Assembly (NCBI GenBank): GCA_031292625.1
Contig: JARLGU010000048.1
Span: 1 to 64,000, forward strand
DNA length: 64,000 nt
Origin: Capsulimonadaceae bacterium
Lineage (GTDB): Bacteria; Armatimonadota; Armatimonadia; Armatimonadales; Capsulimonadaceae
Direction of reading: 5' to 3'
Shown here: piece after piece, positions 1 through 64,000 of the stretch
Layout: every line of letters starts with the position of its first letter
How positions within the stretch are numbered: the stretch's first letter is position 1
Program-made: the position numbers and the translations under genes
The notes under the pieces: generated by a model
Told to the model about the DNA's origin: nothing
The model's database searches: none
What the model saw: only the letters and a program-made list of their open reading frames with translations

Positions 1-2019
1 CTCTTTGCCGCAGTCTGTACCGTCGCCTGGGTTGCCGCGCTTTATTGGCGCCGGACGAGTCGCTTCACGCCCGCTGGCGCGCGCCTTGTCCTTGCGCCGC
101 TGTCGCTCTCCATTTGCGTGGCGACGAGCATCTGGTACACGTTGCAATCGAGGGTCCCGATCGTTGTCGCGCTCTTCGGCCTGCTTGGAGCGTGGGTTGC
201 CTTTCGCGTCGCACGGCGCTCGCCGGGCGGAATTAGACAGCTTGACGGATGGTCCACCGCCGCCCTCACGATCGCCGCATGGAGCGCTTCGACGGCCATC
301 ACCGCAACAACCTGGCGCCAAATGTGGTGGGTTTCTCCGGGCGCAATGCGTCCATTCGTGCCTGGTCTCGCGCTGATCGCCATCCTGTGCGCGCTTTTCG
401 TGGTGCTGTACACCATGCCCGCTGACAAGCGAAGGAACGGCGGATTTTGGCGGACGTGCGGCACAATATTGATGGCGCTGGCAGCGTTCTTCGCCGCCTT
501 CTGTACCAATTCGTTTGGAAGGCCCACGCTGCTCCACCACTGGGCAGTCTACGTCGAGCCGGCAATCATGATCCGGCAAGGACACTGGCTGCTATGGGAC
601 GTCGCTGCGCAATACGGCTACCTAACGACATGTTTAATCGCTTCGATGCCGTTCCGATCGGCCTGGTATGGGTTCTACATCCTTAATGCGGCCCTGATGG
701 CTATCGCGGCGCTCTTGTTCTATTACGTAGCCAACGCGGCAAGCCGCCACGCCTGGCACTCGCTGGTTGCCATCGTCATCGCGTTTTCCGCGTTTTTCAT
801 TGTTCCTGGCATGCTCAGCGGAAGCTTTCCAGTCAACTGCTACCCCTCGACGTCGGCGTTCCGCTTTCTGTGGTGCTACGCGGCGATTGCGCTGCTCGTG
901 TGGGAATACCTCGGCCGCAACGATGCGCGCGCGACGGATATCGCCCTGATTGCGGGAACGCTGATCTGGCTAATTTCAGTCTTCTGGTCATCCGAATCAG
1001 GAGTCTATCAAACCGTGATATGGGGACCCGCCTATCTCCTATTGATCCGGCGGCGCGAGGAGCGGAGCGGCAAGCGGATCGGCGCCGCGGGCTGGGTAAA
1101 AGCCTGCCTCATCCCGCCTGCGCTGGTCGCGGCAGGGCTTATCTTGATGGACTGCGTCTACAGACTTCGGTTAGGACACGCCCCTGACTGGAGCCTCGCT
1201 ACTGCCTACGCTTATTCCTTCAAGCACGGTTTTGGCTGGAATCCGCCCGACGCAACGGGACCGCTCTGGTTGCTTCTGGCGGGTTTCGTTTCGCCGTCAA
1301 TGCTTGCCATCTGGTGCGTTATGCGCCGCGGTCCCGCGCACCGGGCGGCCGCCCTGCTGACGGCATGCGCGGGAATGGTCCTCGCGACATCGACCTACTA
1401 TGTTGGACGCAGCGTCGACAACAACGTGAATAACCTGGAACCCATTGTGGTGATGGCTCTCTGCGCGTGCTGGATGATCCTCTCGAAGGAGCGGGTGGAC
1501 GGCAGTCTCAAGGGAATCCTGGTTGCCTCGATGCTCCCCGCAATCGCCATGCCGATCTATCTGATGACTGCACAAAGCATATTGCCCGGCGAGATCGCGC
1601 ACCGCTTTTCGCTACCCAGTGCACCGAATGACTTGCAGCTCGGAGATATGCACGCGACGCAGGCAAAGGCGCTCGCTCAAGCAGGCTATCGCACGGGAGA
1701 CGCTATTCTAGCAATGGGCTTCGAGCCGATCCCGGTTATGAGACCCGCCCTCGATTCCGGCGTTGCGGACGCCCCTCGGCTTCTGCCGCTAGGTCCTCTC
1801 GAATGCGGCATTCCTCTTGGATCGGACACCATGCTCATGCTGTCAAGCCGGTTTGTTCAACACGCCCCGCGCTCTGGATGGATCATTGTTCCAGTCGTTG
1901 ACTGGGGAGAACAGGGAGAATACCGGCAAGCCGTCATCAACTACATTCTAAACAACTATGTCCGCGACAAAGTCGTAACCTGCAACGGCGAGATTGTTGT
2001 ACACTGTATACACAGGTAA
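1..2019 (+). CDS. Multi-spanning membrane protein, GT-C glycosyltransferase-like (5' end outside window)
   Basis: The frame is open and hydrophobic from the first base, so the gene starts upstream of the window; the GTG at 118 is internal rather than the true start. At least 672 codons are visible, ending in TAA. The product has about ten or more membrane segments followed by a soluble C-terminal stretch of about 120 residues. A luminal-type segment (VEPAIMIRQGHWLLWDVAAQYGY) resembles the loops of GT-C sugar transferases and O-antigen-type membrane proteins, which use lipid-linked sugars at the outer face of the inner membrane. No catalytic motif could be fixed, so the family is an inference. 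The radical SAM gene follows about 280 bp downstream on the same strand, and glycosyltransferases lie beyond it, which supports a role in surface glycans. Confidence 0.7.
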   Translation, partial: LFAAVCTVAWVAALYWRRTSRFTPAGARLVLAPLSLSICVATSIWYTLQSRVPIVVALFGLLGAWVAFRVARRSPGGIRQLDGWSTAALTIAAWSASTAITATTWRQMWWVSPGAMRPFVPGLALIAILCALFVVLYTMPADKRRNGGFWRTCGTILMALAAFFAAFCTNSFGRPTLLHHWAVYVEPAIMIRQGHWLLWDVAAQYGYLTTCLIASMPFRSAWYGFYILNAALMAIAALLFYYVANAASRHAWHSLVAIVIAFSAFFIVPGMLSGSFPVNCYPSTSAFRFLWCYAAIALLVWEYLGRNDARATDIALIAGTLIWLISVFWSSESGVYQTVIWGPAYLLLIRRREERSGKRIGAAGWVKACLIPPALVAAGLILMDCVYRLRLGHAPDWSLATAYAYSFKHGFGWNPPDATGPLWLLLAGFVSPSMLAIWCVMRRGPAHRAAALLTACAGMVLATSTYYVGRSVDNNVNNLEPIVVMALCACWMILSKERVDGSLKGILVASMLPAIAMPIYLMTAQSILPGEIAHRFSLPSAPNDLQLGDMHATQAKALAQAGYRTGDAILAMGFEPIPVMRPALDSGVADAPRLLPLGPLECGIPLGSDTMLMLSSRFVQHAPRSGWIIVPVVDWGEQGEYRQAVINYILNNYVRDKVVTCNGEIVVHCIHR

Positions 2020-2296
2020 CGAAAACATGCGCAAACGCCGTCGTGACGAGCCAGTCGTTGCGCTTTCGTGCTGAACAGCCAGTGCCATGCGGAGAGACGA
2101 TCCATTTAACGAATAGAATTTATTGCAGCCGGACGCGAACACACAAGGCCCCTCACCCCGCCTAAAGCAATTGTTTGCATCCGCCCAATTTGCGTAGTCT
2201 CAGTCGAAAGACGCGCAATACGATACGTTCTCGAAGACACTTTCAATGTTGGCTACCGTCTCTCTGCGACACAGGAGAAACCGCCGTGAAAACCTA

Positions 2297-3910
2297 ATGA
2301 ATGAAACATCTTATAGTCCAAGTCGCCAGCCTAAAGTCGCGTTTGTCTCCGTTGAATCCGGCATCGCCGCATTAGGATTCAGGCGAGTCGCAGCTGTTGC
2401 GCGGACAGTCGCGCCGCAGACGGATATTTTCTTTATCGCCGTCGATAACCTCTACTCGCTTCTGGGACAGATTGTTCCAACGAAACAAACCGGTTTCGAT
2501 ACGAACGACGCTGAAATCGCGGGCAAGCACCTGGCGGAGTACGACCTGATATGCTTCTCCGCGATGACAGCCTCTGCAAAGTACGTCGAGGCAATTATCT
2601 CATCGATCCGGATGCACAACCCCTCTGCATTTATTCTGTACGGCGGCGTTCACGCCATCCTCTACTCGGAAGACGCCATGGCCGTTTCTGATGCAATTTG
2701 CTACAACGAAGGGGAAAGACCTTTCGAGCTGTTCTATAAAGCGTTTGCCGCGTCCGAGGACTACACGGCAACGCCTGGTATGTGGTTCAAAACGCCGGGA
2801 GGCACGATCAAAAACCCGTCGCTAACGCTCAACAGCAACGAAGAGCTAACGGCCTTTCCCGTTCCATACGCCGGTCTCGATTGCGCAATATACGATCTGC
2901 GCGCAAAGAAGTTTCGACCATACACCAAGTTCGACTACGCCAGCTACAACGGATTGACATTCCGCACTGTTTGGTCCATTGGCTGCCCGTTCTCATGCAC
3001 ATTCTGCGCAAACGACGCATTCATCAACCTCGACAAGCATTACGCTCGTCTCCGATATCCGACCCCAGAGCATCTCGTCCAGGAGATTGAAGCAGCGATC
3101 TCATTGTATCCGCATATCTCGAACGTGGCATTTTACGACGATAACTTTATCGCTCTGCCAAAGCACATAATTCAAGAATTTAGCAACCTATACAAAACCC
3201 GCATCAATCTGCCGTTTGTCGTATTCGGAATTCACCCAAATACGATTTCTCAAGAAAAACTTGATATGCTTGCCGATGCCGGGGTGAACAGGGTTCGTAT
3301 GGGGATTCAGAGCGGCAGCGCGCGGATGCTCAAGTTCTATAACCGGGGGACCTTGGTGGATCGGATACAATCATCGGCTTCGATCCTCGCCATCGCCGCG
3401 CGCAAGCACAAGATGATCCCGCCGTCCTACGACATCATCACCGACAACCCGGTCGAAGAGCGCGACGACATCGTCGAAACGCTGCAATTACTTTACGACC
3501 TGGAACGCCCTTACACGATCACGCTGTTCGGTCTGAGGGTATTTCCAAACACCAAACTGTGGCAATATTTCGCGACTCATCCGGCGTTCGGAGACCCAAG
3601 AAATATCAACACCTCCTATTTGGACACGCGGCCGACAATGGGCAATGTTTTGCTTTACCTTCTCGGAGCCTGCAAGCCCCCGAAACGCCTGTTTGATTGG
3701 ATGCTGCGGCGGGTTAAAGGCTACAACGAAGAGCAGTCAATCTATCCGGCGCTTCATATGATCGTCAAGGTCGCTTACTTATCCAAGCGAGCACTGGATC
3801 ACATTAAGGCTCTCGACTTCACCGTGATCGTCGGCGCATGGACCTACTACGTCTGGAAGCTCGGGATCATCAAGCGCTCGCGAGTCAGATCGAGCGCCAA
3901 GACCGCCTAA
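2297..3910 (+). CDS. B12-binding-domain radical SAM protein
   Basis: About 537 aa. The N-terminal 130 residues look like a cobalamin-binding Rossmann fold, with the typical GGVHAILYSEDAM and YNEGERPFE segments. A radical SAM core follows, with the iron-sulfur motif CPFSCTFC (Cys 230, 234 and 237). Family members catalyse methylations or rearrangements using S-adenosylmethionine, often in lipid, antibiotic or surface-polymer synthesis; the substrate here is unknown. The C-terminal 120 residues are less conserved. An in-frame ATG at 2246 would add 17 residues. I prefer 2297 because the domain starts soon after it, but the GGAGAAA at 2274-2280 is rather distant, so the start is uncertain. Its neighbours are a membrane glycosyltransferase-like gene and a GT2 gene. 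Confidence 0.85.
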   Translation: MNETSYSPSRQPKVAFVSVESGIAALGFRRVAAVARTVAPQTDIFFIAVDNLYSLLGQIVPTKQTGFDTNDAEIAGKHLAEYDLICFSAMTASAKYVEAIISSIRMHNPSAFILYGGVHAILYSEDAMAVSDAICYNEGERPFELFYKAFAASEDYTATPGMWFKTPGGTIKNPSLTLNSNEELTAFPVPYAGLDCAIYDLRAKKFRPYTKFDYASYNGLTFRTVWSIGCPFSCTFCANDAFINLDKHYARLRYPTPEHLVQEIEAAISLYPHISNVAFYDDNFIALPKHIIQEFSNLYKTRINLPFVVFGIHPNTISQEKLDMLADAGVNRVRMGIQSGSARMLKFYNRGTLVDRIQSSASILAIAARKHKMIPPSYDIITDNPVEERDDIVETLQLLYDLERPYTITLFGLRVFPNTKLWQYFATHPAFGDPRNINTSYLDTRPTMGNVLLYLLGACKPPKRLFDWMLRRVKGYNEEQSIYPALHMIVKVAYLSKRALDHIKALDFTVIVGAWTYYVWKLGIIKRSRVRSSAKTA

Positions 3911-4041
3911 GCGGCCAAAGACCGCGGCGGCTTCAGCGCCGTTCAAGTCGCCTCTTCGCCGCACACAACGTCGAGCAGATGATGCGCCGCTAAAGATTGA
4001 TTCGCGGCTCGCCATAATCCATACTGGATAGGGTGAGCCTT

Positions 4042-5136
4042 ATGTTGCTTTCAATCTGTATTCCAACACATCATGGACGAGATTGGTCTCTAAAGGTCGC
4101 ACTCGACTCGATCATTGACCAGATCGAAAACGACCATCTGGCCGATTGCGTGGAAGTTTGCATCAGCAATAACGCCAGCCATGACGAGACCGGCGCAATC
4201 GCCGCCGCCGCGCAAGTGCGCGCTCCCAAGAACATTATCTACGACCGCCGCTCAATGGACGTCGGATCGTACAACTTCGTCAGCGTCGTCCGCATGGCCC
4301 ACGGAAAATTCTGCTGGTATCTCGGCTCCGACGATGCTCTCGAACCCGGCGCGCTCCGCGCAGTCCTCGACGCGATTAACCGCCATCCAAACTGTGCGGG
4401 TATCTCAACCTATTACCAGAATTACGACTCCACGCTCACGCATCCCGTCGCAAACCACCCGGACAGCTTGTACCCGAGCAATCGAACGATGGAACGCACG
4501 TTTACGACGTTTGAAGAAGGGCTGGCGGAGCTTGGACCCAGTTTCACGTTTATGTCGACGTTGATTTTCCGGAAGCAAATATGGGACGACGTCCTCGCGG
4601 TTGAGCCGTCTGATTACATTCATCAAACCCGCCATCACCTGCACAGCTACTTGCTCCTCCAGGTGCTTCGCCGCCATCCCGAATGGGTCTGGCTGCCAGT
4701 GAGCACCGTGCGCGCACGGAGCGACAACGCGAGCGTCACCCCGCTGGTCGGGCACAGATCGTACACCCACGCACTCATGGTTCTATCGGATATGTCGCCG
4801 ATGTGGAGCCGGTTTAGCGGAGACGATCGGGAAACTTACCGCCGGACGATGCGTAAGGCGTACCGCGTGCACTGGAGCCCGGCGGTTGTCCGGCACACGA
4901 AAATGCTCGCGCGTCATGAGGGGTGCGACGATTGGAAGATGCTTACCGGCTATACACGCTACCTCGCGAGCTTGCCGGATTTTTGGTGGGGATCGTTTCT
5001 AGCGCTGCTAATCCCGCATTGGTTCTGGAAAGCGACGCTTGGCTCAAAGCTCGTTCAGCAGGTCAAACAGGCCGTTCGCCAGAAGCCTGCGGCGTCCCCG
5101 GCGCTCATTCCGCAGTCGAACAGCCCAGCGCGCTAA
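4042..5136 (+). CDS. Family 2 glycosyltransferase
   Basis: About 364 aa, cytosolic GT-A fold. The N-terminus SICIPTHHGRDWSLKVALDS, the nucleotide-binding SNNASHDETG and the metal-binding GSDDALEPGAL segments are typical of GT2 enzymes, which transfer a sugar from a nucleotide donor. The C-terminus has a hydrophobic stretch (FWWGSFLALLIPHWFW) that may dock on the membrane. ATG 4042 is preferred because AGGG (4030-4033) lies eight bases before it; GTG 4033 would add three residues. It follows the radical SAM gene by about 130 bp and converges on the GT39-like gene, with a short hairpin between them. The acceptor is unknown; a role in cell-surface glycan assembly is inferred from the neighbours. 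Confidence 0.85.
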   Translation: MLLSICIPTHHGRDWSLKVALDSIIDQIENDHLADCVEVCISNNASHDETGAIAAAAQVRAPKNIIYDRRSMDVGSYNFVSVVRMAHGKFCWYLGSDDALEPGALRAVLDAINRHPNCAGISTYYQNYDSTLTHPVANHPDSLYPSNRTMERTFTTFEEGLAELGPSFTFMSTLIFRKQIWDDVLAVEPSDYIHQTRHHLHSYLLLQVLRRHPEWVWLPVSTVRARSDNASVTPLVGHRSYTHALMVLSDMSPMWSRFSGDDRETYRRTMRKAYRVHWSPAVVRHTKMLARHEGCDDWKMLTGYTRYLASLPDFWWGSFLALLIPHWFWKATLGSKLVQQVKQAVRQKPAASPALIPQSNSPAR

Positions 5137-5141
5137 TCGGC

Positions 5142-5159
5142 CGTCCGTCAGAGCGGACG
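5142..5159. terminator. Hairpin between convergent glycosyltransferase genes
   Basis: CGTCCG and CGGACG form a 6-bp stem around a 6-base loop in the 24-bp gap between two convergent stop codons. The position suits a bidirectional terminator, but no T-run is visible. Confidence 0.4.
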
Positions 5160-5160
5160 C

Positions 5161-6849
5161 TCACTTCCCAGCCTCTCGATGCGCCGCATCCGAGCGCCAT
5201 CCATCAAACACCTGCACCTCGGGGTCCTCGTAGCCGTTCACCGGCAAGTTGGATTGAAACCGGCCATACTTGACGTTCGCGGCATGGGAATAGAGAAACA
5301 GACCGAGCTGGCACTTCCACGAGAATATGTAAACCTGGCTATCCCAACCGAATGGGCCGCCGGGGGCGGGCGGATAGACGGTCGCATGCCCTCTCGGGTA
5401 ACCGTCCCGCACGCCGTCGATCACGTAAACCTTGCCGCCATGCTTGAGCACCGTTGCGCAGGATTGAAAAAGCGACTGCATCGGATCTCGCTCCATCATC
5501 GCTTGCTTTACCGGCACATACGACTCAGCCATATGCGATGACATTGGCGGTACGGTGGTCCAGGGAGCGTCCCCCCTGTAGTACCTATTAAACGTCACGC
5601 CATGCTCCCACGTGCTCAAAACGATCAGGTCGCCAGGGCCAGTCGCTTGCGCCAGCGAAGCGGCGCCAAGATCCAGGTTCGTTTGCCGAACCATGACGCT
5701 CGTCTGTACGGAGAGCGTAAACGCCCAGAGGTAACCGATTGCAAACACTGGCGCAACGTATCGCAACATCCCCCGGTCGAACAGCGGCATCAACAGGCTG
5801 TCGATGGACAGCGCCCCCACGGTCATCAGTCCCAGATAGTACCATGGCTGCGTGGGGTACCTCAGTGCAAACAAGAAGCCGAAGTAGAGAACCACCGCAA
5901 TAATTGGAGCCAGTAAGGCAAATGCCGTAAAATCTCGATCGATTGCAGAACGCTCGCCCCGGTTCGCCAAGAGTCGATAGAGTCCCGCGACAATTGCCGC
6001 GAGGAAGAGGATTGACCAGATATACAGCACATAGGGAGACGGCACGGCAATCGCGGAAGCAAACTTATGTATTAACCAGGCCATGCCAACCGGATGCTGC
6101 ACCAGCGCGCTCCAAGCGTGCTGGCGCTGGAATACCGGGATGTAGGGAACATACGTAAACGCGGCAATTGCCGCAGGCGCGAAGATCATAATAACGCGGC
6201 GCACGGTCATCTTCTGGCGCAACGCCACGACAGCCGCACTAACCGCAAGCGCCGCAACAAACGCCGCACATGTGTACAACGTTTGCACCGCCGCCACGCA
6301 CGCCAGCGTGGCCCAAGCACATTTTTTCGCGTCCGGCGAACGGATCAACCGCCAGTACGTCCAGAACATCGCGAGAAGCGCCAGCATTCCCCAGCCGTAC
6401 GCCCTGCTTGATCCGCCCCAGTGAATTACGCAAGGGCTCAGACCAAGCAACACTGTAGAGAAGACCGGCCAGCGAACTGGCGTGTCGCGAGCAATCAGCA
6501 CGAGTGCAATCAAGGACAAAACCGAAGAGGCAAAGCCAAAAAGTCTGTACGAAAAGTCCGCATCGCCTCCCACCACGTGAACGTATCGAAGACAAAACAA
6601 CCATAAAATCGGAAAGGAGTCGAGGTCGAGCCCGGCCCAAAGATCTCTCAGCGACGAACCTCCGACAATCGCCGCGCTATTGGCCTCGTCCCGCCATAAC
6701 CCCCCAGCGCTGCACGCAAATACCCACCGCAGCCAGAGGGCGACGGCGGCCACGAGGAGCCACGTCAAACATCTAGGGTCCGTCAGTGCGTCGATCAGCT
6801 TGCCGCGCGAAGACTGATCGCCAGGGAGATGTTCGTCTGGAAGAGCCAT
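5161..6849 (-). CDS. GT39/ArnT-like membrane glycosyltransferase
   Basis: About 562 aa with roughly ten to twelve membrane segments and a soluble C-terminal domain of about 150 residues. The first external loop carries the acidic pair typical of dolichyl-phosphate-mannose-protein mannosyltransferase and ArnT-like enzymes (LWRDEANSAAIVGG). These enzymes move a sugar from a polyprenyl phosphate to a protein or lipid acceptor outside the inner membrane. The ATG at 6849 is preferred; a TTG at 6879 would add ten residues, and no strong ribosome site is seen for either. The gene lies downstream of leuA on the same strand but behind a hairpin at 6924-6962, so it is probably a separate unit. Function is inferred from fold and neighbours. 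Confidence 0.75.
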   Translation of the reverse strand: MALPDEHLPGDQSSRGKLIDALTDPRCLTWLLVAAVALWLRWVFACSAGGLWRDEANSAAIVGGSSLRDLWAGLDLDSFPILWLFCLRYVHVVGGDADFSYRLFGFASSVLSLIALVLIARDTPVRWPVFSTVLLGLSPCVIHWGGSSRAYGWGMLALLAMFWTYWRLIRSPDAKKCAWATLACVAAVQTLYTCAAFVAALAVSAAVVALRQKMTVRRVIMIFAPAAIAAFTYVPYIPVFQRQHAWSALVQHPVGMAWLIHKFASAIAVPSPYVLYIWSILFLAAIVAGLYRLLANRGERSAIDRDFTAFALLAPIIAVVLYFGFLFALRYPTQPWYYLGLMTVGALSIDSLLMPLFDRGMLRYVAPVFAIGYLWAFTLSVQTSVMVRQTNLDLGAASLAQATGPGDLIVLSTWEHGVTFNRYYRGDAPWTTVPPMSSHMAESYVPVKQAMMERDPMQSLFQSCATVLKHGGKVYVIDGVRDGYPRGHATVYPPAPGGPFGWDSQVYIFSWKCQLGLFLYSHAANVKYGRFQSNLPVNGYEDPEVQVFDGWRSDAAHREAGK

Positions 6850-6923
6850 AATGTCACGCCTGCCTGCAATGACGATCAATTAAACCGCCCGGGCAGGTGG
6901 AAACCGCGACGGAAGACAGAAAT

Positions 6924-6962
6924 ACGCCCGCCAGGCAACCGACAAGGACTGTCCCGGCGGGC
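6924..6962 (-). terminator. Hairpin after leuA
   Basis: CGCCCGCC and GGCGGGCG form perfect 8-bp arms separated by 23 bases, about 10 bp past the leuA stop. On the minus strand it is followed by TATTTCTG, a weak T-run. It probably ends the ilv-leu transcript before the GT39-like gene. Confidence 0.5.
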
Positions 6963-6971
6963 GCTGAGAAA

Positions 6972-8522
6972 TTAGACGTGATCGAGCATGGGCACGGGGC
7001 GGCCGGACGTGCGGTCGAGTTGCTTGTTGAGCGCCTGCACGTAGGCCTTCGCGCTGGCCACAACGATGTCCGTGTGCGCGGAACGGCCCGTGTAAATATT
7101 GCTGTCCGAGCGCAAGCGAATCGTCACATCCGCCATCGCATCGATTCCCTCGGTGACGCTCTGTACGGTAAACTCGATCAGGTCGTTCGGTACGCGAACG
7201 ATCCGGTTGATCGCGCGGTAGACGGCGTCGACGGGACCGTTTCCCGTATCGGCGTCGCGCATCACCTTGCCGTCGTGACGCAGTTCCACCGTCGCGGTCG
7301 GGATCGCATTGTCGCCGCAAGCGACCTGGACGCGCTCCAGCTCATAGGTTTGCGGCACCGTGGTAATCGAATCGCTGACGATCGCCTTGAGGTCCTCGTC
7401 GTAGACCACCTTCTTGCTATCGGCAACCTTCAGGAAGCGCTCGTAAATCTTTTCGAACTCATCCGCAGGGCCGAACGTAATGCCGAGTTCTTCGAGCCGG
7501 TGTCTGACGCCATGGCGGCCCGATCGCGCGGACAGAATGATTTTGCTCTCCATGATGCCGATCGACTTGGGATCGATGATCTCATAAGTCGTCCGCTCCT
7601 TGAGCACGCCATCCTGATGAATCCCCGACGAATGCGCGAACGCATTCGCTCCGACGATCGCCTTGTTGGGCTGCACGAGGATGCCCGTCATCTGGGAGAC
7701 CATCCGGCTCGTGTTGTAAATCTCTTCCGTGTGCAAACCGACATCGAGACCGAACGAATCGCGCCGCGTGACCAGCGCCATCGTGACCTCTTCGAGCGAC
7801 GTGTTCCCCGCCCGCTCGCCGATTCCGTTGACGGTGCACTCGATCTGGCGAGCGCCGTTCCGAACCGCCGCGAGGGCGTTCGCGGTGGCCATTCCAAGGT
7901 CGTTGTGGCAATGGCAGGAGAGCGTCACGTTTTCCGATCCGGGCACATGCTCGAGGATGCCGCGGAACAGCGCGCCGTACTCCTCCGGAGTCAAGTAGCC
8001 GGTGGTGTCCGGGATGTTCAGCACGGTTGCGCCCGCTTTAATCACGGCCTCAAGGACTCGGTAAAGATACTCGGGCTCCGCGCGCCCGCTGTCCTCGGTA
8101 AAATATTCGATATCTTCGCAGCCCAGCTTGCGCGCATGGCGGACGGCGTTGACGCCAACTTCCAGCGCCTGATCCTCGGTCATCTTCAGCTTGTGCTGCA
8201 GATGGCTTTTCGAGACGCCAAGGCCCGTGTGGATGCGCGGCCGCTTCGCTCCGCGAAGAGCATCCCATGCCACGTCGATGTCCTTCTCCCTCGCGCGGGT
8301 CAGACCGCAGACGGTGACATCGCCGACCAGCGCCGAAATGCGGCGGACCGCCTCGAAATCGCCGGGCGAGGAGATCGGAAAGCCAGCCTCAATGACGTCG
8401 ACGCCGAGCTTTTCGAGCTGCCGCGCAATCTCAAGCTTCTCCTCGACATTCAGCGACGCGCCGGGCGATTGCTCCCCGTCACGCAATGTCGTATCGAATA
8501 TATGTACGCGTGTTTTGCTCAT
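6972..8522 (-). CDS. leuA: 2-isopropylmalate synthase
   Basis: 516 aa, the usual length. It condenses acetyl-CoA with 2-oxoisovalerate, the first committed step to leucine, in the cytosol. The N-terminal HMGL-like barrel starts with FDTTLRDGEQSPGA (Asp10, Asp15, Glu17), and the metal-binding HxHND is present (SCHCHNDLGMATAN). The C-terminal 150 residues are the regulatory LeuA dimer domain, which binds leucine in the family. ATG 8522 is the start: AAGGAG precedes it at good spacing and the protein begins at the conserved motif; longer in-frame extensions lack conserved sequence. It is the last biosynthetic gene of the ilv-leu operon, 116 bp after ilvC, and should be under the T-box at 13703-13988. 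Confidence 0.97.
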   Translation of the reverse strand: MSKTRVHIFDTTLRDGEQSPGASLNVEEKLEIARQLEKLGVDVIEAGFPISSPGDFEAVRRISALVGDVTVCGLTRAREKDIDVAWDALRGAKRPRIHTGLGVSKSHLQHKLKMTEDQALEVGVNAVRHARKLGCEDIEYFTEDSGRAEPEYLYRVLEAVIKAGATVLNIPDTTGYLTPEEYGALFRGILEHVPGSENVTLSCHCHNDLGMATANALAAVRNGARQIECTVNGIGERAGNTSLEEVTMALVTRRDSFGLDVGLHTEEIYNTSRMVSQMTGILVQPNKAIVGANAFAHSSGIHQDGVLKERTTYEIIDPKSIGIMESKIILSARSGRHGVRHRLEELGITFGPADEFEKIYERFLKVADSKKVVYDEDLKAIVSDSITTVPQTYELERVQVACGDNAIPTATVELRHDGKVMRDADTGNGPVDAVYRAINRIVRVPNDLIEFTVQSVTEGIDAMADVTIRLRSDSNIYTGRSAHTDIVVASAKAYVQALNKQLDRTSGRPVPMLDHV

Positions 8523-8638
8523 TATTGTGCTCCTTGCCGGCGGGTCGCCGATGACCAGCCAATTCCTAACCTTCCCGCCTCGCAAGCCCCTCCCTCCCTC
8601 GAAGGAAAGGAGAGGCTCCTGAGGTTTCGATCGGTCTC

Positions 8639-9664
8639 TTACTTGTCTTCGACGGCTTCGATAACGTCCGTCTTCTTGATCCAGGACATTAGACCGCGAA
8701 GTTTGCGGCCGACGCCTTCTATCTGCGATGCATTGTCGATACTGGCCAGCGCATTGAAATGAGGCCGGTTCGCCTTGTTTTCGAGGATCCATTCCTTGGC
8801 GAAGGCGCCTGTCTGGATCTCGGAAAGAACCTTCTTCATTTCCTTGCGGGTCTCTTCGGTGACGATGCGCGGTCCGCGCGTCATATCGCCATACTGCGCG
8901 GTATCGGAGATCGAGTAGCGCATGCCTGCGATGCCGGCCTCGTACATGAGGTCGACGATGAGCTTGAGCTCATGAAAACATTCAAAGTAGGCGATTTCCG
9001 GCTGGTAGCCTGCTTCGACCAGCGTCTGAAAACCAGCTTTGACGAGCGATGTGACGCCGCCGCAAAGAACCGCCTGCTCGCCGAAGAGGTCGGTTTCGGT
9101 CTCTTCCTTGAACGTCGTTTCCAGGACCCCGGCGCGCGATCCGCCGATTCCCTTGGCCCATGCAAGCGCCAGGTTCTTCGCGTTGCCAGTGGCGTCCTGC
9201 TGGACGGCGATCAACGCGGGAACGCCGCGGCCGTCCTGGAACTGGCGGCGAACCAGATGGCCGGGCCCCTTCGGAGCGACCATGAAAACGTCGACATCCT
9301 TCGGCGGCACGATCTGGCCAAAGTGGATGGCGAAGCCATGTCCGAAGACGAGCGCGTTGCCGGCGACGATATTCGGCGCAATGCTCTCGCGGTAAACGTC
9401 GCCCTGGATCTCATCGTTGATCAGAATCATGACGATGTCGCCTTCGCGAGCCGCGTCGGCAACAGGCAGAACCTTCAGTCCCGCCTCTTCCGCCTTCTTC
9501 CAGGATTTGGATCCTGGCCGCAGGCCGACGCGCACATCCAGACCGCTGTCCTTGAGGTTGAGCGAATGCGCATGCCCCTGCGAGCCGTAACCGATGACGG
9601 CGATCTTCTTGTTCGCGAGGAACTTCAAATCGGCGTCCTTATCATAGTAAACCTTCACTGCCAT
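8639..9664 (-). CDS. ilvC: Ketol-acid reductoisomerase (class I)
   Basis: 341 aa, the length of the short class I enzymes. It isomerises and reduces acetolactate (or acetohydroxybutyrate) with NADPH and Mg2+, the second step of valine and isoleucine synthesis. The N-terminal Rossmann motif is GYGSQGHA, and the loop [14 protein letters not shown] fits the NADPH-preferring form. The helical C-terminal domain carries the metal-binding [11 protein letters not shown] and [16 protein letters not shown] segments. The start is supported by GGGAG 13 bases upstream. It lies between a small membrane-protein gene (220 bp upstream) and leuA. Confidence 0.97.
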
Positions 9665-9883
9665 GAGCTTATTTATCTCCCGTTTCTCTTAGTTCGTTCA
9701 TATCAATGAGACGATATTCCGAAAAGCATAATGTCTGTAACAAAACCCCTCCACCCCAGAAGCGGTTAGGTGGGTTCCGTACAAGTGTTGTCACACGATC
9801 TTAGCCAAACTGAGACCCGCATTCCAACTTCCTGGGCCGCATCCTCCCAAAACGGGAGGAGAAAACAAACACTAAACCAGATC

Positions 9884-10297
9884 CTATCCGCCATCCCTCG
9901 ACGGCCGCTTTGCGTCCTCTGTCATACGCGATTCCCCCGGTCCGCGCGATGGCGGAGCGCCGCCGGCTCCGGCAAGGACCGGATCCCCCTCGCCTCCGGA
10001 GCCGCGCAGCTTCGTGCGCGATGCCCAGCCCCACGCGAGACCTGCGATCAAACCGACGACCGCAAACAAGGCGAGATTCACGAGCAGGTTCTTTACCGTG
10101 TCCAATCCCAATCGTTCGGTGATCAGGTTGTAGACCTTCCACAGCACCAAATTGCCCGCGCCGATCAAAACGCCAGCCGCCAACCCTGGCACGGGTTTCC
10201 TGTAGGCCGCGCCGGCGATAAGCCCGATAATCGGCGCAACCACTAGAAGCGCGAGCATGAGCAGGTTGGCCTGGTTCAGCGTGATCAGTTCCTTCAT
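9884..10297 (-). CDS. Small membrane protein of unknown function in the ilv operon
   Basis: 137 aa. Three hydrophobic segments are visible (about residues 12-31, 38-53 and 69-92), followed by a charged, Gly/Pro-rich tail of about 45 residues that looks disordered. I do not recognise a family. It starts 18 bp after ilvN, with the purine-rich GGGAGAGGCAG just before the ATG, so it is very likely cotranslated with its neighbours. It is followed by 220 bp before ilvC. A transport or scaffold role is possible from the position but nothing in the sequence shows it. Confidence 0.7.
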   Translation of the reverse strand: MKELITLNQANLLMLALLVVAPIIGLIAGAAYRKPVPGLAAGVLIGAGNLVLWKVYNLITERLGLDTVKNLLVNLALFAVVGLIAGLAWGWASRTKLRGSGGEGDPVLAGAGGAPPSRGPGESRMTEDAKRPSRDGG

Positions 10298-10315
10298 CTG
10301 CCTCTCCCTCGCCCA

Positions 10316-10855
10316 CTAGAGCGATCGCGGTCCCCGGCTCATCGCGATTCGCCCAGTGCGCACAAGTTCGCGCACCCCGTAAGGCTCGACGAGCTTCTCG
10401 AACGCGTCGATCTTGTCGCCCGCCCCCGTCAGTTCGATAACGAACGTCTTGTCCGACATATCGATAATACGCCCGCGAAATACATCCACAAGCTGCATGA
10501 TCGCTCCACGGTCGCGCACCTCGGCGTTCACCTTGATCAGCGCCAGCTCCCGGGCGACGATCGGCACGCCGATATAGTCTTGAACCTTGCTGACATCGAT
10601 CTGCTTATGGAGCTGCTTCGTAATCTGCTCCACGATCGTCTCGTCCCCGTTGACGACGATCGTCATACGCGAGACGTTCGGGTCGTCGGTGATTGAAACC
10701 GCCAACGACTCAATATTGTATCCCCGGCGAGCAAATAGACCGGCTACACGCGCGAGAACGCCCGGCTTATTATCGACAAGTACACTAATCGTATGTTGAT
10801 CCTGCACGGTTCGTGTGTGTCTCCTCGAGTCGAATTCGTATAACGTATGGGTCAT
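10316..10855 (-). CDS. ilvN: Acetolactate synthase small (regulatory) subunit
   Basis: 179 aa. It is the regulatory partner of IlvB and confers feedback inhibition by valine. The N-terminal ACT domain (about residues 20-95) begins HTISVLVDNKPGVLARVAGLF and contains RRGYNIESLAV; the C-terminal ALS_ss_C domain follows (RDRGAIMQLVDVFRGRIIDMS). The ATG at 10855 overlaps the stop of the upstream dehydrogenase gene by one base (TAATG), which points to translational coupling. The first 20 residues before the ACT domain are unusual, so a slightly later start cannot be excluded. Normally ilvN follows ilvB directly; here a dehydrogenase gene separates them. Confidence 0.95.
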   Translation of the reverse strand: MTHTLYEFDSRRHTRTVQDQHTISVLVDNKPGVLARVAGLFARRGYNIESLAVSITDDPNVSRMTIVVNGDETIVEQITKQLHKQIDVSKVQDYIGVPIVARELALIKVNAEVRDRGAIMQLVDVFRGRIIDMSDKTFVIELTGAGDKIDAFEKLVEPYGVRELVRTGRIAMSRGPRSL

Positions 10856-11580
10856 TAGTAGTCTGGAACTTCCTGGCGGGTCGCAAGAACAAGCATGTCC
10901 GCGATATTGACATTCGGCGGCCTGCCAACTACGTACACTACCGCGTCGGCAATATCCTCCGAAGTTAACGCAGTCCGCGCTTCGACCTCCGCCCTCTGTT
11001 TCTCTGAGCCGGGCTCTTCGCCCCAAAGCTCATTGAGCACCATGCCGGGCGAGATAACGCTCACCCCGATACCGTGCGGCGCGACCTGTTTTCGCAAGCC
11101 GACCGCCCAACCGTAAAGAAAATGCTTCGTTCCCGCATATACCGCGCTGTTTGAATACGTCGCTCGCCCCGCGATGCTGGCGGTCAATACGATCTGCCCG
11201 GTGCGACGTTCGACCATCGCGGGCAGCACGGCGCGCACAGTCCGCATGACGCCGTTCACGTTGACATCCACCATGGCCGCCCACTCGTCCGGATCTCCCG
11301 TTATCTGATCGTCGAAAGCAAACTGACCGGCATTCGCGAACACGGCATCGACCCGGCCGTACCGCGCGATCGCCTCGCGCGCAGCGAAATCAATGTCCCG
11401 CTGGACCGTCACGTCGCCAGGCAGCGCCACTGCGGCCGGCCCCAGGTCGGCTGCAAGCGCCGTGAGTTTATGCACGTTCCTCGCGACCAACGCAACCTGC
11501 GCGCCCGCCTTCACTAACGCACGCGCCGTCGCAGCCCCGATTCCGCTCGAAGCGCCTGTTATCAATACAACCTTGTCCAT
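10855..11580 (-). CDS. Short-chain dehydrogenase/reductase inserted between ilvB and ilvN
   Basis: 241 aa, classical SDR length. The cofactor motif TGASSGIG is at residues 8-15, NAG at 83-85, and the catalytic Ser135, Tyr148 and Lys152 (VYAGTKH) are intact, so it should be an active NAD(P)H-dependent oxidoreductase. The closest known group is the YdfG-like 3-hydroxy-acid/serine dehydrogenases, judged from the C-terminal VVYVVGRPPNVNIADMLV. ATG 11580 is chosen because the fold starts there. Its stop overlaps the ilvN start. The substrate is unknown; the position suggests a link to branched-chain keto or hydroxy acids, but this is inference. Confidence 0.9.
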   Translation of the reverse strand: MDKVVLITGASSGIGAATARALVKAGAQVALVARNVHKLTALAADLGPAAVALPGDVTVQRDIDFAAREAIARYGRVDAVFANAGQFAFDDQITGDPDEWAAMVDVNVNGVMRTVRAVLPAMVERRTGQIVLTASIAGRATYSNSAVYAGTKHFLYGWAVGLRKQVAPHGIGVSVISPGMVLNELWGEEPGSEKQRAEVEARTALTSEDIADAVVYVVGRPPNVNIADMLVLATRQEVPDY

Positions 11581-11786
11581 AGCGACAGAACCTAACTTCC
11601 CCAGAAGAGGCCCCTTCCGTTCGACACGTTCAGGGTCCTGAGGACCTCGAAGAGCCAAAGCGGAAGAGCGCCCGGAAGGCAGACTGCTGCACGAAAAACA
11701 CGTTCATCCGAGCAAAGCAAACCACGCGCCCAGGTTGAAAAGCGCCCATGCCGCGGGAAGCAATAGGCCCCCGTCCGGGAGAGCGC

Positions 11787-13562
11787 TTACCCGACCATCT
11801 CCTCAATTGCCGCCTCTTCCGGAGTATCGAAATGCTCCAACGGAACGTGCTGACTGGTTACGACTGTGCCAAGCGGCTTGAAATCGGCCGGATCCTGAAC
11901 CTGCATCTGCCGCACCGTCTGGCCTGCGGGGATCATCGGGAAGACGTTGTCTTCCTTCACAATCCGGAAATCGAGCACGGTCGGCCGATCGGTAATCGAG
12001 GACGCTTCCTCCAATGCTGCACGAACCTGCCCCGGCTCCGTGCAGCGAATCCCGTGCGCCCCATACGCGTCGGCGAGCTTGACGAAATCCGGCGACGCTT
12101 CCAGGTCGGTCGACGAGTAATGAGAATCCCAGAACATCTCCTGCCACTGACGAACCATGCCGAGAAACTGGTTGTTCAGGATACAAATCTTGATCGGCAG
12201 CTTGTAAATGCTCGCGACCATCAGTTCCTGGATGCACATTTGAATCGATCCGTCACCCGTAACGCAGAAGACCTGCTTCTCGGGACGCGCAAACTGAGCG
12301 CCGATTGCGGCTGGCAGGCCAAAGCCCATTGTCCCAAGCCCGCCTGACGTCACCATCTGATTCGGGTGCAGGTATTTGTAGAACTGCGCCGCCCACATCT
12401 GATGTTGGCCGACGTCGGTTACGACAATCGCCTCGTGTCCCGTCATCTCGCCAATCTCATGGATAACCTGCTGTCCGTGCAGCATGCCGTCCTTCGGGAA
12501 GAATAGCGGGTAGTCGCGCTTGAGCTCGTTGATCCGCCGGTTCCACTTGACGCGGCGCTTGGGTTCAACAACCTTCAAGAGTTCGATCAACACGTTCTTG
12601 ACATCGCCTACGATGGGAATATCGGGCTGGATCACCTTCCCGATTTCCGCCGGGTCGATGTCGATGTGGATGATCTTGGCGTGTGCAACCCATTCATCGG
12701 CCTTGCCGGTGACGCGATCGTCGAAGCGAGCCCCAACCGCGATTAGCAGATCGCACTCGGCAATCGCCAGGTTCGCGTAAGCCGTCCCGTGCATCCCCAG
12801 CATGCCCAGCGATTGCGGATGGGTCTCCGGAAACGCGCCCAAACCCTTGAGCGTGGTTGTAACGGGGATGTGCGCCATCTCCGCAAGCTCGATCAGCTCG
12901 CGTTCCGCGCGCGACGAAACCGTGCCGCCGCCGACATAGAGAACCGGCCGCTCCGAATGGTCGATCAGCACCGCCGCCTTCTTGATCTGCTGCTTGTGCC
13001 CCTCATAGTTTGGCTTATAGCTCGGGATCTCGACCTGCCCCCACGGTTGATAATCGACCGTGGCGCGGAAGACATCCTGCGGGATGTCAACGAGGACCGG
13101 CCCGGGACGACCGGAGCGCGCGATATGAAAAGCGTCCGCAATGATCTCGGGGAGCTTCTCGACATCCTTCACCAACCAGTTATGCTTGGTGATCGGCATT
13201 GTAATGCCCGTGATGTCCGCCTCCTGAAAGGCGTCGGTGCCGATCGACGCGGTCTTCACCTGCCCGGTGATCGCAACCATCGGAACGCTGTCCATCATCG
13301 CGTCGGCGATCGGGGTAACGAGGTTCGTGGCGCCGGGACCGGACGTCGCAAGGCAAACGCCGACGCGGCCGCTGGCGGCGGCATAGCCTTCCGCCATGTG
13401 CCCGGCTCCCTGCTCGTGGCGAACGAGGATGTGCCGGATATCCTTGAAGTCGTATAGGGCATCGTAAAGCGGGATAACGGCCCCGCCAGGATACCCAAAA
13501 ATTGTGTCGACCCCTTCGTGCTTCAGGCTTTCCAGAAGGGCGCGGCTGCCTTTCATCTTCAT
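11787..13562 (-). CDS. ilvB: Acetolactate synthase large (catalytic) subunit
   Basis: 591 aa. This thiamine-diphosphate enzyme joins two pyruvates, or pyruvate and 2-oxobutyrate, as the entry step to valine, leucine and isoleucine. The catalytic glutamate lies in [15 protein letters not shown] (Glu50), FAD/central-domain segments follow, and the cofactor motif is GDGSIQM...NN near residue 450. ATG 13562 is preferred over 13577 and 13607 because AGGTGG lies six bases upstream. It is the first gene after the T-box leader. The 206 bp between it and the dehydrogenase gene hold no convincing gene. Confidence 0.97.
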
Positions 13563-13702
13563 GACATTCCACCTCATCGGTCGCTTAACAAGCACACGCC
13601 GCTTCAATGCGGCCTGCGCGCCAACTCTCGGCGTTCGCGATGAAATCGCTCGCGAACGTAGTCACTCAATGCGCCGATCACTGACCGAGGCGATTATCAA
13701 TG

Positions 13703-13988
13703 AGAAAACCCCCCGTTCCTGCAACGATCGGCCGTGCAGGGACGAGGGGCCTTCGAAAAAGCTCCACGCGGTACCACCCTACTTCGAAGCGCACAAGGCG
13801 CTCCGCGCTTAGAGGACGCTGTTACGGGCGTGCCCCGTGCAAGCCTACTTGCCCGCGCTGGCGGACTTTTGGTTGCCTGCTCGGAGGGGAGTTCGGATCT
13901 GTCCGTGCTACCGCGTCGCACCAAACCGCGGCTCTCTGAAAGTCGTGGACGAACCTACTGGTCCTCGTCATCGCATTTGTTTCTTATG
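13703..13988 (-). ncRNA. T-box leader, leucine-type (CUC specifier)
   Basis: This riboswitch senses uncharged tRNA and lets transcription pass into ilvB. Read on the minus strand it has the expected order: GACGAGGAC near the 5' end, AGAGAG and a GGTGCGA stem I bulge, a specifier loop reading GAACTCCCCTCCGAG, the AAGTAGG region, and the hallmark T-box AGGGTGGTACCGCG at 13780-13767. CTC after GAA is the likely specifier and matches leucine; an ATC (Ile) a few bases earlier is the alternative. The 3' part can pair as antiterminator (AGGG with CCCT) or as the terminator listed separately. The ilv-leu gene content agrees with leucine control. Confidence 0.92.
13704..13750 (-). terminator. T-box-controlled terminator before ilvB
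   Basis: On the minus strand CCCCTCGTCCCTGCA and TGCAGGAACGGGGGG form a long stem closed by a GC-rich loop, followed by TTTTC. It overlaps the antiterminator 3' half, as expected for a T-box. Confidence 0.88.
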
Positions 13989-13994
13989 GACAGA

Positions 13995-14024
13995 ACTATA
14001 CCACAAGATCCACAAAGATGTCAA
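13995..14024 (-). promoter_or_regulatory. Sigma-70-like promoter of the ilv-leu operon
   Basis: On the minus strand TTGACA (14024-14019) and TATAGT (14000-13995) are separated by 18 bases. The predicted transcript start near 13988 falls exactly at the 5' end of the T-box leader. Confidence 0.85.
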
Positions 14025-14118
14025 ACACGGAATTCACTCGCCTAAATCCAAATCCCTCGTTCGATCTCTCACCACCTCCACAAAACGGCGTATTGTCCAG
14101 GCCGTACCAAACAAGGCA

Positions 14119-14148
14119 TTGACGCACCCGGCACTGGCAGGACATAAT
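14119..14148 (+). promoter_or_regulatory. Promoter of the DUF3034 gene
   Basis: TTGACG (14119-14124) and CATAAT (14143-14148) are separated by 18 bases, giving a leader of about 80 bases before the ATG at 14237. It is divergent from the ilv promoter. Confidence 0.6.
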
Positions 14149-14236
14149 ACCAAATGTCTATCGAGTTACTATGAATTCACGATGGATACAGATCGCAGAC
14201 TCCGTCGATGCTTGACGGCATAAGGATGACAAGACC

Positions 14237-15181
14237 ATGAGGACACGTCCAAAACATACTCTGGCAGCTTTGCTTGCCCTGGGATTGACCACACTTCCCT
14301 TTAACCTAATTAGCCCGGCACGCGCAGCCGACGCGGCTGGCCCAGTCGATACTGCCCAACCGCTTCCCTTCCATTCAATCGAAGGATATGGCGGAGGAGC
14401 AATCACGCCAACCGCCTACTTATCAAATGCAACGCCAGACAAGCATGGGATTGGCAAGCCGTCGTTCGCCGATTCCTATGTGAACCTTGGCGCCAAAAGC
14501 CTGACGGCGCTCACCGCATCGGAAACTCTCTTTGGCCGCCTTGAGCTCAGCTTCGGCGCGGATCAGTTTCAGTTCGGCACCCTGCCGGACGCAATCCGGA
14601 AGGCAACGGGCGTCGACATCGACAAGAGCAGCGAGTGGCTGTACAACTACAATGCGCGCTACCTCACGGTCAAGGAGTCCTCGAACGTTCCCGCGGTCAC
14701 GATCGGCGTTCAGTTCAAGAAAAATGCCGATATCGACGCAATCAACAATTCTCTTGGCAAAGCGCTGAGCACAATCGGATACAAGAACTCGCAAGGCGCC
14801 GACTACACGTTAACCGCGAGCAAGTTTTTCGCGAATGTGGGATCGCATCCTCTGATTACGACGATCGGCGCGCGCGAAAGCGAATCCGCGAACCTGGGTT
14901 TCCTGGGCTTTGGGAACAGCTACAAGCTGACCGCTGAAGGGAGCCTGATCTACTTGCCGGCAAGCAACTTCGTCGTTGCCTACGAAGTGCGTCAGAAGAC
15001 AAATCAGTATACAAATGCCCTTAGCCCTCTGATCCAACAAGAAGGCACGTGGCAAGCGATTGACGTCTCGTACATTGTAAGTCCCCACTCCACGCTTGTC
15101 GCCGGCTACGGTAATTTCGGCAACCTCGCCAACACGAGCGCCGACAATGCCTGGTGGTTTCAGCTGAAGGAAAATCTGTAA
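14237..15181 (+). CDS. DUF3034 family outer-membrane-type protein
   Basis: 314 aa with a clear signal peptide (Lys/Arg N-terminus, hydrophobic core, cleavage near ARAAD at about residue 31). The mature part matches the DUF3034 pattern I know from proteobacteria: IEGYGGGAITPTAYL, YVNLGAKSLTALTASETLFGRLELSFG, an internal LPDAIRKATGVDI and a C-terminal series of amphipathic strands (FVVAYEVRQKTNQY). This suggests a small outer-membrane beta-barrel or porin-like protein; no function is established for the family. AAGGATG precedes the ATG. It stands alone, ending at a strong bidirectional hairpin. Confidence 0.8.
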   Translation: MRTRPKHTLAALLALGLTTLPFNLISPARAADAAGPVDTAQPLPFHSIEGYGGGAITPTAYLSNATPDKHGIGKPSFADSYVNLGAKSLTALTASETLFGRLELSFGADQFQFGTLPDAIRKATGVDIDKSSEWLYNYNARYLTVKESSNVPAVTIGVQFKKNADIDAINNSLGKALSTIGYKNSQGADYTLTASKFFANVGSHPLITTIGARESESANLGFLGFGNSYKLTAEGSLIYLPASNFVVAYEVRQKTNQYTNALSPLIQQEGTWQAIDVSYIVSPHSTLVAGYGNFGNLANTSADNAWWFQLKENL

Positions 15182-15202
15182 GCCGGCAATCCCCAAACAA
15201 GC

Positions 15203-15251
15203 ACAGCGCAATCCGGAGCTTCGCCCTGAAGCGTTACCCGGATTGCGCTGT
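15203..15251. terminator. Bidirectional terminator between DUF3034 and ROK kinase genes
   Basis: Perfect 14-bp arms, ACAGCGCAATCCGG and CCGGATTGCGCTGT, with a 21-base middle that can extend the stem (GCTTC/GAAGC). It lies between two convergent stop codons. Confidence 0.75.
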
Positions 15252-15282
15252 TGTACTCGAACAACATCCCGATGTGATTGGC

Positions 15283-16272
15283 CTATTTGCCGGCCTCGTG
15301 CGAAACGAGCGCCGCGCCGCCCATGATGCCGGCGTTGTCGCCCAACTCGGCTTCGACGATGCGGCACCTGGCGTAAAGCGTGCTGATCGCGTTTGCCTGG
15401 GCGGTGCGAATGATCGGATCGAACAGCACCTTGCCCGCCTGAGCAATCCCGCCGCCGATGACAAACACCTCGGGGTTGAAGATATTGATACAGCTCGCGA
15501 CCCCAAGACCAATGTAGTACCCGGTCTCTTCCATCACTTCGAGCGCCAGAGGGTCGCCTTTCGCGGCGGCGTCGCCGACGGCCTTTGGCGTCAAAAGATG
15601 ACGATCGAAGACGCCTTCCGCAAGCAGCGTCTTGCGCCCCGCTGCGACCTTTCGAGCAGCGCGCTCGGTGATCGCATCGCGCTGAGCCATGCCCTCAAGC
15701 GTCCCGAACATCGCAAGGCCGCCACGCGCATCCGCGCATCCGCCAGCGATAAAGATATGCCCGAGCTCCCCCGCGCCTCCATCGGAACCGGTCAGCAGGT
15801 TGCCGTCGATAATGATGCCGCCGCCGATCCCCGTCCCCAGCGTAAACATCACCAGATGGCGCGAACCACGACCCGCCCCATACTGGTATTCGCCGAACGC
15901 CGCGAGATTTGCATCGTTGCCGAGATACACTTTTGAGTCGTCCGTCAACTCGGAGACCATCTTCGCCAGCGGAACGCCGCGCCATTGGTCCTTGAAGTTC
16001 GGCGCCCAGAGGACCTCGCCTTCTTTCGGATGAATGTGTCCAGGCACCGCCATTCCGATGCCGAGAACATTATCCGCGTCAACTTCGCCGTTTGAGATCG
16101 CTTGCTTGACCGCCTCCGCGATCTGCTGAGCCGTAAACTCGGCCCCATCGAGCGCTCGCGACGGAACATTTGCCGAGCGAGCGGCAATCTTACCCGTCGC
16201 CTCTTCGACAACGGCGGCTCGCACGTTCGTTCCGCCCAGGTCAACGCCGATTACATATTGTTTCTTTGCCAT
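15283..16272 (-). CDS. ROK-family sugar kinase (glucokinase-like)
   Basis: 329 aa. It should phosphorylate glucose or a related hexose with ATP in the cytosol. The phosphate-1 motif VDLGGTN is at residues 10-16, NDANLAAFGEYQYGAGRG holds the catalytic Asp, and GTGIGGGIIIDG plus GGAGELGH are typical ROK segments. The zinc site that usually follows (CxCGxxGCxE) is degenerate: the region reads GGCADARGGLAMFGTLEGM with one cysteine, so the structural zinc may be missing. It lies 72 bp after a Gfo/Idh/MocA gene, and a LacI regulator lies upstream of that, so a sugar-catabolic cluster is likely. Confidence 0.88.
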   Translation of the reverse strand: MAKKQYVIGVDLGGTNVRAAVVEEATGKIAARSANVPSRALDGAEFTAQQIAEAVKQAISNGEVDADNVLGIGMAVPGHIHPKEGEVLWAPNFKDQWRGVPLAKMVSELTDDSKVYLGNDANLAAFGEYQYGAGRGSRHLVMFTLGTGIGGGIIIDGNLLTGSDGGAGELGHIFIAGGCADARGGLAMFGTLEGMAQRDAITERAARKVAAGRKTLLAEGVFDRHLLTPKAVGDAAAKGDPLALEVMEETGYYIGLGVASCINIFNPEVFVIGGGIAQAGKVLFDPIIRTAQANAISTLYARCRIVEAELGDNAGIMGGAALVSHEAGK

Positions 16273-16344
16273 GAATTACTTTCCTAAACAGATCCTCTAA
16301 TGCCTCGCAGGGCCCGCTTCCTCAAGCAGGACGGGAAATCACCG

Positions 16345-17451
16345 TTACTCGTCCACCGCGTCGCCCGGCAAGCCGAGCGGAAGCGCCACTGGGCGTTCGG
16401 CCTTTGTCGTCATCTCATAGTACGAACGAGTGCGCGACGCTTCTAGGAGGCCGTGCATAGCTTCGAGCACGTGGTTGGCGAGCGCGCCGGAAGCCCGGTG
16501 CTTGCGGCCGGACTGAATCGCCGAGGCCATGTCCGCGACGCCTATTCCGCGGCTGTTCTCGGTGTAGCCATGACTGATCGGCGTCTCGACATAATCCTTG
16601 GCATCCTTACGAAGCAGGCGAACGGGTCCGCCAAAGGTGTTGGGATCGGGGACGAGCAGAGTTCCCTCGGAGCCGTAGATTTCAATATTGCGATGCTGCG
16701 AGCCCCAGACATCGAAGGTGGTCAGCAACGTGCCAACCGCGCCGTTTTCGAAGTTGATGACGCCAGCGACAAACGTAGGCGTCTCAACGTCGATCATCGC
16801 GCCGTACTTGGGCTTGCTGGTTATCTTGCGCTGTGGAAACGAGATTTGCGCGGACGAGGTCAACTCTTTGAACGGTCCGATCAGGTTTGCGAAAGCCGTC
16901 AGGTAATACGGTCCCATGTCGAACAGCGGACCGGCTCCCTTCTTATAGAAAAACTCAGGATCCGGATGCCACCCTTCCGGCCCGTGGCCGATCATGAACC
17001 CGGTAGCCCCGATCACGTCGCCGATCCAGCCGTCGTCGATCAGCTTGCGGCACGTCTGCTGGCCGCCGCCAAGGAACGTGTCCGGCGCGCAGCCGACGCG
17101 CAAACCCTTGGACTCAGCCAGCGCGAGCAACTCGACGCCTTGTTTGAATTCGATGCTGAGCGGCTTCTCGAGGTAGACATGCTTCCCGGCCTCCAAGATC
17201 GCCTTGCTTACCGGATAGTGGGCCGCCGGGATCGTCAAATTGATGACGATCTCAATGTCCGGGTTGCTCAGGAGCTGCTCAGGGGAGCATGCCAAAGGCA
17301 CCTCGAACTCCTCGGCCTTCGCCTTCGAGCGGCTCTCGTCGATATCCGCGATCGCGACCACGTTTAGTATTGAAAACAGTTTTGTGGCTTTGAGGTAGGC
17401 GCCGCTGATATTTCCGGCGCCAAGTATTCCAACGTTCACAGTCCTGGACAT
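16345..17451 (-). CDS. Gfo/Idh/MocA family oxidoreductase
   Basis: 368 aa. The family oxidises or reduces sugars and inositols with NAD(P). The N-terminal Rossmann motif is GILGAGNISGAYLKA, followed by the signature EKPLS (HVYLEKPLSIEFKQ) with the catalytic lysine, and the C-terminal alpha/beta domain. ATG 17451 is supported by AAGGAG seven bases upstream. The ROK kinase follows at 72 bp, probably in the same transcript. The LacI gene lies 340 bp upstream on the same strand. The substrate cannot be read from the sequence. Confidence 0.88.
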   Translation of the reverse strand: MSRTVNVGILGAGNISGAYLKATKLFSILNVVAIADIDESRSKAKAEEFEVPLACSPEQLLSNPDIEIVINLTIPAAHYPVSKAILEAGKHVYLEKPLSIEFKQGVELLALAESKGLRVGCAPDTFLGGGQQTCRKLIDDGWIGDVIGATGFMIGHGPEGWHPDPEFFYKKGAGPLFDMGPYYLTAFANLIGPFKELTSSAQISFPQRKITSKPKYGAMIDVETPTFVAGVINFENGAVGTLLTTFDVWGSQHRNIEIYGSEGTLLVPDPNTFGGPVRLLRKDAKDYVETPISHGYTENSRGIGVADMASAIQSGRKHRASGALANHVLEAMHGLLEASRTRSYYEMTTKAERPVALPLGLPGDAVDE

Positions 17452-17790
17452 CCAATTCTCCTTACTCCCGCTCTGGAAATTGCGAGAGTGCATAATTCAA
17501 TTCTAGTCAATCGAACAAGAGACATCCCGCCGCGCATCGCACGAGGCATACGACCGCGTGGGGTTCTCGATACGTGGGATACATACGCAAACCTGCGATG
17601 AGCAGGGTTCGCTTCGTAGCGCGTAGGAATATTGCCGCAGCCGGACTGAACAGCCCGTCGCGCCCAAACACCGTTCGTCGGCCTGCTCGCAGTTTCCTTC
17701 CTCCACGGGAAGGAATTTGGGGATGAAAAGGCCACGAAGATCAGAAGCAATGCCTGGCGGACACACCGGCATGCGCCGCCTGGCACTGTG
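17452..17790. other. Intergenic region between LacI and Gfo/Idh/MocA genes
   Basis: No gene is seen. It contains a hairpin at 17694-17715 (perfect 8-bp arms TTCCTTCC/GGAAGGAA), placed about 75 bp past the LacI stop and fitting a terminator on the minus strand. The end near 17500 is AT-richer and may hold the promoter of the dehydrogenase gene, but no clear -35/-10 pair was found. Confidence 0.4.
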
Positions 17791-18789
17791 CTACGACATA
17801 ACGGAAGAGCCGCGAATTACAAGCTCTGGCTTGAGCACCGCGCGCTGTGGAGGCAGATCAGGCGCGGCAAGGCGCCGTTGCAAGTACTGCCAGCCGAGAG
17901 AACACATCTCGCGCAAAGGATGCTCAATGACCGTGAGAGGCGGGGCTTGATATTCAAGCTCCTCGGTGCTGGAGCAAGCGACTACCGCAACCTGCTCCGG
18001 GACCGAAATCCCGGCGTCTCGAAGCGCTTTAAGAGCGCCGGCTCCTAGAAGATCGTTATATGTAACGAGCGCGTCGAACGGCAAGTAGCCAGCGACGCGT
18101 TCCGCCGTCGCCGCGTAGCCGGCTGATCGTGTAAGCGAATCGGCCTCGATAACGTTCGTAATAAGGCCAGCCGCGCCGAGCGCCGCCGTGTAGGCATCGA
18201 GGAGCGGCGACATCTCGTCGGCCCGATCGCTGCCCGACAGGAACGCGATACGGGTCCTTCCAAGCTGGACAAGGTGCGCGATCGCGTCCGAAATTCCCGC
18301 GGCGACATCAATGCCGACAAAGTCGGTTGCCGTGCTGTAAACCCGCCCGATCGAAACGATCGGCGCCTTGGGCTTATGAATAGCGGTCATCTGACTTGCA
18401 ACGCGCCATGGGCAGTCTAGCGCGATAATCCCGTCGACCGGCCAGTGCGAACGCGGCGGCTGCGACTGAGACCGTTCAAGCGGCGGCGCGGCTTCAACGA
18501 GCATAAGGTCGTAAGCCTCCGCGCGCACCAAGTCTTGCAGCAACGCGCAAGAGCGCGACGCGTAAGGGCTGTAAGGATCGACGACCCATAATGCGACAAT
18601 ATAGCTTCGTCCAGTCGCCAGTGCACGCGCCAGATGATTGGGCTGATAGCCCAACTCATCAGCGACTTTCAAAACTTTCTGACGAGTTTTCTCACTGATG
18701 ATCGGCGAGGTACGCTGGTTGAGGACGACGGAGACTGTCGCATGCGAGACGTTTGCACGTCTGGCGATGTCCCGCAATGTCACTGGCAT
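17791..18789 (-). CDS. LacI-family transcriptional regulator
   Basis: 332 aa. The N-terminal helix-turn-helix is classical (VTLRDIARRANVSHATVSVVLNQ, residues 3-25) with the hinge helix NHLARALATG, followed by a periplasmic-binding-like sugar sensor domain (about 60-330). Such proteins are usually repressors released by a sugar. The gene has its own strong promoter. Genes downstream on the strand encode a Gfo/Idh/MocA dehydrogenase and a ROK kinase, which are the likely targets. The effector is unknown. Confidence 0.92.
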   Translation of the reverse strand: MPVTLRDIARRANVSHATVSVVLNQRTSPIISEKTRQKVLKVADELGYQPNHLARALATGRSYIVALWVVDPYSPYASRSCALLQDLVRAEAYDLMLVEAAPPLERSQSQPPRSHWPVDGIIALDCPWRVASQMTAIHKPKAPIVSIGRVYSTATDFVGIDVAAGISDAIAHLVQLGRTRIAFLSGSDRADEMSPLLDAYTAALGAAGLITNVIEADSLTRSAGYAATAERVAGYLPFDALVTYNDLLGAGALKALRDAGISVPEQVAVVACSSTEELEYQAPPLTVIEHPLREMCSLGWQYLQRRLAAPDLPPQRAVLKPELVIRGSSVMS

Positions 18790-18827
18790 GACTGGTGATG
18801 AGTTCCTGTCCGTAATGATTGGTGATC

Positions 18828-18856
18828 GTTATATCATAATAGGGAACGGCTGTCAA
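18828..18856 (-). promoter_or_regulatory. Promoter of the LacI gene at 18789
   Basis: Minus strand: TTGACA (18856-18851), 17 bases, TATAAC (18833-18828). The start of the coding region is about 40 bases downstream. Confidence 0.75.
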
Positions 18857-19402
18857 CGCTCATAAACACGCATTCATAAGCGCAATTACCGTAAATATTA
18901 AGCTTCCGGAATACTATATCGATCCTTTACCGTGTTATGTATTTCTTAATACTACGAGAACACATTTGTGATCTTCACAACATTTTTTTTGGGATATTGA
19001 AAAACCGGTAATTGTACTAGCCCTTACATATGGGGGAATCGAAATACGACCCGTCAGCGACGAGCCATTAACGTCCTCGGCACGCCCATTCGCGACGGCA
19101 ATCGCCCCCCGCGCGGGCGCAAGCAAACGCGCATGAAGAACCGGTATTACTACGCGGCCGGCTGGACATGCGGCCCGGAATATTAAATAGAATCAGTTTT
19201 GATTTCAGAAAGGGAATGTTTGACGCCAAAGCGGTGTTGGGTACGTAGAGGTCAGCCGGCGATGGTTGACCGGCGATCCCCAAGGCAGTGTGACTCCGAG
19301 AGGCAATCGACGCTCGCTTGCGGCGAACGTCAATAGGGCCAGTGATATACCGGCTTGCTCCCGAGCAGGCCATTGTGGATCAGCATGGAGTTTTAGGCAA
19401 TA
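18857..19402. other. Long AT-rich intergenic region upstream of the STAS gene
   Basis: No convincing gene. The first 170 bases are clearly more AT-rich than the neighbours, with a run of eight T near 18983. A 16-base string, AAAAACCGGTAATTGT (19000-19015), also occurs on the minus strand at 35600-35585 upstream of the CAP-domain gene. The part 19050-19400 is GC-richer and holds only short unsupported reading frames. Confidence 0.5.
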
Positions 19403-19780
19403 ATGGAAAACGGAGTTGGGCGAGTCTTCGTCTTTAGATGCCACGGCTGTCTCGACGGTAACGGTGCTTCCCCTGAGGAAATAGTGCGTACTGCAACCAA
19501 GCAGGGCGCAAGGTTCTTTATTATCGACGCCACCGATGCGGCTTATGTCGACACCCCCGGCGTTCGCTGGTTGCTTCGCCTGAGAGCTCTCATTGAGAAC
19601 ATGGGAAAAGGTCTCCGAATCGTCACGCACTCCAAGAGCCCTGTGACCCGAAACCTGCAGATGCTCCAGGTCGATATCGATCGCTATGAGACCCTCGCAA
19701 CGGCGTGGCGTACGCCATGGACCACCGCGAGCAACGACCGGTCCTTGCGTCGCAGGGCCGCGAGAAATCGCGCTGCATAA
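19403..19780 (+). CDS. STAS-domain protein (anti-sigma-factor-antagonist-like)
   Basis: 125 aa. The core FIIDATDAAYVDTPGVRWLLRLRALIENMGKGLRIV fits a STAS fold of the SpoIIAA/RsbV type, in which a Ser/Thr near the DT/DS site may be phosphorylated by an anti-sigma kinase; here Thr follows Asp (VDTPG). No partner kinase gene is adjacent. The last 25 residues are Arg-rich and not part of the domain. GGAG lies about 14 bases upstream of the ATG. A frame on the opposite strand covers the same area but shows no family features. Confidence 0.7.
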   Translation: MENGVGRVFVFRCHGCLDGNGASPEEIVRTATKQGARFFIIDATDAAYVDTPGVRWLLRLRALIENMGKGLRIVTHSKSPVTRNLQMLQVDIDRYETLATAWRTPWTTASNDRSLRRRAARNRAA

Positions 19781-19831
19781 CGACGCTTGAAGCGCGAGAT
19801 TCTCGGCGCCGGCAAAACATAGCGACTAAAA

Positions 19832-19869
19832 TGCCCAACGCCCCGCTCTTACCGGCTGGGCGTTGGGCA
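19832..19869. terminator. Terminator of the xylA operon (bidirectional)
   Basis: Perfect 12-bp arms, TGCCCAACGCCC and GGGCGTTGGGCA, with a 14-base loop. On the minus strand TTTTAG follows. It lies 15 bp past the xylA stop and 50 bp past the STAS stop. Confidence 0.8.
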
Positions 19870-19883
19870 ATTGAATGGCTCTC

Positions 19884-21053
19884 TTATCGAACCCCGAGAA
19901 GCAAATCAAAGACAAGCTGGTCCAGACGCTCATACGGCAGCGGCTTTGCGGCTAGCTGGTTCGCGTCCAATTTCAGCCCCTTGATCGAAGCAGCCTTAGC
20001 CGGCGAATACTTTCCGGCAAGCAACGGGTCGATCACGGCATCTCCCGCATTGATCTCCTTGAGCAACGCCTGGATCTCCGGATCGGCATTGAATTGACGC
20101 GCCTTCTCCTTCAAGATAAGGTAGGTCCGCATGCATCCCCTCGCAAACTGCCACACATCGTCGATGTCCGATGTCCGCAGAGCATGCGCATCGAAATGGC
20201 GCGAGCCCGTGTAGCCGCGATCTTCGAGAAGCTTGACGAGGAAGAAGTTGGTCTTGTAATCCTCCTGGCCAAAGCGAAGATCCTGGTCGAAACGTCCAGG
20301 CTTTTGCCCGTTCAGGTCGATGTGGAAGAGCTTGCCGGCGTCAAGCGCCTGCGCGACCGCATGGGTAAAGTTCAATGCGGAAATCGTGTCGTGCGCATAC
20401 TCCGGGTTGACGCCGACCATCTCCGGCTTGTCGAGCGTCGCGATGAAGCCGAGCATCGACCCAGTCGTCGGAAGGTAGATATCTCCGCGCGGCTCGTTCG
20501 GCTTGGGCTCGAGCGCGAACTTCAGCTTGTACTTCTGATCGGCAACATACCCTGTCAGGAAGTTGATCGCATCCCGGAAATGCTGCAGAGCCGTTACCGG
20601 ATCCTTGGACGCTTCCACTTCAACGCCTTCGCGACCGCCCCAAAAGACATACACGCCTGCTCCCAATTCGACGCCAAGATCGATTGCGCGCATTGTCTTC
20701 TGCAACGCGAAAGCGCGGACCTTGGGATCGTTGGACGTGAACGCGCCGTCCTTGAAAACGGGGTGCGCAAACAGGTTCGTCGTCGCCATCGGCACGACGA
20801 GGCCGGTATCCTTCAACGCTTGCTTAAACTCGGCGACGATCCGATCTCTTTCGGCCGGCGTGGCGTCAAATGGGACAAGGTCGTTGTCATGCAGGTTGAC
20901 CCCGTAGGCGCCCAGTTCGGAGAGCTTGTGCAGCCCTTCGATCGGTGTCGGCGGCACGCGCACCTCGCTGCCAAACGGGTCGCGCCCCGCATTGCCAAAC
21001 GTCCAAAGGCCAAATGTAAACTTGTCGTTCTTCGTGGGTACAAAATCCGCCAT
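19884..21053 (-). CDS. xylA: Xylose isomerase (class I, short form)
   Basis: 389 aa, the length of the actinobacterial-type short enzymes. It interconverts xylose/xylulose or glucose/fructose with two divalent metals, in the cytosol. [14 protein letters not shown] is the class signature, His55 and Asp58 lie in [12 protein letters not shown], and the metal ligands are in [12 protein letters not shown] and HIDLNGQ. ATG 21053 has AAGGAG at good spacing. It is the last gene of a five-gene cluster with a GH2 enzyme and a secreted glycosidase, so the loci may degrade a xylose- or mannose-containing glycan. Confidence 0.95.
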
Positions 21054-21197
21054 GATAAAATCTCCTTCGAGTTCCGGTACGAATTTGATTATATCCGCCA
21101 TCCTCCTAAAAATCTATCCGGTTAGCTTTTTATTTTCGCGGGAATGTCCGCTCTATCCCGCACATCGCCGTACCACGCAATCCAGCCCCGAAACCGT

Positions 21198-23534
21198 TCA
21201 TGCCGTTGCCCCTCGCGCGCCCGTTACGGCAACGGTCAGCCACCGGAGATACGATGCAGCGTCGAACGGCGGATCGCCTGCAAGATAATGGCTTCTGCCC
21301 TTTCCCCTTTGGCTGCACCATTCGATCGTATACATGTCCTGTTCGCAAGCGCCCCGCTTCACTTCGCCAAGCACCGTAACGCTGTCCGCCGATGAAACGG
21401 CCTCGCCGGCGAGAAGAGCGGATCCCAAGGAAACTGAGCTCAACGAAAACCTTACCGGGAGGTTGTCCCGCGTATCGTTACAAGCGACTAACTCGTGAAC
21501 CTCGCTGCCTGGTTCCTGCTCGCGCACGACGAGATGCAGCGGACGTTGCGCATTGGCGATCCAATTGAACGCCAACTTCTTATCGTAATAGTAATCGACC
21601 ACCGCATCCGAAAACTGCGGCCAGCCGTCGATCAGGTTCCACCAGATAATCCCCGTCTTCGACCATTTGCGGCTACGGAAAAGCTCGATAAAGAACTTCA
21701 TGGCCTCCGCCTGCACGCACTGGCTCAATTGCACGAATTCCTCCAGCGTCTCCGGGGCGCAACCAAACAGGTCGCCAATCTGCAGACGCATCAGCTCGAT
21801 GCGGTAGTCGTTATTGTGCACGCCGGGTATCGCGGACGTCGCATGCAGCAGCCATTCGTCGTTGCCCGGCGGCCACAGCTTGCCAGCGGAGATAAACCTC
21901 TTGATCGACTCAACGGAAGGGCTGCCATGGTAGCCGATCTCACTTGCAAAACGGCCACGCGAGTCTTTGTAGTATGCGGTCTTAAAGGAACGGCGCGGTC
22001 CCCACAGGTGCTGTTCAGGAAGGTCGTCCTCGCCCTTGCCAAACGCCGATGGGCCTATGTACGGCGAGGACGGCAGATAGGCTCGGCTGGGATCTTCTTC
22101 GCGCAACACGCGCGGAATGACTTCCCGCGTCAGCCGGTTCATATTGGGATCGACTGTCTGGAGCCAAAAGTTCCAAGCAGGGACGCTGTCACACTCATTG
22201 TCGCCGCACCAGATCGCCAAACTCGCGTGGTTACGAATCCGCCGGACGACCGAGCGCGCTTCAATTTCGATCTTGCGCGCAAAGTCGTCGTCCTGCGGAT
22301 AGAGCTTACACGCCATCGCGAAGTCTTGCCACACAAGAACGCCGCGCTCATCGCAGAGATCGAAAAAGCGGTCACTCTCGTAGACGTTCCCGCCCCAGCA
22401 TCGGACCATGTTGCAGCCTGATTCGTCCAGCAGCGAGATGGCAGCGTCGAGCCTCTTTTCGTCCCGTGAGTGATACGCATCGAGCGGCGCCCAGTTTGTC
22501 CCGAGGATGAATAGCCGCTCTCCGTTTACCAAAAATACGAACTCGCCTTTACCCTCGGCATCAATGATCTCGGTTCTGTTCAGTTCAATCGTGCGGATGC
22601 CGTGGCGAAACTCATGTCGATCAACCTCGTCGCCGTTGCGCAAAAGGCGCACGGACACGTTATACAGGTTCGCGTCGCCGCGGCCCCGCGGCCACCAAAG
22701 GCGGGGGTTCTCCACATCGAATACGCATCGTCCCGCGACGCCTACAACGCTTGAACGCTTGCGGAACGTCGATTCGCCGCAAGATCCCTTTATCTCGACT
22801 TCATAATGCGCGCTGAGCGGATCGACGCCTTGCAAGCGATACCAAAACGCCTCGCCTGCGCGGCCCTCCGACACCCAGCGAGTCGAAAGCCAGTACTGGT
22901 CAATCCGTTCTGTCGACCGCCATTCGATCCGTACGGGACGCCAGAGACCGGCGGACAAGGCGCGCGGCATGATGTCCCACCCATACATATGAGGCGCCTT
23001 GCGAACGCGGATCGATTCCCAATTCCCATCCCCCGCGGCATTGCCCGGAGCCAGCTCGAATTTGCGCGACTCCAGGAATGCCGGTCGAATATGCACGAGC
23101 AGTTCGTTCTCTCCATTCAGCAGACCGGTCAAATCGAACTCATGAGCGATGAGCATGTTATCCACGCTGCCGAGAAGCTTTCCGTTAATAAAGATATCCG
23201 CGAAACAGTCCACGCCTTCCAGCACAAGAAACGGCAGCGAATCCGGTTTCCCGGCATCGGCCGCAAATTGGCACGTGTACCAGACGTGGCATCGCTCGTA
23301 GCGTCGTAGGGCGACGATGTTCATGCCGAAAAACGGATCACCTTCAACAAGACCGGCGCGGCCCAGATCCAGCTCAACATTGCCGGGCACGATGGCGTCG
23401 TAGAACGCGACATCACAGCGAGCGAGCTCACGCTGGGTTTTCGCCTCGGAGAGAGCACCGCCCAGCGGCTCCTGAGCGATGGCGAACCGCCAATTCCGCT
23501 GAGAAAGGTTCTCGAAAGCGTTTAAATCAGTCAT
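21198..23534 (-). CDS. Glycoside hydrolase family 2, beta-mannosidase-like
   Basis: About 778 aa without a signal peptide, so it probably acts in the cytosol on imported oligosaccharides. The N-terminal sugar-binding domain and the immunoglobulin-like domain (about 1-330) precede a TIM barrel with the acid/base Glu447 in WCGDNE and the likely nucleophile Glu532 in ASEIGYHG, both as in beta-mannosidases. The substrate is inferred from these motifs; beta-galactosidase-like activity cannot be excluded. The start at 23534 is uncertain: GGAGGT lies 12 bases upstream, and an ATG at 23561 would add nine residues. xylA follows after 144 bp. Confidence 0.88.
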   Translation of the reverse strand: MTDLNAFENLSQRNWRFAIAQEPLGGALSEAKTQRELARCDVAFYDAIVPGNVELDLGRAGLVEGDPFFGMNIVALRRYERCHVWYTCQFAADAGKPDSLPFLVLEGVDCFADIFINGKLLGSVDNMLIAHEFDLTGLLNGENELLVHIRPAFLESRKFELAPGNAAGDGNWESIRVRKAPHMYGWDIMPRALSAGLWRPVRIEWRSTERIDQYWLSTRWVSEGRAGEAFWYRLQGVDPLSAHYEVEIKGSCGESTFRKRSSVVGVAGRCVFDVENPRLWWPRGRGDANLYNVSVRLLRNGDEVDRHEFRHGIRTIELNRTEIIDAEGKGEFVFLVNGERLFILGTNWAPLDAYHSRDEKRLDAAISLLDESGCNMVRCWGGNVYESDRFFDLCDERGVLVWQDFAMACKLYPQDDDFARKIEIEARSVVRRIRNHASLAIWCGDNECDSVPAWNFWLQTVDPNMNRLTREVIPRVLREEDPSRAYLPSSPYIGPSAFGKGEDDLPEQHLWGPRRSFKTAYYKDSRGRFASEIGYHGSPSVESIKRFISAGKLWPPGNDEWLLHATSAIPGVHNNDYRIELMRLQIGDLFGCAPETLEEFVQLSQCVQAEAMKFFIELFRSRKWSKTGIIWWNLIDGWPQFSDAVVDYYYDKKLAFNWIANAQRPLHLVVREQEPGSEVHELVACNDTRDNLPVRFSLSSVSLGSALLAGEAVSSADSVTVLGEVKRGACEQDMYTIEWCSQRGKGRSHYLAGDPPFDAASYLRWLTVAVTGARGATA

Positions 23535-23588
23535 CTGCCCTGGCAGACCTCCTACCTGCATCGACGTTCGGTTCCTTGCCGAAATTTG

Positions 23589-25853
23589 CTACGGCATCGC
23601 ATAAGCTGGCGCTGCCGCCAAGAGCGAGCCGCTATGCTCGGGCGTCTCGCCGCCGTGGCTGTCAAGCAGCAACAGCATTGTGCAAGAGAGCTTGCCGTGC
23701 GGCGTTCCGTCGTTCGATCCGGCCCAGTGGTCGGCGTTGCTGCCATCGAGCGGAAACGTAATCCTGCGCCACTCAGCATCCGTAATTCTGCCTCCGCTCA
23801 CCTGGAAGGTCTGTCCCGTGGCGTCGGTAAAGCGAGAAAAGACGCCGATTTCATGTCCGTCGCCCTTGATCCACACGACAAGCGCCTTTGCGCCGTCGGG
23901 AATCGGATCGTCCGCGAGCGGTTCGAGAGTGTTGTAGGTCCAGGCGCGCCCCGTCGTAAACGGACAGAGGATCGCAAGCGGCGCGGGCGAATTCGGGGGA
24001 GTTGCCACGGCTTTCGGCGTGTCCGTGGAAGCCGCTTGATTGTTTGAATAGAAGATGTGCTTCAGCGGCACGGCCTGCGTTGCTGAAACTGGCCAGTTGC
24101 CCTTCGGCACATCCGGGTCAGTCGCGACCCTGCCCCAAACAAGCCCCGCCTTATCGATCAACTCGATATCTCCGACTGCCGCGCCCGCCCCGGCAAGGGT
24201 GACGACCTTTCGCCTATCCGCTTCCAATGTGAGCGACGCTTCGATCTGGCGTCCGGATTTCGGTTTGAGCACGACCGCCCCCGAGAAGGTCCGATCAACC
24301 GGATTGGAGATGTAAACAGACAGATCGCGTCCCTTCGGCTCCGTTTGGACGTCCAACACGGACGCGCTGATCGACATGAGAGCGTCTATCCCGCGTACGG
24401 GAGTGCCGTTCCACGTAAAATCGAGATCGATTGGGTGCGGTCCAGCGGTGGCCGCATCGACGGACAGGTCGACGACAACATCCTTGTTTTCGCGCGGCGC
24501 GACCAGAAAGCGATGTCCTTGATTGCCATTCATAATGCCAATCACCGCCGGATTGCCGCCGGTATTGGTAAGCCGGAACGCGCAGCGGACTGTCGAACCG
24601 GTCACCGCCACTCGAGGCTCAGGCGAGTATGCAATCGACGCCGCCCGGCGCGCTTCGGAGTAATCGGCATCCCCTGGACGAACCTTACGTATGGTTGGGA
24701 GCGTCGGCGAATTATTGTCGCGTGACGACCAAGCGACAATCGCTAGATCGCTCTGGCTCTCGAACAGCAAGCGGCAGTCGTTCCCTTTGTCCGGCAATAG
24801 ACGATGGCTAAATCTGTAGCCGCGAAGGCCACGTATCAGATTTCGTACGGCCGTATAGGAAGCCTTAGGTTTGAAATCGTGCGTCACGATGCCATAGCGC
24901 CCGCCAACGGATGACGGATCGGAGCCCACATCCTTCCAGTCGTACCAAATCGTTAGGTCCACGCCATTTGCGAGGTTCCAGAGATATTCGCGAAGCATAT
25001 AGGCCGCTTGAACGTCCTCCGGAACCGTCCAATGTGGGGCTGCGGCCGTTGAGTAGCCCCACTCGGAGCAAATGAGGCGCAGCGGATTTTGACCAGGGGG
25101 CGTGTACCGCGCAATTATCGATCGCACTCGCATATAGCCGTCGCCAACCGTTTCTGGCTTGGTTTCGCGATAGGGATGCACGGAGAGAGCAGCAATTTGG
25201 GCGAATGCGCCAACTCTCGATCCGGTGCGCAAAAAGGATTCGATATATTCCATCGACATCCCGCCGACGGCGCCCGCCACAATTGTCGCCTTTGGATCGG
25301 CCTTGCGCATTGCGCTGGCGGCTGACTTAACGAGCAACGCGTAGTCCCGCACGTTAGGGAGCGGTTTCCAAAAATCGCCGGCATTCGGTTCGTTCCAGAT
25401 CTCCCAAACGATCCCCTTGTTCGCATATCGCGCCGTTGCTGCCGCCGCAAACTTGGCGAATGCGGCGCGGCCGGCATCGGTAAACGGGGAGAGACCGCCG
25501 TCATAATTGGGATTTCCATAATCGAGTATGAACAGGCCTCTCAAATTGCAACTGTCAAGCTCCTTGACAAGACCGTCGAAGGCGGAGAAGTCGTAAACTC
25601 CTGTCGTTCGCTCGACGTTCTCCCAGCGCATGTCCGTGCGTACGAAGCCGAGCCCCGCGTCGCAAAGCAGGCTCCGCTCACCGGGCTCGAAATGCGTGGC
25701 GTGAACATTGATGCCGAAGCCGTCCGGAACCACGGGCTGCGGCAAGCCGTATTGGGAGGCGCGTGCGTTCGGGCAGATCGCGGCTAACGCGATGCAGAGG
25801 ATCACATTGCGCATGCGCCGAGCTATCCCAAAACTGCCTATGTGTACTGTCAT
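23589..25853 (-). CDS. Secreted clan-A glycoside hydrolase (GH5/GH39-like) with C-terminal modules
   Basis: 754 aa. A signal peptide is at residues 14-33 (MRNVILCIALAAICPNARAS). The catalytic barrel (about 40-380) has the acid/base Glu155 in WEIWNEPN and the nucleophile Glu264 in CSEWGYS, so both catalytic residues are present. The second half is beta-rich and looks like accessory carbohydrate-binding or jelly-roll modules. The exact family is open (GH39 or GH5). It lies 12 bp after the DUF1559 gene, with AGGAAAAG before the ATG, and 54 bp before the GH2 gene. Its likely role is extracellular attack on a polysaccharide whose fragments the GH2 enzyme and XylA handle. Confidence 0.85.
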   Translation of the reverse strand: MTVHIGSFGIARRMRNVILCIALAAICPNARASQYGLPQPVVPDGFGINVHATHFEPGERSLLCDAGLGFVRTDMRWENVERTTGVYDFSAFDGLVKELDSCNLRGLFILDYGNPNYDGGLSPFTDAGRAAFAKFAAAATARYANKGIVWEIWNEPNAGDFWKPLPNVRDYALLVKSAASAMRKADPKATIVAGAVGGMSMEYIESFLRTGSRVGAFAQIAALSVHPYRETKPETVGDGYMRVRSIIARYTPPGQNPLRLICSEWGYSTAAAPHWTVPEDVQAAYMLREYLWNLANGVDLTIWYDWKDVGSDPSSVGGRYGIVTHDFKPKASYTAVRNLIRGLRGYRFSHRLLPDKGNDCRLLFESQSDLAIVAWSSRDNNSPTLPTIRKVRPGDADYSEARRAASIAYSPEPRVAVTGSTVRCAFRLTNTGGNPAVIGIMNGNQGHRFLVAPRENKDVVVDLSVDAATAGPHPIDLDFTWNGTPVRGIDALMSISASVLDVQTEPKGRDLSVYISNPVDRTFSGAVVLKPKSGRQIEASLTLEADRRKVVTLAGAGAAVGDIELIDKAGLVWGRVATDPDVPKGNWPVSATQAVPLKHIFYSNNQAASTDTPKAVATPPNSPAPLAILCPFTTGRAWTYNTLEPLADDPIPDGAKALVVWIKGDGHEIGVFSRFTDATGQTFQVSGGRITDAEWRRITFPLDGSNADHWAGSNDGTPHGKLSCTMLLLLDSHGGETPEHSGSLLAAAPAYAMP

Positions 25854-25865
25854 CTTTTCCTGTCC

Positions 25866-26675
25866 TTATTCGTGCAGCATCGTCGAGCAAAGCCCAAATG
25901 GCCGCTCCGCTCCCCAGTCGTAGGCGGCGGTATTGTACGGCGCGGTATTGCAGCAGGCGTTTTCCGCGTTAACGGCGGCGCCGATAAGCTGTGACGGCAG
26001 CCATTTTGCATGACCATCGGCGTATGCGACATTGCCGCCCTGGTTATGCCCCTGCTTGACGACTCCAATCGCCGCCAAAGGAGAGCCCTCGACTCGCTGG
26101 GCCAAATCGTTCGGCGTGTCGAGAAACCAGGAGTAGGTGGATGGATTGCTGACCGTCGGCGCATACTGTCCCCAGGATGCCAGAAAGACGGCGTCCTGCG
26201 AAGGCGTCTGCAGCATGGTCATGTGAACGGGCATCGGATTAGCGTTGGCGGTATTCTGGCATCCGCCAGCGCTCAAAGGACAACTGCCCGGCATGCCGAA
26301 GACCATGAACCATGCATTGTAGCCATAGCTGGGGTTGTCAAAATTGGAATCGACGGCCGTAAAGTTGAAGGAGTCGCTCGGACACCGCCAAACCTGCGAA
26401 CTTTTGATATAGGCGTTCAGAAGCTGCCCCGGCGTGAACTGCGTCCACGGGGAACCGTTGTTGTAGACGATATTCGGACTTACTTCATCATAATCCTGGA
26501 CATATTGAGTAAAGCCCAAACCGATCTGCTTCAAGTTGCTCAGACATCCCGTCTGTCGCGCCTTTTCCCGCGCAGTCGCGAACACGGGAAACAATATAGC
26601 TGCAAGTATAGCAATAATTGCTATTACAACGAGTAGCTCTATTAAAGTGAATGCGTTGCAACACCTGGTTCTCAT
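25866..26675 (-). CDS. DUF1559 prepilin-type pseudopilin (module 1)
   Basis: 269 aa. The N-terminal type IV pilin-like signal has Ala before the cleaved Phe ([10 protein letters not shown]) instead of the usual Gly, then a hydrophobic helix and the [15 protein letters not shown] motif. The C-terminal H-x9-DG signature is intact ([13 protein letters not shown]). Members are processed by prepilin peptidase and probably assemble in type II secretion-like filaments. It lies between a GntR/LacI regulator (23 bp upstream) and the secreted glycosidase. The helix region uses unusually AT-rich codons. Confidence 0.92.
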
Positions 26676-26698
26676 GTCAATCCTCCCAATTCATTTTG

Positions 26699-27949
26699 CT
26701 AAACTGGCTCTTGCATTGGCCGCTCAGTGCGGCTTCGTGATGTATAACTCATCGTGGACGTCCTCGCAATGAGATCCGAAGCTAAACAGACGGGTTTGGC
26801 TGATCCCGGCGCCGCAATCTCCCGGTAGACCATGTCGACGGCCTCGCGTCCCATCGCATCCATCGGCGGACGAATTGTCGTCAGCCCCAACACCGCCGAT
26901 TCCGGGAAGTCATCGAATCCGGCGATTGCAAAGTCCCGTCCAGCGACGTAGCCTGCTTCGCCCGCCGCACGCATAAACCCATAGGCGTTGTGATCGTTTA
27001 CGGCAATTACGCCATCAGCGGGAAGCCCCCGCGTCAAGAGTTCCGCGCCAGCCTCATACGCCGCATCGACCTGAATCTGTTGCACGTTATGCCGGTCGAA
27101 CACCGAGTAGAGTTCGTGTTCGCCAATCGACGTAAGGACAGCCCCGGAAGGCATGCCATGAACGGCGGCGGCGTCAACCGCGCCGCGGACGCGCTGATCG
27201 ACCCACTCGGCCCGGTACCCCGAAAACACGAGCACGCTCCGGCATCCGCGACGAAACAGGTGGCTCGCAGCGCGAAACGCGGCGTCGACGCTGCTGTAAT
27301 CGACGCTCAATCGATATACGTGAGAGAGAGAGCCGCCAGCATGGACCACCGGAACGCTCCTATCCGCCGCCTCGCCCAGTAGTTGTTCGATATCACGAGG
27401 CCACCGGTCCAACATGCTGATAATGCCCTCGACTCCCTGCCCGCACAACACCGCGATCCCCTCCTCCATTGAGAGCCCCGCAAATGAGGGATGTTTTAGA
27501 TCGACCGTGCAGCACGAGCCCCCTCGCGCTGCAATGGCCTTTTCCGCGCTCGCAAACTGGTGGGGCAGCCGTATATCGCCGCCCTCGACTGCGCTGTCGA
27601 AGAGGATGCCGATGCGAACCGTCTTTACCGCTCGCGCAGAGCCTGGAACGCGATCGCTAAGAGGCTGTATACTCTTAGCGTCATGAAGCCCAGTCGCCCG
27701 CTCCCGATGAATCGAATGAGCCACGAAGGTTCCGTTGCCGCTCTTCGTTCTCACAACGCCGTCCGCAATCAACGGCCCCATTGCCTCTTCAATCGTTCGC
27801 AGCGCCACGCCGTACGTCTTTGCCAATTCGCGCCGCGATGGCAACGGCGTTCCTGCCGCCCAGTCGCCGTTTGCAATCCTCTGTCGAAGATCCGCCGCGA
27901 TTCGCTTCGACAACGGCGCCTTGATATCGATGTTGGTCTCCACGGGCAT
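26699..27949 (-). CDS. GntR/LacI chimeric regulator (AraR-like), module 1
   Basis: About 416 aa. The N-terminal winged helix is GntR type (PLSKRIAADLRQRIANGDWAAGTPLPSRRELAKTYGV...); the rest is a LacI-like sugar-binding domain (about 100-405). The same domain order is known from AraR of Bacillus subtilis. The protein is probably a sugar-responsive repressor. The start at 27949 has AAGGA about ten bases upstream; TTG 27985 would add 12 residues. The promoter upstream carries a palindrome over its -10 box, so autoregulation is likely, and the downstream DUF1559, GH, GH2 and xylA genes are probably in the same transcript. Confidence 0.9.
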   Translation of the reverse strand: MPVETNIDIKAPLSKRIAADLRQRIANGDWAAGTPLPSRRELAKTYGVALRTIEEAMGPLIADGVVRTKSGNGTFVAHSIHRERATGLHDAKSIQPLSDRVPGSARAVKTVRIGILFDSAVEGGDIRLPHQFASAEKAIAARGGSCCTVDLKHPSFAGLSMEEGIAVLCGQGVEGIISMLDRWPRDIEQLLGEAADRSVPVVHAGGSLSHVYRLSVDYSSVDAAFRAASHLFRRGCRSVLVFSGYRAEWVDQRVRGAVDAAAVHGMPSGAVLTSIGEHELYSVFDRHNVQQIQVDAAYEAGAELLTRGLPADGVIAVNDHNAYGFMRAAGEAGYVAGRDFAIAGFDDFPESAVLGLTTIRPPMDAMGREAVDMVYREIAAPGSAKPVCLASDLIARTSTMSYTSRSRTERPMQEPV

Positions 27950-27997
27950 TTGGGAACAAGTATCCTTAGATTCAAGCGACAGCAATTTTTATTACAC

Positions 27998-28018
27998 GCG
28001 TACTATATCATAGTACGC
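27998..28018. promoter_or_regulatory. Palindromic operator of the GntR/LacI regulator (module 1)
   Basis: Perfect 8-bp arms, GCGTACTA and TAGTACGC, around a 5-base centre (TATCA). It covers the -10 box of the regulator's own promoter, so binding would block transcription. Confidence 0.75.
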
Positions 28019-28030
28019 TGAGTCTGTCAA
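28002..28030 (-). promoter_or_regulatory. Promoter of module 1 operon
   Basis: Minus strand: TTGACA (28030-28025), 17 bases, TATAGT (28007-28002). It drives the regulator and probably the four genes behind it. Confidence 0.8.
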
Positions 28031-28084
28031 TAGCCTGCGGCGATTTCGTAAATGCTGCGTTGTCACAATTTCTTCGACGGCCTC

Positions 28085-28113
28085 TTGACGAACCTGCGGA
28101 GTTGGTGTATCAT
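28085..28113 (+). promoter_or_regulatory. Promoter of module 2 operon
   Basis: TTGACG (28085-28090), 17 bases, TATCAT (28108-28113), upstream of the LacI gene. It is divergent from the module 1 promoter, about 55 bp apart. Confidence 0.75.
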
Positions 28114-28118
28114 ATGAT

Positions 28119-28128
28119 TAAACGTTTA
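28119..28128. promoter_or_regulatory. LacI-type operator of module 2
   Basis: The perfect palindrome TAAACGTTTA, with the central CG typical of LacI/GalR operators, starts six bases after the -10 box. It suggests autorepression by the LacI protein encoded just downstream. Confidence 0.65.
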
Positions 28129-28157
28129 CCCAAATCGCTGTGGCGGACATAATATCG

Positions 28158-29183
28158 ATGAACGTCTCGATTGTCGAAGTTGCTAAACGAGCAGGAGTGT
28201 CGATTGCGACGGTCTCCAAGGTGCTCAACCGAACTGAAGGCGCCCGCGTCGGAGCCGGCACCCGCGAGCGCGTGATCCGCGTCGCCGCCGAAAGCGGCTA
28301 TCAGCCGAACAAAATGGCGCGCAGCATGGTGAGCGGCCGCTCGAATACGATCGGGCTGATGGTATCCGGCTTTGAGAACCCATTTTTCGTCGCGGTCATG
28401 GAGGCGCTTGAAAGAAAGGTAACCGCAAGCGGCTACCAGGTCATGCTGGATGTCGCCCCGTCAACCCGCGGCACGTTTTACCAACACGGCATGATCCGCG
28501 GTTGGCCGGTGGACGGCGTTTTGATGTGGGCATTTCAGAATCAAAATGCGAGCCAGTTTCTGGGTCCGGTCGCCGATGACCTGCCGGTCGTCTATCTTGG
28601 CTACTCGAGAAGCGATGGTTCGGACTGGGTTTCGTTCGACCATTACAAAGCGGGCCGCATCGCCGCAGGCCATTTAATCGATCGCGGACACGACCAGATC
28701 ACCTTCGTAACGCCGCATATTCACGATGACGGCGAGCCAATGGACGAGCGCTTCTTTGGTTGCCGTGACGAATGCCTTGAGCGAGGCGTCGTTTGCAATG
28801 TCTACGCAATGCCGATCCATCAAGCGACGCGCGCCGCGGCGTTTCAGACCGGACAGGTACTCGCGAAAATCGATGCCGCAAGCAGGCCGCGAGCGCTCGT
28901 TTGCAATAACGATCTGCTTGCGCTCGGCGTTATGCACGGCTTGCGCAGTATGGGAATTGTCGTGCCTCGCGACGTCGCCATCGTTGGATTTGACGGCATC
29001 GACGAAGGCAAATACCAGGATGTCAGCCTTACGACGGTTGAATCCCCCGTCGAGGAGCTTGCGGAACACGCGGCGAAGAGGCTTATCGAACGTTTGTCAG
29101 GCGCGTCTGGCGAGACGGTCACTCAGATGATTGCTCCCCGCCTTAGGGTTGGCGGTTCGACGGTTCACAAGGAGATTTTATGA
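28158..29183 (+). CDS. LacI-family transcriptional regulator (module 2)
   Basis: 341 aa. The helix-turn-helix is classical ([23 protein letters not shown]), followed by the hinge ([10 protein letters not shown]) and a sugar-sensor domain of the LacI type. ATG 28158 is preferred; GTG 28140 would add six residues. The last four bases overlap the start of the pseudopilin gene (ATGA), so the two are translated in a coupled way. A LacI-type palindrome in its own leader suggests autoregulation. The downstream secreted glycosidase is the likely further target. Confidence 0.92.
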
Positions 29184-30043
29184 TGACGACACGAAAAGGT
29201 TTCACTCTTATTGAGTTACTCGTTGTTATCGCTATAATTGCGATTCTTGCTGCTATTTTGTTTCCCGTGTTTGCGACGGCTCGCGAAAAGGCGCGCCAAA
29301 CGACCTGCTCGTCCAACCTTAAGCAGCTTGGACTCGCCCTCACGCAATACGTCCAGGATTACGACGAGCGAATGCCTTCTGGCGGCAATCAGAATGGCAA
29401 TGGGAACGGCTGGGCCTGTCAAATTTACCCCTACGTCAAGAGCAAACTAGCGTATCTCTGCCCCGACGACACGGGCAACAATGGAAACGATGTCGTTTCC
29501 TACGGCTACAACACCAACAACATCGTCCCTGGGATCGGGACGCCTCCCGTGGGACAACAGGTCTCGCAATACAGGGCAGCCTCGCGAACGATCGTTCTGT
29601 TCGAGGTGACCGGCAATGGGAACAGCACGTCGATCGGCTACGATCCGAGCTACGCTAACTATTCCGGCTGGGGCGGAGACATTCACTCCGGTCCAGACGC
29701 CTATTCGCCATCGGGGAATGGAACCGGCGGTAACTACGATCCCAATGGCGAAGGCGCCGGCAACGTTCCGTCGACCCTCAAATACGCGACCGGCTACCTG
29801 CTCAACTCGAACGCCACAGCATACGGGACGACCGGCAACTACGCGGCTCCGACTGGCCGCCACTCGGATGGCAGCAACTACGCGTTCGCCGACGGACACG
29901 TCAAGTGGCTCAAAAACACGATGGTGACCGCCGGCGGAATCAACAGCACCGCTGGAAACTGCGGCAGCGCTGTCTACCCCTTCACCGCCGCCGCAACGGA
30001 TTGCGGCACGACATCGATCGGCGCGACATTCAGCACATTCTAA
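29180..30043 (+). CDS. DUF1559 prepilin-type pseudopilin (module 2)
   Basis: 287 aa. The canonical cleavage site KGFTLIELL is followed by the hydrophobic helix and [15 protein letters not shown], and the H-x9-DG tail is [16 protein letters not shown]. The middle is Gly/Asn/Thr-rich, as in extracellular pilin-like domains. AAGGAG lies within the 3' end of the LacI gene and the start overlaps its stop, so translation is coupled. The secreted glycosidase gene starts 15 bp after the stop. It is probably processed by a prepilin peptidase encoded elsewhere. Confidence 0.92.
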
Positions 30044-30057
30044 CGATAGGCGGCAAC

Positions 30058-31890
30058 ATGACCTTATCGATTAAACCTGCTCTAGCCCTTTGCGCGTCGC
30101 TCCTGCTCACGCTTTCGATGCTGGCTCATGCCACGCCGGATAGCAAGTGCACGCTCTTGGACGCAACTCACGCGACCGGCGCGGTGTTGACGCCTGACAG
30201 CGCGGCAATCGGAGGAAAGGTCGCGATAGCATCAGGTTCCTATCGGGAGCTCGGCGTCTTCGATGTCCCCGACGGCGACGGTCCGTGGACGATCTGGGTC
30301 CGCTACCGCGGCAGTGCAATCCAGCTAAAATCAGTCGCCGCATCGGGAAAGCGATCGGACCTTAACTGGCTCTGGGCGAAACCGTCGAGGCTCACCTGGA
30401 CGTCGTTCGGCAAGCACGCCGCGGCGGAACTCGGCTCTCGCATATCGATTATGCGCGGTCCCGAAGATGGCGGCGTTTGCGCGGTGGACGCGATCGTGTT
30501 CGCCAGGGACGACGCATTTGACCCCGGCAAAGCCTATCCGGACTTTAAGAACGCCGCTCCCGCGTCGAAGGCTGTCGTCGCCGCAAGCACCGGCACGCCG
30601 ATCGTCCCGGCCCCATCCGATACGACGCCGATCTTTGCCCGCGTATCGATCAGCTGGTCCACGAAAGTTGGCAATGCTACGAAGTTCCTCTATGGAACCA
30701 ACGACAATCAGATCGGCAACCCGAGAATAGACGCGCAAGACCCGATGGTCGATCGAAATCTGGACGATTTCGGGATTTCATTTCTCAGATTACACTCGGG
30801 CGGGCTCACGGATGCGTGGAGCGACGCCGCTAAACAAGATTGGGATCGACAGAAAATCGCAGCGTCTCTAGCGGCCCCTCATCTGAAGGGCCGAGCGATT
30901 ATCATGAACATTCCGCACTGGCCGCGCTGGCTTAAAACCGAACAAGACGGAACCCTTGCGCCGTCAGAATACGATGCCATGGCGTCCTTCTGCGCAAATC
31001 TCGTGCGGATCGTCAACGGCGATCTCCAAATGGGCGTTCGCTACTGGGAACCGCAAAACGAATGGGACATGACATACGAGCGCGCCGGCAAGCGCGCCGA
31101 ATTATGGACGATCTTCAGCGCCTGCGCCCGCGCCATGAAGCAAGCGGACCCGACTATCCAGGTCGGCGGCATCGCGCTCTGTTGGGACGATCCCGTCAAA
31201 ATCGCCGAGTTCGTCAAGCAGTGCGGCGCCGATGTCGATTTCATCACGTTCCACCGATACGGCAGCGGCGCGGCGACCGACTCGACCGACAAGCTAATGG
31301 CTTCGGCCGCCAACTTTGGCGAACGGATGAAGACCTATCCCGCTCTCGTCCGGAGGGCGTCAGGCGGCCGGACAATTCCGCTGATGCTGGACGAATACGG
31401 ATTGGACTTCTCGTGGGACTCGGGCGAGACGCGCCAGTGGACAAATGCCGGAGCAGTCTGGTACGCCGCGATGCTGCGCAGCATCGCCTACGCCGGCATG
31501 GGGTATGCGCTCAACTGGGATCTGAAAGATCACGTCTACGGCCTGACGGGGATGGACGACCGCCCTCGACCGATGGCGCAGGTGCTGCGCTGGGGAAACC
31601 GCTATTTGACCGGCGATCTCTTTGACGCAAAGTCGAGCCTGCCCCGCGTAGCCGCGATGGCGGTGCGTCAGGCAGACGGCGACCGGTCGATCCTGCTAAT
31701 CAACGAAGCGGCCGGACCGGCAACGATCACGTTGAAGCACGGCGTAAAGCTCGCGCAAACGCAAAAGTTGTTCACGGAGAGGCTTGACGAAAACGGCGCG
31801 CAGCATGGTTCATTGACCGGATATGCGCTGGGCCATCCAATCAACTTGCCTCCCTATTCGCTGCTGCTCATCCGCCTGCCGAAGGGCTAG
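30058..31890 (+). CDS. Secreted clan-A glycoside hydrolase (GH39-like), module 2
   Basis: 610 aa with a signal peptide ending near SMLAHA-TPDS. Residues 25-160 form an N-terminal beta-rich domain. The catalytic barrel follows, with the likely acid/base Glu335 in PQNEWD and nucleophile Glu446 in LDEYGLD. A C-terminal small beta domain closes the protein. The pattern fits GH39 or a related clan-A family; the substrate is unknown. ATG 30058 is chosen, since it is followed directly by the signal peptide and preceded by AGGCGG. It is the third gene of the LacI-pseudopilin-glycosidase transcript. Confidence 0.83.
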   Translation: MTLSIKPALALCASLLLTLSMLAHATPDSKCTLLDATHATGAVLTPDSAAIGGKVAIASGSYRELGVFDVPDGDGPWTIWVRYRGSAIQLKSVAASGKRSDLNWLWAKPSRLTWTSFGKHAAAELGSRISIMRGPEDGGVCAVDAIVFARDDAFDPGKAYPDFKNAAPASKAVVAASTGTPIVPAPSDTTPIFARVSISWSTKVGNATKFLYGTNDNQIGNPRIDAQDPMVDRNLDDFGISFLRLHSGGLTDAWSDAAKQDWDRQKIAASLAAPHLKGRAIIMNIPHWPRWLKTEQDGTLAPSEYDAMASFCANLVRIVNGDLQMGVRYWEPQNEWDMTYERAGKRAELWTIFSACARAMKQADPTIQVGGIALCWDDPVKIAEFVKQCGADVDFITFHRYGSGAATDSTDKLMASAANFGERMKTYPALVRRASGGRTIPLMLDEYGLDFSWDSGETRQWTNAGAVWYAAMLRSIAYAGMGYALNWDLKDHVYGLTGMDDRPRPMAQVLRWGNRYLTGDLFDAKSSLPRVAAMAVRQADGDRSILLINEAAGPATITLKHGVKLAQTQKLFTERLDENGAQHGSLTGYALGHPINLPPYSLLLIRLPKG

Positions 31891-32369
31891 CGACGGATGG
31901 GATCTGCGCGCCAGGCGCATTCCCCAGCAAATTAAAAAAAGGACCTCTCGCCGCGGAGGCCGCCTCAAGCCGCCGAGGCTCCGGCGCTTCGCCGGACCAT
32001 GCAAAGGGACGGCGAAGCGCTCATTTCATTCCACGACATGTTCGCAAGCGTACGAAAGGCGTTCGTAGCAACCGGGTGCTCCGCCCATTACCGAACTAAC
32101 TCGGCTACGCCTCGGCGCGCTTCGCGCGGAACCTACCTTCCCATTTCATTTGCCCCTTCCTCTCCTTCGACAGGCTCAGGACTCCGAGCGAGGCCGACGA
32201 GCCGAAGCGGGAGGAGCTTTGGAGCGCTTGGCAATGCGGCCAACAGTCTCTCCGTTTCGGAGAGAAGGGGACCCCATTCCGATGGGGTAGAGAGGTCTCC
32301 GAACGCGCGAACCACGCTCAAATTGAGCTACATTTTCCCAACACCGCACCAATTTTCCTCCGCGCCAAC
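31891..32369. other. Intergenic region with repeat-like sequence
   Basis: No gene. It holds a GC hairpin at 31980-31996 (CCGGCG/CGCCGG), a stretch CCTTCGACAGGCTCAGGACT near 32166 that is common as a dispersed intergenic repeat in bacterial genomes, and paired short arms near 32250-32292 (CTCTCC/GGAGAG and ACCCCAT/ATGGGGT). It separates convergent genes. Confidence 0.5.
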
Positions 32370-33713
32370 CTAGCCGCCGAAGAGATCGATCAGCGCCTGC
32401 GCCAGCATTTCGTGCCCCTTGTTATTCGGATGGTTGATGCCGTTCAGCAAGAGCGTCTCATAGGGCACGCCTTCCGCCTGCAAATGCTCCCAACGCTGCG
32501 ACCAATCCGCCAGCGCAATGCCCTCGCGCGGAGCGAACTCGCGGACGAACTTGATGTACGGCCTTGTGTCGGCGCTGATGCGATCGGACGGCGCATTCAT
32601 CATCTGGTGGTTCGTGAAATGCGGCGCAACGATAATGTATTCGATGCCCTCCTTGCGGAAGAGGTCCACGAAGCCGCTGTAGCGCTTCTCAAGAACGGCG
32701 GTCGGGGTCCCGGAATCATTAACGAACTCCATGATTATAAGGTCCGGATGCGGCGCTACGACCTTTTCCTCGAAGTTGTGCGGCGATCCGCTGGGCTCGC
32801 TTAAAAAGCTTTGACTATTGCGGCCGCCCCACGCGACCGTCGTCATATGCACCGTAGCCTTCGGATACTTCGCGGCGAGCAGCGTTGCAAAGCGCTCCTG
32901 GTACCGATGCGCAACGTCGGATGCCGCCGCGCCGGTCGAGACGCTGTCGCCCCACGTGAGGATCTCGACCGTCTGTCCGCTGTTGAGCTTCGCCCACGTC
33001 TTGGGCAGAAGCTTCTCGGCAACCGGATGCGCGCTGACAGTCTTTGGATATGCCGGCTCGATAATCGGATAAAGGCTGTCCCCAGTAAGTGCGCTGGATC
33101 GGCCGGGCACCCAGATATTCGCGATCACGGTGCTGCCTGACGGCACAGCCGGCGGCTGCGGCGACACGACTTCCGGGATGCCGGGCACGAGGACCACCGC
33201 GCCCCTGGCATTCACGACGAGCGAATCGATACGCGACGCCCCGTATTGATAATCGACCAGGACAGGCTGATTGGCTGCAATCGCTCCCCCGTCCAGACGC
33301 CCCAAAGTCGCCCAGTCCGGTTCGAACTCATAGTCGACGCCTCGCTTAAACACGGTTCCGTCGCCAGCCGCACTCTTCACGACCACGCTGGCGGGATCGA
33401 GCAAACCGCGTTTCGTACATTCCATCGCGACGAGCTTGACAAGTTTTGCGCCTCGAGTCCAACCTGCAGCCGTAGGGTTGTAGACTGGCAGCGCCGCGTG
33501 TTGCTCATTCTGGACGCTGAGCAACGGCGGCGGCGCAATGTCGAACGCGGCGGACGCGCGGACATTGACCGTATCCGAGCCGACCGTAAAGCGGCCAGCC
33601 GTGACGCTAACCTGCCACGGGCCAGTCACGCGTATGGTCCCCGCGCCATCGGCCGCCTGTGCAACGCCCGTGAGCGCCAATGACAACATCACGAGCAGCA
33701 ATGATTTAATCAT
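32370..33713 (-). CDS. Secreted SGNH/GDSL hydrolase
   Basis: 447 aa with a signal peptide (MIKSLLLVMLSLALTGVAQAADG). An N-terminal beta-rich domain of about 200 residues precedes the SGNH domain, with the catalytic serine in ILTWGDSVSTG, an ND pair in VNDSG, and the catalytic His in NGINHPNNKGH. The usual Asp before that His is replaced by Asn (NxxH), which occurs in some family members. Such enzymes are esterases or lipases, often deacetylating polysaccharides. ATG 33713 is preceded by AGGAG. It follows coaX at 180 bp and is probably a separate function. Confidence 0.85.
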   Translation of the reverse strand: MIKSLLLVMLSLALTGVAQAADGAGTIRVTGPWQVSVTAGRFTVGSDTVNVRASAAFDIAPPPLLSVQNEQHAALPVYNPTAAGWTRGAKLVKLVAMECTKRGLLDPASVVVKSAAGDGTVFKRGVDYEFEPDWATLGRLDGGAIAANQPVLVDYQYGASRIDSLVVNARGAVVLVPGIPEVVSPQPPAVPSGSTVIANIWVPGRSSALTGDSLYPIIEPAYPKTVSAHPVAEKLLPKTWAKLNSGQTVEILTWGDSVSTGAAASDVAHRYQERFATLLAAKYPKATVHMTTVAWGGRNSQSFLSEPSGSPHNFEEKVVAPHPDLIIMEFVNDSGTPTAVLEKRYSGFVDLFRKEGIEYIIVAPHFTNHQMMNAPSDRISADTRPYIKFVREFAPREGIALADWSQRWEHLQAEGVPYETLLLNGINHPNNKGHEMLAQALIDLFGG

Positions 33714-33893
33714 GGGAAATGCTCCTAAACCTCTTAAAGAAGTGACGCGGAGCAGGCGTCGATCCGGTCGCTGCTCGCGCGAACGGGTATCCGTTCGACG
33801 TATACGATCAAACGACCTTTGCAATGCGGAAAAATCCCTGGAATTGCTCGCACGGCGAGAGTCGCGCAGCGGGATCGACAAAGCGTCCGAGCA

Positions 33894-34676
33894 CTATATC
33901 GCGCCGCGGCAGCGTTCCCACACGAGCCGCAATCCTTCGAGAGTGAGGATCGGATCGACGTGCGTCACGGACGACTCTACCTTGTTCAGAAAATCAGCCG
34001 CATGACCGCCGGTGGCAATCACCGGACACTCCGGTGCGTTCATCTGTTCGCGAAAGCGCGCCACCATCCCATCGACCAGCGCCGCTAGGCCATACGTCAT
34101 CCCGGATTGCAGCGCCTGCGGAGTGCTGGCTCCAATCGCATGCGGAGGCTTCTCGCGAGGAACGGCGGAGAGGCGCGCAGCGTGCGTAAAGAGAGAATCC
34201 CATGCGAGCGACACCCCGGGAAGAATCGCGCCTCCCAGGTAAATATCGCCTTGTCCAACTGCGTTGAAGGTCGTTGCGGTGCCGAAATCGATTACAATTA
34301 ACGGCGCCGGGCCGTACTTTGCGATAGCGGCGACGGCATCGACAAGCCGGTCCGCGCCAACATCGCCGGGCGGCTGATAGAGCACCTTAATGCCCATGTC
34401 CAGAGATGAGGTCACCATTACCGGTTCGCAACCAAAGGACTTGACGGAAAGCCGCATCAGGTCGGACGTTGCTCCTGGGACGACGCTCGCGATAATCACG
34501 CCGTCAATGTCTGCGAAGGTGAGGCGTTCGTGGCCAAAGAGCGTATCGAGCAGCGACGTGTATTCGTCCGCCGTACGACCCGCCTGAGTGCTGATACGCC
34601 AGTGTATTCGGAGGCCGCTGCCAGCGTAGACAGCAAACGTCACATTGGTATTCCCGGCATCAATTGCAAGCAGCAT
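33894..34676 (-). CDS. coaX: Type III pantothenate kinase
   Basis: 260 aa, the normal length. It phosphorylates pantothenate, the first step of coenzyme A synthesis. The N-terminal phosphate motif LAIDAGNTN is at residues 3-11, the substrate segment is GADRLVDAVAAI and GTATTFN is the second nucleotide motif. ATG 34676 has no good Shine-Dalgarno; instead a TATAAT lies six bases upstream, so the transcript may be leaderless. It is the only kinase of its kind visible. Confidence 0.95.
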   Translation of the reverse strand: MLLAIDAGNTNVTFAVYAGSGLRIHWRISTQAGRTADEYTSLLDTLFGHERLTFADIDGVIIASVVPGATSDLMRLSVKSFGCEPVMVTSSLDMGIKVLYQPPGDVGADRLVDAVAAIAKYGPAPLIVIDFGTATTFNAVGQGDIYLGGAILPGVSLAWDSLFTHAARLSAVPREKPPHAIGASTPQALQSGMTYGLAALVDGMVARFREQMNAPECPVIATGGHAADFLNKVESSVTHVDPILTLEGLRLVWERCRGAI

Positions 34677-34834
34677 GGCTGAATTATACCTTTGTGAATG
34701 AAGGGCAACACGGATCGATCGCACTTTACGCTTGTCGTGCCGGACCGGCGCGAATGGCGTCAGGACCACGCCGCGTTCAGGCTATCGACTGCGCAAGAGC
34801 TATCGTACTCCGCCGCAGCTCAAGGAATTGGCAC

Positions 34835-34864
34835 GAAAAAGCCCGGAGGATCGCTCCCCCGGGC
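34835..34864 (-). terminator. Rho-independent terminator of the CAP-domain gene
   Basis: Minus strand: GCCCGG ... CCGGGC stem closed by a short GA-rich loop and followed by TTTTT. It lies about 35 bp past the stop of the gene at 34899. Confidence 0.75.
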
Positions 34865-34898
34865 AACAAATCGGTTCCACTTTAATCCGCATCAAAAC

Positions 34899-35489
34899 TC
34901 AAGGACGATCGCGCAGGAACATCTCGGTCACCCAGAACTGGCCGTTCGGCGCCCGGAAGAAACCGACGCCCGCTTTCGTGAAGCGCGGCTGAAGAATATT
35001 GGCGCGATGACCAGGCGAATTCATGAACGCCGCGTCGGCCTGATTGGCTGTCTGGTCCATTAGGTCAGTCACCGAGCGATAATAGATGTTCTCGCCTACC
35101 ATGGCGTACTCGGGACGGCGGCCAAGGAACGCAAGGTAGCGATCCATGGGAGTGACCGGTCCGGGCGACGGCGCATAGTGATCGAAGTACTTGCGATCGC
35201 TCATATCGCGAGAATGGGCTCGTGCGATCGCCACAAGATCCGGGTCGAGAGTAACGGGGCGCAGACCTTGCGAGGTTCGATCCTCATTGATCAAATTGAA
35301 CAGGGCCAGCTCTTCATCACTGAGCTCATTGGTCGACCGCTCGGCTACGGCGCCAGGATCTTGGACAGACGCCTGATGAGTCGCCACCGTCTGCGGACCG
35401 AAGTCTTGAACGGCATGCTGGACAACATCCGTGCTGGCGAATTTCGCCGGCGTCAGAAACAAACTCAATGCAAATAGCAGTGGAACCAC
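34899..35489 (-). CDS. CAP-domain (SCP/PR1-like) secreted protein
   Basis: 196 aa. The start is a GTG with GGAGGAG seven bases upstream. The N-terminus (VPLLFALSLFLTPAKFA) is a signal peptide. The CAP domain covers about 60-190, with INEDRTSQGLRPVTLDPDLVAIARAHSRDMSDRKYFDH and the GENIYY and HRANIL motifs; the two histidines and the acidic residues of the cavity are present. Bacterial members are secreted and of unsettled function, some binding peptidoglycan or lipids. It stands alone. Confidence 0.88.
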   Translation of the reverse strand: MVPLLFALSLFLTPAKFASTDVVQHAVQDFGPQTVATHQASVQDPGAVAERSTNELSDEELALFNLINEDRTSQGLRPVTLDPDLVAIARAHSRDMSDRKYFDHYAPSPGPVTPMDRYLAFLGRRPEYAMVGENIYYRSVTDLMDQTANQADAAFMNSPGHRANILQPRFTKAGVGFFRAPNGQFWVTEMFLRDRP

Positions 35490-36153
35490 GATCTTACTCC
35501 TCCCGTGCCTTCGTGCTTGTACACGGGTAATTTTCGGAGTTAGGACGAGCGATCTTCAGGGAAACGGCTGAATAGGAAGTAAGCACAATTACCGGTTTTT
35601 GGTCAAAAACGGTCGTCCGAAGTAACTTCAGCAAGCATTCTACCATACTATCCCGGCACTTATAGCGTGCAAGCATAAAGTTCTATTCAACAGTCGCCTC
35701 GGCCTTCGGCATGTCGGAACAGACATCATTGCCTGGCCTCCGGGCATCGTCGTCACGGTACTAATACCTGCAGATCGCGTGCCAAGACGAGCTCGCTAAG
35801 TCCATAATTTTAAAATTCCTCGAGAAGTACATGCGTCCGGGAATCGACCGCGAAGTCCACATAGTCGCTTGACCATAACCATGATTCCAGAGGCAGTAGA
35901 TTTCACGAGAATATGAATGATTTAGAACCCATTCAATATGCGATTCAACAGCTTATGAGACTCATTATCGGTTCTAAAGCCAGATACAATCGGCCGTCAG
36001 GAGGACAGAAGAATTTTCTCGAAACTAAGACTTTTAACAAGGATTTTCGAACTTGCAAAAAAAACGCACGACGAAGCGGCTATCCCGCGGAGATTTTTCG
36101 GAGGAAGGATTTCCGGCAAGCATTACGGCCGTGTTGACCTGTCCGGCGCGCAG
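35490..36153. other. Long AT-rich intergenic region
   Basis: No supported gene. A 74-codon frame at 35913-36137 has no ribosome site and no recognisable composition. TTGACC at 35605-35600 (minus) with ACCGGTAATTGTG downstream may be a promoter element of the CAP gene; its -10 (CTTACT) is poor. The 16-base string shared with 19000-19015 lies here. Confidence 0.5.
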
Positions 36154-37449
36154 CTAGCGGACAAGCGTTAAGCATTCATCCAGGACGCTCACCAAGAAGC
36201 TCGTCTGCTCCGGCGCAATGACAAACGGCGGCACAATCTCGATCACGTTGCCGGCATCGCCCGCCGGAAGGACGATTAGCCCGCGCCGAAGCGCGGCCAC
36301 GACGGCGGGCCAGACGCGCTGCCGGTCGCGAAGCTCGACGCCGATCATCAGACCGCGCCCCCGCACGGCAGCGACAAGATCCGAATGTCCCCCTGCCATC
36401 GCATTCAAATCCGCGAGGAGACGCTCGCCCACTTCGCGCGACCGCGTCACCAGCTTGTCGAGGTGGATCGCCTCAATCGCCGCGCACGCCGCCGCACAGG
36501 CCAATGGTTGTCCGAGGAACGTATACGTATGGCGCGCCTCGCCCGTACTGCCCGTTCCCCAGGCCGCTTCCATAAGGTCCTGAGAGCCGATGCATGCCGA
36601 GATCGCCATGCCGCCTCCCATTGCTTTACCGACGCACAGGAGATCCGGCGCTACTTTGTCGTGCTTGCACGCAAACCACCATCCTGTTCTCCCCCACCCC
36701 GTGAAGATCTCGTCCAGGATCAAAAGGGCGCCAGCCGCCGCGCACGCCTCTTTGACGTGCGCTAGCCAACCGGCCGGCGGAATCCTAATGCCCGCGCGGC
36801 CCTGAATGGGCTCGACGATAACAGCGCCGATCTCCGGGTCGGCGGCGAGAGCGTCGACGACGCGCTGCGGGTCGCAAGCGTACGGTAAAAGGCTCCCGAT
36901 ACCGGCAAGCTGATCCGCGAAGGGTTCCCGGAAAAAGGAACGCGCGGTCACTTCCAGCGCCCCGTAGCTCAGACCATGGTAACCGCCCTCAAACGACAGA
37001 ACATTCCGGCGGCCAGTCGCAAGACGCGCCGTTTTCAGCGCCGCCTCGACCGCATCCGAGCCGTTCTGTCCGAGGATGATGCGGCTGTTCGGAATCGGCG
37101 AGAATTGAGCGATCCGTTCAAGTAGCCTGACCTTGACCTCCGACGGATGGACGTCGCCCATGCCGTGAACGAGGATCGAGGCCTGGCGCTCGATCGAGGC
37201 CTGGACGCGCGGATGACCATGCCCAACTCCCATTGCGCCAAAAGACGAGGTGGCGTCGAGAAACGTGTTGCCGTCCACATCTGTTATCAGGCAGCCGTCC
37301 GCGGACCTCCAAAAAACCGGAAAGTCGCTGGATAAAAACGTAATCTCAGAGCATTCGACGGCCTTCAGGCGTCGCGCAAGGTCCACCGAACCGGGACCCG
37401 GAATCGTTTGTGTTCTAATATTGGGGATCAGGGATACCAAAGGCCTCAC
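36154..37449 (-). CDS. Class III aminotransferase (GabT/ArgD-like)
   Basis: 431 aa, PLP-dependent. Typical segments are QNGSDAVEAALKTARLATGR, GGYHGLSYGALEVT, DEIFTGWGRTG (Asp and the trans-phosphate contact) and the catalytic lysine in CVGKAMGGGM. This family covers 4-aminobutyrate, acetylornithine and other omega-aminotransferases; the exact donor cannot be told. The start is GTG; a TATAAT at 37503-37498 (minus) upstream may be its promoter, though the -35 is weak. It has no obvious partners. Confidence 0.88.
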   Translation of the reverse strand: MRPLVSLIPNIRTQTIPGPGSVDLARRLKAVECSEITFLSSDFPVFWRSADGCLITDVDGNTFLDATSSFGAMGVGHGHPRVQASIERQASILVHGMGDVHPSEVKVRLLERIAQFSPIPNSRIILGQNGSDAVEAALKTARLATGRRNVLSFEGGYHGLSYGALEVTARSFFREPFADQLAGIGSLLPYACDPQRVVDALAADPEIGAVIVEPIQGRAGIRIPPAGWLAHVKEACAAAGALLILDEIFTGWGRTGWWFACKHDKVAPDLLCVGKAMGGGMAISACIGSQDLMEAAWGTGSTGEARHTYTFLGQPLACAAACAAIEAIHLDKLVTRSREVGERLLADLNAMAGGHSDLVAAVRGRGLMIGVELRDRQRVWPAVVAALRRGLIVLPAGDAGNVIEIVPPFVIAPEQTSFLVSVLDECLTLVR

Positions 37450-37525
37450 TCCATGTACTGGCCAGCCACAAAGAGAGCGTGGGGCATAACCTTATTGATT
37501 ATAGCCCACGCGCCTCGACAAAAAA

Positions 37526-37567
37526 GTGAACCATGAGAGCCCTCGGTAGGAAGGTCTCATGGTTCAC
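37526..37567 (-). terminator. Rho-independent terminator of the MetA-like gene
   Basis: Perfect 13-bp arms, GTGAACCATGAGA and TCTCATGGTTCAC, followed on the minus strand by TTTTTTG. About 35 bp after the stop at 37602. Confidence 0.9.
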
Positions 37568-37601
37568 TGCACGTATATCGCCGTTCACGTGCGCGACGCG
37601 C

Positions 37602-38501
37602 TTACAACACCCCGACGAACCGGATATTCAGCGTGTTGCCGCCGAAGTCGTTCTCCGTCTTGAGGTTCCAGTTGTACTGGGCCTGCACCGAAATACCGCC
37701 AAACTCGTAGCCAAGAATGGGACCGGCGCCGTAGGTTACCCGGATCGTCCCAGGAGTGTCCACGCCCTTGATGCGGTCTTCCTTAAGCTGGTTGGTCGAA
37801 TATGCGCCAATTCCCTTGGTGAACTTATTCTTCGTCTGCGTGATCGTATAATCGCCGGAGAATTGGTCGCCAGACTGGTAGTTGGTCGACGAATCCTTCA
37901 GGTTGTAATCATACTTGAAGTCGCCGCTAACATTCCAGCCGTTGTGAAGCCAGCTAAGCGCCACTCCAGGCTCGATCGTCCAGTAGCTGTTGCCCGATCC
38001 AGCGCCCTTGTAGTCCGCCGGATGCGCAGGCGACGTGCTCGGGTCGTTTGCCAAGGTCGAAAGCGAAGCCTTGAGATGCAGGTCGTTCGGCAAGGCCCAT
38101 GACAACATGCCCGGAACAATCACCGTGTTGTACGTTCCAACGTGGCCATTTCCGACGCCAGGCGCGGTGTTCGAGTACACGCTGGTGTAGTCAAACGGCT
38201 GTGCGACGGCGACAGCATAATCAGCGCCGCGAACCTTGAAGCCAGGGTTCCAAAGAACGATCGGGACGTCGACCATCAAGTCGAGTTTTGTCCCGGTCGA
38301 ATGGCCCTTGGCATCACAATAGCTCATCGAGGAAAAATACGAGTCGTTAACGAAGTAGACACCCTTTGGCGGAACGACGCCTGCCGCGAGGCCTTCATCC
38401 GATCCCCGAAGATGCGGGTTCCACAGTTCGTCAGCGAACACATTGCCGGCGCTCAGCGCAAGGACTGCGACCGTCAGCGTGGCCAATAAAATTCTTTTCA
38501 T
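37602..38501 (-). CDS. MetA-pathway-like outer-membrane protein (transporter family)
   Basis: 299 aa with a signal peptide (MKRILLATLTVAVLALSAGNVFAD). The mature protein is Gly/Tyr/Asn-rich with alternating beta strands ending in LNIRFVGVL, as in the 'phenol MetA-pathway' outer-membrane family, thought to pass hydrophobic compounds. The start is supported by GGGAGAGAG. It has its own strong terminator, so it is monocistronic. Its job here is unknown. Together with the DUF3034 protein it indicates an outer membrane. Confidence 0.75.
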   Translation of the reverse strand: MKRILLATLTVAVLALSAGNVFADELWNPHLRGSDEGLAAGVVPPKGVYFVNDSYFSSMSYCDAKGHSTGTKLDLMVDVPIVLWNPGFKVRGADYAVAVAQPFDYTSVYSNTAPGVGNGHVGTYNTVIVPGMLSWALPNDLHLKASLSTLANDPSTSPAHPADYKGAGSGNSYWTIEPGVALSWLHNGWNVSGDFKYDYNLKDSSTNYQSGDQFSGDYTITQTKNKFTKGIGAYSTNQLKEDRIKGVDTPGTIRVTYGAGPILGYEFGGISVQAQYNWNLKTENDFGGNTLNIRFVGVL

Positions 38502-38899
38502 CTGTTAACTCTCTCCCAGGTCTTTAATTTATTTTGGGAAGCAACAAAGCGTCTGCCCCACAATAGAGTCTTGGGCAACCTTTTGGTTGCTCCAAGGTCG
38601 CCGCATTCCGGCGTCCGGCGGCGACACGCCTCGCGACAAGCCTGAACGCATCTGATTTTAGCAGACAAGCACTGGCCGCTATCGCCATATCGGAAGCACA
38701 AGCAGCCAAACACAGGGTTAATACGCCGAATCGTGGATTTTTCGCAAACATCGGCAGAACGGGCGGAGCGAGAGGAACCTGTTAAAGAGCTGGCGAATGG
38801 ATGGTGCAACAAGGGGCTTTTACCGCGTCGCGCACAACGAAAGAAGCCTTTGCGTGCGATTGCGTCGTAAATTCCAGTTCTGAAGAGGTTTATTGCATA
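38502..38899. other. Intergenic region between MetA-like and GH95 genes
   Basis: No gene. A strong hairpin lies at 38570-38596 (CTTGGGCAACC and GGTTGCTCCAAG, 11 bp with one bulge, TTTT loop). It has no T-run, so it may be a mRNA leader structure or a dispersed repeat. The promoters of the two divergent genes must lie here but no strong pair was found. Confidence 0.45.
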
Positions 38900-41143
38900 A
38901 TGAACGAGACAGCGAACAAGCTATGGTACCGGCGGCCGGCCGCGCAGTGGCTGGAGGCGTTGCCGATTGGCAACGGTCGTCTGGCGGCCATGATCTACGG
39001 AGGTGCGCCAAAGGAGACGTTCCAGCTTAATGAAGGAACCATTTGGGCAGGCAAACCGCACAATTATGAGCACCCTGGGGCTCTCGACGCGCTGCCGGAA
39101 ATCCGCAGGCTTGTGTTCGCCCGCGAGTGGCAAAAGGCGCAGGACCTGGTTACCGAGCGTTTCTTAAGCCAGCCGGTGCGCCAGATGCCATACCAAAACG
39201 CTGGCTACCTCGATCTCGACTTCGGCGACAGCGATCCTATCACCGGCTACCGGCGTGAACTCGACATCGACGAAGCCGTCGCCCGAGTCTCCTATGCGGT
39301 AAACGGGATCCACTTCACGCGCGAGGCATTCGCAAGCAATCCGGACAGCGTAATTGTGGTGCGCCTGACCAGCGACGAGCCCGGCGCTCTCTCGTTCTCG
39401 GCAACACTGCGAAGCCCTCGCGGACCAGCGTGCGTCGCGACGCAAAAGGCGCTCGTTCTGAACGATCGAGCGGGACACATCGGGCAACAACCCGGCGCGA
39501 CCCGCTATCGCATTGAAACGCGCATCCTCGCGACGGGAGGCGCGACGACAGCTGGCGATGATAAGGTCTCCGTCAAAAACGCCGACGAAGCTATCCTCCT
39601 CCTGGCAATCGGCACGAGCTACGTCCGCTTCGACGACGCGGATGGCGACGAAAACGCGATCGCAACCCGTGCGCTCGACGCCGCCTCGGAAAAGTCGTTC
39701 GCCCAACTCAAAGCCGCGCACATCGCGGACTATCAGATATTATCCAGGCGATTCTCAATTACGCTCGGCGGATCGGAGGCCGCGGACCGTCCGACGGATG
39801 AACGCATTCAAACTCAGGCCGTCGACAAAGATCCTGCTCTTGCCGCGCTCTACTGCCAATACGGCCGCTACCTGCTGATTTCGTCGTCGCGAACAGGCGG
39901 TCTCCCGGCAACCCTGCAGGGCCTGTGGAACGACAGTCTTACGCCTCCCTGGGACTCCAAGTTCACCATCAATGTCAACACGGAGATGAACTACTGGCCC
40001 GCCGGTCCCGCCAACTTGATCGAGTGCTACGATCCGCTGCTTGCACACCTGGAGAGCATGGCGATCAGCGGCGCGCGCACGGCGAAAACCCACTACGGCG
40101 CAAACGGCTGGGTCGCGCACCACAACACGGACGCGTGGGCCGGCTCCGCGCCAGTCGACAGCGCCTTCCACGGCATGTGGCAAACGGGCGGAGCGTGGTT
40201 GTGCAAGTGCGTATGGGACCGCTACGTATATACGGGCGACGTCGATACGCTGCGCAAAAACTACCCGGTACTGCGCGGCGCGGCGCAGTTCTTCCTGGAC
40301 ACGCTCATAGAAGAACCCTCGCATGGATGGCTGGTCACCAATCCGTCGAATTCGCCGGAGAACGCCCACCATCCTGGCGTCAGCATCTGCGCGGGGCCGA
40401 CGATGGATATCCAGATCATTCGCGACCTGTTCCACAACTGCGCGGAAGCGGCCCGTCTCCTCGACACCGACGCTACCTTTCGCAACACGCTGATTTCAAC
40501 AGCGGCGAAGCTCCCGCCGATGCAGATCGGTAAAGAGGGACAACTCCAGGAATGGCTGGAAGACTGGGACGGTCAGGTTCCAGAGCCCCTCCACCGGCAT
40601 ACGTCGCACCTCTACGGCCTTCATCCCGGCCGCCAGATCACCCCAAAGCAGCCGGATCTGTTCGCGGGAGCGCGGCGAACGCTCGAGTTGCGCGGCGATG
40701 AAAGCACCGGCTGGTCGATGGCATGGCGGGTCAACCTTTGGGCCAGGCTGCGCGACGGCGATCACTCGCACAAGCTCTTATCCAGCCTGCTGACTCCGGC
40801 GCGCACCGCGCCGAACCTGTTCGACCTTCACCCGCCGTTCCAGATCGACGGCAACTTCGGCGGCGCGGCGGGCATTGTCGAGATGCTCATCCAAAGCCAC
40901 GACGGCCAGATCGAGCTGCTGCCTGCCCTCCCGGCGGCGTGGCCCGCCGGCGCGGTCAGCGGCGTGCTTGCGCGAGGCGGCTTCACGCTCTCGATCCGCT
41001 GGCAAGACGGCCGTCTCGCGGGTGGAACCATCGCGTCGCCTAAAGGCGGCGCTTGCCGTTTGTCCTACGACGACCGCGAGGTGAGCGTGATCCTCAATGC
41101 AGGCGAGGTCCGCCAGTTCGACGGCGCATTGACGTTCGGTTAG
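38900..41143 (+). CDS. Glycoside hydrolase family 95, alpha-L-fucosidase-like
   Basis: 747 aa, family length. The GH95 pattern is visible: NKLWYRRPAAQWLEALPIGNGRLAAMIYGG at the N-terminus, the (alpha/alpha)6 barrel with NTEMNYWPAGPANL and GWSMAWRVNLWARLRDGDHSHKL, and the C-terminal IDGNFGGAAGIVEMLIQSHDGQIELLPALP. The family removes alpha-1,2-linked L-fucose (or L-galactose) by an inverting mechanism. No signal peptide is seen, so it is probably cytosolic. GAGG lies about 13 bases upstream of the ATG. An SGNH hydrolase gene follows after 64 bp on the same strand and may strip acetyl groups from the same glycan. Confidence 0.93.
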   Translation: MNETANKLWYRRPAAQWLEALPIGNGRLAAMIYGGAPKETFQLNEGTIWAGKPHNYEHPGALDALPEIRRLVFAREWQKAQDLVTERFLSQPVRQMPYQNAGYLDLDFGDSDPITGYRRELDIDEAVARVSYAVNGIHFTREAFASNPDSVIVVRLTSDEPGALSFSATLRSPRGPACVATQKALVLNDRAGHIGQQPGATRYRIETRILATGGATTAGDDKVSVKNADEAILLLAIGTSYVRFDDADGDENAIATRALDAASEKSFAQLKAAHIADYQILSRRFSITLGGSEAADRPTDERIQTQAVDKDPALAALYCQYGRYLLISSSRTGGLPATLQGLWNDSLTPPWDSKFTINVNTEMNYWPAGPANLIECYDPLLAHLESMAISGARTAKTHYGANGWVAHHNTDAWAGSAPVDSAFHGMWQTGGAWLCKCVWDRYVYTGDVDTLRKNYPVLRGAAQFFLDTLIEEPSHGWLVTNPSNSPENAHHPGVSICAGPTMDIQIIRDLFHNCAEAARLLDTDATFRNTLISTAAKLPPMQIGKEGQLQEWLEDWDGQVPEPLHRHTSHLYGLHPGRQITPKQPDLFAGARRTLELRGDESTGWSMAWRVNLWARLRDGDHSHKLLSSLLTPARTAPNLFDLHPPFQIDGNFGGAAGIVEMLIQSHDGQIELLPALPAAWPAGAVSGVLARGGFTLSIRWQDGRLAGGTIASPKGGACRLSYDDREVSVILNAGEVRQFDGALTFG

Positions 41144-41207
41144 GTTCCGGGATACCACAATCCCAATTACAAACTCTCATTCAAAGCGACATGATAGGAA
41201 ACGAACA

Positions 41208-42407
41208 ATGATAATACATCTCTCCGGCGATACGCTGCGTAGTATCTGTCTCTTATGCTTTTCCGCAGTCCTTCTGTGCGCGAGCTTTGACGGCGCATTG
41301 AGCGACACAACCCCGCCAAGCGACGCGGCCTTCACGCGTTCCGTCGTCGATCCTGGCGACACGGGACGCCTTGGACGGGTGTTTGCCAGGGCGAACGCGG
41401 GCCAGCCGATCGTCGTCCTGTTCGTCGGCGGATCCATTACGGAGGGCGCGAAGGCGACAATCCCGGCAAACCGGTACGTGAACCGCGTCGGCGAGTGGTG
41501 GAAGGCCCGGTTCCCTAAGTCTCAAGTAACCGTCGTAAATGCTGGAATTGGCGCAACGGGCAGCGATTACGGCTGCTTCCGGTTTCAGCGCGACATCGCA
41601 GGAAAGAATCCGGATGTCGTGTTCGTCGATTTTGCCGTCAATGACAGCCAAAGCGCGACATCGCAGGCGACCTATGAGGGGATCATCCGGCAGCTTCTAT
41701 CGCTCCCCAAACAACCCGCAGTCGTCTCGCTTTTCATGATGCATCAAAGCGGCTCGAATAACCAGAAAGCGGAATCGGAGATCGGCAAGTATTACGGTCT
41801 GCCGATGCTCAGCTACCGCGACGCGATCTGGCCGGAAATCCAGTCGGGCATCGCGAAATACGAGGACTACCAGGCGGATCAGGTGCACCCCAACGACAAC
41901 GGACACGCGTATGTCGCCGCTCTCGTGGCGCACTATCTGGATTCCGTGACCGCATCCGCGAATGCGTCAAGCATCATAACGCCGCTCCCAGCGCCCTTGC
42001 ATTCAGACCTCTACCAGTACGCCAGTCTCTACGAAGCCAGGTCGATCCAGCCCGCCAAGAGCGACGGTTGGACTCTCTCGTCCGAGAACGGCGGGTTCTG
42101 GACAACCAGTCAACCGGGCAGCGTCTTCGAGTGCGTGGTCGAGGGGCAATCGGTGAGCGTCGTCACGTGGCGCATTAAGGGCGCGATGGGCCGAGCCAGC
42201 GCGCGCGTGGACGATCAGCCGGCCAAGATCATCGACGGCTGGTTCGACCAGACGTGGGGCGGTTACCGGCCGATCACGCTGCTCGCGGACGGCCTCGCTC
42301 CGGGCAAGCATACCGTCCACGTCGAGCTGCTCGATCAGAAGGACGAAGGCAGCACCGGTTACGAGTTCCGCATCCTCGCGATAGGAACGGCCGGCGTGGC
42401 GCATTAG
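41208..42407 (+). CDS. Secreted SGNH/GDSL hydrolase, acyl esterase-like
   Basis: 399 aa with an N-terminal signal segment (about residues 9-32). The SGNH blocks are complete: Ser in FVGGSITEG, Gly in GIGATGSDYG, Asn in VNDSQSATSQ and the Asp/His pair in DQVHPNDNGH. A C-terminal beta-rich domain of about 130 residues may bind carbohydrate. It follows the GH95 gene by 64 bp with AGGAAACG before the ATG, so it is probably cotranscribed and acts on acetylated glycan outside the cell. Confidence 0.88.
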   Translation: MIIHLSGDTLRSICLLCFSAVLLCASFDGALSDTTPPSDAAFTRSVVDPGDTGRLGRVFARANAGQPIVVLFVGGSITEGAKATIPANRYVNRVGEWWKARFPKSQVTVVNAGIGATGSDYGCFRFQRDIAGKNPDVVFVDFAVNDSQSATSQATYEGIIRQLLSLPKQPAVVSLFMMHQSGSNNQKAESEIGKYYGLPMLSYRDAIWPEIQSGIAKYEDYQADQVHPNDNGHAYVAALVAHYLDSVTASANASSIITPLPAPLHSDLYQYASLYEARSIQPAKSDGWTLSSENGGFWTTSQPGSVFECVVEGQSVSVVTWRIKGAMGRASARVDDQPAKIIDGWFDQTWGGYRPITLLADGLAPGKHTVHVELLDQKDEGSTGYEFRILAIGTAGVAH

Positions 42408-42449
42408 GGGCGCATGCAGGAAATGCCGTCGACCGAGCATTGTTGGCAA

Positions 42450-42482
42450 AGGGCAGTATGCGTAGCGACGCGATACTGCCCT
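42450..42482. terminator. Hairpin between convergent SGNH and glmS genes
   Basis: Perfect 10-bp arms, AGGGCAGTAT and ATACTGCCCT, with a 13-base loop that can extend the stem (GCG/CGC). No T-run. Placed between two convergent stops. Confidence 0.55.
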
Positions 42483-42504
42483 AGCCGCAAGCACGGATGC
42501 CACC

Positions 42505-44349
42505 CTACTCCACCGTAACGCTCTTGGCGAGGTTGCGGGGCTGGTCGATTTCGCGGCCCAGGTCGCTAGCGATGTAGTATGCGAGAAGCTGCAGCGGGAC
42601 GATCGCTAGGATCGGCATCAGCACGTCGTGGCGCGTCGACGGAACCGTCAGAACCGCATCCACGGAGCGCTCATCGAGGCCCTGGTCGTTCTCCTTGACC
42701 ACGGCAACCGCGATGCCCTCGCGCGCCTTGACTTCCTTGACGTTGGAAAGCATCTTGTCGTAGAGCGCGCTTTGAGTCGCAAGGCAGACGACCGTGACGC
42801 CGGGCTCTACGAGAGCGAGCGGGCCATGCTTCAGCTCCCCGGCGGGATAGGCCTCCGCGTGGATGTAGCTGATCTCCTTCATCTTGAGCGCACCTTCCAT
42901 CGAGACCGCGAAATCGAGGCCGCGGCCGAGGAAGAAGAAACAGCTCGACGTGTTGGACAAGCGCAGCGCGATCTTTTCGACCGCCTTTGTGTCCGCCAAA
43001 ACGCCAGCCATCTTGTCGGGGATCGCTAGAAGATCCTCAACGTACGACGCGACGATGTCCTTGGAGAGCTTGTTCTCCTGCTGGGCGATGTAGAGACCAA
43101 ACAAGTAAAGGCTGACGAGTTGGGTGACGTACGCCTTTGTGGACGCGACGCAGATCTCGGGGCCCGCATAGGTGTACAGCACCTCATCCGCCTCGCGAGC
43201 GATGCTCGAACCGACGACATTGACAATCGCCAGAGTGGTCGCGCCCTTCGCCTTGGCTTCACGCAACGCCGCGAGCGTATCGGCCGTTTCGCCGGACTGC
43301 GAGATAATGATCGCAAGCGTCTTGGAGTCGACGAGAGGATCGCTGTAGCGGAACTCGCTGGCAACCTGGACCTCGACCGGACGGCGAAGGAGGTGCTCGA
43401 AAAAGCTCTTGCCGACCATTCCGGCGTGGTACGCCGTGCCGCACGCAACAATGAAGATGCGGTTAAAATCGAGAAGCCGTGCCGGGCTCAGACGGAAGTC
43501 CGGGAAGACGATCTGCCCCTCGTCGGTCACGCGGCCCCGCAGCGTGTCGCGGATGGTCTTCGGCTGCTCGTGGATCTCCTTGAGCATGAAGTGCGGATAG
43601 CCGCCCTTCTCGGCCGTATGCACATCCCACGTCACCGCGAATTCCTTGCGGTCGATCGGACGAGATTCCAGGTCGGTGAGGATGACTCCGCCGGCGGTGA
43701 TCTTCGCAAAGTCGCCATCCTCCATGACAATAACGCGACGCGTGTGGCGCATGATCGCCGGGATATCGGACGCTAAAAAGTTTTCGCCGTCGCCAAGTCC
43801 AAGAATGAGCGGCGATGCGGTCTTCGCGGCGTAGATCGTGCCGGGCTCGTACTCGCTGACCACGCAGATCGCGTACGCTCCCGTCACTTTGCGCAGCGCC
43901 GAGCGAACCGCCTGCTCCATGTCGCCAAGTACACGGTACTCGCTCTCGATCAAATGGACCAGCACTTCGGTATCCGTATCGCTGGCGAACTTGTGTCCAT
44001 CGGCCAGGAGCTTTTCCTTGAGCTCCAGGTAGTTCTCAACGATGCCGTTGTGGATCAGCGCGATCTTGCCGTCGCAGTCCGTATGCGGATGTGCGTTTTG
44101 GTCGCTCGGGCGGCCATGCGTCGCCCAGCGCGTATGCGCGATCACCGTTCCGCTGGCGGTCGCCAGGTCGCCCAGCGCGCCGACGAGGTTGCCGAGCTTG
44201 CCTTCCTTTTTCAGTACGCGCACGCCGGCTGACGTTGCAACCGCAACTCCAGCCGAGTCGTAGCCTCGGTATTCGAGGCGCTTTAGATTGTCGAGAACAA
44301 GTCGAACGCTCTCTTTACGCGGGCCGACATAGCCGGCAATTCCACACAT
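42505..44349 (-). CDS. glmS: Glutamine-fructose-6-phosphate aminotransferase (isomerizing)
   Basis: 614 aa. It makes glucosamine-6-phosphate from fructose-6-phosphate and glutamine, feeding cell-wall and lipopolysaccharide synthesis. Cys2 (MCGIAGYVG) is the glutaminase nucleophile. The N-terminal half is the class II glutamine-amidotransferase domain and the C-terminal half holds two SIS sugar-isomerase domains (SQSGETADT, LGRGLDFAVSMEGALKMKEISYIHAE), ending in LAKSVTVE as expected. The 136 bp upstream contain no glmS-ribozyme pattern. It follows a CheY-like gene on the same strand. Confidence 0.97.
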   Translation of the reverse strand: MCGIAGYVGPRKESVRLVLDNLKRLEYRGYDSAGVAVATSAGVRVLKKEGKLGNLVGALGDLATASGTVIAHTRWATHGRPSDQNAHPHTDCDGKIALIHNGIVENYLELKEKLLADGHKFASDTDTEVLVHLIESEYRVLGDMEQAVRSALRKVTGAYAICVVSEYEPGTIYAAKTASPLILGLGDGENFLASDIPAIMRHTRRVIVMEDGDFAKITAGGVILTDLESRPIDRKEFAVTWDVHTAEKGGYPHFMLKEIHEQPKTIRDTLRGRVTDEGQIVFPDFRLSPARLLDFNRIFIVACGTAYHAGMVGKSFFEHLLRRPVEVQVASEFRYSDPLVDSKTLAIIISQSGETADTLAALREAKAKGATTLAIVNVVGSSIAREADEVLYTYAGPEICVASTKAYVTQLVSLYLFGLYIAQQENKLSKDIVASYVEDLLAIPDKMAGVLADTKAVEKIALRLSNTSSCFFFLGRGLDFAVSMEGALKMKEISYIHAEAYPAGELKHGPLALVEPGVTVVCLATQSALYDKMLSNVKEVKAREGIAVAVVKENDQGLDERSVDAVLTVPSTRHDVLMPILAIVPLQLLAYYIASDLGREIDQPRNLAKSVTVE

Positions 44350-44485
44350 CGATTCGGTTATTCCTTTCGAAAGAACTTGACGGTCGCCTGAGGAGCGCCA
44401 TTACGGAGCCGGAGTTACGACGCCCGAGACGCGATGAAACGACGCATCAGAAGCGTAAGCGCAGCCAACCGCCATTAAGGGACGC

Positions 44486-44869
44486 TTACTTGTCAGGCTG
44501 AAGATGCGAGAGATAATCGTTAACCACGTGTACGAGATGCTCTGGCGAGAACGGCTTCGTGATGTATTCGTCGACGCCCACTTCGAGGCCCTTCTTAACG
44601 TCATCGTCCTGGGCTTTTGCGGAAAGCATGATAATCGGCGTCGCGTTGATCTCCGCGTCCGCACGCACCCGGCGTGCAACTTCGTAGCCGTCAATTCGCG
44701 GCATCATAATATCGAGGAGGATAAGATCGGGCTTCTCGGCGCGAGCCTTGGCAAGCCCCTCTTCACCGTTGGTGGCGACCAGCATGGTGTGTCCTTGCTT
44801 GGCAAGGATGAACTCCATAAGTCGCACAAGAGTCGGTTCGTCGTCAACAACGAGGATGCGATAAGCCAT
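44486..44869 (-). CDS. Stand-alone response-regulator receiver (CheY-like)
   Basis: 127 aa, one receiver domain only. Acidic residues Asp9/Asp10, phospho-acceptor Asp53 (LLDIMMP), Ser83 and Lys105 (TKPF) are all in place, so it should be phosphorylatable. There is no output domain and no kinase gene nearby, so its partners are elsewhere. ATG 44869 is preferred to longer frames because the domain begins right there. It may share a transcript with glmS. Confidence 0.9.
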   Translation of the reverse strand: MAYRILVVDDEPTLVRLMEFILAKQGHTMLVATNGEEGLAKARAEKPDLILLDIMMPRIDGYEVARRVRADAEINATPIIMLSAKAQDDDVKKGLEVGVDEYITKPFSPEHLVHVVNDYLSHLQPDK

Positions 44870-45159
44870 AGGATGCGAAAAACCTTTCTCTCCTATTTTA
44901 CCGTATCCGTCCCTGAATTCGCGAACGAACCGGCACGGCGCAAATTGACCTCGAATAATCGCATGGCTTCGTCTCGATAAGCGGCTCATATCGAAAAACG
45001 CCGTACGCAAGGAGGGAGAGCGGGCGCGCGCGGCGTATTTTGCCTGAAGAGTTGCGCGCACACCGCCGAATCGCGCTACGGGCGGTCGTCGAGAAAACGC
45101 GCAACGAAGCCCTAAATCGCCCTGTTAGGAAAGATGCCGTTACGTACGGCTAAGATCTC

Positions 45160-46857
45160 ATGACAAAATTAACGCAGGTTGTCGAACTCGACGCGAGCGC
45201 CGCATCGCGCGCGGATGCCACGGAGCCCGTCCGGTCCGCTCTCCGATCACTACGCGGCGCAGGCCCAAAGAAACTTGTTTTTCCCAAAGGCCGCTACCAC
45301 TTCTGGTCCGATCGGGCAACCGAAGAGTACCTCTTCGTATCGAACAACGACCCAAGCCTCAAAGCTCTAGCATTTCCTCTGATTGGGTTCGATGACCTGG
45401 AAATCGACGGCCAAGGATCCGAGTTTATCTTTCATGGCTTCATTACGCCCTTCGCAATTTCGGCCAGCCACGATATCCGACTCCGCAACTTCAGCATCGA
45501 CTGGGAGAGAACGTTCCACAACGAAGCGCTGATAATGGACTCGAAACCCGCGCCGAAAGACGGACTAGCCTCAATCGACCTGGGGATCTCCAAGCAGTAC
45601 CCCTACCGGGTCGAGCACGAGCAGCTTCGCTTTACCGGCTACCACGACCATGAGCCGCTTGCGCCGGGACACGCGCTGTCGTTCGATCCCGTGCGCCGCG
45701 AGCCTTCTTGGCAAGCTCACGACGACTGGGCCGTTAAACAGTGGCACCACGCGGTCGAAATTGACCCCGGCATTGTGCGATTCACCGCGAAGTTCTCACA
45801 GCCCCCAAAAGCCGGCAATGTCGCCACGTTCAGCAACGCCGGACGATATTGCCCCGCCATCGTGCTTACCGGAAGCCAGGATATCGAGCTATCGGACATC
45901 GCAATCCATCATTGCGGCGGCATGGGCGTTATCGCCCAACTTACGCGCAACATACGCTTGACTCGCGTCAAAGTGACCCCGCCTCCCGGCAGCGATCGGG
46001 TGATCTCGGCGACCGCGGACGCGACGCACGTCGTCAACTGCGCCGGGCAGATCGAGTTCGACGAGTGCCGCTTCGAGAACCAGCTGGACGACCCCGGCAA
46101 CTTCCACGGAATCTACGCACGCGTCTCCCGCGTCACGTCGCCGTCGACCGTCGAGGTGGAACTGGTTCACGGCCAGCAGGTCGGCATCGAGATTACACAC
46201 CCAGGCGACGAAATCGAATTTGTGGGCAATAAGAACCTTCTGACATATGCGACCGCCAAAGTCGCCGCGTTCACGCGGATCAACAAGCGCTTCTTCGAAG
46301 TCGAGATCGAGGGGAATCTGCCTCCCGAGACCGCCAAAGGAGATGTCATTGCGTCGCTAACATGGGTCAGCAACGTCACGGTGCGCAACAGCCGGGTCGG
46401 CAACAACCGCGCGCGCGGCTTTCTTATCTCGACCGCCGGAAAGGTTCTCATCGAGAACAACGTCTTCCGCTCGCCGGGCGCCGCGATCCTGATCGCGGGC
46501 GATGCCAACTACTGGTTCGAGTCGGGCAAGGTTCGCGACATCACGGTGCGCGGGAACACGTTCGACAATTGCCTCTACAGCGTTTGGGGCCGCGCGGTGA
46601 TCGACATCGTTCCGGAGATCGAGCCAAAGAACCGCGAAGGCGCGCTCTACCACCAAAATATCAGGATCGAAAACAACAAGTTCATCCTGGCGGACGCCCG
46701 CGTCATGAACGCCCATTGCGTCGACGGCCTCGTGTTCAAGAACAATACGATTGAATGGGGATCGGACTACCCGCTAGGTCCCGGCAAGGAAGCGTTCCAC
46801 GTCGAAGCCTGCGCAAACGTCGAAATCGAGGGTGATACGCTTCCGCCGAGGGATTGA
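45160..46857 (+). CDS. GH110-like alpha-1,3-galactosidase (right-handed beta-helix)
   Basis: 565 aa. The opening FPKGRYHFWSDRATEEYLFVSNNDP and LEIDGQGSEFIFHGFITPF match the start of family GH110 enzymes, which release alpha-1,3-linked galactose. The rest shows repeated beta-helix turns (VTVRNSRVGNNRARGFLIST, ITVRGNTFDNCLYSV). No signal peptide is present, whereas characterised GH110 enzymes are usually exported; this would put it in the cytosol. It may instead be an uncharacterised relative. It stands alone on the strand, converging on the 1,124-residue gene. Confidence 0.78.
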   Translation: MTKLTQVVELDASAASRADATEPVRSALRSLRGAGPKKLVFPKGRYHFWSDRATEEYLFVSNNDPSLKALAFPLIGFDDLEIDGQGSEFIFHGFITPFAISASHDIRLRNFSIDWERTFHNEALIMDSKPAPKDGLASIDLGISKQYPYRVEHEQLRFTGYHDHEPLAPGHALSFDPVRREPSWQAHDDWAVKQWHHAVEIDPGIVRFTAKFSQPPKAGNVATFSNAGRYCPAIVLTGSQDIELSDIAIHHCGGMGVIAQLTRNIRLTRVKVTPPPGSDRVISATADATHVVNCAGQIEFDECRFENQLDDPGNFHGIYARVSRVTSPSTVEVELVHGQQVGIEITHPGDEIEFVGNKNLLTYATAKVAAFTRINKRFFEVEIEGNLPPETAKGDVIASLTWVSNVTVRNSRVGNNRARGFLISTAGKVLIENNVFRSPGAAILIAGDANYWFESGKVRDITVRGNTFDNCLYSVWGRAVIDIVPEIEPKNREGALYHQNIRIENNKFILADARVMNAHCVDGLVFKNNTIEWGSDYPLGPGKEAFHVEACANVEIEGDTLPPRD

Positions 46858-47053
46858 GAAGACGAGCAATATGGGTGCGGAAGATTGCCTTTAGAGAAAC
46901 TTGGGCGTTCATAGAAGCGATCTTTCCACCAAACGCAAGATCATGAGCTCGTCGAACGGGAGCGTGGTCGAAGAGCCAAAACGGAAGGAACTCGGAGTTC
47001 GATCCGCCAAGCGCTGTCCCGTTTACGCTCCTCCGCGGCACGCCGCCCACGCG

Positions 47054-50000
47054 CTATCGCGCCGCGCTCACTCTCCAGACGGCCGTCTCGCCCCGGTGGA
47101 GCGTAAACGGAATGCCGGTCGCGCTCAACACGTCCGCAGTGGACGAAAACGGCGCGGTCTTGGGGTCGGTCAGGCACTCGACTTTATACGAGCCGGGCGC
47201 AAGGACGTTCAGCGCTATCACGCCGGACTGCGTACCGAGAGCGCGAATCGCGGCGTCGGATGAAGCGTCGCCCATGTAGCCCTGCCCAAGATAGCGGTGC
47301 GCTACGAGATAATGCGCCGACTGCGTAGACAGCCACTCGGTTTTAATCTCCGGCTGCGACGGCGTCACCGGAACACGGCCGCCGAGCTGAGCGTAGAGCG
47401 CGCCGAGGAACGGGGCGGATTTCGGATAGTTCAGCCTGCCCGGAAACACGATCACCGTGCCAGCGCCAACGTGAACCTGCCAGCAGACGACGCGGCCGTT
47501 CGTGTCCTTGAGCAGCGGCGTTCCTCCCGGAAGGCTTTGATCGAAACGGGGTTGGCCATCGAACACAATCGGGCCGTCCTTGGGCCAAAAGCCAGCTCCG
47601 TCGATGACCGGAGCCTGGTATTTGGCGGCATTCGCGTCGAACGAGGCAGTGGTCGCGTCCGGCGCTGGCAGGCCAAGGGCGCGCCAAAGAGCAAAGGGTT
47701 TCGCGGCGGGATCGGGGATCTGGCTGCCGCTGGCGATGTCCATAACCAGGACGCCGCCGCGTTTGACATAGTCCACGAGACGCTGGATCGTCGCCGCTTC
47801 CACGATCCGCCCGTATTGTCCGAGCAGCACCGCGAGTCGCTTGCCTGGCAGTGCAATCGGGAGATCCTCTTCATACACCCACTGTGGCCGCAGGTTTTCC
47901 TCATTCGCGATTTTGCGGCCCTGCTCCCATTCAGGGAACCACGCGACATCGCCAAAGATCGTTCGCGCGTCATAGAATAGCAGATCCGGGCTCGCGACGA
48001 TCGCCACGTCGTCGATAGCCGGTTTGGAATCCTTAAGCTCCGCAAGAATCGCGGTCCACTTCCGCCAGTAAGCCATTTGAGCAGCGCCGGAAGCGCCGGT
48101 ATAAAGCTTGCTGCCCGCGCGGCAGAAGTTGTTGATCGATGTCCCCAGGCCGCCCATGCTCAGCATGTTGAAGATATCGCTGTCGACGCGGATCTCGCTT
48201 CCGAACTCGCACGATACGCTTTCGCTTCGATCGCTCATCCCATGGAGGTATTCGCGAGAGAAACGGGGGATCGGCTGGTGCTCGCCCTCCGCGCCGCCGT
48301 TAGCGAGGTAGACGCCCTGCATTTTGCACAAATCGAGCGGCATCCAGACGCCGCCCATCGCGTAGAGCGAGATGGCGCGCCGCTGATCCATGGCGCGGAC
48401 GGTGTTTGCAAGGAAGGTAATGTAGTCCGTCGAAAACCACCGTTTGAAGTCCATGAAATCCCGCCATCGCGGGCTAAAATCAGGATCCGGCGTAAAGTTG
48501 GGCGACGGCAGCGGGACATCCGAAAACACCGTATACGACGTCCCGTAGCGCGCGTTTAGCGACGCCAGCGTCTGCCCCTTCGTGTCGCGAAGGTAGCGCT
48601 GAAACGCCGCGCGCGCTGCCGGAGAGTAATCGACGGTGACTCCCAGGTACGGTGCGTCGGGCAAGAGCCAGTCGCATCCGACGCCCAGGAACTCGTAGCC
48701 AATCAGGTTCTTGTCGGCAAGGTAGCGTCCTTGCAGTCCGTGGATGAGCGCCGCGATCCCAGCGCGCAGCTTCGTGTCCGCCGCGGTTGGCAGCACGCCT
48801 TTTGCATCCCACACCTGCGTATCGCCGCTCTGGTCCTCCATCAGGTCGACGTCGAGCCAGTCCGGCTGGTCGGTAAACGACCAGTTGATCTGCAACAGAT
48901 ACGGCATGCCGATCTTGTCGAGATACGCGATGCGCTGATCCAAAACGGAGAAGTCCATGACGCCGGGCAGCGGGTTGAGACGACGCCACGTCAGGCGCAG
49001 AATGTAGCAGTTGTAACCGGCGTCGCGCAGGTTGTCGACGTGGTCCTCGAAATCCTTTTCGCCGCAGTCGTAAATCTCGTGATCGAAATTCCCTACCGTC
49101 ACCAGGTTGCCGTATTTCTTGACCACGTCGTCGCGGCTCAGCGCTGCCGCGCTGATTTGCAGCGGATTGACCGGCATGTCTTGCGCGATCCCAAAGGTCG
49201 TTTCCGCCCGCTCGATGGAACCCGCGCCGGACGAAATCTGCACGCCAAATGTCGCGACTGGACTTTGCACGCCATCCCATCCGGCGAGCGTAACGGGTTT
49301 ATCCACGTACGACTGAGCCCCAAAATCCAATGGCGCAACGAGCCCCGCCTGCGGAGTGCTGCCATCACGCCGCCAATAGGTCCACGTGTACGGACCCGGC
49401 CCATCAGGCTTCCAGAAGCGAACGGTGACGACCTTGGGCTCCTTCGACAAATACACGCGGCTGCCTTTGAGCGAATTAAAGCCGATCAGGGTTCCAAGCG
49501 GCCGCGTGTTCGCGGGAAGCGGCGGGGCAATCTGAGCGCCGCGCAGAATATGAAGACGGTACGCCAAATCGCGGCGCGCCCCGATATCGCCTGCATCGGC
49601 GTCGCGATCGATAACGCTGACCTTGAGCGAATAGCTGCCGGGCGTAAGAACCGGGATGCGGACACGGTCCGCGGGCTGCGCGGCGGGATGGCCGGGATCG
49701 TAATCGAGGTTCTGCTCGCCCTGCCAGAGCAGCCGGGTTTCCGAAAGATCGTAGGCCCGCCACAAGACGCGAAAGTGCCCGGAATCGCGGCAGAGATCGC
49801 TCGCCATTAGAAACGGCAGTTCGGCCCCAGGGACGATGCTCTTTAGCGTCCGGTCGTTTAAACTCCATTGCGCGAATACGTCGCTCTGTTTGGACAGGTC
49901 GAACGCGATTCCATCAACCGTAACCGTATCGGATGTTAAAGCGCCGGTCTTGATCTCCAGTCCCTTCAAGGCAAGCGGCGGCTCGGGTATGCCATCGTTG

Positions 50001-50428
50001 TCCCCGCCAGAGTGCGACGCAATATCCCGGTTGTTGATGGGCCGCCCGCCGTAGGGATCAATCAGAAGCGTCGTGCAAAAACGATCGCCGTTCCCCTGCG
50101 AGCGGGTCGCATAGACGAATTCCTCGCCATGCGCATCGACGACAATCGGCCGGACGGCGACATCCCTCCCCTGGACCCAAAACGCGATGTGCTGAACGCC
50201 CGGCGGAAGCGGGACGGGCTGCTTGAGCAGGCCCCGGAAAGTCGTCCCGCTCGTAAAATTGTCGTATGTCCACGTCGTCGATCCAGGGGTGGGCGTGCTC
50301 ATGACGACTCCCGTCACCTCCGGCAGGCGCCACGCGGCATCGGCAGGAAGCAGTTGGTAGAGCGGCGACGCAATTGCGGACGCAGTAGTAGCAATGATGG
50401 CGATAAGGATGTGAATTGTGTAGCGCAT
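47054..50428 (-). CDS. Giant secreted GH42-like protein, acid/base residue not conserved
   Basis: About 1,124 aa with a signal peptide (MRYTIHILIAIIATTASAIAS). About 400 residues of beta-rich modules precede a GH42-like barrel with RLTWRRLNPLPGVMDFSVLDQRI, then YSPAARAAFQRYLRDTKGQTLASLNARYGTSY, and a C-terminal beta-galactosidase trimerisation-like domain (IQRLVDYVKRGGVLVMDI). At the place where GH42 enzymes have the acid/base in IDNE, the sequence reads IGYEFLGV, so the glutamate appears replaced by valine. It may be a catalytically changed or carbohydrate-binding relative. The gap of 490 bp upstream suggests its own promoter. Confidence 0.75.
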   Translation of the reverse strand: MRYTIHILIAIIATTASAIASPLYQLLPADAAWRLPEVTGVVMSTPTPGSTTWTYDNFTSGTTFRGLLKQPVPLPPGVQHIAFWVQGRDVAVRPIVVDAHGEEFVYATRSQGNGDRFCTTLLIDPYGGRPINNRDIASHSGGDNDGIPEPPLALKGLEIKTGALTSDTVTVDGIAFDLSKQSDVFAQWSLNDRTLKSIVPGAELPFLMASDLCRDSGHFRVLWRAYDLSETRLLWQGEQNLDYDPGHPAAQPADRVRIPVLTPGSYSLKVSVIDRDADAGDIGARRDLAYRLHILRGAQIAPPLPANTRPLGTLIGFNSLKGSRVYLSKEPKVVTVRFWKPDGPGPYTWTYWRRDGSTPQAGLVAPLDFGAQSYVDKPVTLAGWDGVQSPVATFGVQISSGAGSIERAETTFGIAQDMPVNPLQISAAALSRDDVVKKYGNLVTVGNFDHEIYDCGEKDFEDHVDNLRDAGYNCYILRLTWRRLNPLPGVMDFSVLDQRIAYLDKIGMPYLLQINWSFTDQPDWLDVDLMEDQSGDTQVWDAKGVLPTAADTKLRAGIAALIHGLQGRYLADKNLIGYEFLGVGCDWLLPDAPYLGVTVDYSPAARAAFQRYLRDTKGQTLASLNARYGTSYTVFSDVPLPSPNFTPDPDFSPRWRDFMDFKRWFSTDYITFLANTVRAMDQRRAISLYAMGGVWMPLDLCKMQGVYLANGGAEGEHQPIPRFSREYLHGMSDRSESVSCEFGSEIRVDSDIFNMLSMGGLGTSINNFCRAGSKLYTGASGAAQMAYWRKWTAILAELKDSKPAIDDVAIVASPDLLFYDARTIFGDVAWFPEWEQGRKIANEENLRPQWVYEEDLPIALPGKRLAVLLGQYGRIVEAATIQRLVDYVKRGGVLVMDIASGSQIPDPAAKPFALWRALGLPAPDATTASFDANAAKYQAPVIDGAGFWPKDGPIVFDGQPRFDQSLPGGTPLLKDTNGRVVCWQVHVGAGTVIVFPGRLNYPKSAPFLGALYAQLGGRVPVTPSQPEIKTEWLSTQSAHYLVAHRYLGQGYMGDASSDAAIRALGTQSGVIALNVLAPGSYKVECLTDPKTAPFSSTADVLSATGIPFTLHRGETAVWRVSAAR

Positions 50429-50920
50429 GGCGATGAGTTTATTGAACAAACGAAAGGTGCGTCATCTCGACCATACGCTCCAATATCATGAGACCGGTCG
50501 AAATGACAATGTTGGTAATTCCAGCTAGTATTCTATAAACCAAGACTTGCTCTAATTGCGTTCAGTTGTAAAGACCCTCACCCTAACCTCTCCCATCGGA
50601 ATGGGCGAGGGAATTCCGGCTCCCTCGCCCGGCTTTGCGGGAGTGGGCTGGGGTGAGGGTTCACACAGCTAATATCGAAAGGTCTTGTAGGACGGCTCCC
50701 CGGCCGCCGTGGCCGTTTTTGAAAAGGGACGGCACGGCGATTCTCCTGCTTCACGATGTGCGCCGGGATCGGACGATGGCAGCAAAAGGCCGTACGCGTG
50801 TTGACGAGGCAACGTAAATCACCGCCGTAAACGAGGCGCGGGCAAAAAAGTGCCCCGGCGGCACGAGCCGTCCTGAATCTTACTTGCAATACGCCAGTTG
50901 ATTACACACACTCTGAGCCC
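50429..50920. other. Intergenic region containing a palindromic repeat-like element
   Basis: No gene. The main feature is a REP-like inverted repeat at 50574-50660, listed separately. The remaining sequence shows no clear promoter. Confidence 0.5.
50574..50660. repeat. REP-like palindromic intergenic element
   Basis: Outer arms ACCCTCACCC and GGGTGAGGGT, with inner arms of the CTCCC/GGGAG type and a GAATTC centre. The style is that of dispersed extragenic palindromes; similar short arms are seen near 32250. Confidence 0.6.
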
Positions 50921-51724
50921 CTACTTCCAAGCGATCCGCAATTCGAGATCGCGCTCGAACGGCGCGGCGGGATCGAATTCGTAGGTGCTGCGGATCTGAC
51001 AAAACTGCGCCTTTTGGCTATCGATTCCCGAGTAGACGCGCCAGCCACGGACGTTGGGCGGCGTGCCGGGAGAGACAGGCGTTTCGGTCATCGTGTATAC
51101 GATCTTAGCGGGAGATCCCGCAAGATCCTTGAGCGCAAAGGTTGCCGTCGTGATATTGTAGCGCAGGTCGTCGCCATGTCCATTGTTGTGCGCGGCAGGC
51201 CACTCCGCCGTCAAGGGCGAGACCTCGCTCAGATCGTAACCGATGCCATCCGTGGAGAGCGTCGCGCCCAGGTAGACAGCGCCGGGCAAGTAGCCGCTGT
51301 AGTCGAGCAAGTTGCCTGGCGAACTCGCCGCCGTATTCACCTTAACAACGATTTTGAGTTCGCGCGGGCTAATTTCAGTGATCTGTTTCGTCACCTGAAC
51401 GGGTTGCCCGGCTGGATCGGAGAACGTGATGATCTTCTTCTCGCCCTTCGTTGTATCGACGCGGGAGGGGTGCGCGAAGTTGGTCGCCCAGGGTTCCAGG
51501 CTCCAGCCATAGACGCCGTGCCAGGGCTTGGTGTTCACCAGCATGAGCGCGTTCGCGTCGGTAAATACGATCGCGTCTCCCACCTTAACCGTCACCCCGC
51601 CTTTCTCGTCATAACCCACCTGCCAGCCGCCGCCGGCCGCGCGGGAAGGCGACGAGGTCGCAACGATGACGCTTACGAGGGCAAGCGCGAGGGAAATCGC
51701 TTTACAGTTCAACTTGAGTTTCAT
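50921..51724 (-). CDS. Secreted protein of unknown function
   Basis: 267 aa with a signal peptide (LNCKAISLALALVSVIVATSSPSRA). The mature part is beta-rich (GWQVGYDEKGGVTVKVGDAIVF, ELKIVVKVN), with no family I recognise; it could be a sugar-binding or lectin-like domain. It lies 36 bp after the long GH42-like gene on the same strand and so probably belongs to that operon. Proposed as an accessory of the flanking large proteins, by position only. Confidence 0.65.
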   Translation of the reverse strand: MKLKLNCKAISLALALVSVIVATSSPSRAAGGGWQVGYDEKGGVTVKVGDAIVFTDANALMLVNTKPWHGVYGWSLEPWATNFAHPSRVDTTKGEKKIITFSDPAGQPVQVTKQITEISPRELKIVVKVNTAASSPGNLLDYSGYLPGAVYLGATLSTDGIGYDLSEVSPLTAEWPAAHNNGHGDDLRYNITTATFALKDLAGSPAKIVYTMTETPVSPGTPPNVRGWRVYSGIDSQKAQFCQIRSTYEFDPAAPFERDLELRIAWK

Positions 51725-51760
51725 TATTGGTTCTCCATCTTACGCGTGAAATTGATTCTG

Positions 51761-54700
51761 CTATCTTTTCTCCGCCGACGTGATTACCGGCGTGGCCTCC
51801 AGCAGGAAGCCTTGACCGGCCTTCAGCGACAGATCGACGCCGCGGGTTCGCAACTCGGAGCCGCTTATCGCGCCCAGGTCGGTCGCGTTGACGAGGTCGC
51901 GCACGTGGTACGTGACGCTGCCTTTCGCTGGAACCAAGCAGCGGCGAGCTTCGGACACTTCCGTCCCGGGAACGGCGATGCCGCCCGCCACCTTCGCGAT
52001 CTCGTCGTGTCCGATAAAGCGACGTCCGACAATGAAGATCGATCCGTCCCTGGAAAACGCGCTTGTGATCAGCGTCGGGTCGCCTCCAACCGTGCCAGTC
52101 CACGGCGCGCGCCGTCCCCATGCATCCACAGCCGAAGCCAATCCCTTGCACGATAGCCAGTCTACGACGCCGCAGAAGCTCAGCACTTCCCCTTTGCCAT
52201 ACGTTATCGTAAACGCCGCAGGAGAACCGTCCGGATAGCGCGCCACAACATGTGCGGCCTGCGGCAACGTGCCCACGCGATAGGTGCGCAAGTACGGGCG
52301 AGGTATGTTCTGGATCCAGGGCGTCGGCTGCGTCTCGACGGGCGGGGACCACGGGCGCACTCGAAAGGCGACCGGGACGTTACGGAACATAGCTGCCGAA
52401 GCACTGGCGGCAACGGAGTCGGGCGACGCGGACGGAGTGGCGCGCGGCGAAACCGGCGGCAACCCCAGACGGCGGCCTAGCGCGTTAGGCGCGCCAACCC
52501 CATCGAGCCAGTAGCCGCTGGTCGGTTCGATCACAAGGCGTCCCCCGTTATGAACATACGTCAACAGGCCATCGATGACCTTTGCGGTCAGCACGTCGGC
52601 GCAATACGGAACGTAAACGTACGGCCGGGCAGCCAACGACGGTCCCGTCACGTCGTCCGCTGCAATCCAGTCGGACTTGAGCTTTTCCGCCCCGGCCTGG
52701 AAGCGGTAAGGTTTAATCGGGTCCTCAACGCGCCCGGCGAACGTATGCTGGTAGATGCCGAACAGCGACTCCATCGAATAGAGGTACGCCGCGTTGGACG
52801 CGGACGCCCCTTCGCCGAGCGGCTTCGCGCCATACAGGCGGTCCATAACCGAAAACCATTCCACGAGGCGCGACTCGGCTTCGGATTCGGTGGCGCTCAA
52901 CGTGGAGAGGCGGCTCTGCGGGAAGACGTAGTTATTGAACGAGTTCCAGCCCGGCCGAGCGGAAAGCAGATTGGTTAACCCGACGTCGACCAGCGGGGCC
53001 GTACGCGCAATCTTGCCGATCGGCTCATACCGGATCGGATACGGCTCGAGCGCCGGGGGGAACATCATCTCCATCGACCCATCCGCCACAAAAGCGTCTT
53101 GGTGCACATAATTCGCGCTGACATACGGCAGGGCATCGTCAGCGTAGAAGCCAACCTGACACGCCGGGTCGCCCGAGTGCAGCCCGGAAAGCATCGCGTC
53201 CTTGCTGGCCCACATCGCGCTGAGCTTCGCGTCCATCCAGTCGCGCCAGATTGCGGACGTCGCGGGCTTGAGCCGGCCGTCCGCGTCCGTCTCGAAATGC
53301 GGCAAGGGCGGCGCAAGGGCGTCCCACGTTGCGTAATGCACTCCGTAGGCCTTCGCAACGGCTGCCAGGCTACCGTACTTGGCTTTGACGTGCTCGACAA
53401 AATAACGCGTCATGGAAGGCGAATAGTCGACGTACTGGTTCAGATAGGGTTGATCCAGCCAACCGTGGTCGAACATGACGTTCGACAACGTGTAGCCGAT
53501 CACGCACGCCCGGTTGCGGAAATGGGAGGCGAGGGCATGAGCGTACTCGTGCAGGCCCGCACGCAGTGCATCCGACGCAGGAGATGCTACGAGTGACGAG
53601 CTTGCGTTCCAGAGCCCGTGCGCCGTCCCCTCCCGATCCTGCTGGTATTCACGCGGGATCCACGATGGAATGCAGCTATAGATTGGGTGGATACGAAAAA
53701 CGACTTTCAAGCCGCGCTTTTCGGCTTCATCCGCCAGCTTATCGAGCGGCTGCCAGATGTAGACGCCGGGCAAGGGCTCGACATCGAACCAGGGGGCGGC
53801 AAACTCGACGGTCGTGTACTTGTCCTGCTTCGCGTCGTCCATCCAGGCCTCGAACTTCGCCAGGTAATCCGCCTGCTGGCTCACCACCGGGGTCGAGCCC
53901 TCGTTCCAATCGCACTTCGTCCGGCTGATGCGGTGATCGCTCGCGGCGCTCTTCTCGGCTATCAGAGTCTTGCCGTGCGCGCTTGCAGGCTCGGCAGCCG
54001 CAACTCCGAGAACCCTGCGCCCAACGGCGACAACATTACCGCCCTCAAGCAGCCGCGATGTCAGCCAAAAAGCCGGACCGCTCGACCGATACTTAGCCAG
54101 ATCCAACGTTGACGGAGACGTCGCCGGCGCAAGACCGCTGTCAATCGGCGTCTGATCGGCGGCCTGCAAAGTCCATTCGATGGCCTGGGACGATTTCGCG
54201 CCGGGGGCGGCCACGTGGACGAGCGCGGGCTTGCCCGGCCGAAAGACATTCGCGCCAGATGACGACGTGAACACGAGGCTGCCCGGCAACGTCGTTGCCG
54301 GCAGATGCGCGACATCGCTGCGCACGATGACATAGCACGCGTAAAGCTGTCGCGGGGCCGCCTCGGCATCGCTCCAAACGTTTACGCGCAGGTGGTACGT
54401 GCCTGCGGGCAGAATTGGAAACTCGATGGAGCCCGTTCGATCGGACGCGATCGTCCACGTGCCTCGGCCCGTTTCGACGACCTGCCAACCGTCGCCGCGC
54501 AAAATCTCCCAGTCGTAGCGATGCGCTCCGGGCGCAAGGTTCAGATCGGACGCACGCAGAAATGGACGCGGCGCGTTGGGACCAATGCCAAAGCGAGACG
54601 CGGCGACGCCGTTCATACGGTCGGATCCCCATACCACCGGCAATCCGCCAGCCGCTTTATCGCGAACCGCCCAGTCCGGCTCGCTCGTGAACAGCCAGTA

Positions 54701-55381
54701 CGGCTCCGCAAACCGGGAGGTCCCAATCCACCGGACGTCCCGGAGAGAGACTGTATACGATTTCTCGGACGACACGATCAAACGAAATCCCACGAGCGCC
54801 AGCGGCGCGCAGGGTGAATCGAACTCATCGATTTTCCCATCCGCGCGGTTGAGCATCCACGGCGTCACGCGGCCAAGCTCGTTTGCGGTGTAAGGATACG
54901 TTTCGACTTGCTCGTAGCCTGCGGTCGCCGGCAAGACGCCCATTCCTTGCTGTTTGGTATTCGCCGCCCAGACAGTCCCATGGGCATCCTTAAATAGTAC
55001 GCGCAAAGCGGGATAGGGATACGGATTTTGAGCCGGACTGCAAATTGCGGACAGGCCAAAACGATCCCCGCCCGCGCTCAGCGGCGCTGGTTGAGGAAGG
55101 TAGTAATCCAGAACCGCCGCGCTATGCTGATTTTCATCCACATACAATCCGAGGCTCTCGACACTGCCCGTCAGATGCACGACGCCGCCGTCGACGGACA
55201 GCGTGCCAGCCGCCGTGCCAACGGTGGCCGCCGCCGGGCGCTCAGGGCAGTCGGGAATGCGGAGCAATTGATCGCTCATGGCGGCAGGCGCGGCCGACGC
55301 AACCATGACCGCGGCGCACGTAAGACCTGCGGCTTTGACAACCTGACGGGATAAAGACCCGAGTGACGTAGCAATGTGCAT
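51761..55381 (-). CDS. Giant secreted GH42-like protein, acid/base residue not conserved (second copy)
   Basis: About 1,206 aa with a signal peptide near residues 15-36. It has the same architecture as the protein at 47054-50428: long beta-rich N-terminus, GH42-like barrel (EFAAPWFDVEPLPGVYIWQPLDKLADEAEKRGLKVVFRI) and C-terminal trimerisation-like domain (IDGLLTYVHNGGRLVIEP). Where GH42 enzymes read IGWQIDNE it reads IGYTLSNV, so the acid/base glutamate is again valine. The start at 55381 has AAAGGT at good spacing. It lies 100 bp after the GH43/GH130-like gene. Confidence 0.75.
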   Translation of the reverse strand: MHIATSLGSLSRQVVKAAGLTCAAVMVASAAPAAMSDQLLRIPDCPERPAAATVGTAAGTLSVDGGVVHLTGSVESLGLYVDENQHSAAVLDYYLPQPAPLSAGGDRFGLSAICSPAQNPYPYPALRVLFKDAHGTVWAANTKQQGMGVLPATAGYEQVETYPYTANELGRVTPWMLNRADGKIDEFDSPCAPLALVGFRLIVSSEKSYTVSLRDVRWIGTSRFAEPYWLFTSEPDWAVRDKAAGGLPVVWGSDRMNGVAASRFGIGPNAPRPFLRASDLNLAPGAHRYDWEILRGDGWQVVETGRGTWTIASDRTGSIEFPILPAGTYHLRVNVWSDAEAAPRQLYACYVIVRSDVAHLPATTLPGSLVFTSSSGANVFRPGKPALVHVAAPGAKSSQAIEWTLQAADQTPIDSGLAPATSPSTLDLAKYRSSGPAFWLTSRLLEGGNVVAVGRRVLGVAAAEPASAHGKTLIAEKSAASDHRISRTKCDWNEGSTPVVSQQADYLAKFEAWMDDAKQDKYTTVEFAAPWFDVEPLPGVYIWQPLDKLADEAEKRGLKVVFRIHPIYSCIPSWIPREYQQDREGTAHGLWNASSSLVASPASDALRAGLHEYAHALASHFRNRACVIGYTLSNVMFDHGWLDQPYLNQYVDYSPSMTRYFVEHVKAKYGSLAAVAKAYGVHYATWDALAPPLPHFETDADGRLKPATSAIWRDWMDAKLSAMWASKDAMLSGLHSGDPACQVGFYADDALPYVSANYVHQDAFVADGSMEMMFPPALEPYPIRYEPIGKIARTAPLVDVGLTNLLSARPGWNSFNNYVFPQSRLSTLSATESEAESRLVEWFSVMDRLYGAKPLGEGASASNAAYLYSMESLFGIYQHTFAGRVEDPIKPYRFQAGAEKLKSDWIAADDVTGPSLAARPYVYVPYCADVLTAKVIDGLLTYVHNGGRLVIEPTSGYWLDGVGAPNALGRRLGLPPVSPRATPSASPDSVAASASAAMFRNVPVAFRVRPWSPPVETQPTPWIQNIPRPYLRTYRVGTLPQAAHVVARYPDGSPAAFTITYGKGEVLSFCGVVDWLSCKGLASAVDAWGRRAPWTGTVGGDPTLITSAFSRDGSIFIVGRRFIGHDEIAKVAGGIAVPGTEVSEARRCLVPAKGSVTYHVRDLVNATDLGAISGSELRTRGVDLSLKAGQGFLLEATPVITSAEKR

Positions 55382-55480
55382 GAGATACCTTTCGCCCGCC
55401 TTCAAAGGAATGCGCCTGCCAAGGCGCAACGCGGGGTTTCCATCGATAATCTTTGCCGCGGAGGTTGCTCTCGTCGCGCG

Positions 55481-56413
55481 TTACAACCAGAGATCCTCGC
55501 CCAAGCGGGTCGCCAGGCCAATCTGCTCGACATGGCCCTGGCGGCCGTTGTACCAAAGCTTCCACTGACTGCCGTCCCAAAGGGCAGTCGGCTTGTAAAC
55601 GGCTTCGCCGTCCCAAGCTCCCGGCGTCGGCGAGATAACTGGATTCTGCGGCAACCTCTCCCAGCCCATGATGCCGTCGCGCGATCGCGCAATGCCGATC
55701 GCGGCCTGATGGACGTTCCGGAAGCCGATGTAAAACATATAGTGCCAGCCGCCGTGCCTGACAATCTGGCATGCGGTAACCTTCTGCTGCTCCCACGCGA
55801 GAGCGCGGTCCGACGAAAAGACCGGTTCCCCGTGTTTAGTCCATTCGATGCCGTCCGGGCTCGTCGCGTAGCCGATCGCATCCGGCTCGTACTGTTCCCC
55901 GCCGCTGTACCACATCTGAAAGAGGCGCAGATCCCCGTTCCATTCAACGTGCGGGCACATCACGGCCGAAAGCTCCCAAGGCTGATCGGGGACCATGACG
56001 GGACGCGCAAGGACGCGGCGGAAGACGCGGCCATCCGTGCTGGTTGCATAACCGATCGCGGAACGCTCTCCCTCGCCGAACACCTGGCCGGTGTACCACA
56101 TGTGGTACACGCCGTCTTTGAAGACCACGATTTGGCGGTTGACCTCTTGTTCCCACTCTGCGCCATCGTCTGGAGCGAGACAGATCACGGGCTTTCCCCA
56201 CGTTGCGCCGTCCACGCTTTCGACGACGGCGATGCTGTGCTTCGTACGCCAGGAGAAATAGAGACGATACAGCCCGTCCGAGACCAGGATCGCCGGGTCG
56301 AAGCAGACGCCAAGCGCCCCTCCGAGAATTGGCGGCTGGCCGGACTTCACCCATCCGGCCGACGTAGTTTGTAGGCTAGAAACGGGAAACTGATTGTCTG
56401 AAAGAGAACTCAT
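55481..56413 (-). CDS. Beta-propeller glycosidase or phosphorylase (GH43/GH130-like)
   Basis: 310 aa with no signal peptide, so cytosolic. Five propeller blades can be traced by repeating blocks such as FDPAILVSDGLYRLYFSWR, RQIVVFKDGVYHMWYTGQV, AIGYATSPDGIEWTKHG and YMFYIGFRNVHQAAIGIARSRDG. The catalytic acids cannot be fixed by eye; Asp in FDPAIL is a candidate general base of GH43 type, while mannoside phosphorylases of GH130 share the fold. It lies between the GH71-like and the giant GH42-like genes. Confidence 0.75.
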   Translation of the reverse strand: MSSLSDNQFPVSSLQTTSAGWVKSGQPPILGGALGVCFDPAILVSDGLYRLYFSWRTKHSIAVVESVDGATWGKPVICLAPDDGAEWEQEVNRQIVVFKDGVYHMWYTGQVFGEGERSAIGYATSTDGRVFRRVLARPVMVPDQPWELSAVMCPHVEWNGDLRLFQMWYSGGEQYEPDAIGYATSPDGIEWTKHGEPVFSSDRALAWEQQKVTACQIVRHGGWHYMFYIGFRNVHQAAIGIARSRDGIMGWERLPQNPVISPTPGAWDGEAVYKPTALWDGSQWKLWYNGRQGHVEQIGLATRLGEDLWL

Positions 56414-56549
56414 AGATTTGCTCCAAAGAGAGGATTTCTCTTATGGTAGCTTTGAGAGAGACCACGCACAAGGCGACGAACCAACAGATTACAGGGATGA
56501 TTTATCTTCCGCCGCCAGGAACGAGGCTGCGCATTCAGAGTGAGCCTGC

Positions 56550-57893
56550 CTACTTGCCAAACGCGATCCCGGTCGTCGGAAAGAAATTATATTCGAATGG
56601 CTGATCCGTCACCGGTTCGCCATCCGTTTCGGTGACGAGCTTGCCGTTTCGATAGAGAGCGAAGTGCTGCTCTCCCACGTGAAATGGAATCGCGAGCGAC
56701 GAATAGCCCGCCGGCATCGGCGACCGGGTTTCGACGCCGCCGCTGACGACGCGAATTTCCGCGGGGGCGGTAAGCAACGTTGTGACGGTGATCTCGTCCT
56801 GGACGCCCGCACGCTGATCGGTTACCGGCGCTGACATGCGCGCGCTGGGCGCATGCCCCCCTGGATACTCCAGCGTCGCAATGGCGTTCTTGGGGTGCAC
56901 CCGGTAGACATAAACCAGGCGGTCGCGTTTGATCTTCGGCTTATGGCCGGTCTTGTACCACTCGATGAAATACCTTGAAAGCTCCAAGTAGCCCGCATGC
57001 GGGTGGCGAACCGGAAAACGAAGCCCTCCCTCGTATTTGCCGGGGTCGTCGACCGGCGTAATGTATGTCTCATTGAAATCGTTCCAGGTCACGATCTCGA
57101 CGAAATCCGGCTGCGTCGCGATAATCGACATCCACTGGCGCTCGACGCCAAATCCCCCGTGCGTCTCGTAGTAGCGCCGCCCTGGTTGCCCGGCCCCCCA
57201 GTAAAACGGCGTATAGCTGGCCATCACCAGTTTGTGCGCTTCGCGAGCCGCTTTGACGTAGCTTGCATTACATGCCGTGAGCTCGGAATCGGAGCCGGCC
57301 GCGCCGAAGAAGAAGTATCCGTCCGCTATATTGCTCCACCTTGCAAAGTGAGCCTTCACTGCCTCGTAAGAGGGCAACTCGGTCACGGGATCCGGATAGA
57401 AGAACGGCACGAAGCAGAGCTTATAGCCGTCCGCCTTCAGCGGATCGAGAATGGGCGGCCAGTCCACCCCGCGATCGCCGCCGAAGGTCGATACGACCGG
57501 ACGGCCTTGATAACGGTAGTAGGCGGGATCGTTCACATAAGCGCGCAGGATTTCCGGGATGTAGACCGGCTTGAGAGTCGCCAAATCGAGCGAAAAGATG
57601 AACTTAAACCCCGTGTTCAACTCGTGCGCCGCGTCGAAGAGCATCCTTGTGCGCGTAAAGTAATGCGGCTCATTGGTCCACGCCCCCTCGTTGAGCGCAA
57701 AGCCGTCGATTCCGGCCGCCTGGGCCTCCAAAATATCGCGCTTATAGCCGTCGATCGATTCGCCATAGGTCGCGAAACAAACCATGTAATGGGCAAACAC
57801 GGCGTGTTTGCCTGCTTCCGATGCGCCTGCCGGGGAAAGCGTGCACAAGGACAAACACGCCAGTGCGAAGAGTTCGAGAACACAATGCTTCAT
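56550..57893 (-). CDS. Secreted GH71-like (alpha-1,3-glucanase family) protein
   Basis: 447 aa with a signal peptide (about residues 1-24, MKHCVLELFALACLSLCTLSPAGAS). The GH71 opening VFAHYMVCFATYGESIDGYKRDILEAQAAGIDGFALNEGAWT is clear, and a barrel of about 320 residues follows, with FVEIVTWNDFNETYIT near its end. The family hydrolyses alpha-1,3-glucan (mutan); the related GH99 endo-mannosidases are the alternative. It follows the pseudopilin gene by 48 bp. About 100 residues of beta structure follow the barrel. Confidence 0.85.
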   Translation of the reverse strand: MKHCVLELFALACLSLCTLSPAGASEAGKHAVFAHYMVCFATYGESIDGYKRDILEAQAAGIDGFALNEGAWTNEPHYFTRTRMLFDAAHELNTGFKFIFSLDLATLKPVYIPEILRAYVNDPAYYRYQGRPVVSTFGGDRGVDWPPILDPLKADGYKLCFVPFFYPDPVTELPSYEAVKAHFARWSNIADGYFFFGAAGSDSELTACNASYVKAAREAHKLVMASYTPFYWGAGQPGRRYYETHGGFGVERQWMSIIATQPDFVEIVTWNDFNETYITPVDDPGKYEGGLRFPVRHPHAGYLELSRYFIEWYKTGHKPKIKRDRLVYVYRVHPKNAIATLEYPGGHAPSARMSAPVTDQRAGVQDEITVTTLLTAPAEIRVVSGGVETRSPMPAGYSSLAIPFHVGEQHFALYRNGKLVTETDGEPVTDQPFEYNFFPTTGIAFGK

Positions 57894-57941
57894 GAGACTT
57901 CCTGACTGTCAAAGCGAATCGTACAAAACGGCAACCCGCGC

Positions 57942-58847
57942 CTAAAGGATGCCAAACGTCGCGACCAATGTCGTGTCGGCGCACTGGGTACCGGCGTACT
58001 CGTACCAATAGCCGCCGCTCGGACAAAACGTCGAACTCAGTGAATTTCCGTCACCGCCGGTCACCTGCGTCGGCAGCAGCCATTTGGCGTGTCCGTCGGC
58101 CATCACATAATTCCCGCCGTTTTGATGCCGGCCGGTTAAGCTCAGTTGATTGTTATTGGGAATGGGATCCGCCCCGCCCATCTGATCGTTCCTGAGCTGC
58201 CCCATCGCGTAAAACTGGTAGTTGGCAAACATTGCGTTGCCCTGGTCGATCCCGTTGCCAGCAGCCGATCCGGCATCGGCATCGAACGGCGTCTGCTGGT
58301 GGTTCATGCTCTTTCCGGGAAGGACGGACTCCGTTACTTCGAAGATCGCAACGGTCTTTGCGGGCGCCGTCAACATGGACGTCTGCGCAAGGTGGATCGT
58401 CTCGTATTTGTTGTTATAGGTATCGAGGGCAGTGTAGACTGGCCCTGATTGCAAAGTGTAGCCGGCAAGAACCTCATTGTAGCCGTAAGACCACCCGGTC
58501 GTAATGCTGCCAGTTGGATCGGATGGACAGATCATTATGTTGGCGCTCTTGAAGTACGGATAGAGCTGTCCAGCCCATCCCTTGCCAGTCCCCCCGTAGA
58601 GAAGCAAGGTGCCGCACGGATAGATCTCATCGTAATCCTGGACGTACTGCATCATCGCGATGCCGAGCTGCTTTTCGTTCGATAGGCACGCGGTCATACG
58701 CGCCTTTTCCCGCGCGGTCGCAAAGACAGGGAAAAGTATTGCAGCTAAAATCGCAATAATTGCTATAACAACGAGGAGTTCTATAAGCGTAAAAGCTCTG
58801 CGCTCGCGATAGCGCTCAACGCCGAGCAAACTAACGAAACGTATCAT
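57942..58847 (-). CDS. DUF1559 prepilin-type pseudopilin (module 3)
   Basis: 301 aa. The prepilin site is [10 protein letters not shown], with Ala before the cleaved Phe as in module 1; the helix, [15 protein letters not shown] motif and the tail H-x9-DG ([12 protein letters not shown]) are all present. ATG 58847 is chosen because GGAGGT precedes it; longer frames add an unrelated N-terminus. It follows the GntR/LacI gene by 61 bp. As in the other modules the first hydrophobic stretch uses AT-rich codons. Confidence 0.92.
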
Positions 58848-58908
58848 TTCTCGATACCTCCATCGTAGCGCCGTCCCGGCGCATTCCATACCGCAGTCAG
58901 TACAGGCC

Positions 58909-60156
58909 TTACTCTCCCAAAAAGCTTCCATTCGTGGACGTTCTGGCAATCAGATGCGAACTCAGGCAAACGCGCTGGCACGTCGGGTCGCCCTCCAATG
59001 CCCTCACGGTCAGTCGCGACGCACACTGGCCCATCTCATCCAGAGGCGGGCGCATGCTCGATATGCCATACGAGCGCGCGACGACGCTGTCATCGAAGCC
59101 GACGAGCAGGAAATCGGCGCCAGGAACGAGACCGAGTTGCGCGGCCGCCTGGCAAACGCCGGCCGCCATCTGGTCGTTCGTCGCCACGATGCCCTGCGGC
59201 ACGCGGGCGGCGAACGTCTCCAGGGCCGCGTTTTTCGCGGACTCAACATGCAGCAGGTCGTTCTCGTCGTAGCGATCCTCAAAGCGGACGATAAGCTGGT
59301 CATCGCCGATGCGCGCTTTGCGGAGAGCATCTTGAATACCGGCAAGCCGCTCATCGGCCCATTGGTAGTGCTCGTAGGCCAGGTACATAAGAGTCGTGCA
59401 CCCCTTGGCGATCAGATGCGCGGCCGCTTGAAACCCGGCATCGACGCTGTCATAGTAGACGTTCCAGATGGGCCGGTTAACTCCGATCGGCGAAACATAA
59501 ATGAGCGGAATGGCCGCATCGCCAACCATTGCCTCGAACTCGTCGACTCGCGGCCAGCGGTCATTATACGTCATCACGACGAGCGCTTCGCACCCCTGCT
59601 CAATCAACCTCGCGACGGTAACATCCACAGGAATCACGCCTTGGCCCGGCGTCGTGCGGTTAATGTAGATGACGCTTCCTCCCGCATTGGAAAGCGATTT
59701 CTCGACACTGCGCAGGATCGCCTCGCTGTCGCGACTGACCGGATCGTCCGTGCTGATGATGCCGATCGTTCGCCGGCGGGTCAGCTTCTCGCCCCAGTGC
59801 GAGCGGTCGTCTCGCTCTAGAACCGCTCCCGCTACGTGATTATTAGCCGTAAGGGGACGGTCTTGTTCGGAATGAGCGCCGCGAGCGACGAAAGTCCCGC
59901 GAGTGCCCTGGGTTTCCAGCGTGCCGTCGTCAACCAACGCCTTGATCGCCCGCTCAACCGTATGGATGTGGACGTTGTACTCTTCGGACAAGCGCATGCG
60001 GCCGTCGATCATCGCGCCGACCTTCCACTCGCCCGTTGAGATGCGGTTGCGCAGATCGTCTTCGATGCGGCGATAAAGCGGGACGGACTCTCCCTCAAGC
60101 TGCCGAGGCGCCCTTTCTGCACGTTCTTTGCGCGATAACCGTTGCTGGGTACTCAA
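58909..60156 (-). CDS. GntR/LacI chimeric regulator (AraR-like), module 3
   Basis: 415 aa. The winged helix is GntR type ([25 protein letters not shown]...[16 protein letters not shown]), and a LacI-like sensor domain follows (about 110-405). It is a paralogue of the regulator at 26699-27949. The start is TTG with GGAG five bases upstream. The promoter -10 box lies inside a TACTA/TAGTA palindrome, suggesting autoregulation. It probably controls the downstream pseudopilin and glycosidases. Confidence 0.88.
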
Positions 60157-60185
60157 TGTCGCTCCGTGTAAACTCTTGCACGCCG

Positions 60186-60207
60186 CCGCGTGAACGTTTC
60201 CACGCGG
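60186..60207. promoter_or_regulatory. LacI-like palindrome in the leader of the module 3 regulator gene
   Basis: CCGCGTG and CACGCGG arms around AACGTTTC, with a central AACGTT typical of LacI/GalR operators. It lies between the promoter and the TTG start. Confidence 0.5.
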
Positions 60208-60244
60208 ACGAGTGAACTATTACATATCAGGGTGTAACTACTAC

Positions 60245-60273
60245 ATAGTAACATAGGACCGTTCCATTGTCAA
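60245..60273 (-). promoter_or_regulatory. Promoter of module 3 operon
   Basis: Minus strand: TTGACA (60273-60268), 17 bases, TACTAT (60250-60245). The -10 begins a TACTATGTAGTA palindrome, similar in layout to the module 1 promoter. Confidence 0.78.
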
Positions 60274-60386
60274 GAGGGTGGCGGGGCCCCAACCTGGTGC
60301 TCGCTCCGCTCAATTTGCTAGCGACACGACAGAGGAACAACTCCCTGCCAGTTTCCCGGCAATTCGACAAGGCGTGGAGATCCAAA

Positions 60387-61406
60387 ATGGCAACGCAATG
60401 TCCGTACCGAACCTGCGAAAATATTGACGAGTTATTGAGCATTGACTCCGACCTGTTTGCGCTCAAGCACGGAGACATGGCCGCGATGGGCAGTCTCCTG
60501 CAAAGGGCGGCCGAGAAATTCATGCGGGTCGATTCATGCTACGTTTGCCTGTGGGACGAAGAGCGGCGCATTCTCAACTATTCGTACAACTACGACAGCG
60601 ATTCGAAACGGAGGATCGGCGCGCCCTGTCTTGAGCCGATCGGCGACGGACCGGCGGCGCACGTAGTTAGAACGCGGTCGAGTTACGTGCTTCCCGCCTC
60701 CAGTCAATTGAGACGCGTTCCCAGCATCTCCGCGGACGATGCAGGGCAGGCTTGCGGGTCCGCAATCCATGTGCCTATTATCGCAAATCGGCAAAGCGGC
60801 ATAGCCGAATTATTCGGCGTCTTTTCCGTGCAGTCGTACGCGCCGAACGTATACGACCCGCATCATTACCGTCTTGTCGAATGGTTGGGAAGAAAAGCCG
60901 GCCAATGCCTGGTCCGCGCCGCCGCGGCTCAGGACGACGCTCTTCGCGAAATTAGCCGGCTGCACGACGAGTTATGCGCAAGGGAGATCACGCTCGTGAC
61001 CGCCTTCGTGAACCTTTTCCGCGAGATGGACAACGCAATCCATCTGCTGCAGGCAAGCCCAACGGTCTCCGATCCCGGCCTCAAAGCTCAGATCGGAGAG
61101 CTGGAAAGAATCAGTCGAAAGGTACAGGCCAGAGCGACGTGTCTGCATATCTCTACGCCATCTAGGCCCGGCCATTCCGACGACCTGTTCGCCCAATTAA
61201 CCGCGCGCGAAAAGGAGCTCCTCCCCTACCTCGCCAGTGGGATGGCGTATAAAGAGATTGCATCCATTGCGCATATTTCCGTGAGCACGGTCAAGTATCA
61301 TCTGGGCCACATCCTTGTGAACCTGGGCATCGAGAGCCGCGCCCAGATTGCCCTTCGCCTGGCCGAGGCTCGAACGCGGCGAGCAAGCTTCTCCTCAGAC
61401 GATTGA
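60387..61406 (+). CDS. GAF-domain LuxR-type transcriptional regulator
   Basis: 339 aa. An N-terminal GAF-like sensor domain (about 15-195, DSCYVCLWDEERRILNYSYN and CGSAIHVPIIANR) is joined by a helical linker to a C-terminal LuxR helix-turn-helix (LTAREKELLPYLASGMAYKEIASIAHISVSTVKYHLGHILVNLG). The ligand is unknown. GGAG lies eight bases before the ATG at 60387; longer frames add a non-conserved N-terminus. It is divergent from the module 3 regulator gene. Confidence 0.85.
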   Translation: MATQCPYRTCENIDELLSIDSDLFALKHGDMAAMGSLLQRAAEKFMRVDSCYVCLWDEERRILNYSYNYDSDSKRRIGAPCLEPIGDGPAAHVVRTRSSYVLPASSQLRRVPSISADDAGQACGSAIHVPIIANRQSGIAELFGVFSVQSYAPNVYDPHHYRLVEWLGRKAGQCLVRAAAAQDDALREISRLHDELCAREITLVTAFVNLFREMDNAIHLLQASPTVSDPGLKAQIGELERISRKVQARATCLHISTPSRPGHSDDLFAQLTAREKELLPYLASGMAYKEIASIAHISVSTVKYHLGHILVNLGIESRAQIALRLAEARTRRASFSSDD

Positions 61407-61890
61407 GATCCGTGTATCTCAGACAACGGGTCGGGCTGCGTACAGACCGGATGGACGCACTCCCTACGCGCACCGTGAAAAATCAATAACACTCTTAAAA
61501 GATCATATAAATACAATTAAAAACTATCCATTTGGATAGGATTAAAAAACTTATCAAATAGATATACTGTAGAAACGTTGTAATTCCAGGACGCATTGTT
61601 ATAAATTCGCCGATTGCGCCTCGCCGATACACTGGAGGTCCGCGGCGCAATCGCTCTTCCCGCCTGGGATCACGCTCGGTAAGATCTCATGTTAGATTGA
61701 AAGTCCCGTTCGGATCTTGTTGCGCGGGCGGTCGTCCTGAGAGACTCGTGCGCTCTACGCAAGAGTGTAGGGCATTCTATCTCTGTTGCTCCCTCGAAAA
61801 TGGCTGCATTTTCATTCAAGAGGGAAATCGATCAGCCTCAGTTGCACGTCATTTGACAAACTTAGCAGCAATACCAAAGGAGACCATACC
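61407..61890. other. Intergenic region upstream of the lipoprotein gene
   Basis: No gene. It contains a very AT-rich segment (about 61480-61570) with a hairpin CTATCC/GGATAG at 61524-61539 flanked by A-rich runs, likely the terminator of the LuxR gene. TATACT at 61563-61568 is a candidate -10 without a good -35. The rest is GC-richer and unremarkable. Confidence 0.45.
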
Positions 61891-63588
61891 ATGAAGTCAA
61901 TATCTCGCGGTTTCGCGCTTAATTGCGCAACAGCTCTCATTTTGGCAATGGCCATCGCGGTCACCGCCGGCTGCGGGGGCGGAGGAGGCGGAGGAGGAGG
62001 CGGCAAAAACAGCGGCGGCGGCAACACTACGCTGGTGACCGGCGATGGCGTCGGCACGGGCAACGCTGGCACGGGCAACGGAACCTCAACAGCCGCGGTC
62101 AATACCGCCGTCACGAATCTGAACAGCGTCATCGCGAATCCAAGTTCCAGCGCATCGACGCTTAGCTCAACCGTAACGACCCTGGCAAAGGCGGTACAAA
62201 GCGATCCCACCAGCGCCAACGCGCAGGCGCTTTTCGCGGTTGCGGATTCGGCCCTGGTGGCCCAAAACCTCGCGAACCAGGTGGGCGTCTCACTTGTTCG
62301 CAAAGCGAATGCGAAGCAAGCGACATCCGGCGTCGCGTCCTTAACGAGTAATCTGTTTATTTGGAACCTCACGAGCACGGTCGGCGCCGGAGCCTCTCCT
62401 GCCCCCGCCGTAAGCGATATCGTATCGCAGATTACCGCCCCGAACGCAAGCACGATTGAAACCTATGTTATCAATCACCTCTCAGACTTCCAGGCAATCC
62501 AGCTGGCGCTCTCCGCATTGCCCAGCAACTACGTCTCGACGTATACATTTACCGTACCGGCGACTTCGACGACTGCCGCACGGCAGGCCAGTATCGGCGT
62601 GACGGAGCTTGGCGCGCTTGACGCAGCTATATCCACGCTCGTGGCCGTGGCGGACATCTACCAGGCCTACAATTACACCATTACGGGATACGACACGACG
62701 ACGCCGATCATGACGACGTACGCCGCCAAGTTCGCAAGCGGCGGCACGATCTTCCCGACGGACTATTTCCCGGCGGCGCCCTTTGGCCAGCTAACATCCA
62801 GCGGCGCGACGCTCATGGCGAACGCGCTTGCCAATCTCAAGCGCGTCGGAAACGTCGCAACATTGGGCCTCAACAACCTGAAGTCGCGCGTCGATTCAGG
62901 CGCAACCAACTACCTGATTCCGAGCCCCGGCATAACGATCACGGACGCTGATATTGCGAAGGCGCTTACCGCGGTGGCGCTTTACCAGTCCTACCTTAAC
63001 GGAACCGTGACAGCCACATGGACGGGTATCGGCGGAAATGGAGGTCCCACTGCACAGGTAGCGATCAACGTTTCAGCGTTGTTCACCAATCCGGTAACCG
63101 ATTGGCGCAATGAATTCCCATCGCTGACCGTCCTATCGGCATCGCAGGGAGGCCCTGGCATCACGGTCTCCGTAGCGAACTACCCTGACCTAACCCTCCA
63201 TGGCTTGTTCCCGAACGGCTTGAGTTCCACCATAACCAGTACCGTCCGGGCATCGACCTATCCAGTCGCCGCCAACACGACGATCGGTGACATTATCTCG
63301 CTGATTGCGGCCGGGTCGTCGGGATCTACGTATACGACTGAAGCGATCGTTCAGGGATATATCGTCCATTCGGACGGAAGCGCCGCGACCGGTTACCGAG
63401 TTACCTATAACAATGAATGGGTAGTACTATCCGATAATTCTGGCTGGTTCGATCTCGACATCCCGGTCGCCGGCCTGGTAGCCAACGCGCCCGTTTCGAT
63501 TACCAACTCGTCAGGCACGGTCGTCTATACAACCACCGCCAACCTCACGAATGGATACGAGTGGGCAGGCTCAATCACCGTCCCGTAG
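61891..63588 (+). CDS. Poly-glycine lipoprotein of unknown function
   Basis: 565 aa. A lipoprotein signal ends in VTAGC, and the lipid-attached Cys is followed by about ten glycines and a Gly/Asn/Thr-rich tether, so the folded part probably stands off the membrane. The middle is Ala/Thr/Ser-rich with many helices and the C-terminus is beta-rich, resembling a carboxypeptidase-regulatory or Ig-like fold (VQGYIVHSDGSAATGYRVTY). No family recognised. AAAGGAG gives the start. A strong terminator follows. Confidence 0.75.
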   Translation: MKSISRGFALNCATALILAMAIAVTAGCGGGGGGGGGGKNSGGGNTTLVTGDGVGTGNAGTGNGTSTAAVNTAVTNLNSVIANPSSSASTLSSTVTTLAKAVQSDPTSANAQALFAVADSALVAQNLANQVGVSLVRKANAKQATSGVASLTSNLFIWNLTSTVGAGASPAPAVSDIVSQITAPNASTIETYVINHLSDFQAIQLALSALPSNYVSTYTFTVPATSTTAARQASIGVTELGALDAAISTLVAVADIYQAYNYTITGYDTTTPIMTTYAAKFASGGTIFPTDYFPAAPFGQLTSSGATLMANALANLKRVGNVATLGLNNLKSRVDSGATNYLIPSPGITITDADIAKALTAVALYQSYLNGTVTATWTGIGGNGGPTAQVAINVSALFTNPVTDWRNEFPSLTVLSASQGGPGITVSVANYPDLTLHGLFPNGLSSTITSTVRASTYPVAANTTIGDIISLIAAGSSGSTYTTEAIVQGYIVHSDGSAATGYRVTYNNEWVVLSDNSGWFDLDIPVAGLVANAPVSITNSSGTVVYTTTANLTNGYEWAGSITVP

Positions 63589-63627
63589 ACCTATCCAGCA
63601 GACCTGCTAGCTTGGCATTCTCGATCA

Positions 63628-63658
63628 CCCCTCCAGGCTTTACATCCTGGAGGGGTTT
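63628..63658 (+). terminator. Rho-independent terminator of the lipoprotein gene
   Basis: Perfect 10-bp arms, CCCCTCCAGG and CCTGGAGGGG, with an 8-base loop and TTTG after the stem, 40 bp past the stop. Confidence 0.85.
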
Positions 63659-63677
63659 GTGCATTAATGGAACCTGT

Positions 63678-64000
63678 ATGCTGATCGCGCCTTCCGGCCA
63701 TCCAAAATCGTTACCGCGCCAATCTATCCGCGGCGGCATGCCGACGTGTCTCCTGTGTGCAATTGCGGCGACGACGGCAGTCAGTGCGCAGTTAAGCGTC
63801 CCGCCTATCCTCGACGGACAGTTTGACCGCGGATCCGCGACTGGCATGCGGTCCGTGCTGGCGCTGGCGGCATCGCCTGAAGACGTCAGGCCGGGGTTGA
63901 ACATCGACGAAATCCGAGACAAAACGGTCCACGTAACGCGGAAGGGCAAGGGCGTGCTGCAGGACTACAACGATACGTCGACCCAGATGCGCCTCACGAC
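63678..64000 (+). CDS. Unidentified reading frame, cut by the window end
   Basis: The frame opens at ATG 63678 and is open to the last base (107 codons visible). The N-terminus has Pro/Arg residues then a hydrophobic CLLCAIAATTAVSA segment, and no family is recognised. The segment IRDKTVHVTRKGKG is faintly reminiscent of tyrosine-recombinase beta-hairpins, which is too weak to call. A weak GGA lies nine bases upstream. The opposite-strand frame overlaps the terminator and is less likely. Confidence 0.35.
   Translation, partial: MLIAPSGHPKSLPRQSIRGGMPTCLLCAIAATTAVSAQLSVPPILDGQFDRGSATGMRSVLALAASPEDVRPGLNIDEIRDKTVHVTRKGKGVLQDYNDTSTQMRLT

Follow-up and report, generated by a model that had tools for sequence, protein, structure and literature searches.

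The region described here lies in a 64,000-nucleotide stretch of DNA from a Capsulimonadaceae bacterium of the phylum Armatimonadota (contig JARLGU010000048.1, positions 1 to 64,000 of the forward strand), which is referred to as the window. Downstream of a leader at 13703-14024, the genes ilvB, ilvN, ilvC and leuA were identified, which bears out the ilv-leu genes of the first-pass annotation, and an open reading frame for a short-chain dehydrogenase lies between ilvB and ilvN (Table 1). That annotation had read the leader as a complete leucine T-box with a strong promoter in a diderm organism. The span it gave, which begins at 14024 with the -35 hexamer and closes with the U-rich tract TTTTCT at 13708-13703, is right, although the strand was left unstated; all of the elements lie on the minus strand.

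Table 1. Features of the leader and of the genes behind it, in positions of the window.
Feature	Position	Strand	Basis or remark
-35 hexamer TTGACA	14019..14024	-	promoter scan
-10 hexamer TATAGT, TG before, spacer 18	13995..14000	-	promoter scan
T-box leader, full RF00230	13735..13980	-	107.7 bits, covariation
Stem I, outermost pair G13974-C13879; AGUA, and apical motifs AGAGA and GGUG	13879..13974	-	covariance model
AGUA motif of stem I	13959-13956	-	sequence
GAA before specifier	13894-13892	-	sequence
Specifier CUC (Leu), immediately 3' of GAA	13889..13891	-	covariance model, alignment
T-box sequence AGGGTGGTACCGCG	13767..13780	-	covariance model, sequence
Bulge UGGU, for tRNA 3' end ACCA	13776-13773	-	sequence
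Antiterminator: AGGG/CCCU and GCGUG/CUCGU, one U-U mismatch	13738..13780	-	covariance model
Intrinsic terminator hairpin and U-rich tail	13703..13751	-	folding; 5' arm overlaps antiterminator 3' arm
ilvB, acetolactate synthase large subunit	11787..13562	-	likely ATG 13562, inferred from GAGGTGG spacing
Short-chain dehydrogenase ORF, between ilvB and ilvN	10855..11658	-	
ilvN, acetolactate synthase small subunit	10316..10855	-	start inferred
ilvC, ketol-acid reductoisomerase	8639..9664	-	
leuA, 2-isopropylmalate synthase	6972..8522	-	start inferred

The covariance-model search that had been proposed as a check was run with Rfam on the 64-kb window. It matched the minus strand at 13980-13735 to RF00230 with 107.7 bits against a cut-off of 93 (E 7.8e-23), and the alignment spans positions 1-219 of the 219 in the model, i.e. 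its full length. No Rfam family other than RF00230 scored above the gathering score in the window. The T-box hallmark, the stem I motifs and the terminator named in the first-pass annotation are all present within the span. The promoter it had claimed was likewise found, as a near-consensus TTGACA-18-TATAGT at 14024-13995 that agrees with 11 of 12 consensus bases and has TG ahead of the -10 hexamer; the transcription start would lie near 13988. This is the sole promoter-like site on the minus strand within 13500-14200, where the scan returned two sites over both strands against a shuffle mean of 0.4. Near-consensus hexamers also occur upstream of the T-box in three relatives (G002, G004 and G005), and weaker ones in others.

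The stem I loop of the leader reads GAA-CUC-CCCUC, and the CTC specifier of the first-pass annotation is found in it as CUC at 13891-13889. Each of the 14 ilvB leaders aligned from the order has CUC as its specifier (13 by a pattern search and the fourteenth, from G004, through invariant alignment columns), and each has the UGGU bulge. The spacer between GAA and CUC has zero bases in this leader, one base in 12 of the 13 others and two in G004. The ilvB leaders beyond the order read GAA-(1-2 bases)-CUC with G, A or C as the next base; where the pattern gave more than one candidate for such a locus, the one in stem I was chosen by eye. The equivalent loop position holds GUC in valS leaders and AUG in the metM-like leaders described below.

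The genome has 47 tRNA-family matches, 46 of which were typed by ARAGORN; the untyped one (L158) is a weak match. Among the 46 typed genes there is a single tRNA-Leu(GAG) gene, which has the 3' end ACCA, as do the four remaining tRNA-Leu genes. This tRNA fits both contacts, its anticodon with CUC and its ACCA end with UGGU. The UGGU bulge alone says little, since A73 is common to the Val, Ala, Glu and elongator-like Met tRNAs of the genome. As a separate observation, an initiator-like tRNA-Met (L144, G000:C34:129386-129459) ends in CCCA according to ARAGORN, with an unusual C73.

The first-pass annotation had named two outcomes that would speak against it. One, a covariance score below the threshold, is contradicted by the 107.7 bits given above. 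The other, a specifier that pairs with another tRNA, was checked for the +1 frame UCC (Ser) and the -1 frame ACU (Thr). Without a spacer base, the leader can be read as GAAC-UCC in the register of GAAC-GUC in the valS leaders. In addition, CUCCCC is invariant across the ilvB leaders of the order, so conservation at that level alone cannot separate CUC from UCC, and the bulge U could wobble with G73 of tRNA-Ser, as a passage of PMC7778990 describes for Trp T-boxes. Phylum-wide, however, CUC is conserved while the base that follows it varies, which fixes the frame as CUC and argues against UCC; ACU is also unconserved, since the base preceding CUC varies. The tRNA-Thr genes of this genome end in TCCA and its two tRNA-Ser(GGA) genes in GCCA, both a poorer fit to UGGU than the ACCA of tRNA-Leu(GAG), and the downstream genes are branched-chain genes, which argues against a Ser or Thr specificity. 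Both frames were ruled out on the phylum-wide conservation and the tRNA 3' ends, and a specificity other than leucine is considered very unlikely.

The terminator hairpin (13751-13707) folds with about -30 kcal/mol against a mononucleotide-shuffle mean of -16.6 (sd 3.0). Against dinucleotide shuffles the z value is -3.7, which is flattering because the hairpin was picked from several windows as the best one and no such choice was made for the shuffled sequences. With UUUUCU the U tract is short. A consensus terminator scan missed the terminator; thus its support comes from the folds and from comparison with relatives. Folding placed a hairpin before a T tract, sharing the 3' strand of the antiterminator, in 14 of 14 leaders, with z values of -2.7 to -8.0 that are again flattering since the best window was picked. 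The predicted antiterminator and terminator are mutually exclusive, and this is the switch that defines a transcriptional (class I) T-box. A translational (class II) T-box was considered and rejected, since the leader has a terminator, with the likely ilvB start about 140 bases past it. The stretch of 131 bases between the terminator and ilvB holds an inverted repeat, CGTTCGCGA, seen by eye, and no second copy of this stretch was found in the genome.

Covariation was counted on the alignment of the 14 ilvB leaders of the order; a further locus (L190), which reads CUC, was left out with its 3' part cut off. Over its 47 pairs, the covariance-model structure has 83.6% of cells paired, compared with 40-54% when it is slid by 1-3 columns, a comparison that favours the structure over the slid controls because the structure counted was derived from this leader's own covariance-model alignment. 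Changes on both sides with pairing kept were found in 24 of the 47 pairs, against a shuffle mean of 16.4 and with 0 of 500 shuffles as high. The strongest support falls on the stem I apical helix, on the antiterminator and on the helix that precedes the T-box, and helices 3 and 6 pair in just 56% and 64% of cells. Neither plain MFE folding of the whole leader nor RNAalifold on the 14-leader alignment recovered the T-box fold; the RNAalifold structure is partly different. The AGUA motif is unrecognisable in four of the 14 leaders, all from the bacterium's own family (L162, L165, L170 and L172, from G001, G002, G004 and G005), and these leaders keep CUC, UGGU and the terminator.

The match could in principle be a degenerate T-box, recognisable at the family level and lacking a control function. 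AGUA is gone from four of the five aligned ilvB leaders of the family, and the leader studied here has no spacer base and a short U tract. It retains, however, AGUA, the specifier, the bulge, the terminator and a near-consensus promoter, and the shared-strand hairpin in all 14 leaders and the covarying structure also argue against decay, which is judged highly improbable. Control through a leader peptide or metabolite riboswitch instead of tRNA has a parallel in Staphylococcus aureus, where a leucine-rich attenuator peptide is reported for the synthesis of branched-chain amino acids (PMC5794164). It is scarcely credible here, as no Rfam family besides RF00230 passed its cut-off in the window and all elements of the leader belong to a T-box.

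The reading in which we place great confidence is that the leader is a transcriptional leucine T-box that senses tRNA-Leu(GAG) and controls ilvB and the ilv-leu genes. What is observed is the set of sequence elements with their conservation and covariation, two hairpins that exclude each other, a gene for the cognate tRNA and the genes downstream; by analogy with the known family, we infer tRNA binding, the sensing of charging, termination and co-transcription downstream. RNA polymerase would start at the proposed site and transcribe the leader. The anticodon of uncharged tRNA-Leu(GAG) would pair with CUC of stem I, the tRNA elbow would dock onto the stem I apical motifs, and the free ACCA end would pair with UGGU and stabilise the antiterminator, allowing read-through into ilvB. 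With leucine plentiful, tRNA-Leu would be charged and its 3' end unable to pair. Without the contact of the tRNA 3' end, the strand CUCGUCCCU would enter the terminator hairpin, and transcription would stop in the U-rich tract near 13703.

All eight regions from relatives preserve the order ilvB-ilvN-ilvC, and in seven of them leuA is next; neighbouring ilv-leu genes are up to about 4 kb apart. A tblastn search of these eight regions with the short-chain dehydrogenase gave no match at E 1e-8. Within the window, about 200 bases separate ilvB from the dehydrogenase and 651 bases separate ilvN from ilvC. The genes from ilvB to leuA would be co-transcribed, and either of these gaps could hold a promoter. 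Three open reading frames tested in the ilvN-ilvC gap gave no Pfam match. The same gap contains a short dispersed repeat with the hairpin CCTCCCGTTTTGGGAGG (9812-9864, minus strand), of which the genome has 14 further partial copies with 78-90% identity; contig C48 carries five of these.

The Bacillus subtilis ilv-leu leader is reportedly leucine-dependent (work said to be that of Marta et al. in 1996). It shares with the present leader the specifier CUC, which is on record in a passage of PMC2494555, leucine as the amino acid and a T-box ahead of ilv-leu genes. It differs in that the host here belongs to Armatimonadota and has outer-membrane genes, in that CUC here directly follows GAA, and in the short-chain dehydrogenase between ilvB and ilvN. 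The proteobacteria Geobacter sulfurreducens and Pelobacter carbinolicus also have a T-box before a leucine gene according to a passage of PMC2494555; there it precedes leuA, whereas here ilvB comes first, with ilvN, ilvC and leuA behind it. The T-boxes of valS and ilvD in Armatimonadota share the phylum and the architecture with the present leader and differ in the specifier, GUC for valS and GUC or CUC for ilvD. The leucine T-box is of an ordinary type, found here in a phylum from which T-boxes have been little described.

The diderm host of the first-pass annotation is reasonable from gene content, as the genome has two Omp85 and three secretin matches above the cut-offs. In control genomes, matches were found in 7 of 14 for Omp85 and 6 of 14 for secretin, and the matching genomes are all of kinds known to have an outer membrane. 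Among the matches listed for IlvB in named genomes, a list that may omit records very close to this genome, the five best are Armatimonadetes MAGs with 62-75% identity, and the next have 53-54%.

At least one T-box match at E 0.001 or better was found in 73 of 101 genomes (this genome and 100 relatives up to the phylum), 37 of them over the cut-off, in an RF00230 search with strict filters that lose weak matches. In the order there are 44 T-box matches in 18 of 19 genomes, with none in G006, which is 69% complete. Of these, 37 were fetched, and 14 lie before ilvB, 14 before valS and seven before a thrC-like gene; the last two, L190 and L195, have 5 and 658 bases of downstream sequence and no assigned gene. 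Elsewhere in the phylum, 28 loci were collected and three without the exact T-box motif were dropped. The remaining 25 comprise 13 before ilvB and five before valS (by blastp), five before ilvD, and two (L026 and L032) without a gene class. For scale, TBDB is given as 23,535 T-boxes in a passage of PMC7778990. The literature search found no T-box paper for Armatimonadota, and among the matches listed for a leucine T-box in Deltaproteobacteria or Chloroflexi nothing was on topic. The first-pass annotation had called the locus informative for the distribution of the system, which is fair, but its value in this respect is modest because T-boxes before leuA were reported in 2008 in Geobacter and Pelobacter, as a passage of PMC2494555 records.

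Three RF00230 matches were found in the genome itself, before ilvB, valS and the thrC-like gene. The valS match scores 81.4 bits, below the cut-off of 93; it is a short Val T-box of 183 bases that reads GUC (L160, G000:C60:92850-93032, minus strand). Similarly short valS T-boxes of 184-187 bases occur in G003, G009, G012, G013 and G016. All 14 valS leaders of the order read GUC by eye; in the phylum set, the specifier of one valS leader (L022) was not caught by the pattern. Outside the order, 12 of the 13 ilvB loci read CUC, and one (L018) has a T-box that reads GUC before ilvB, a likely specificity shift. The ilvD leaders read GUC in L008, L012 and L025 and CUC in L007 and L014. These specifiers suggest shifts of specificity between valine and leucine within the phylum.

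The third T-box lies before the thrC-like gene (L161, G000:C18:37500-46500), with the T-box from 2893 and genes at 3338-6097 on the plus strand. The match scores 43.1 bits and ends before the T-box sequence, which is located further downstream. The thrC-like gene encodes a PALP-family protein that matches threonine synthase TIGR00260 with 290.3 bits (cut-off 167.1); a second TIGR00260 match in the genome scores higher (335.2) and has no T-box match beside it. Behind the thrC-like gene follow genes for a chlorite-dismutase-like (Cld-like) protein, a ThiS-family protein ending in GG and a NIL-domain protein; the ThiS-family protein scores just below the SAMP1 cut-off and just above that of the MoaD family.

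A metM-like match was found in 26 of 61 genomes, 25 of which were scanned for a T-box (all except L228), and 13 of these have one. The 13 T-boxes score 40-91 bits, all under the RF00230 cut-off. Their loop reads GAA-(0-1 base)-AUG-R in 13 of 13 (12 by pattern and L227 by eye), and their bulge is UGGU in nine, UGGA in three, including this genome, and UGGG in one. Among 12 regions examined from relatives, metM-like, ThiS and NIL genes occur together in seven, five with the T-box (G001, G002, G003, G005 and G039) and two without it (G020 and G022). Of other regions with the T-box, G025 has ThiS and no NIL match, and G008 and G011 have neither ThiS nor NIL near metM in the stretch read. The UGGA bulge in this genome fits Thr better than Met, since the tRNA-Thr genes end in TCCA and the elongator-like tRNA-Met in ACCA; the loop of the leader contains no Thr codon.

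The thrC-like operon may serve methionine synthesis in the manner of MetM/MetO. A passage of PMC12172450, citing Hasebe et al., describes the MetM homocysteine synthase of Streptomyces with the sulfur carrier metO and an upstream SAM riboswitch; the present genome would instead use a T-box that reads AUG, with predicted control by tRNA-Met. The same source proposes, in the passage concerned, that a cyanobacterial relative is mainly a threonine deaminase and not a full MetM. We lean, with reservation, towards a tRNA-sensing regulon with three members in this genome and its relatives, Leu-ilvB, Val-valS and Met-metM. In this regulon the operon metM-(Cld-like)-ThiS/MoaD-like-NIL would encode, in its "threonine synthase", a MetM-type homocysteine synthase with a ubiquitin-like sulfur carrier, and tRNA-Met charging would set methionine synthesis. 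Part of the reservation comes from the lack of ThiS and NIL near metM in G008 and G011 and from the thrC T-boxes known in Bacillota. By itself, a T-box ahead of a thrC-family gene has precedents. For example, T-boxes before hom-thrC-thrB are known in Bacillota (passage of PMC12452182), and a riboswitch table for Clostridioides difficile lists a T-box before threonine synthase in a passage that names no class (PMC11477304). Met T-boxes before methionine genes are also known (passage of PMC2494555). What would be new, if right, is the AUG reading combined with the metM-ThiS-NIL operon, and the literature search found no such case in the passages of PMC12452182, PMC11477304 and PMC12172450.

The leucine T-box brings tRNA-sensing control of branched-chain synthesis, best known in Firmicutes, to a phylum that has outer-membrane genes in this member. 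In addition, since the specifier names the amino acid, T-boxes aid annotation, and here they suggest that a gene labelled "threonine synthase" belongs to methionine synthesis.

What the first reader, a model, noticed from the sequence alone, without database searches (positions are those of the whole stretch)
47054..55381. Two giant secreted GH42-like proteins in which the acid/base glutamate seems replaced by valine
Both proteins have GH42-like barrels and trimerisation-like C-termini, but the strand that should read IGWxxDNE reads IGYEFLGV and IGYTLSNV. The same substitution in two paralogues is unlikely to be chance decay. They may be binding proteins, use another catalytic residue, or be a new family.
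Basis: partly seen in the sequence, partly recalled or inferred. Interest (0 to 1): 0.58.

Follow-up and report, generated by a model that had tools for sequence, protein, structure and literature searches.

The report
Sugar-cutting enzymes with shifted catalytic acid
Two large secreted bacterial proteins that look like sugar-cutting enzymes lack the usual acid-providing amino acid at its standard place, but they and almost all of their close relatives carry an acidic amino acid about three places further on, so they are probably working enzymes whose catalytic acid has moved and not broken ones.

Summary
Confirmed: A (47054-50428, -) and B (51761-55381, -) are intact secreted GH42-like proteins, and the residue at the GH42 acid/base column is Val583 (A) and Val635 (B), codon GTC in both. 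The dead-enzyme or binder reading is not favoured. Three residues downstream both carry Asp (A Asp586, B Asp638). Among 32 distinct homologous segments scoring at least 110 bits, 30 lack Glu at the canonical position and all 30 have Asp/Glu two to four residues later (22 exactly three later). The canonical position itself is free (P, G, Q, Y, L, V, A, R, I), so valine in both is no signal. The beta7 nucleophile Glu is kept in all 28 aligned sequences. B has full-length orthologues (about 33% identity) in two genomes of another phylum, with V/L/A at the old site and an invariant FDH motif at the new one; one also shares B's GH71/pilin/GntR-regulator neighbourhood. A tree needs at least two switches between the layouts. 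Best reading: active clan GH-A-type glycosidases with a displaced acid, a new variant of a known kind. Not shown: geometry, activity, substrate. Models were too weak in beta6-beta8 to measure distances, and profile alignments disagree on register.

The parts
47054..50428 (-). protein A, 1124 aa, secreted GH42-like; barrel about aa 450-800
51761..55381 (-). protein B, 1206 aa, secreted GH42-like; barrel about aa 500-860
48671..48703 (-). A beta4 segment IGYEFLGVGCD (aa 576-586)
48680..48682 (-). A Val583 (GTC), column of the canonical GH42 acid/base Glu
48671..48673 (-). A Asp586, proposed displaced acid/base (+8)
48221..48223 (-). A Glu736, beta7 nucleophile by alignment (Glu741 is a nearby alternative)
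48287..48289 (-). A Glu714, carboxylate at the end of beta6, alternative acid
53468..53500 (-). B beta4 segment IGYTLSNVMFD (aa 628-638)
53477..53479 (-). B Val635 (GTC), column of the canonical acid/base Glu; V/L/A in the three orthologues
53468..53470 (-). B Asp638 of the FDH motif, invariant in the three orthologues; proposed displaced acid/base
53024..53026 (-). B Glu786 (RYEP), beta7 nucleophile by alignment
53069..53071 (-). B Glu771 (GSME), carboxylate at the end of beta6, alternative acid
50921..51724 (-). secreted 267-aa protein between B and A, no Pfam family
55481..56413 (-). five-blade-type protein (PF00251 34.8 bits, GH130 27.2 bits), same strand upstream of B
56550..57893 (-). 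GH71 protein (235 bits); a GH71 gene also lies beside a B orthologue (L211)
57942..58871 (-). DUF1559 pseudopilin, also beside a B orthologue
58909..60156 (-). GntR / sugar-binding regulator, also beside a B orthologue

Best explanation
A and B are secreted glycosidases of the GH42-like branch of clan GH-A that still cut by the two-carboxylate mechanism, but the acid/base carboxylate does not sit at the end of beta4 (position +5). It sits in a longer beta4-alpha4 loop, about three residues later: Asp586 in A and Asp638 in B. The nucleophile stays on beta7 (Glu736 in A, Glu786 in B). Val583 and Val635 only fill a position released from selection. Shown by sequence: loss of Glu at +5, the coupled D/E at +7 to +9, the kept beta7 Glu, cross-phylum conservation of the B-type site. 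Inferred: that the +8 carboxylate reaches the substrate and acts as acid/base, that both proteins are active, and that the mechanism is retaining. Substrate unknown; B's neighbours (GH71, GH130-like, secreted proteins, sugar-responsive regulator) suggest a polysaccharide pathway.
For:: of 32 distinct beta4 segments scoring >=110 bits against profile A4, 30 lack Glu at +5 and 30 of 30 have D/E at +7..+9 (2 at +7, 22 at +8, 6 at +9); leaving out the 7 seed sequences, 23 of 23. At >=60 bits, 52 of 58 without Glu at +5 have it against 13 of 40 with Glu (Fisher p 4e-9; sequences not independent); column 250 (A Asp586) is D/E in 19 of 21 chosen displaced-type rows and the other two have Asp one residue later; column 434 (A Glu736) is Glu in 28 of 28. 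B orthologues L165 and L166, 33.6% and 32.8% over 1197 and 1171 aa, V/L/A at +5, FDH invariant, R.EP on beta7 invariant; starred branches force at least 2 changes of the displaced label; the QPGGE clade is separate from the A/B group and lies beside Glu(+5) proteins (95/90); in 5 of 5 printed alignments the +8 acid stands opposite the catalytic Glu of GH42 structures (E160 of 8ibr by my count; E160A is in the title of 8ibs). GntR, DUF1559, GH71 beside the B orthologue in L211 as in the window.
Against: Register is ambiguous: profiles A5 and A7 align +5, not +8, with the GH42 Glu in 4 of 4 printed alignments each, and A6 in 2 of 3. No geometry: pLDDT about 49 around A Asp586 and under 50 for model residues 271-359 of A and 258-328 of B; no coordinates were available. 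The beta6 Glu (A Glu714, B Glu771) is Glu in 12 of 21 displaced-type rows and could be the acid in that branch. A second acid in DxP[YW] (A Asp591) is kept in 15 of 21. Asp as acid/base would be unusual for clan GH-A (general knowledge, recalled). A has no clear orthologue; its best-scoring foreign hits are 22-27% identical. L212, around the other B orthologue, does not share the GH71/GntR neighbours in the stretch read.
Confidence: 0.62

Rival explanations
1. The acid/base role is taken by the carboxylate at the end of beta6 (A Glu714, B Glu771), that is, from another strand; the beta4 +8 acid is structural.
For: Glu at that column in A, B, L165, L166, L059, L060, L143, L194, L083, L172, L170, L190 (12 of 21); GSME invariant in the B orthologues.
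Against: The QPGGE clade has His, Gln or Ala there and L175 has Pro, yet they keep Glu at +8 or Asp at +9, so beta6 cannot serve all displaced-type relatives; in L176 it is Gln.
Confidence: 0.15
2. A and B are non-catalytic carbohydrate-binding or scaffold proteins.
For: The canonical acid/base Glu is absent; both carry large extra N-terminal regions.
Against: beta7 Glu in 28 of 28 rows and a D/E at +7..+9 in 30 of 30 rows; B's active-site motifs FDH, GSME, R.EP are invariant across phyla at 40% barrel identity.
Confidence: 0.13
3. Retaining enzymes that need no built-in acid (substrate-assisted, or activated leaving groups), the valine being the functional replacement.
For: Val at +5 in both A and B.
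Against: +5 is not conserved (9 residue types in 30; V/L/A among B orthologues), and a nearby acid is always kept.
Confidence: 0.05

Closest known systems
GH42 beta-galactosidases (PDB 4uni/4uoq, 8ibr, 1kwg, 5xb7)
   Same: Pfam GH42 matched in all 21 A5 members; fold matches Z about 20 for A and 17 for B; beta7 Glu.
   Different: No Glu at the N-E end of beta4; displaced D/E; longer beta4-alpha4 loop; proteins of about 1100-1200 aa with N-terminal extensions.
GH167 (BovGH167, PDB 6ptm; 9whd)
   Same: A divergent 'GH42-like' family split off from GH42; domains A, B, C plus an own N-terminal domain (passages of PMC6923384); profile match 4.9e-15.
   Different: GH167 keeps the acid/base Glu in place (E295 overlaps it in BovGH167); no close similarity to A or B.
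GH148 (EngU)
   Same: Weak GH42 similarity, clan GH-A, changes right after beta4 (a CBM4 inserted there; passages of PMC5725463).
   Different: Its acid/base E239 stands in INNEN, the canonical layout.
beta-1,2-glucosyltransferase of Ignavibacterium album (7vkw series)
   Same: Among the best fold matches of A (7vl3, Z 20.6, 544 residues).
   Different: 13% identity; acid position not compared here.

Membership tests
GH42 | GH42 barrel profile over the curated cut-off | tested here: met
   A 41.3 and B 42.2 bits, cut-off 21
GH42 | Acid/base Glu at the end of beta4 (N-E) | tested here: not met
   Val583 and Val635 at that column in A5 and A7 alignments; A4 alignments put the +8 Asp there instead, and even then it is not Glu in A or B
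GH42 | Nucleophile Glu on beta7 | tested here: met
   Glu736 / Glu786 by alignment, 28 of 28 rows
GH42 | Trimerisation domain B (PF08532) | tested here: inconclusive
   E 0.24 and 0.20, under cut-off; ThuA-like fold match in B's model
[quoted passage not shown]
   -
GH167 | Acid/base Glu overlapping that of GH42 (E295 in BovGH167) | tested here: inconclusive
   By inference the same column as GH42, where A and B have Val; but the alignments to 6ptm printed here begin after beta4
Clan GH-A | (beta/alpha)8 barrel with carboxylates at the ends of beta4 and beta7 | tested here: inconclusive
   beta7 Glu kept; the beta4 carboxylate lies about three residues later; geometry not measured
GH14 beta-amylase | Sequence profile over the cut-off | tested here: inconclusive
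   PF01373 matched 7 of 21 A5 members at E up to 0.1, best 2e-4; 3voc is among A's best folds, Z 20.7

The most novel reading that the evidence does not exclude
The displaced carboxylate is a recurrent, functional re-siting of the acid in a large unclassified GH42-like superfamily. It arose at least twice, with Asp tolerated, and in the A/B branch (which also keeps a third carboxylate on beta6) the changed reach could turn the barrel into an inverting or otherwise non-classical enzyme, something not expected of clan GH-A.
Probability: 0.15. Interest if true: 0.8.

Novelty: new variant of a known kind. Interest (0 to 1): 0.5.

Why it matters
Annotation pipelines call such proteins GH42 beta-galactosidases by barrel score, while a motif check would call them dead. 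If the displaced acid is real, both calls are wrong for a widespread group (found here in the own genome and around Planctomycetota, Verrucomicrobia and Hydrogenedentota records), the group deserves its own GH families, and it offers a natural series (Glu at +5; Glu at +5 plus acid at +9; only +8) for testing how a catalytic residue migrates.

Tried and rejected
Valine as a shared functional substitution: rejected, +5 is variable. Single-base error: rejected, GTC is two changes from GAA/GAG and the B orthologues have L and A. Orthologues of A or B in the own phylum: none at E <= 1e-9 among 291 genomes apart from A/B themselves, except two partial matches for A. GH14 as a structural precedent for a later acid on beta4: dropped; I could not obtain a beta-amylase sequence (no match; one search gave only remote GH14-like proteins) and by hand, from a recalled motif, the register can be read as +5 or +7. 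Fold searches list no decisive nearest family (rows within 1 Z are tied). Structure geometry: not measurable, both prediction jobs used, low confidence in beta6-beta8. Spurious TAL-effector matches of L145 come from a short repeat-like stretch and were ignored. Paper searches for GH42 with Armatimonadetes, GH42 with loop insertion/general acid, 'migration of catalytic residues', 'divergent GH42', clan GH-A with aspartate, GH42 with GH167, GH42 with pseudoenzyme (search listings seen) listed no paper whose title or abstract start describes this displacement; that is absence from these searches of one open-access library only. Of papers I read only found passages of PMC5725463, PMC6923384 and PMC8449922.

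The row set of 21 displaced-type sequences was picked by me from the hits; the unpicked count is. A first try at that count used a wrong column and is void; one search failed. The tree used 39 rows that I chose out of the hits. Row L113 was labelled Glu(+5) by me, its register is unsure and its branch long. L147 (Glu at +5) is not among the 32 segments; it scored about 110 bits. The organism's phylum was not identified; Armatimonadota is a guess.

Full report
What is there. A (47054-50428, minus; 1124 aa) and B (51761-55381, minus; 1206 aa) are intact ORFs with signal-peptide-like starts. Both pass Pfam's GH42 cut-off. On the same strand upstream of B lie a GntR/sugar-binding regulator, a DUF1559 pseudopilin, a GH71 protein and a GH130/GH32-like protein; between B and A lies a 267-aa secreted protein without a family; beyond A, on the plus strand, a GLAA-B-type beta-helix protein. 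The genome has 35 GH42-profile matches, many with a normal N-E motif.

The observation. Counting the Tyr of IGY as 0, canonical GH42s have Glu at +5. A has Val583 and B has Val635 there, both GTC.

What the relatives say. A and B are each other's best hit in 61 related genomes (28% identity); no full-length orthologue appears among 291 genomes of the phylum. The one scan of genome contigs with an alignment of A, B and two paralogues gave 31 loci, and profile searches of 291 own-phylum genomes and of the phyla of three of those loci (372, 367 and 68 genomes) gave more. In most of the close ones the +5 Glu is gone and an Asp or Glu stands at +8.

Count. Over all distinct beta4 segments with a residue at the anchor column: at >=110 bits, 32 segments, 30 without Glu at +5, and 30 of 30 have D/E at +7..+9 (2, 22 and 6). 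The two with Glu at +5 (L146, L193) also have D/E at +9. Leaving out the 7 seeds of the profile, 23 of 23. At >=60 bits (98 segments), 52 of 58 without Glu against 13 of 40 with Glu (Fisher 4e-9, sequences related). In a chosen set of 21 displaced-type and 7 Glu(+5) rows, the beta7 Glu is present in 28 of 28.

Orthologues of B. L165 (33.6% over 1197 aa) and L166 (32.8% over 1171 aa) come from the search around the genome of L083, whose record is titled Phycisphaerae. Their barrels are 40% identical to B; +5 is V/L/A while FDH (Asp638), GSME (Glu771) and R.EP (Glu786) are invariant. Around L165 lie a GntR-type regulator, a DUF1559/N-methyl pseudopilin, a GH71 and a beta-helix protein, as in the window. 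Around L166 the stretch read has a trehalase-like GH, pseudopilin-type and GDSL proteins but no GH71 or GntR.

History. In a 39-row tree the displaced (+8) layout is clustered (5 changes against 13.3 in shuffles) and starred branches force at least 2 changes. The QPGGE clade (L144, L145 and others) falls in a group with Glu(+5) proteins L146, L147, L193 (95/90), apart from the A/B/L059/L060 group. Several long branches make details unsure.

Register and structure. HMM alignments to GH42 structures do not agree: profile A4 places the +8 acid opposite the catalytic Glu in 5 of 5 printed, A5 and A7 place +5 there in 4 of 4 each, A6 is split, 2 for +5 and 1 for +8. I take this to mean that +5 is the homologous column and +8 a separate residue. 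The models (13-row alignments; mean pLDDT 61 and 59) show beta4 ending at A Leu581 with Asp586 just after it, and match GH42-type, GH14 and glucosyltransferase folds (Z about 20 for A, 17 for B), but beta6-beta8 are below 50 and distances could not be taken.

Mechanism. Best supported: two-carboxylate glycosidases whose acid sits in the longer loop after beta4, nucleophile Glu736/Glu786. The sequence facts are shown; the catalytic role of Asp586/Asp638, activity and retention are inferred. The main rival is the beta6 Glu (A Glu714, B Glu771), Glu in 12 of 21 displaced-type rows but His/Gln/Ala in the QPGGE clade.

Known families. By a tested defining feature A and B are not GH42 members, although they probably work most like them. 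GH167 and GH148 are precedents for 'GH42-like' proteins that became own families, but both keep the acid in place (passages of PMC6923384 and PMC5725463). The paper searches made listed nothing on this displacement.

Verdict. A real and informative feature whose likely cause is not a dead site but a moved acid. New variant of a known kind; interest 0.5.

Noticed in passing
L211 (G645:C1:1962000-1981900) and window 51761-60156: A gene set of GntR-type regulator, DUF1559 pseudopilin, GH71 and the B-type GH42-like protein occurs in both genomes, across phyla.
   Followed up: partly
window 50921-51724 (-): Secreted 267-aa protein between B and A with no Pfam or NCBIfam family; a terminator-like site with T6 lies between it and A (50864-50850).
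   Followed up: no
L146, L147, L193: Relatives with Glu at +5 and also D/E at +9 (EHPGD/EHSGE), possibly homologous to the DxP[YW] acid of A and B; a candidate intermediate state.
   Followed up: partly
L060 (G000:C3:39000-47207): Neighbouring GH42-like proteins in the same genome, one with YQHNE (+8) and one with a GQNTGEW layout.
   Followed up: no
L151, L161, L164, L133/L216: GH14/GH35-like proteins with a GNFGE-type motif after beta4 in Hydrogenedentota-side genomes and the own phylum; they look like another uncharacterised branch.
   Followed up: no
window 45160-46857 (+): Beta-helix protein with both GLAA-B barrel domains (PF23763, PF23764), convergent with A.
   Followed up: no
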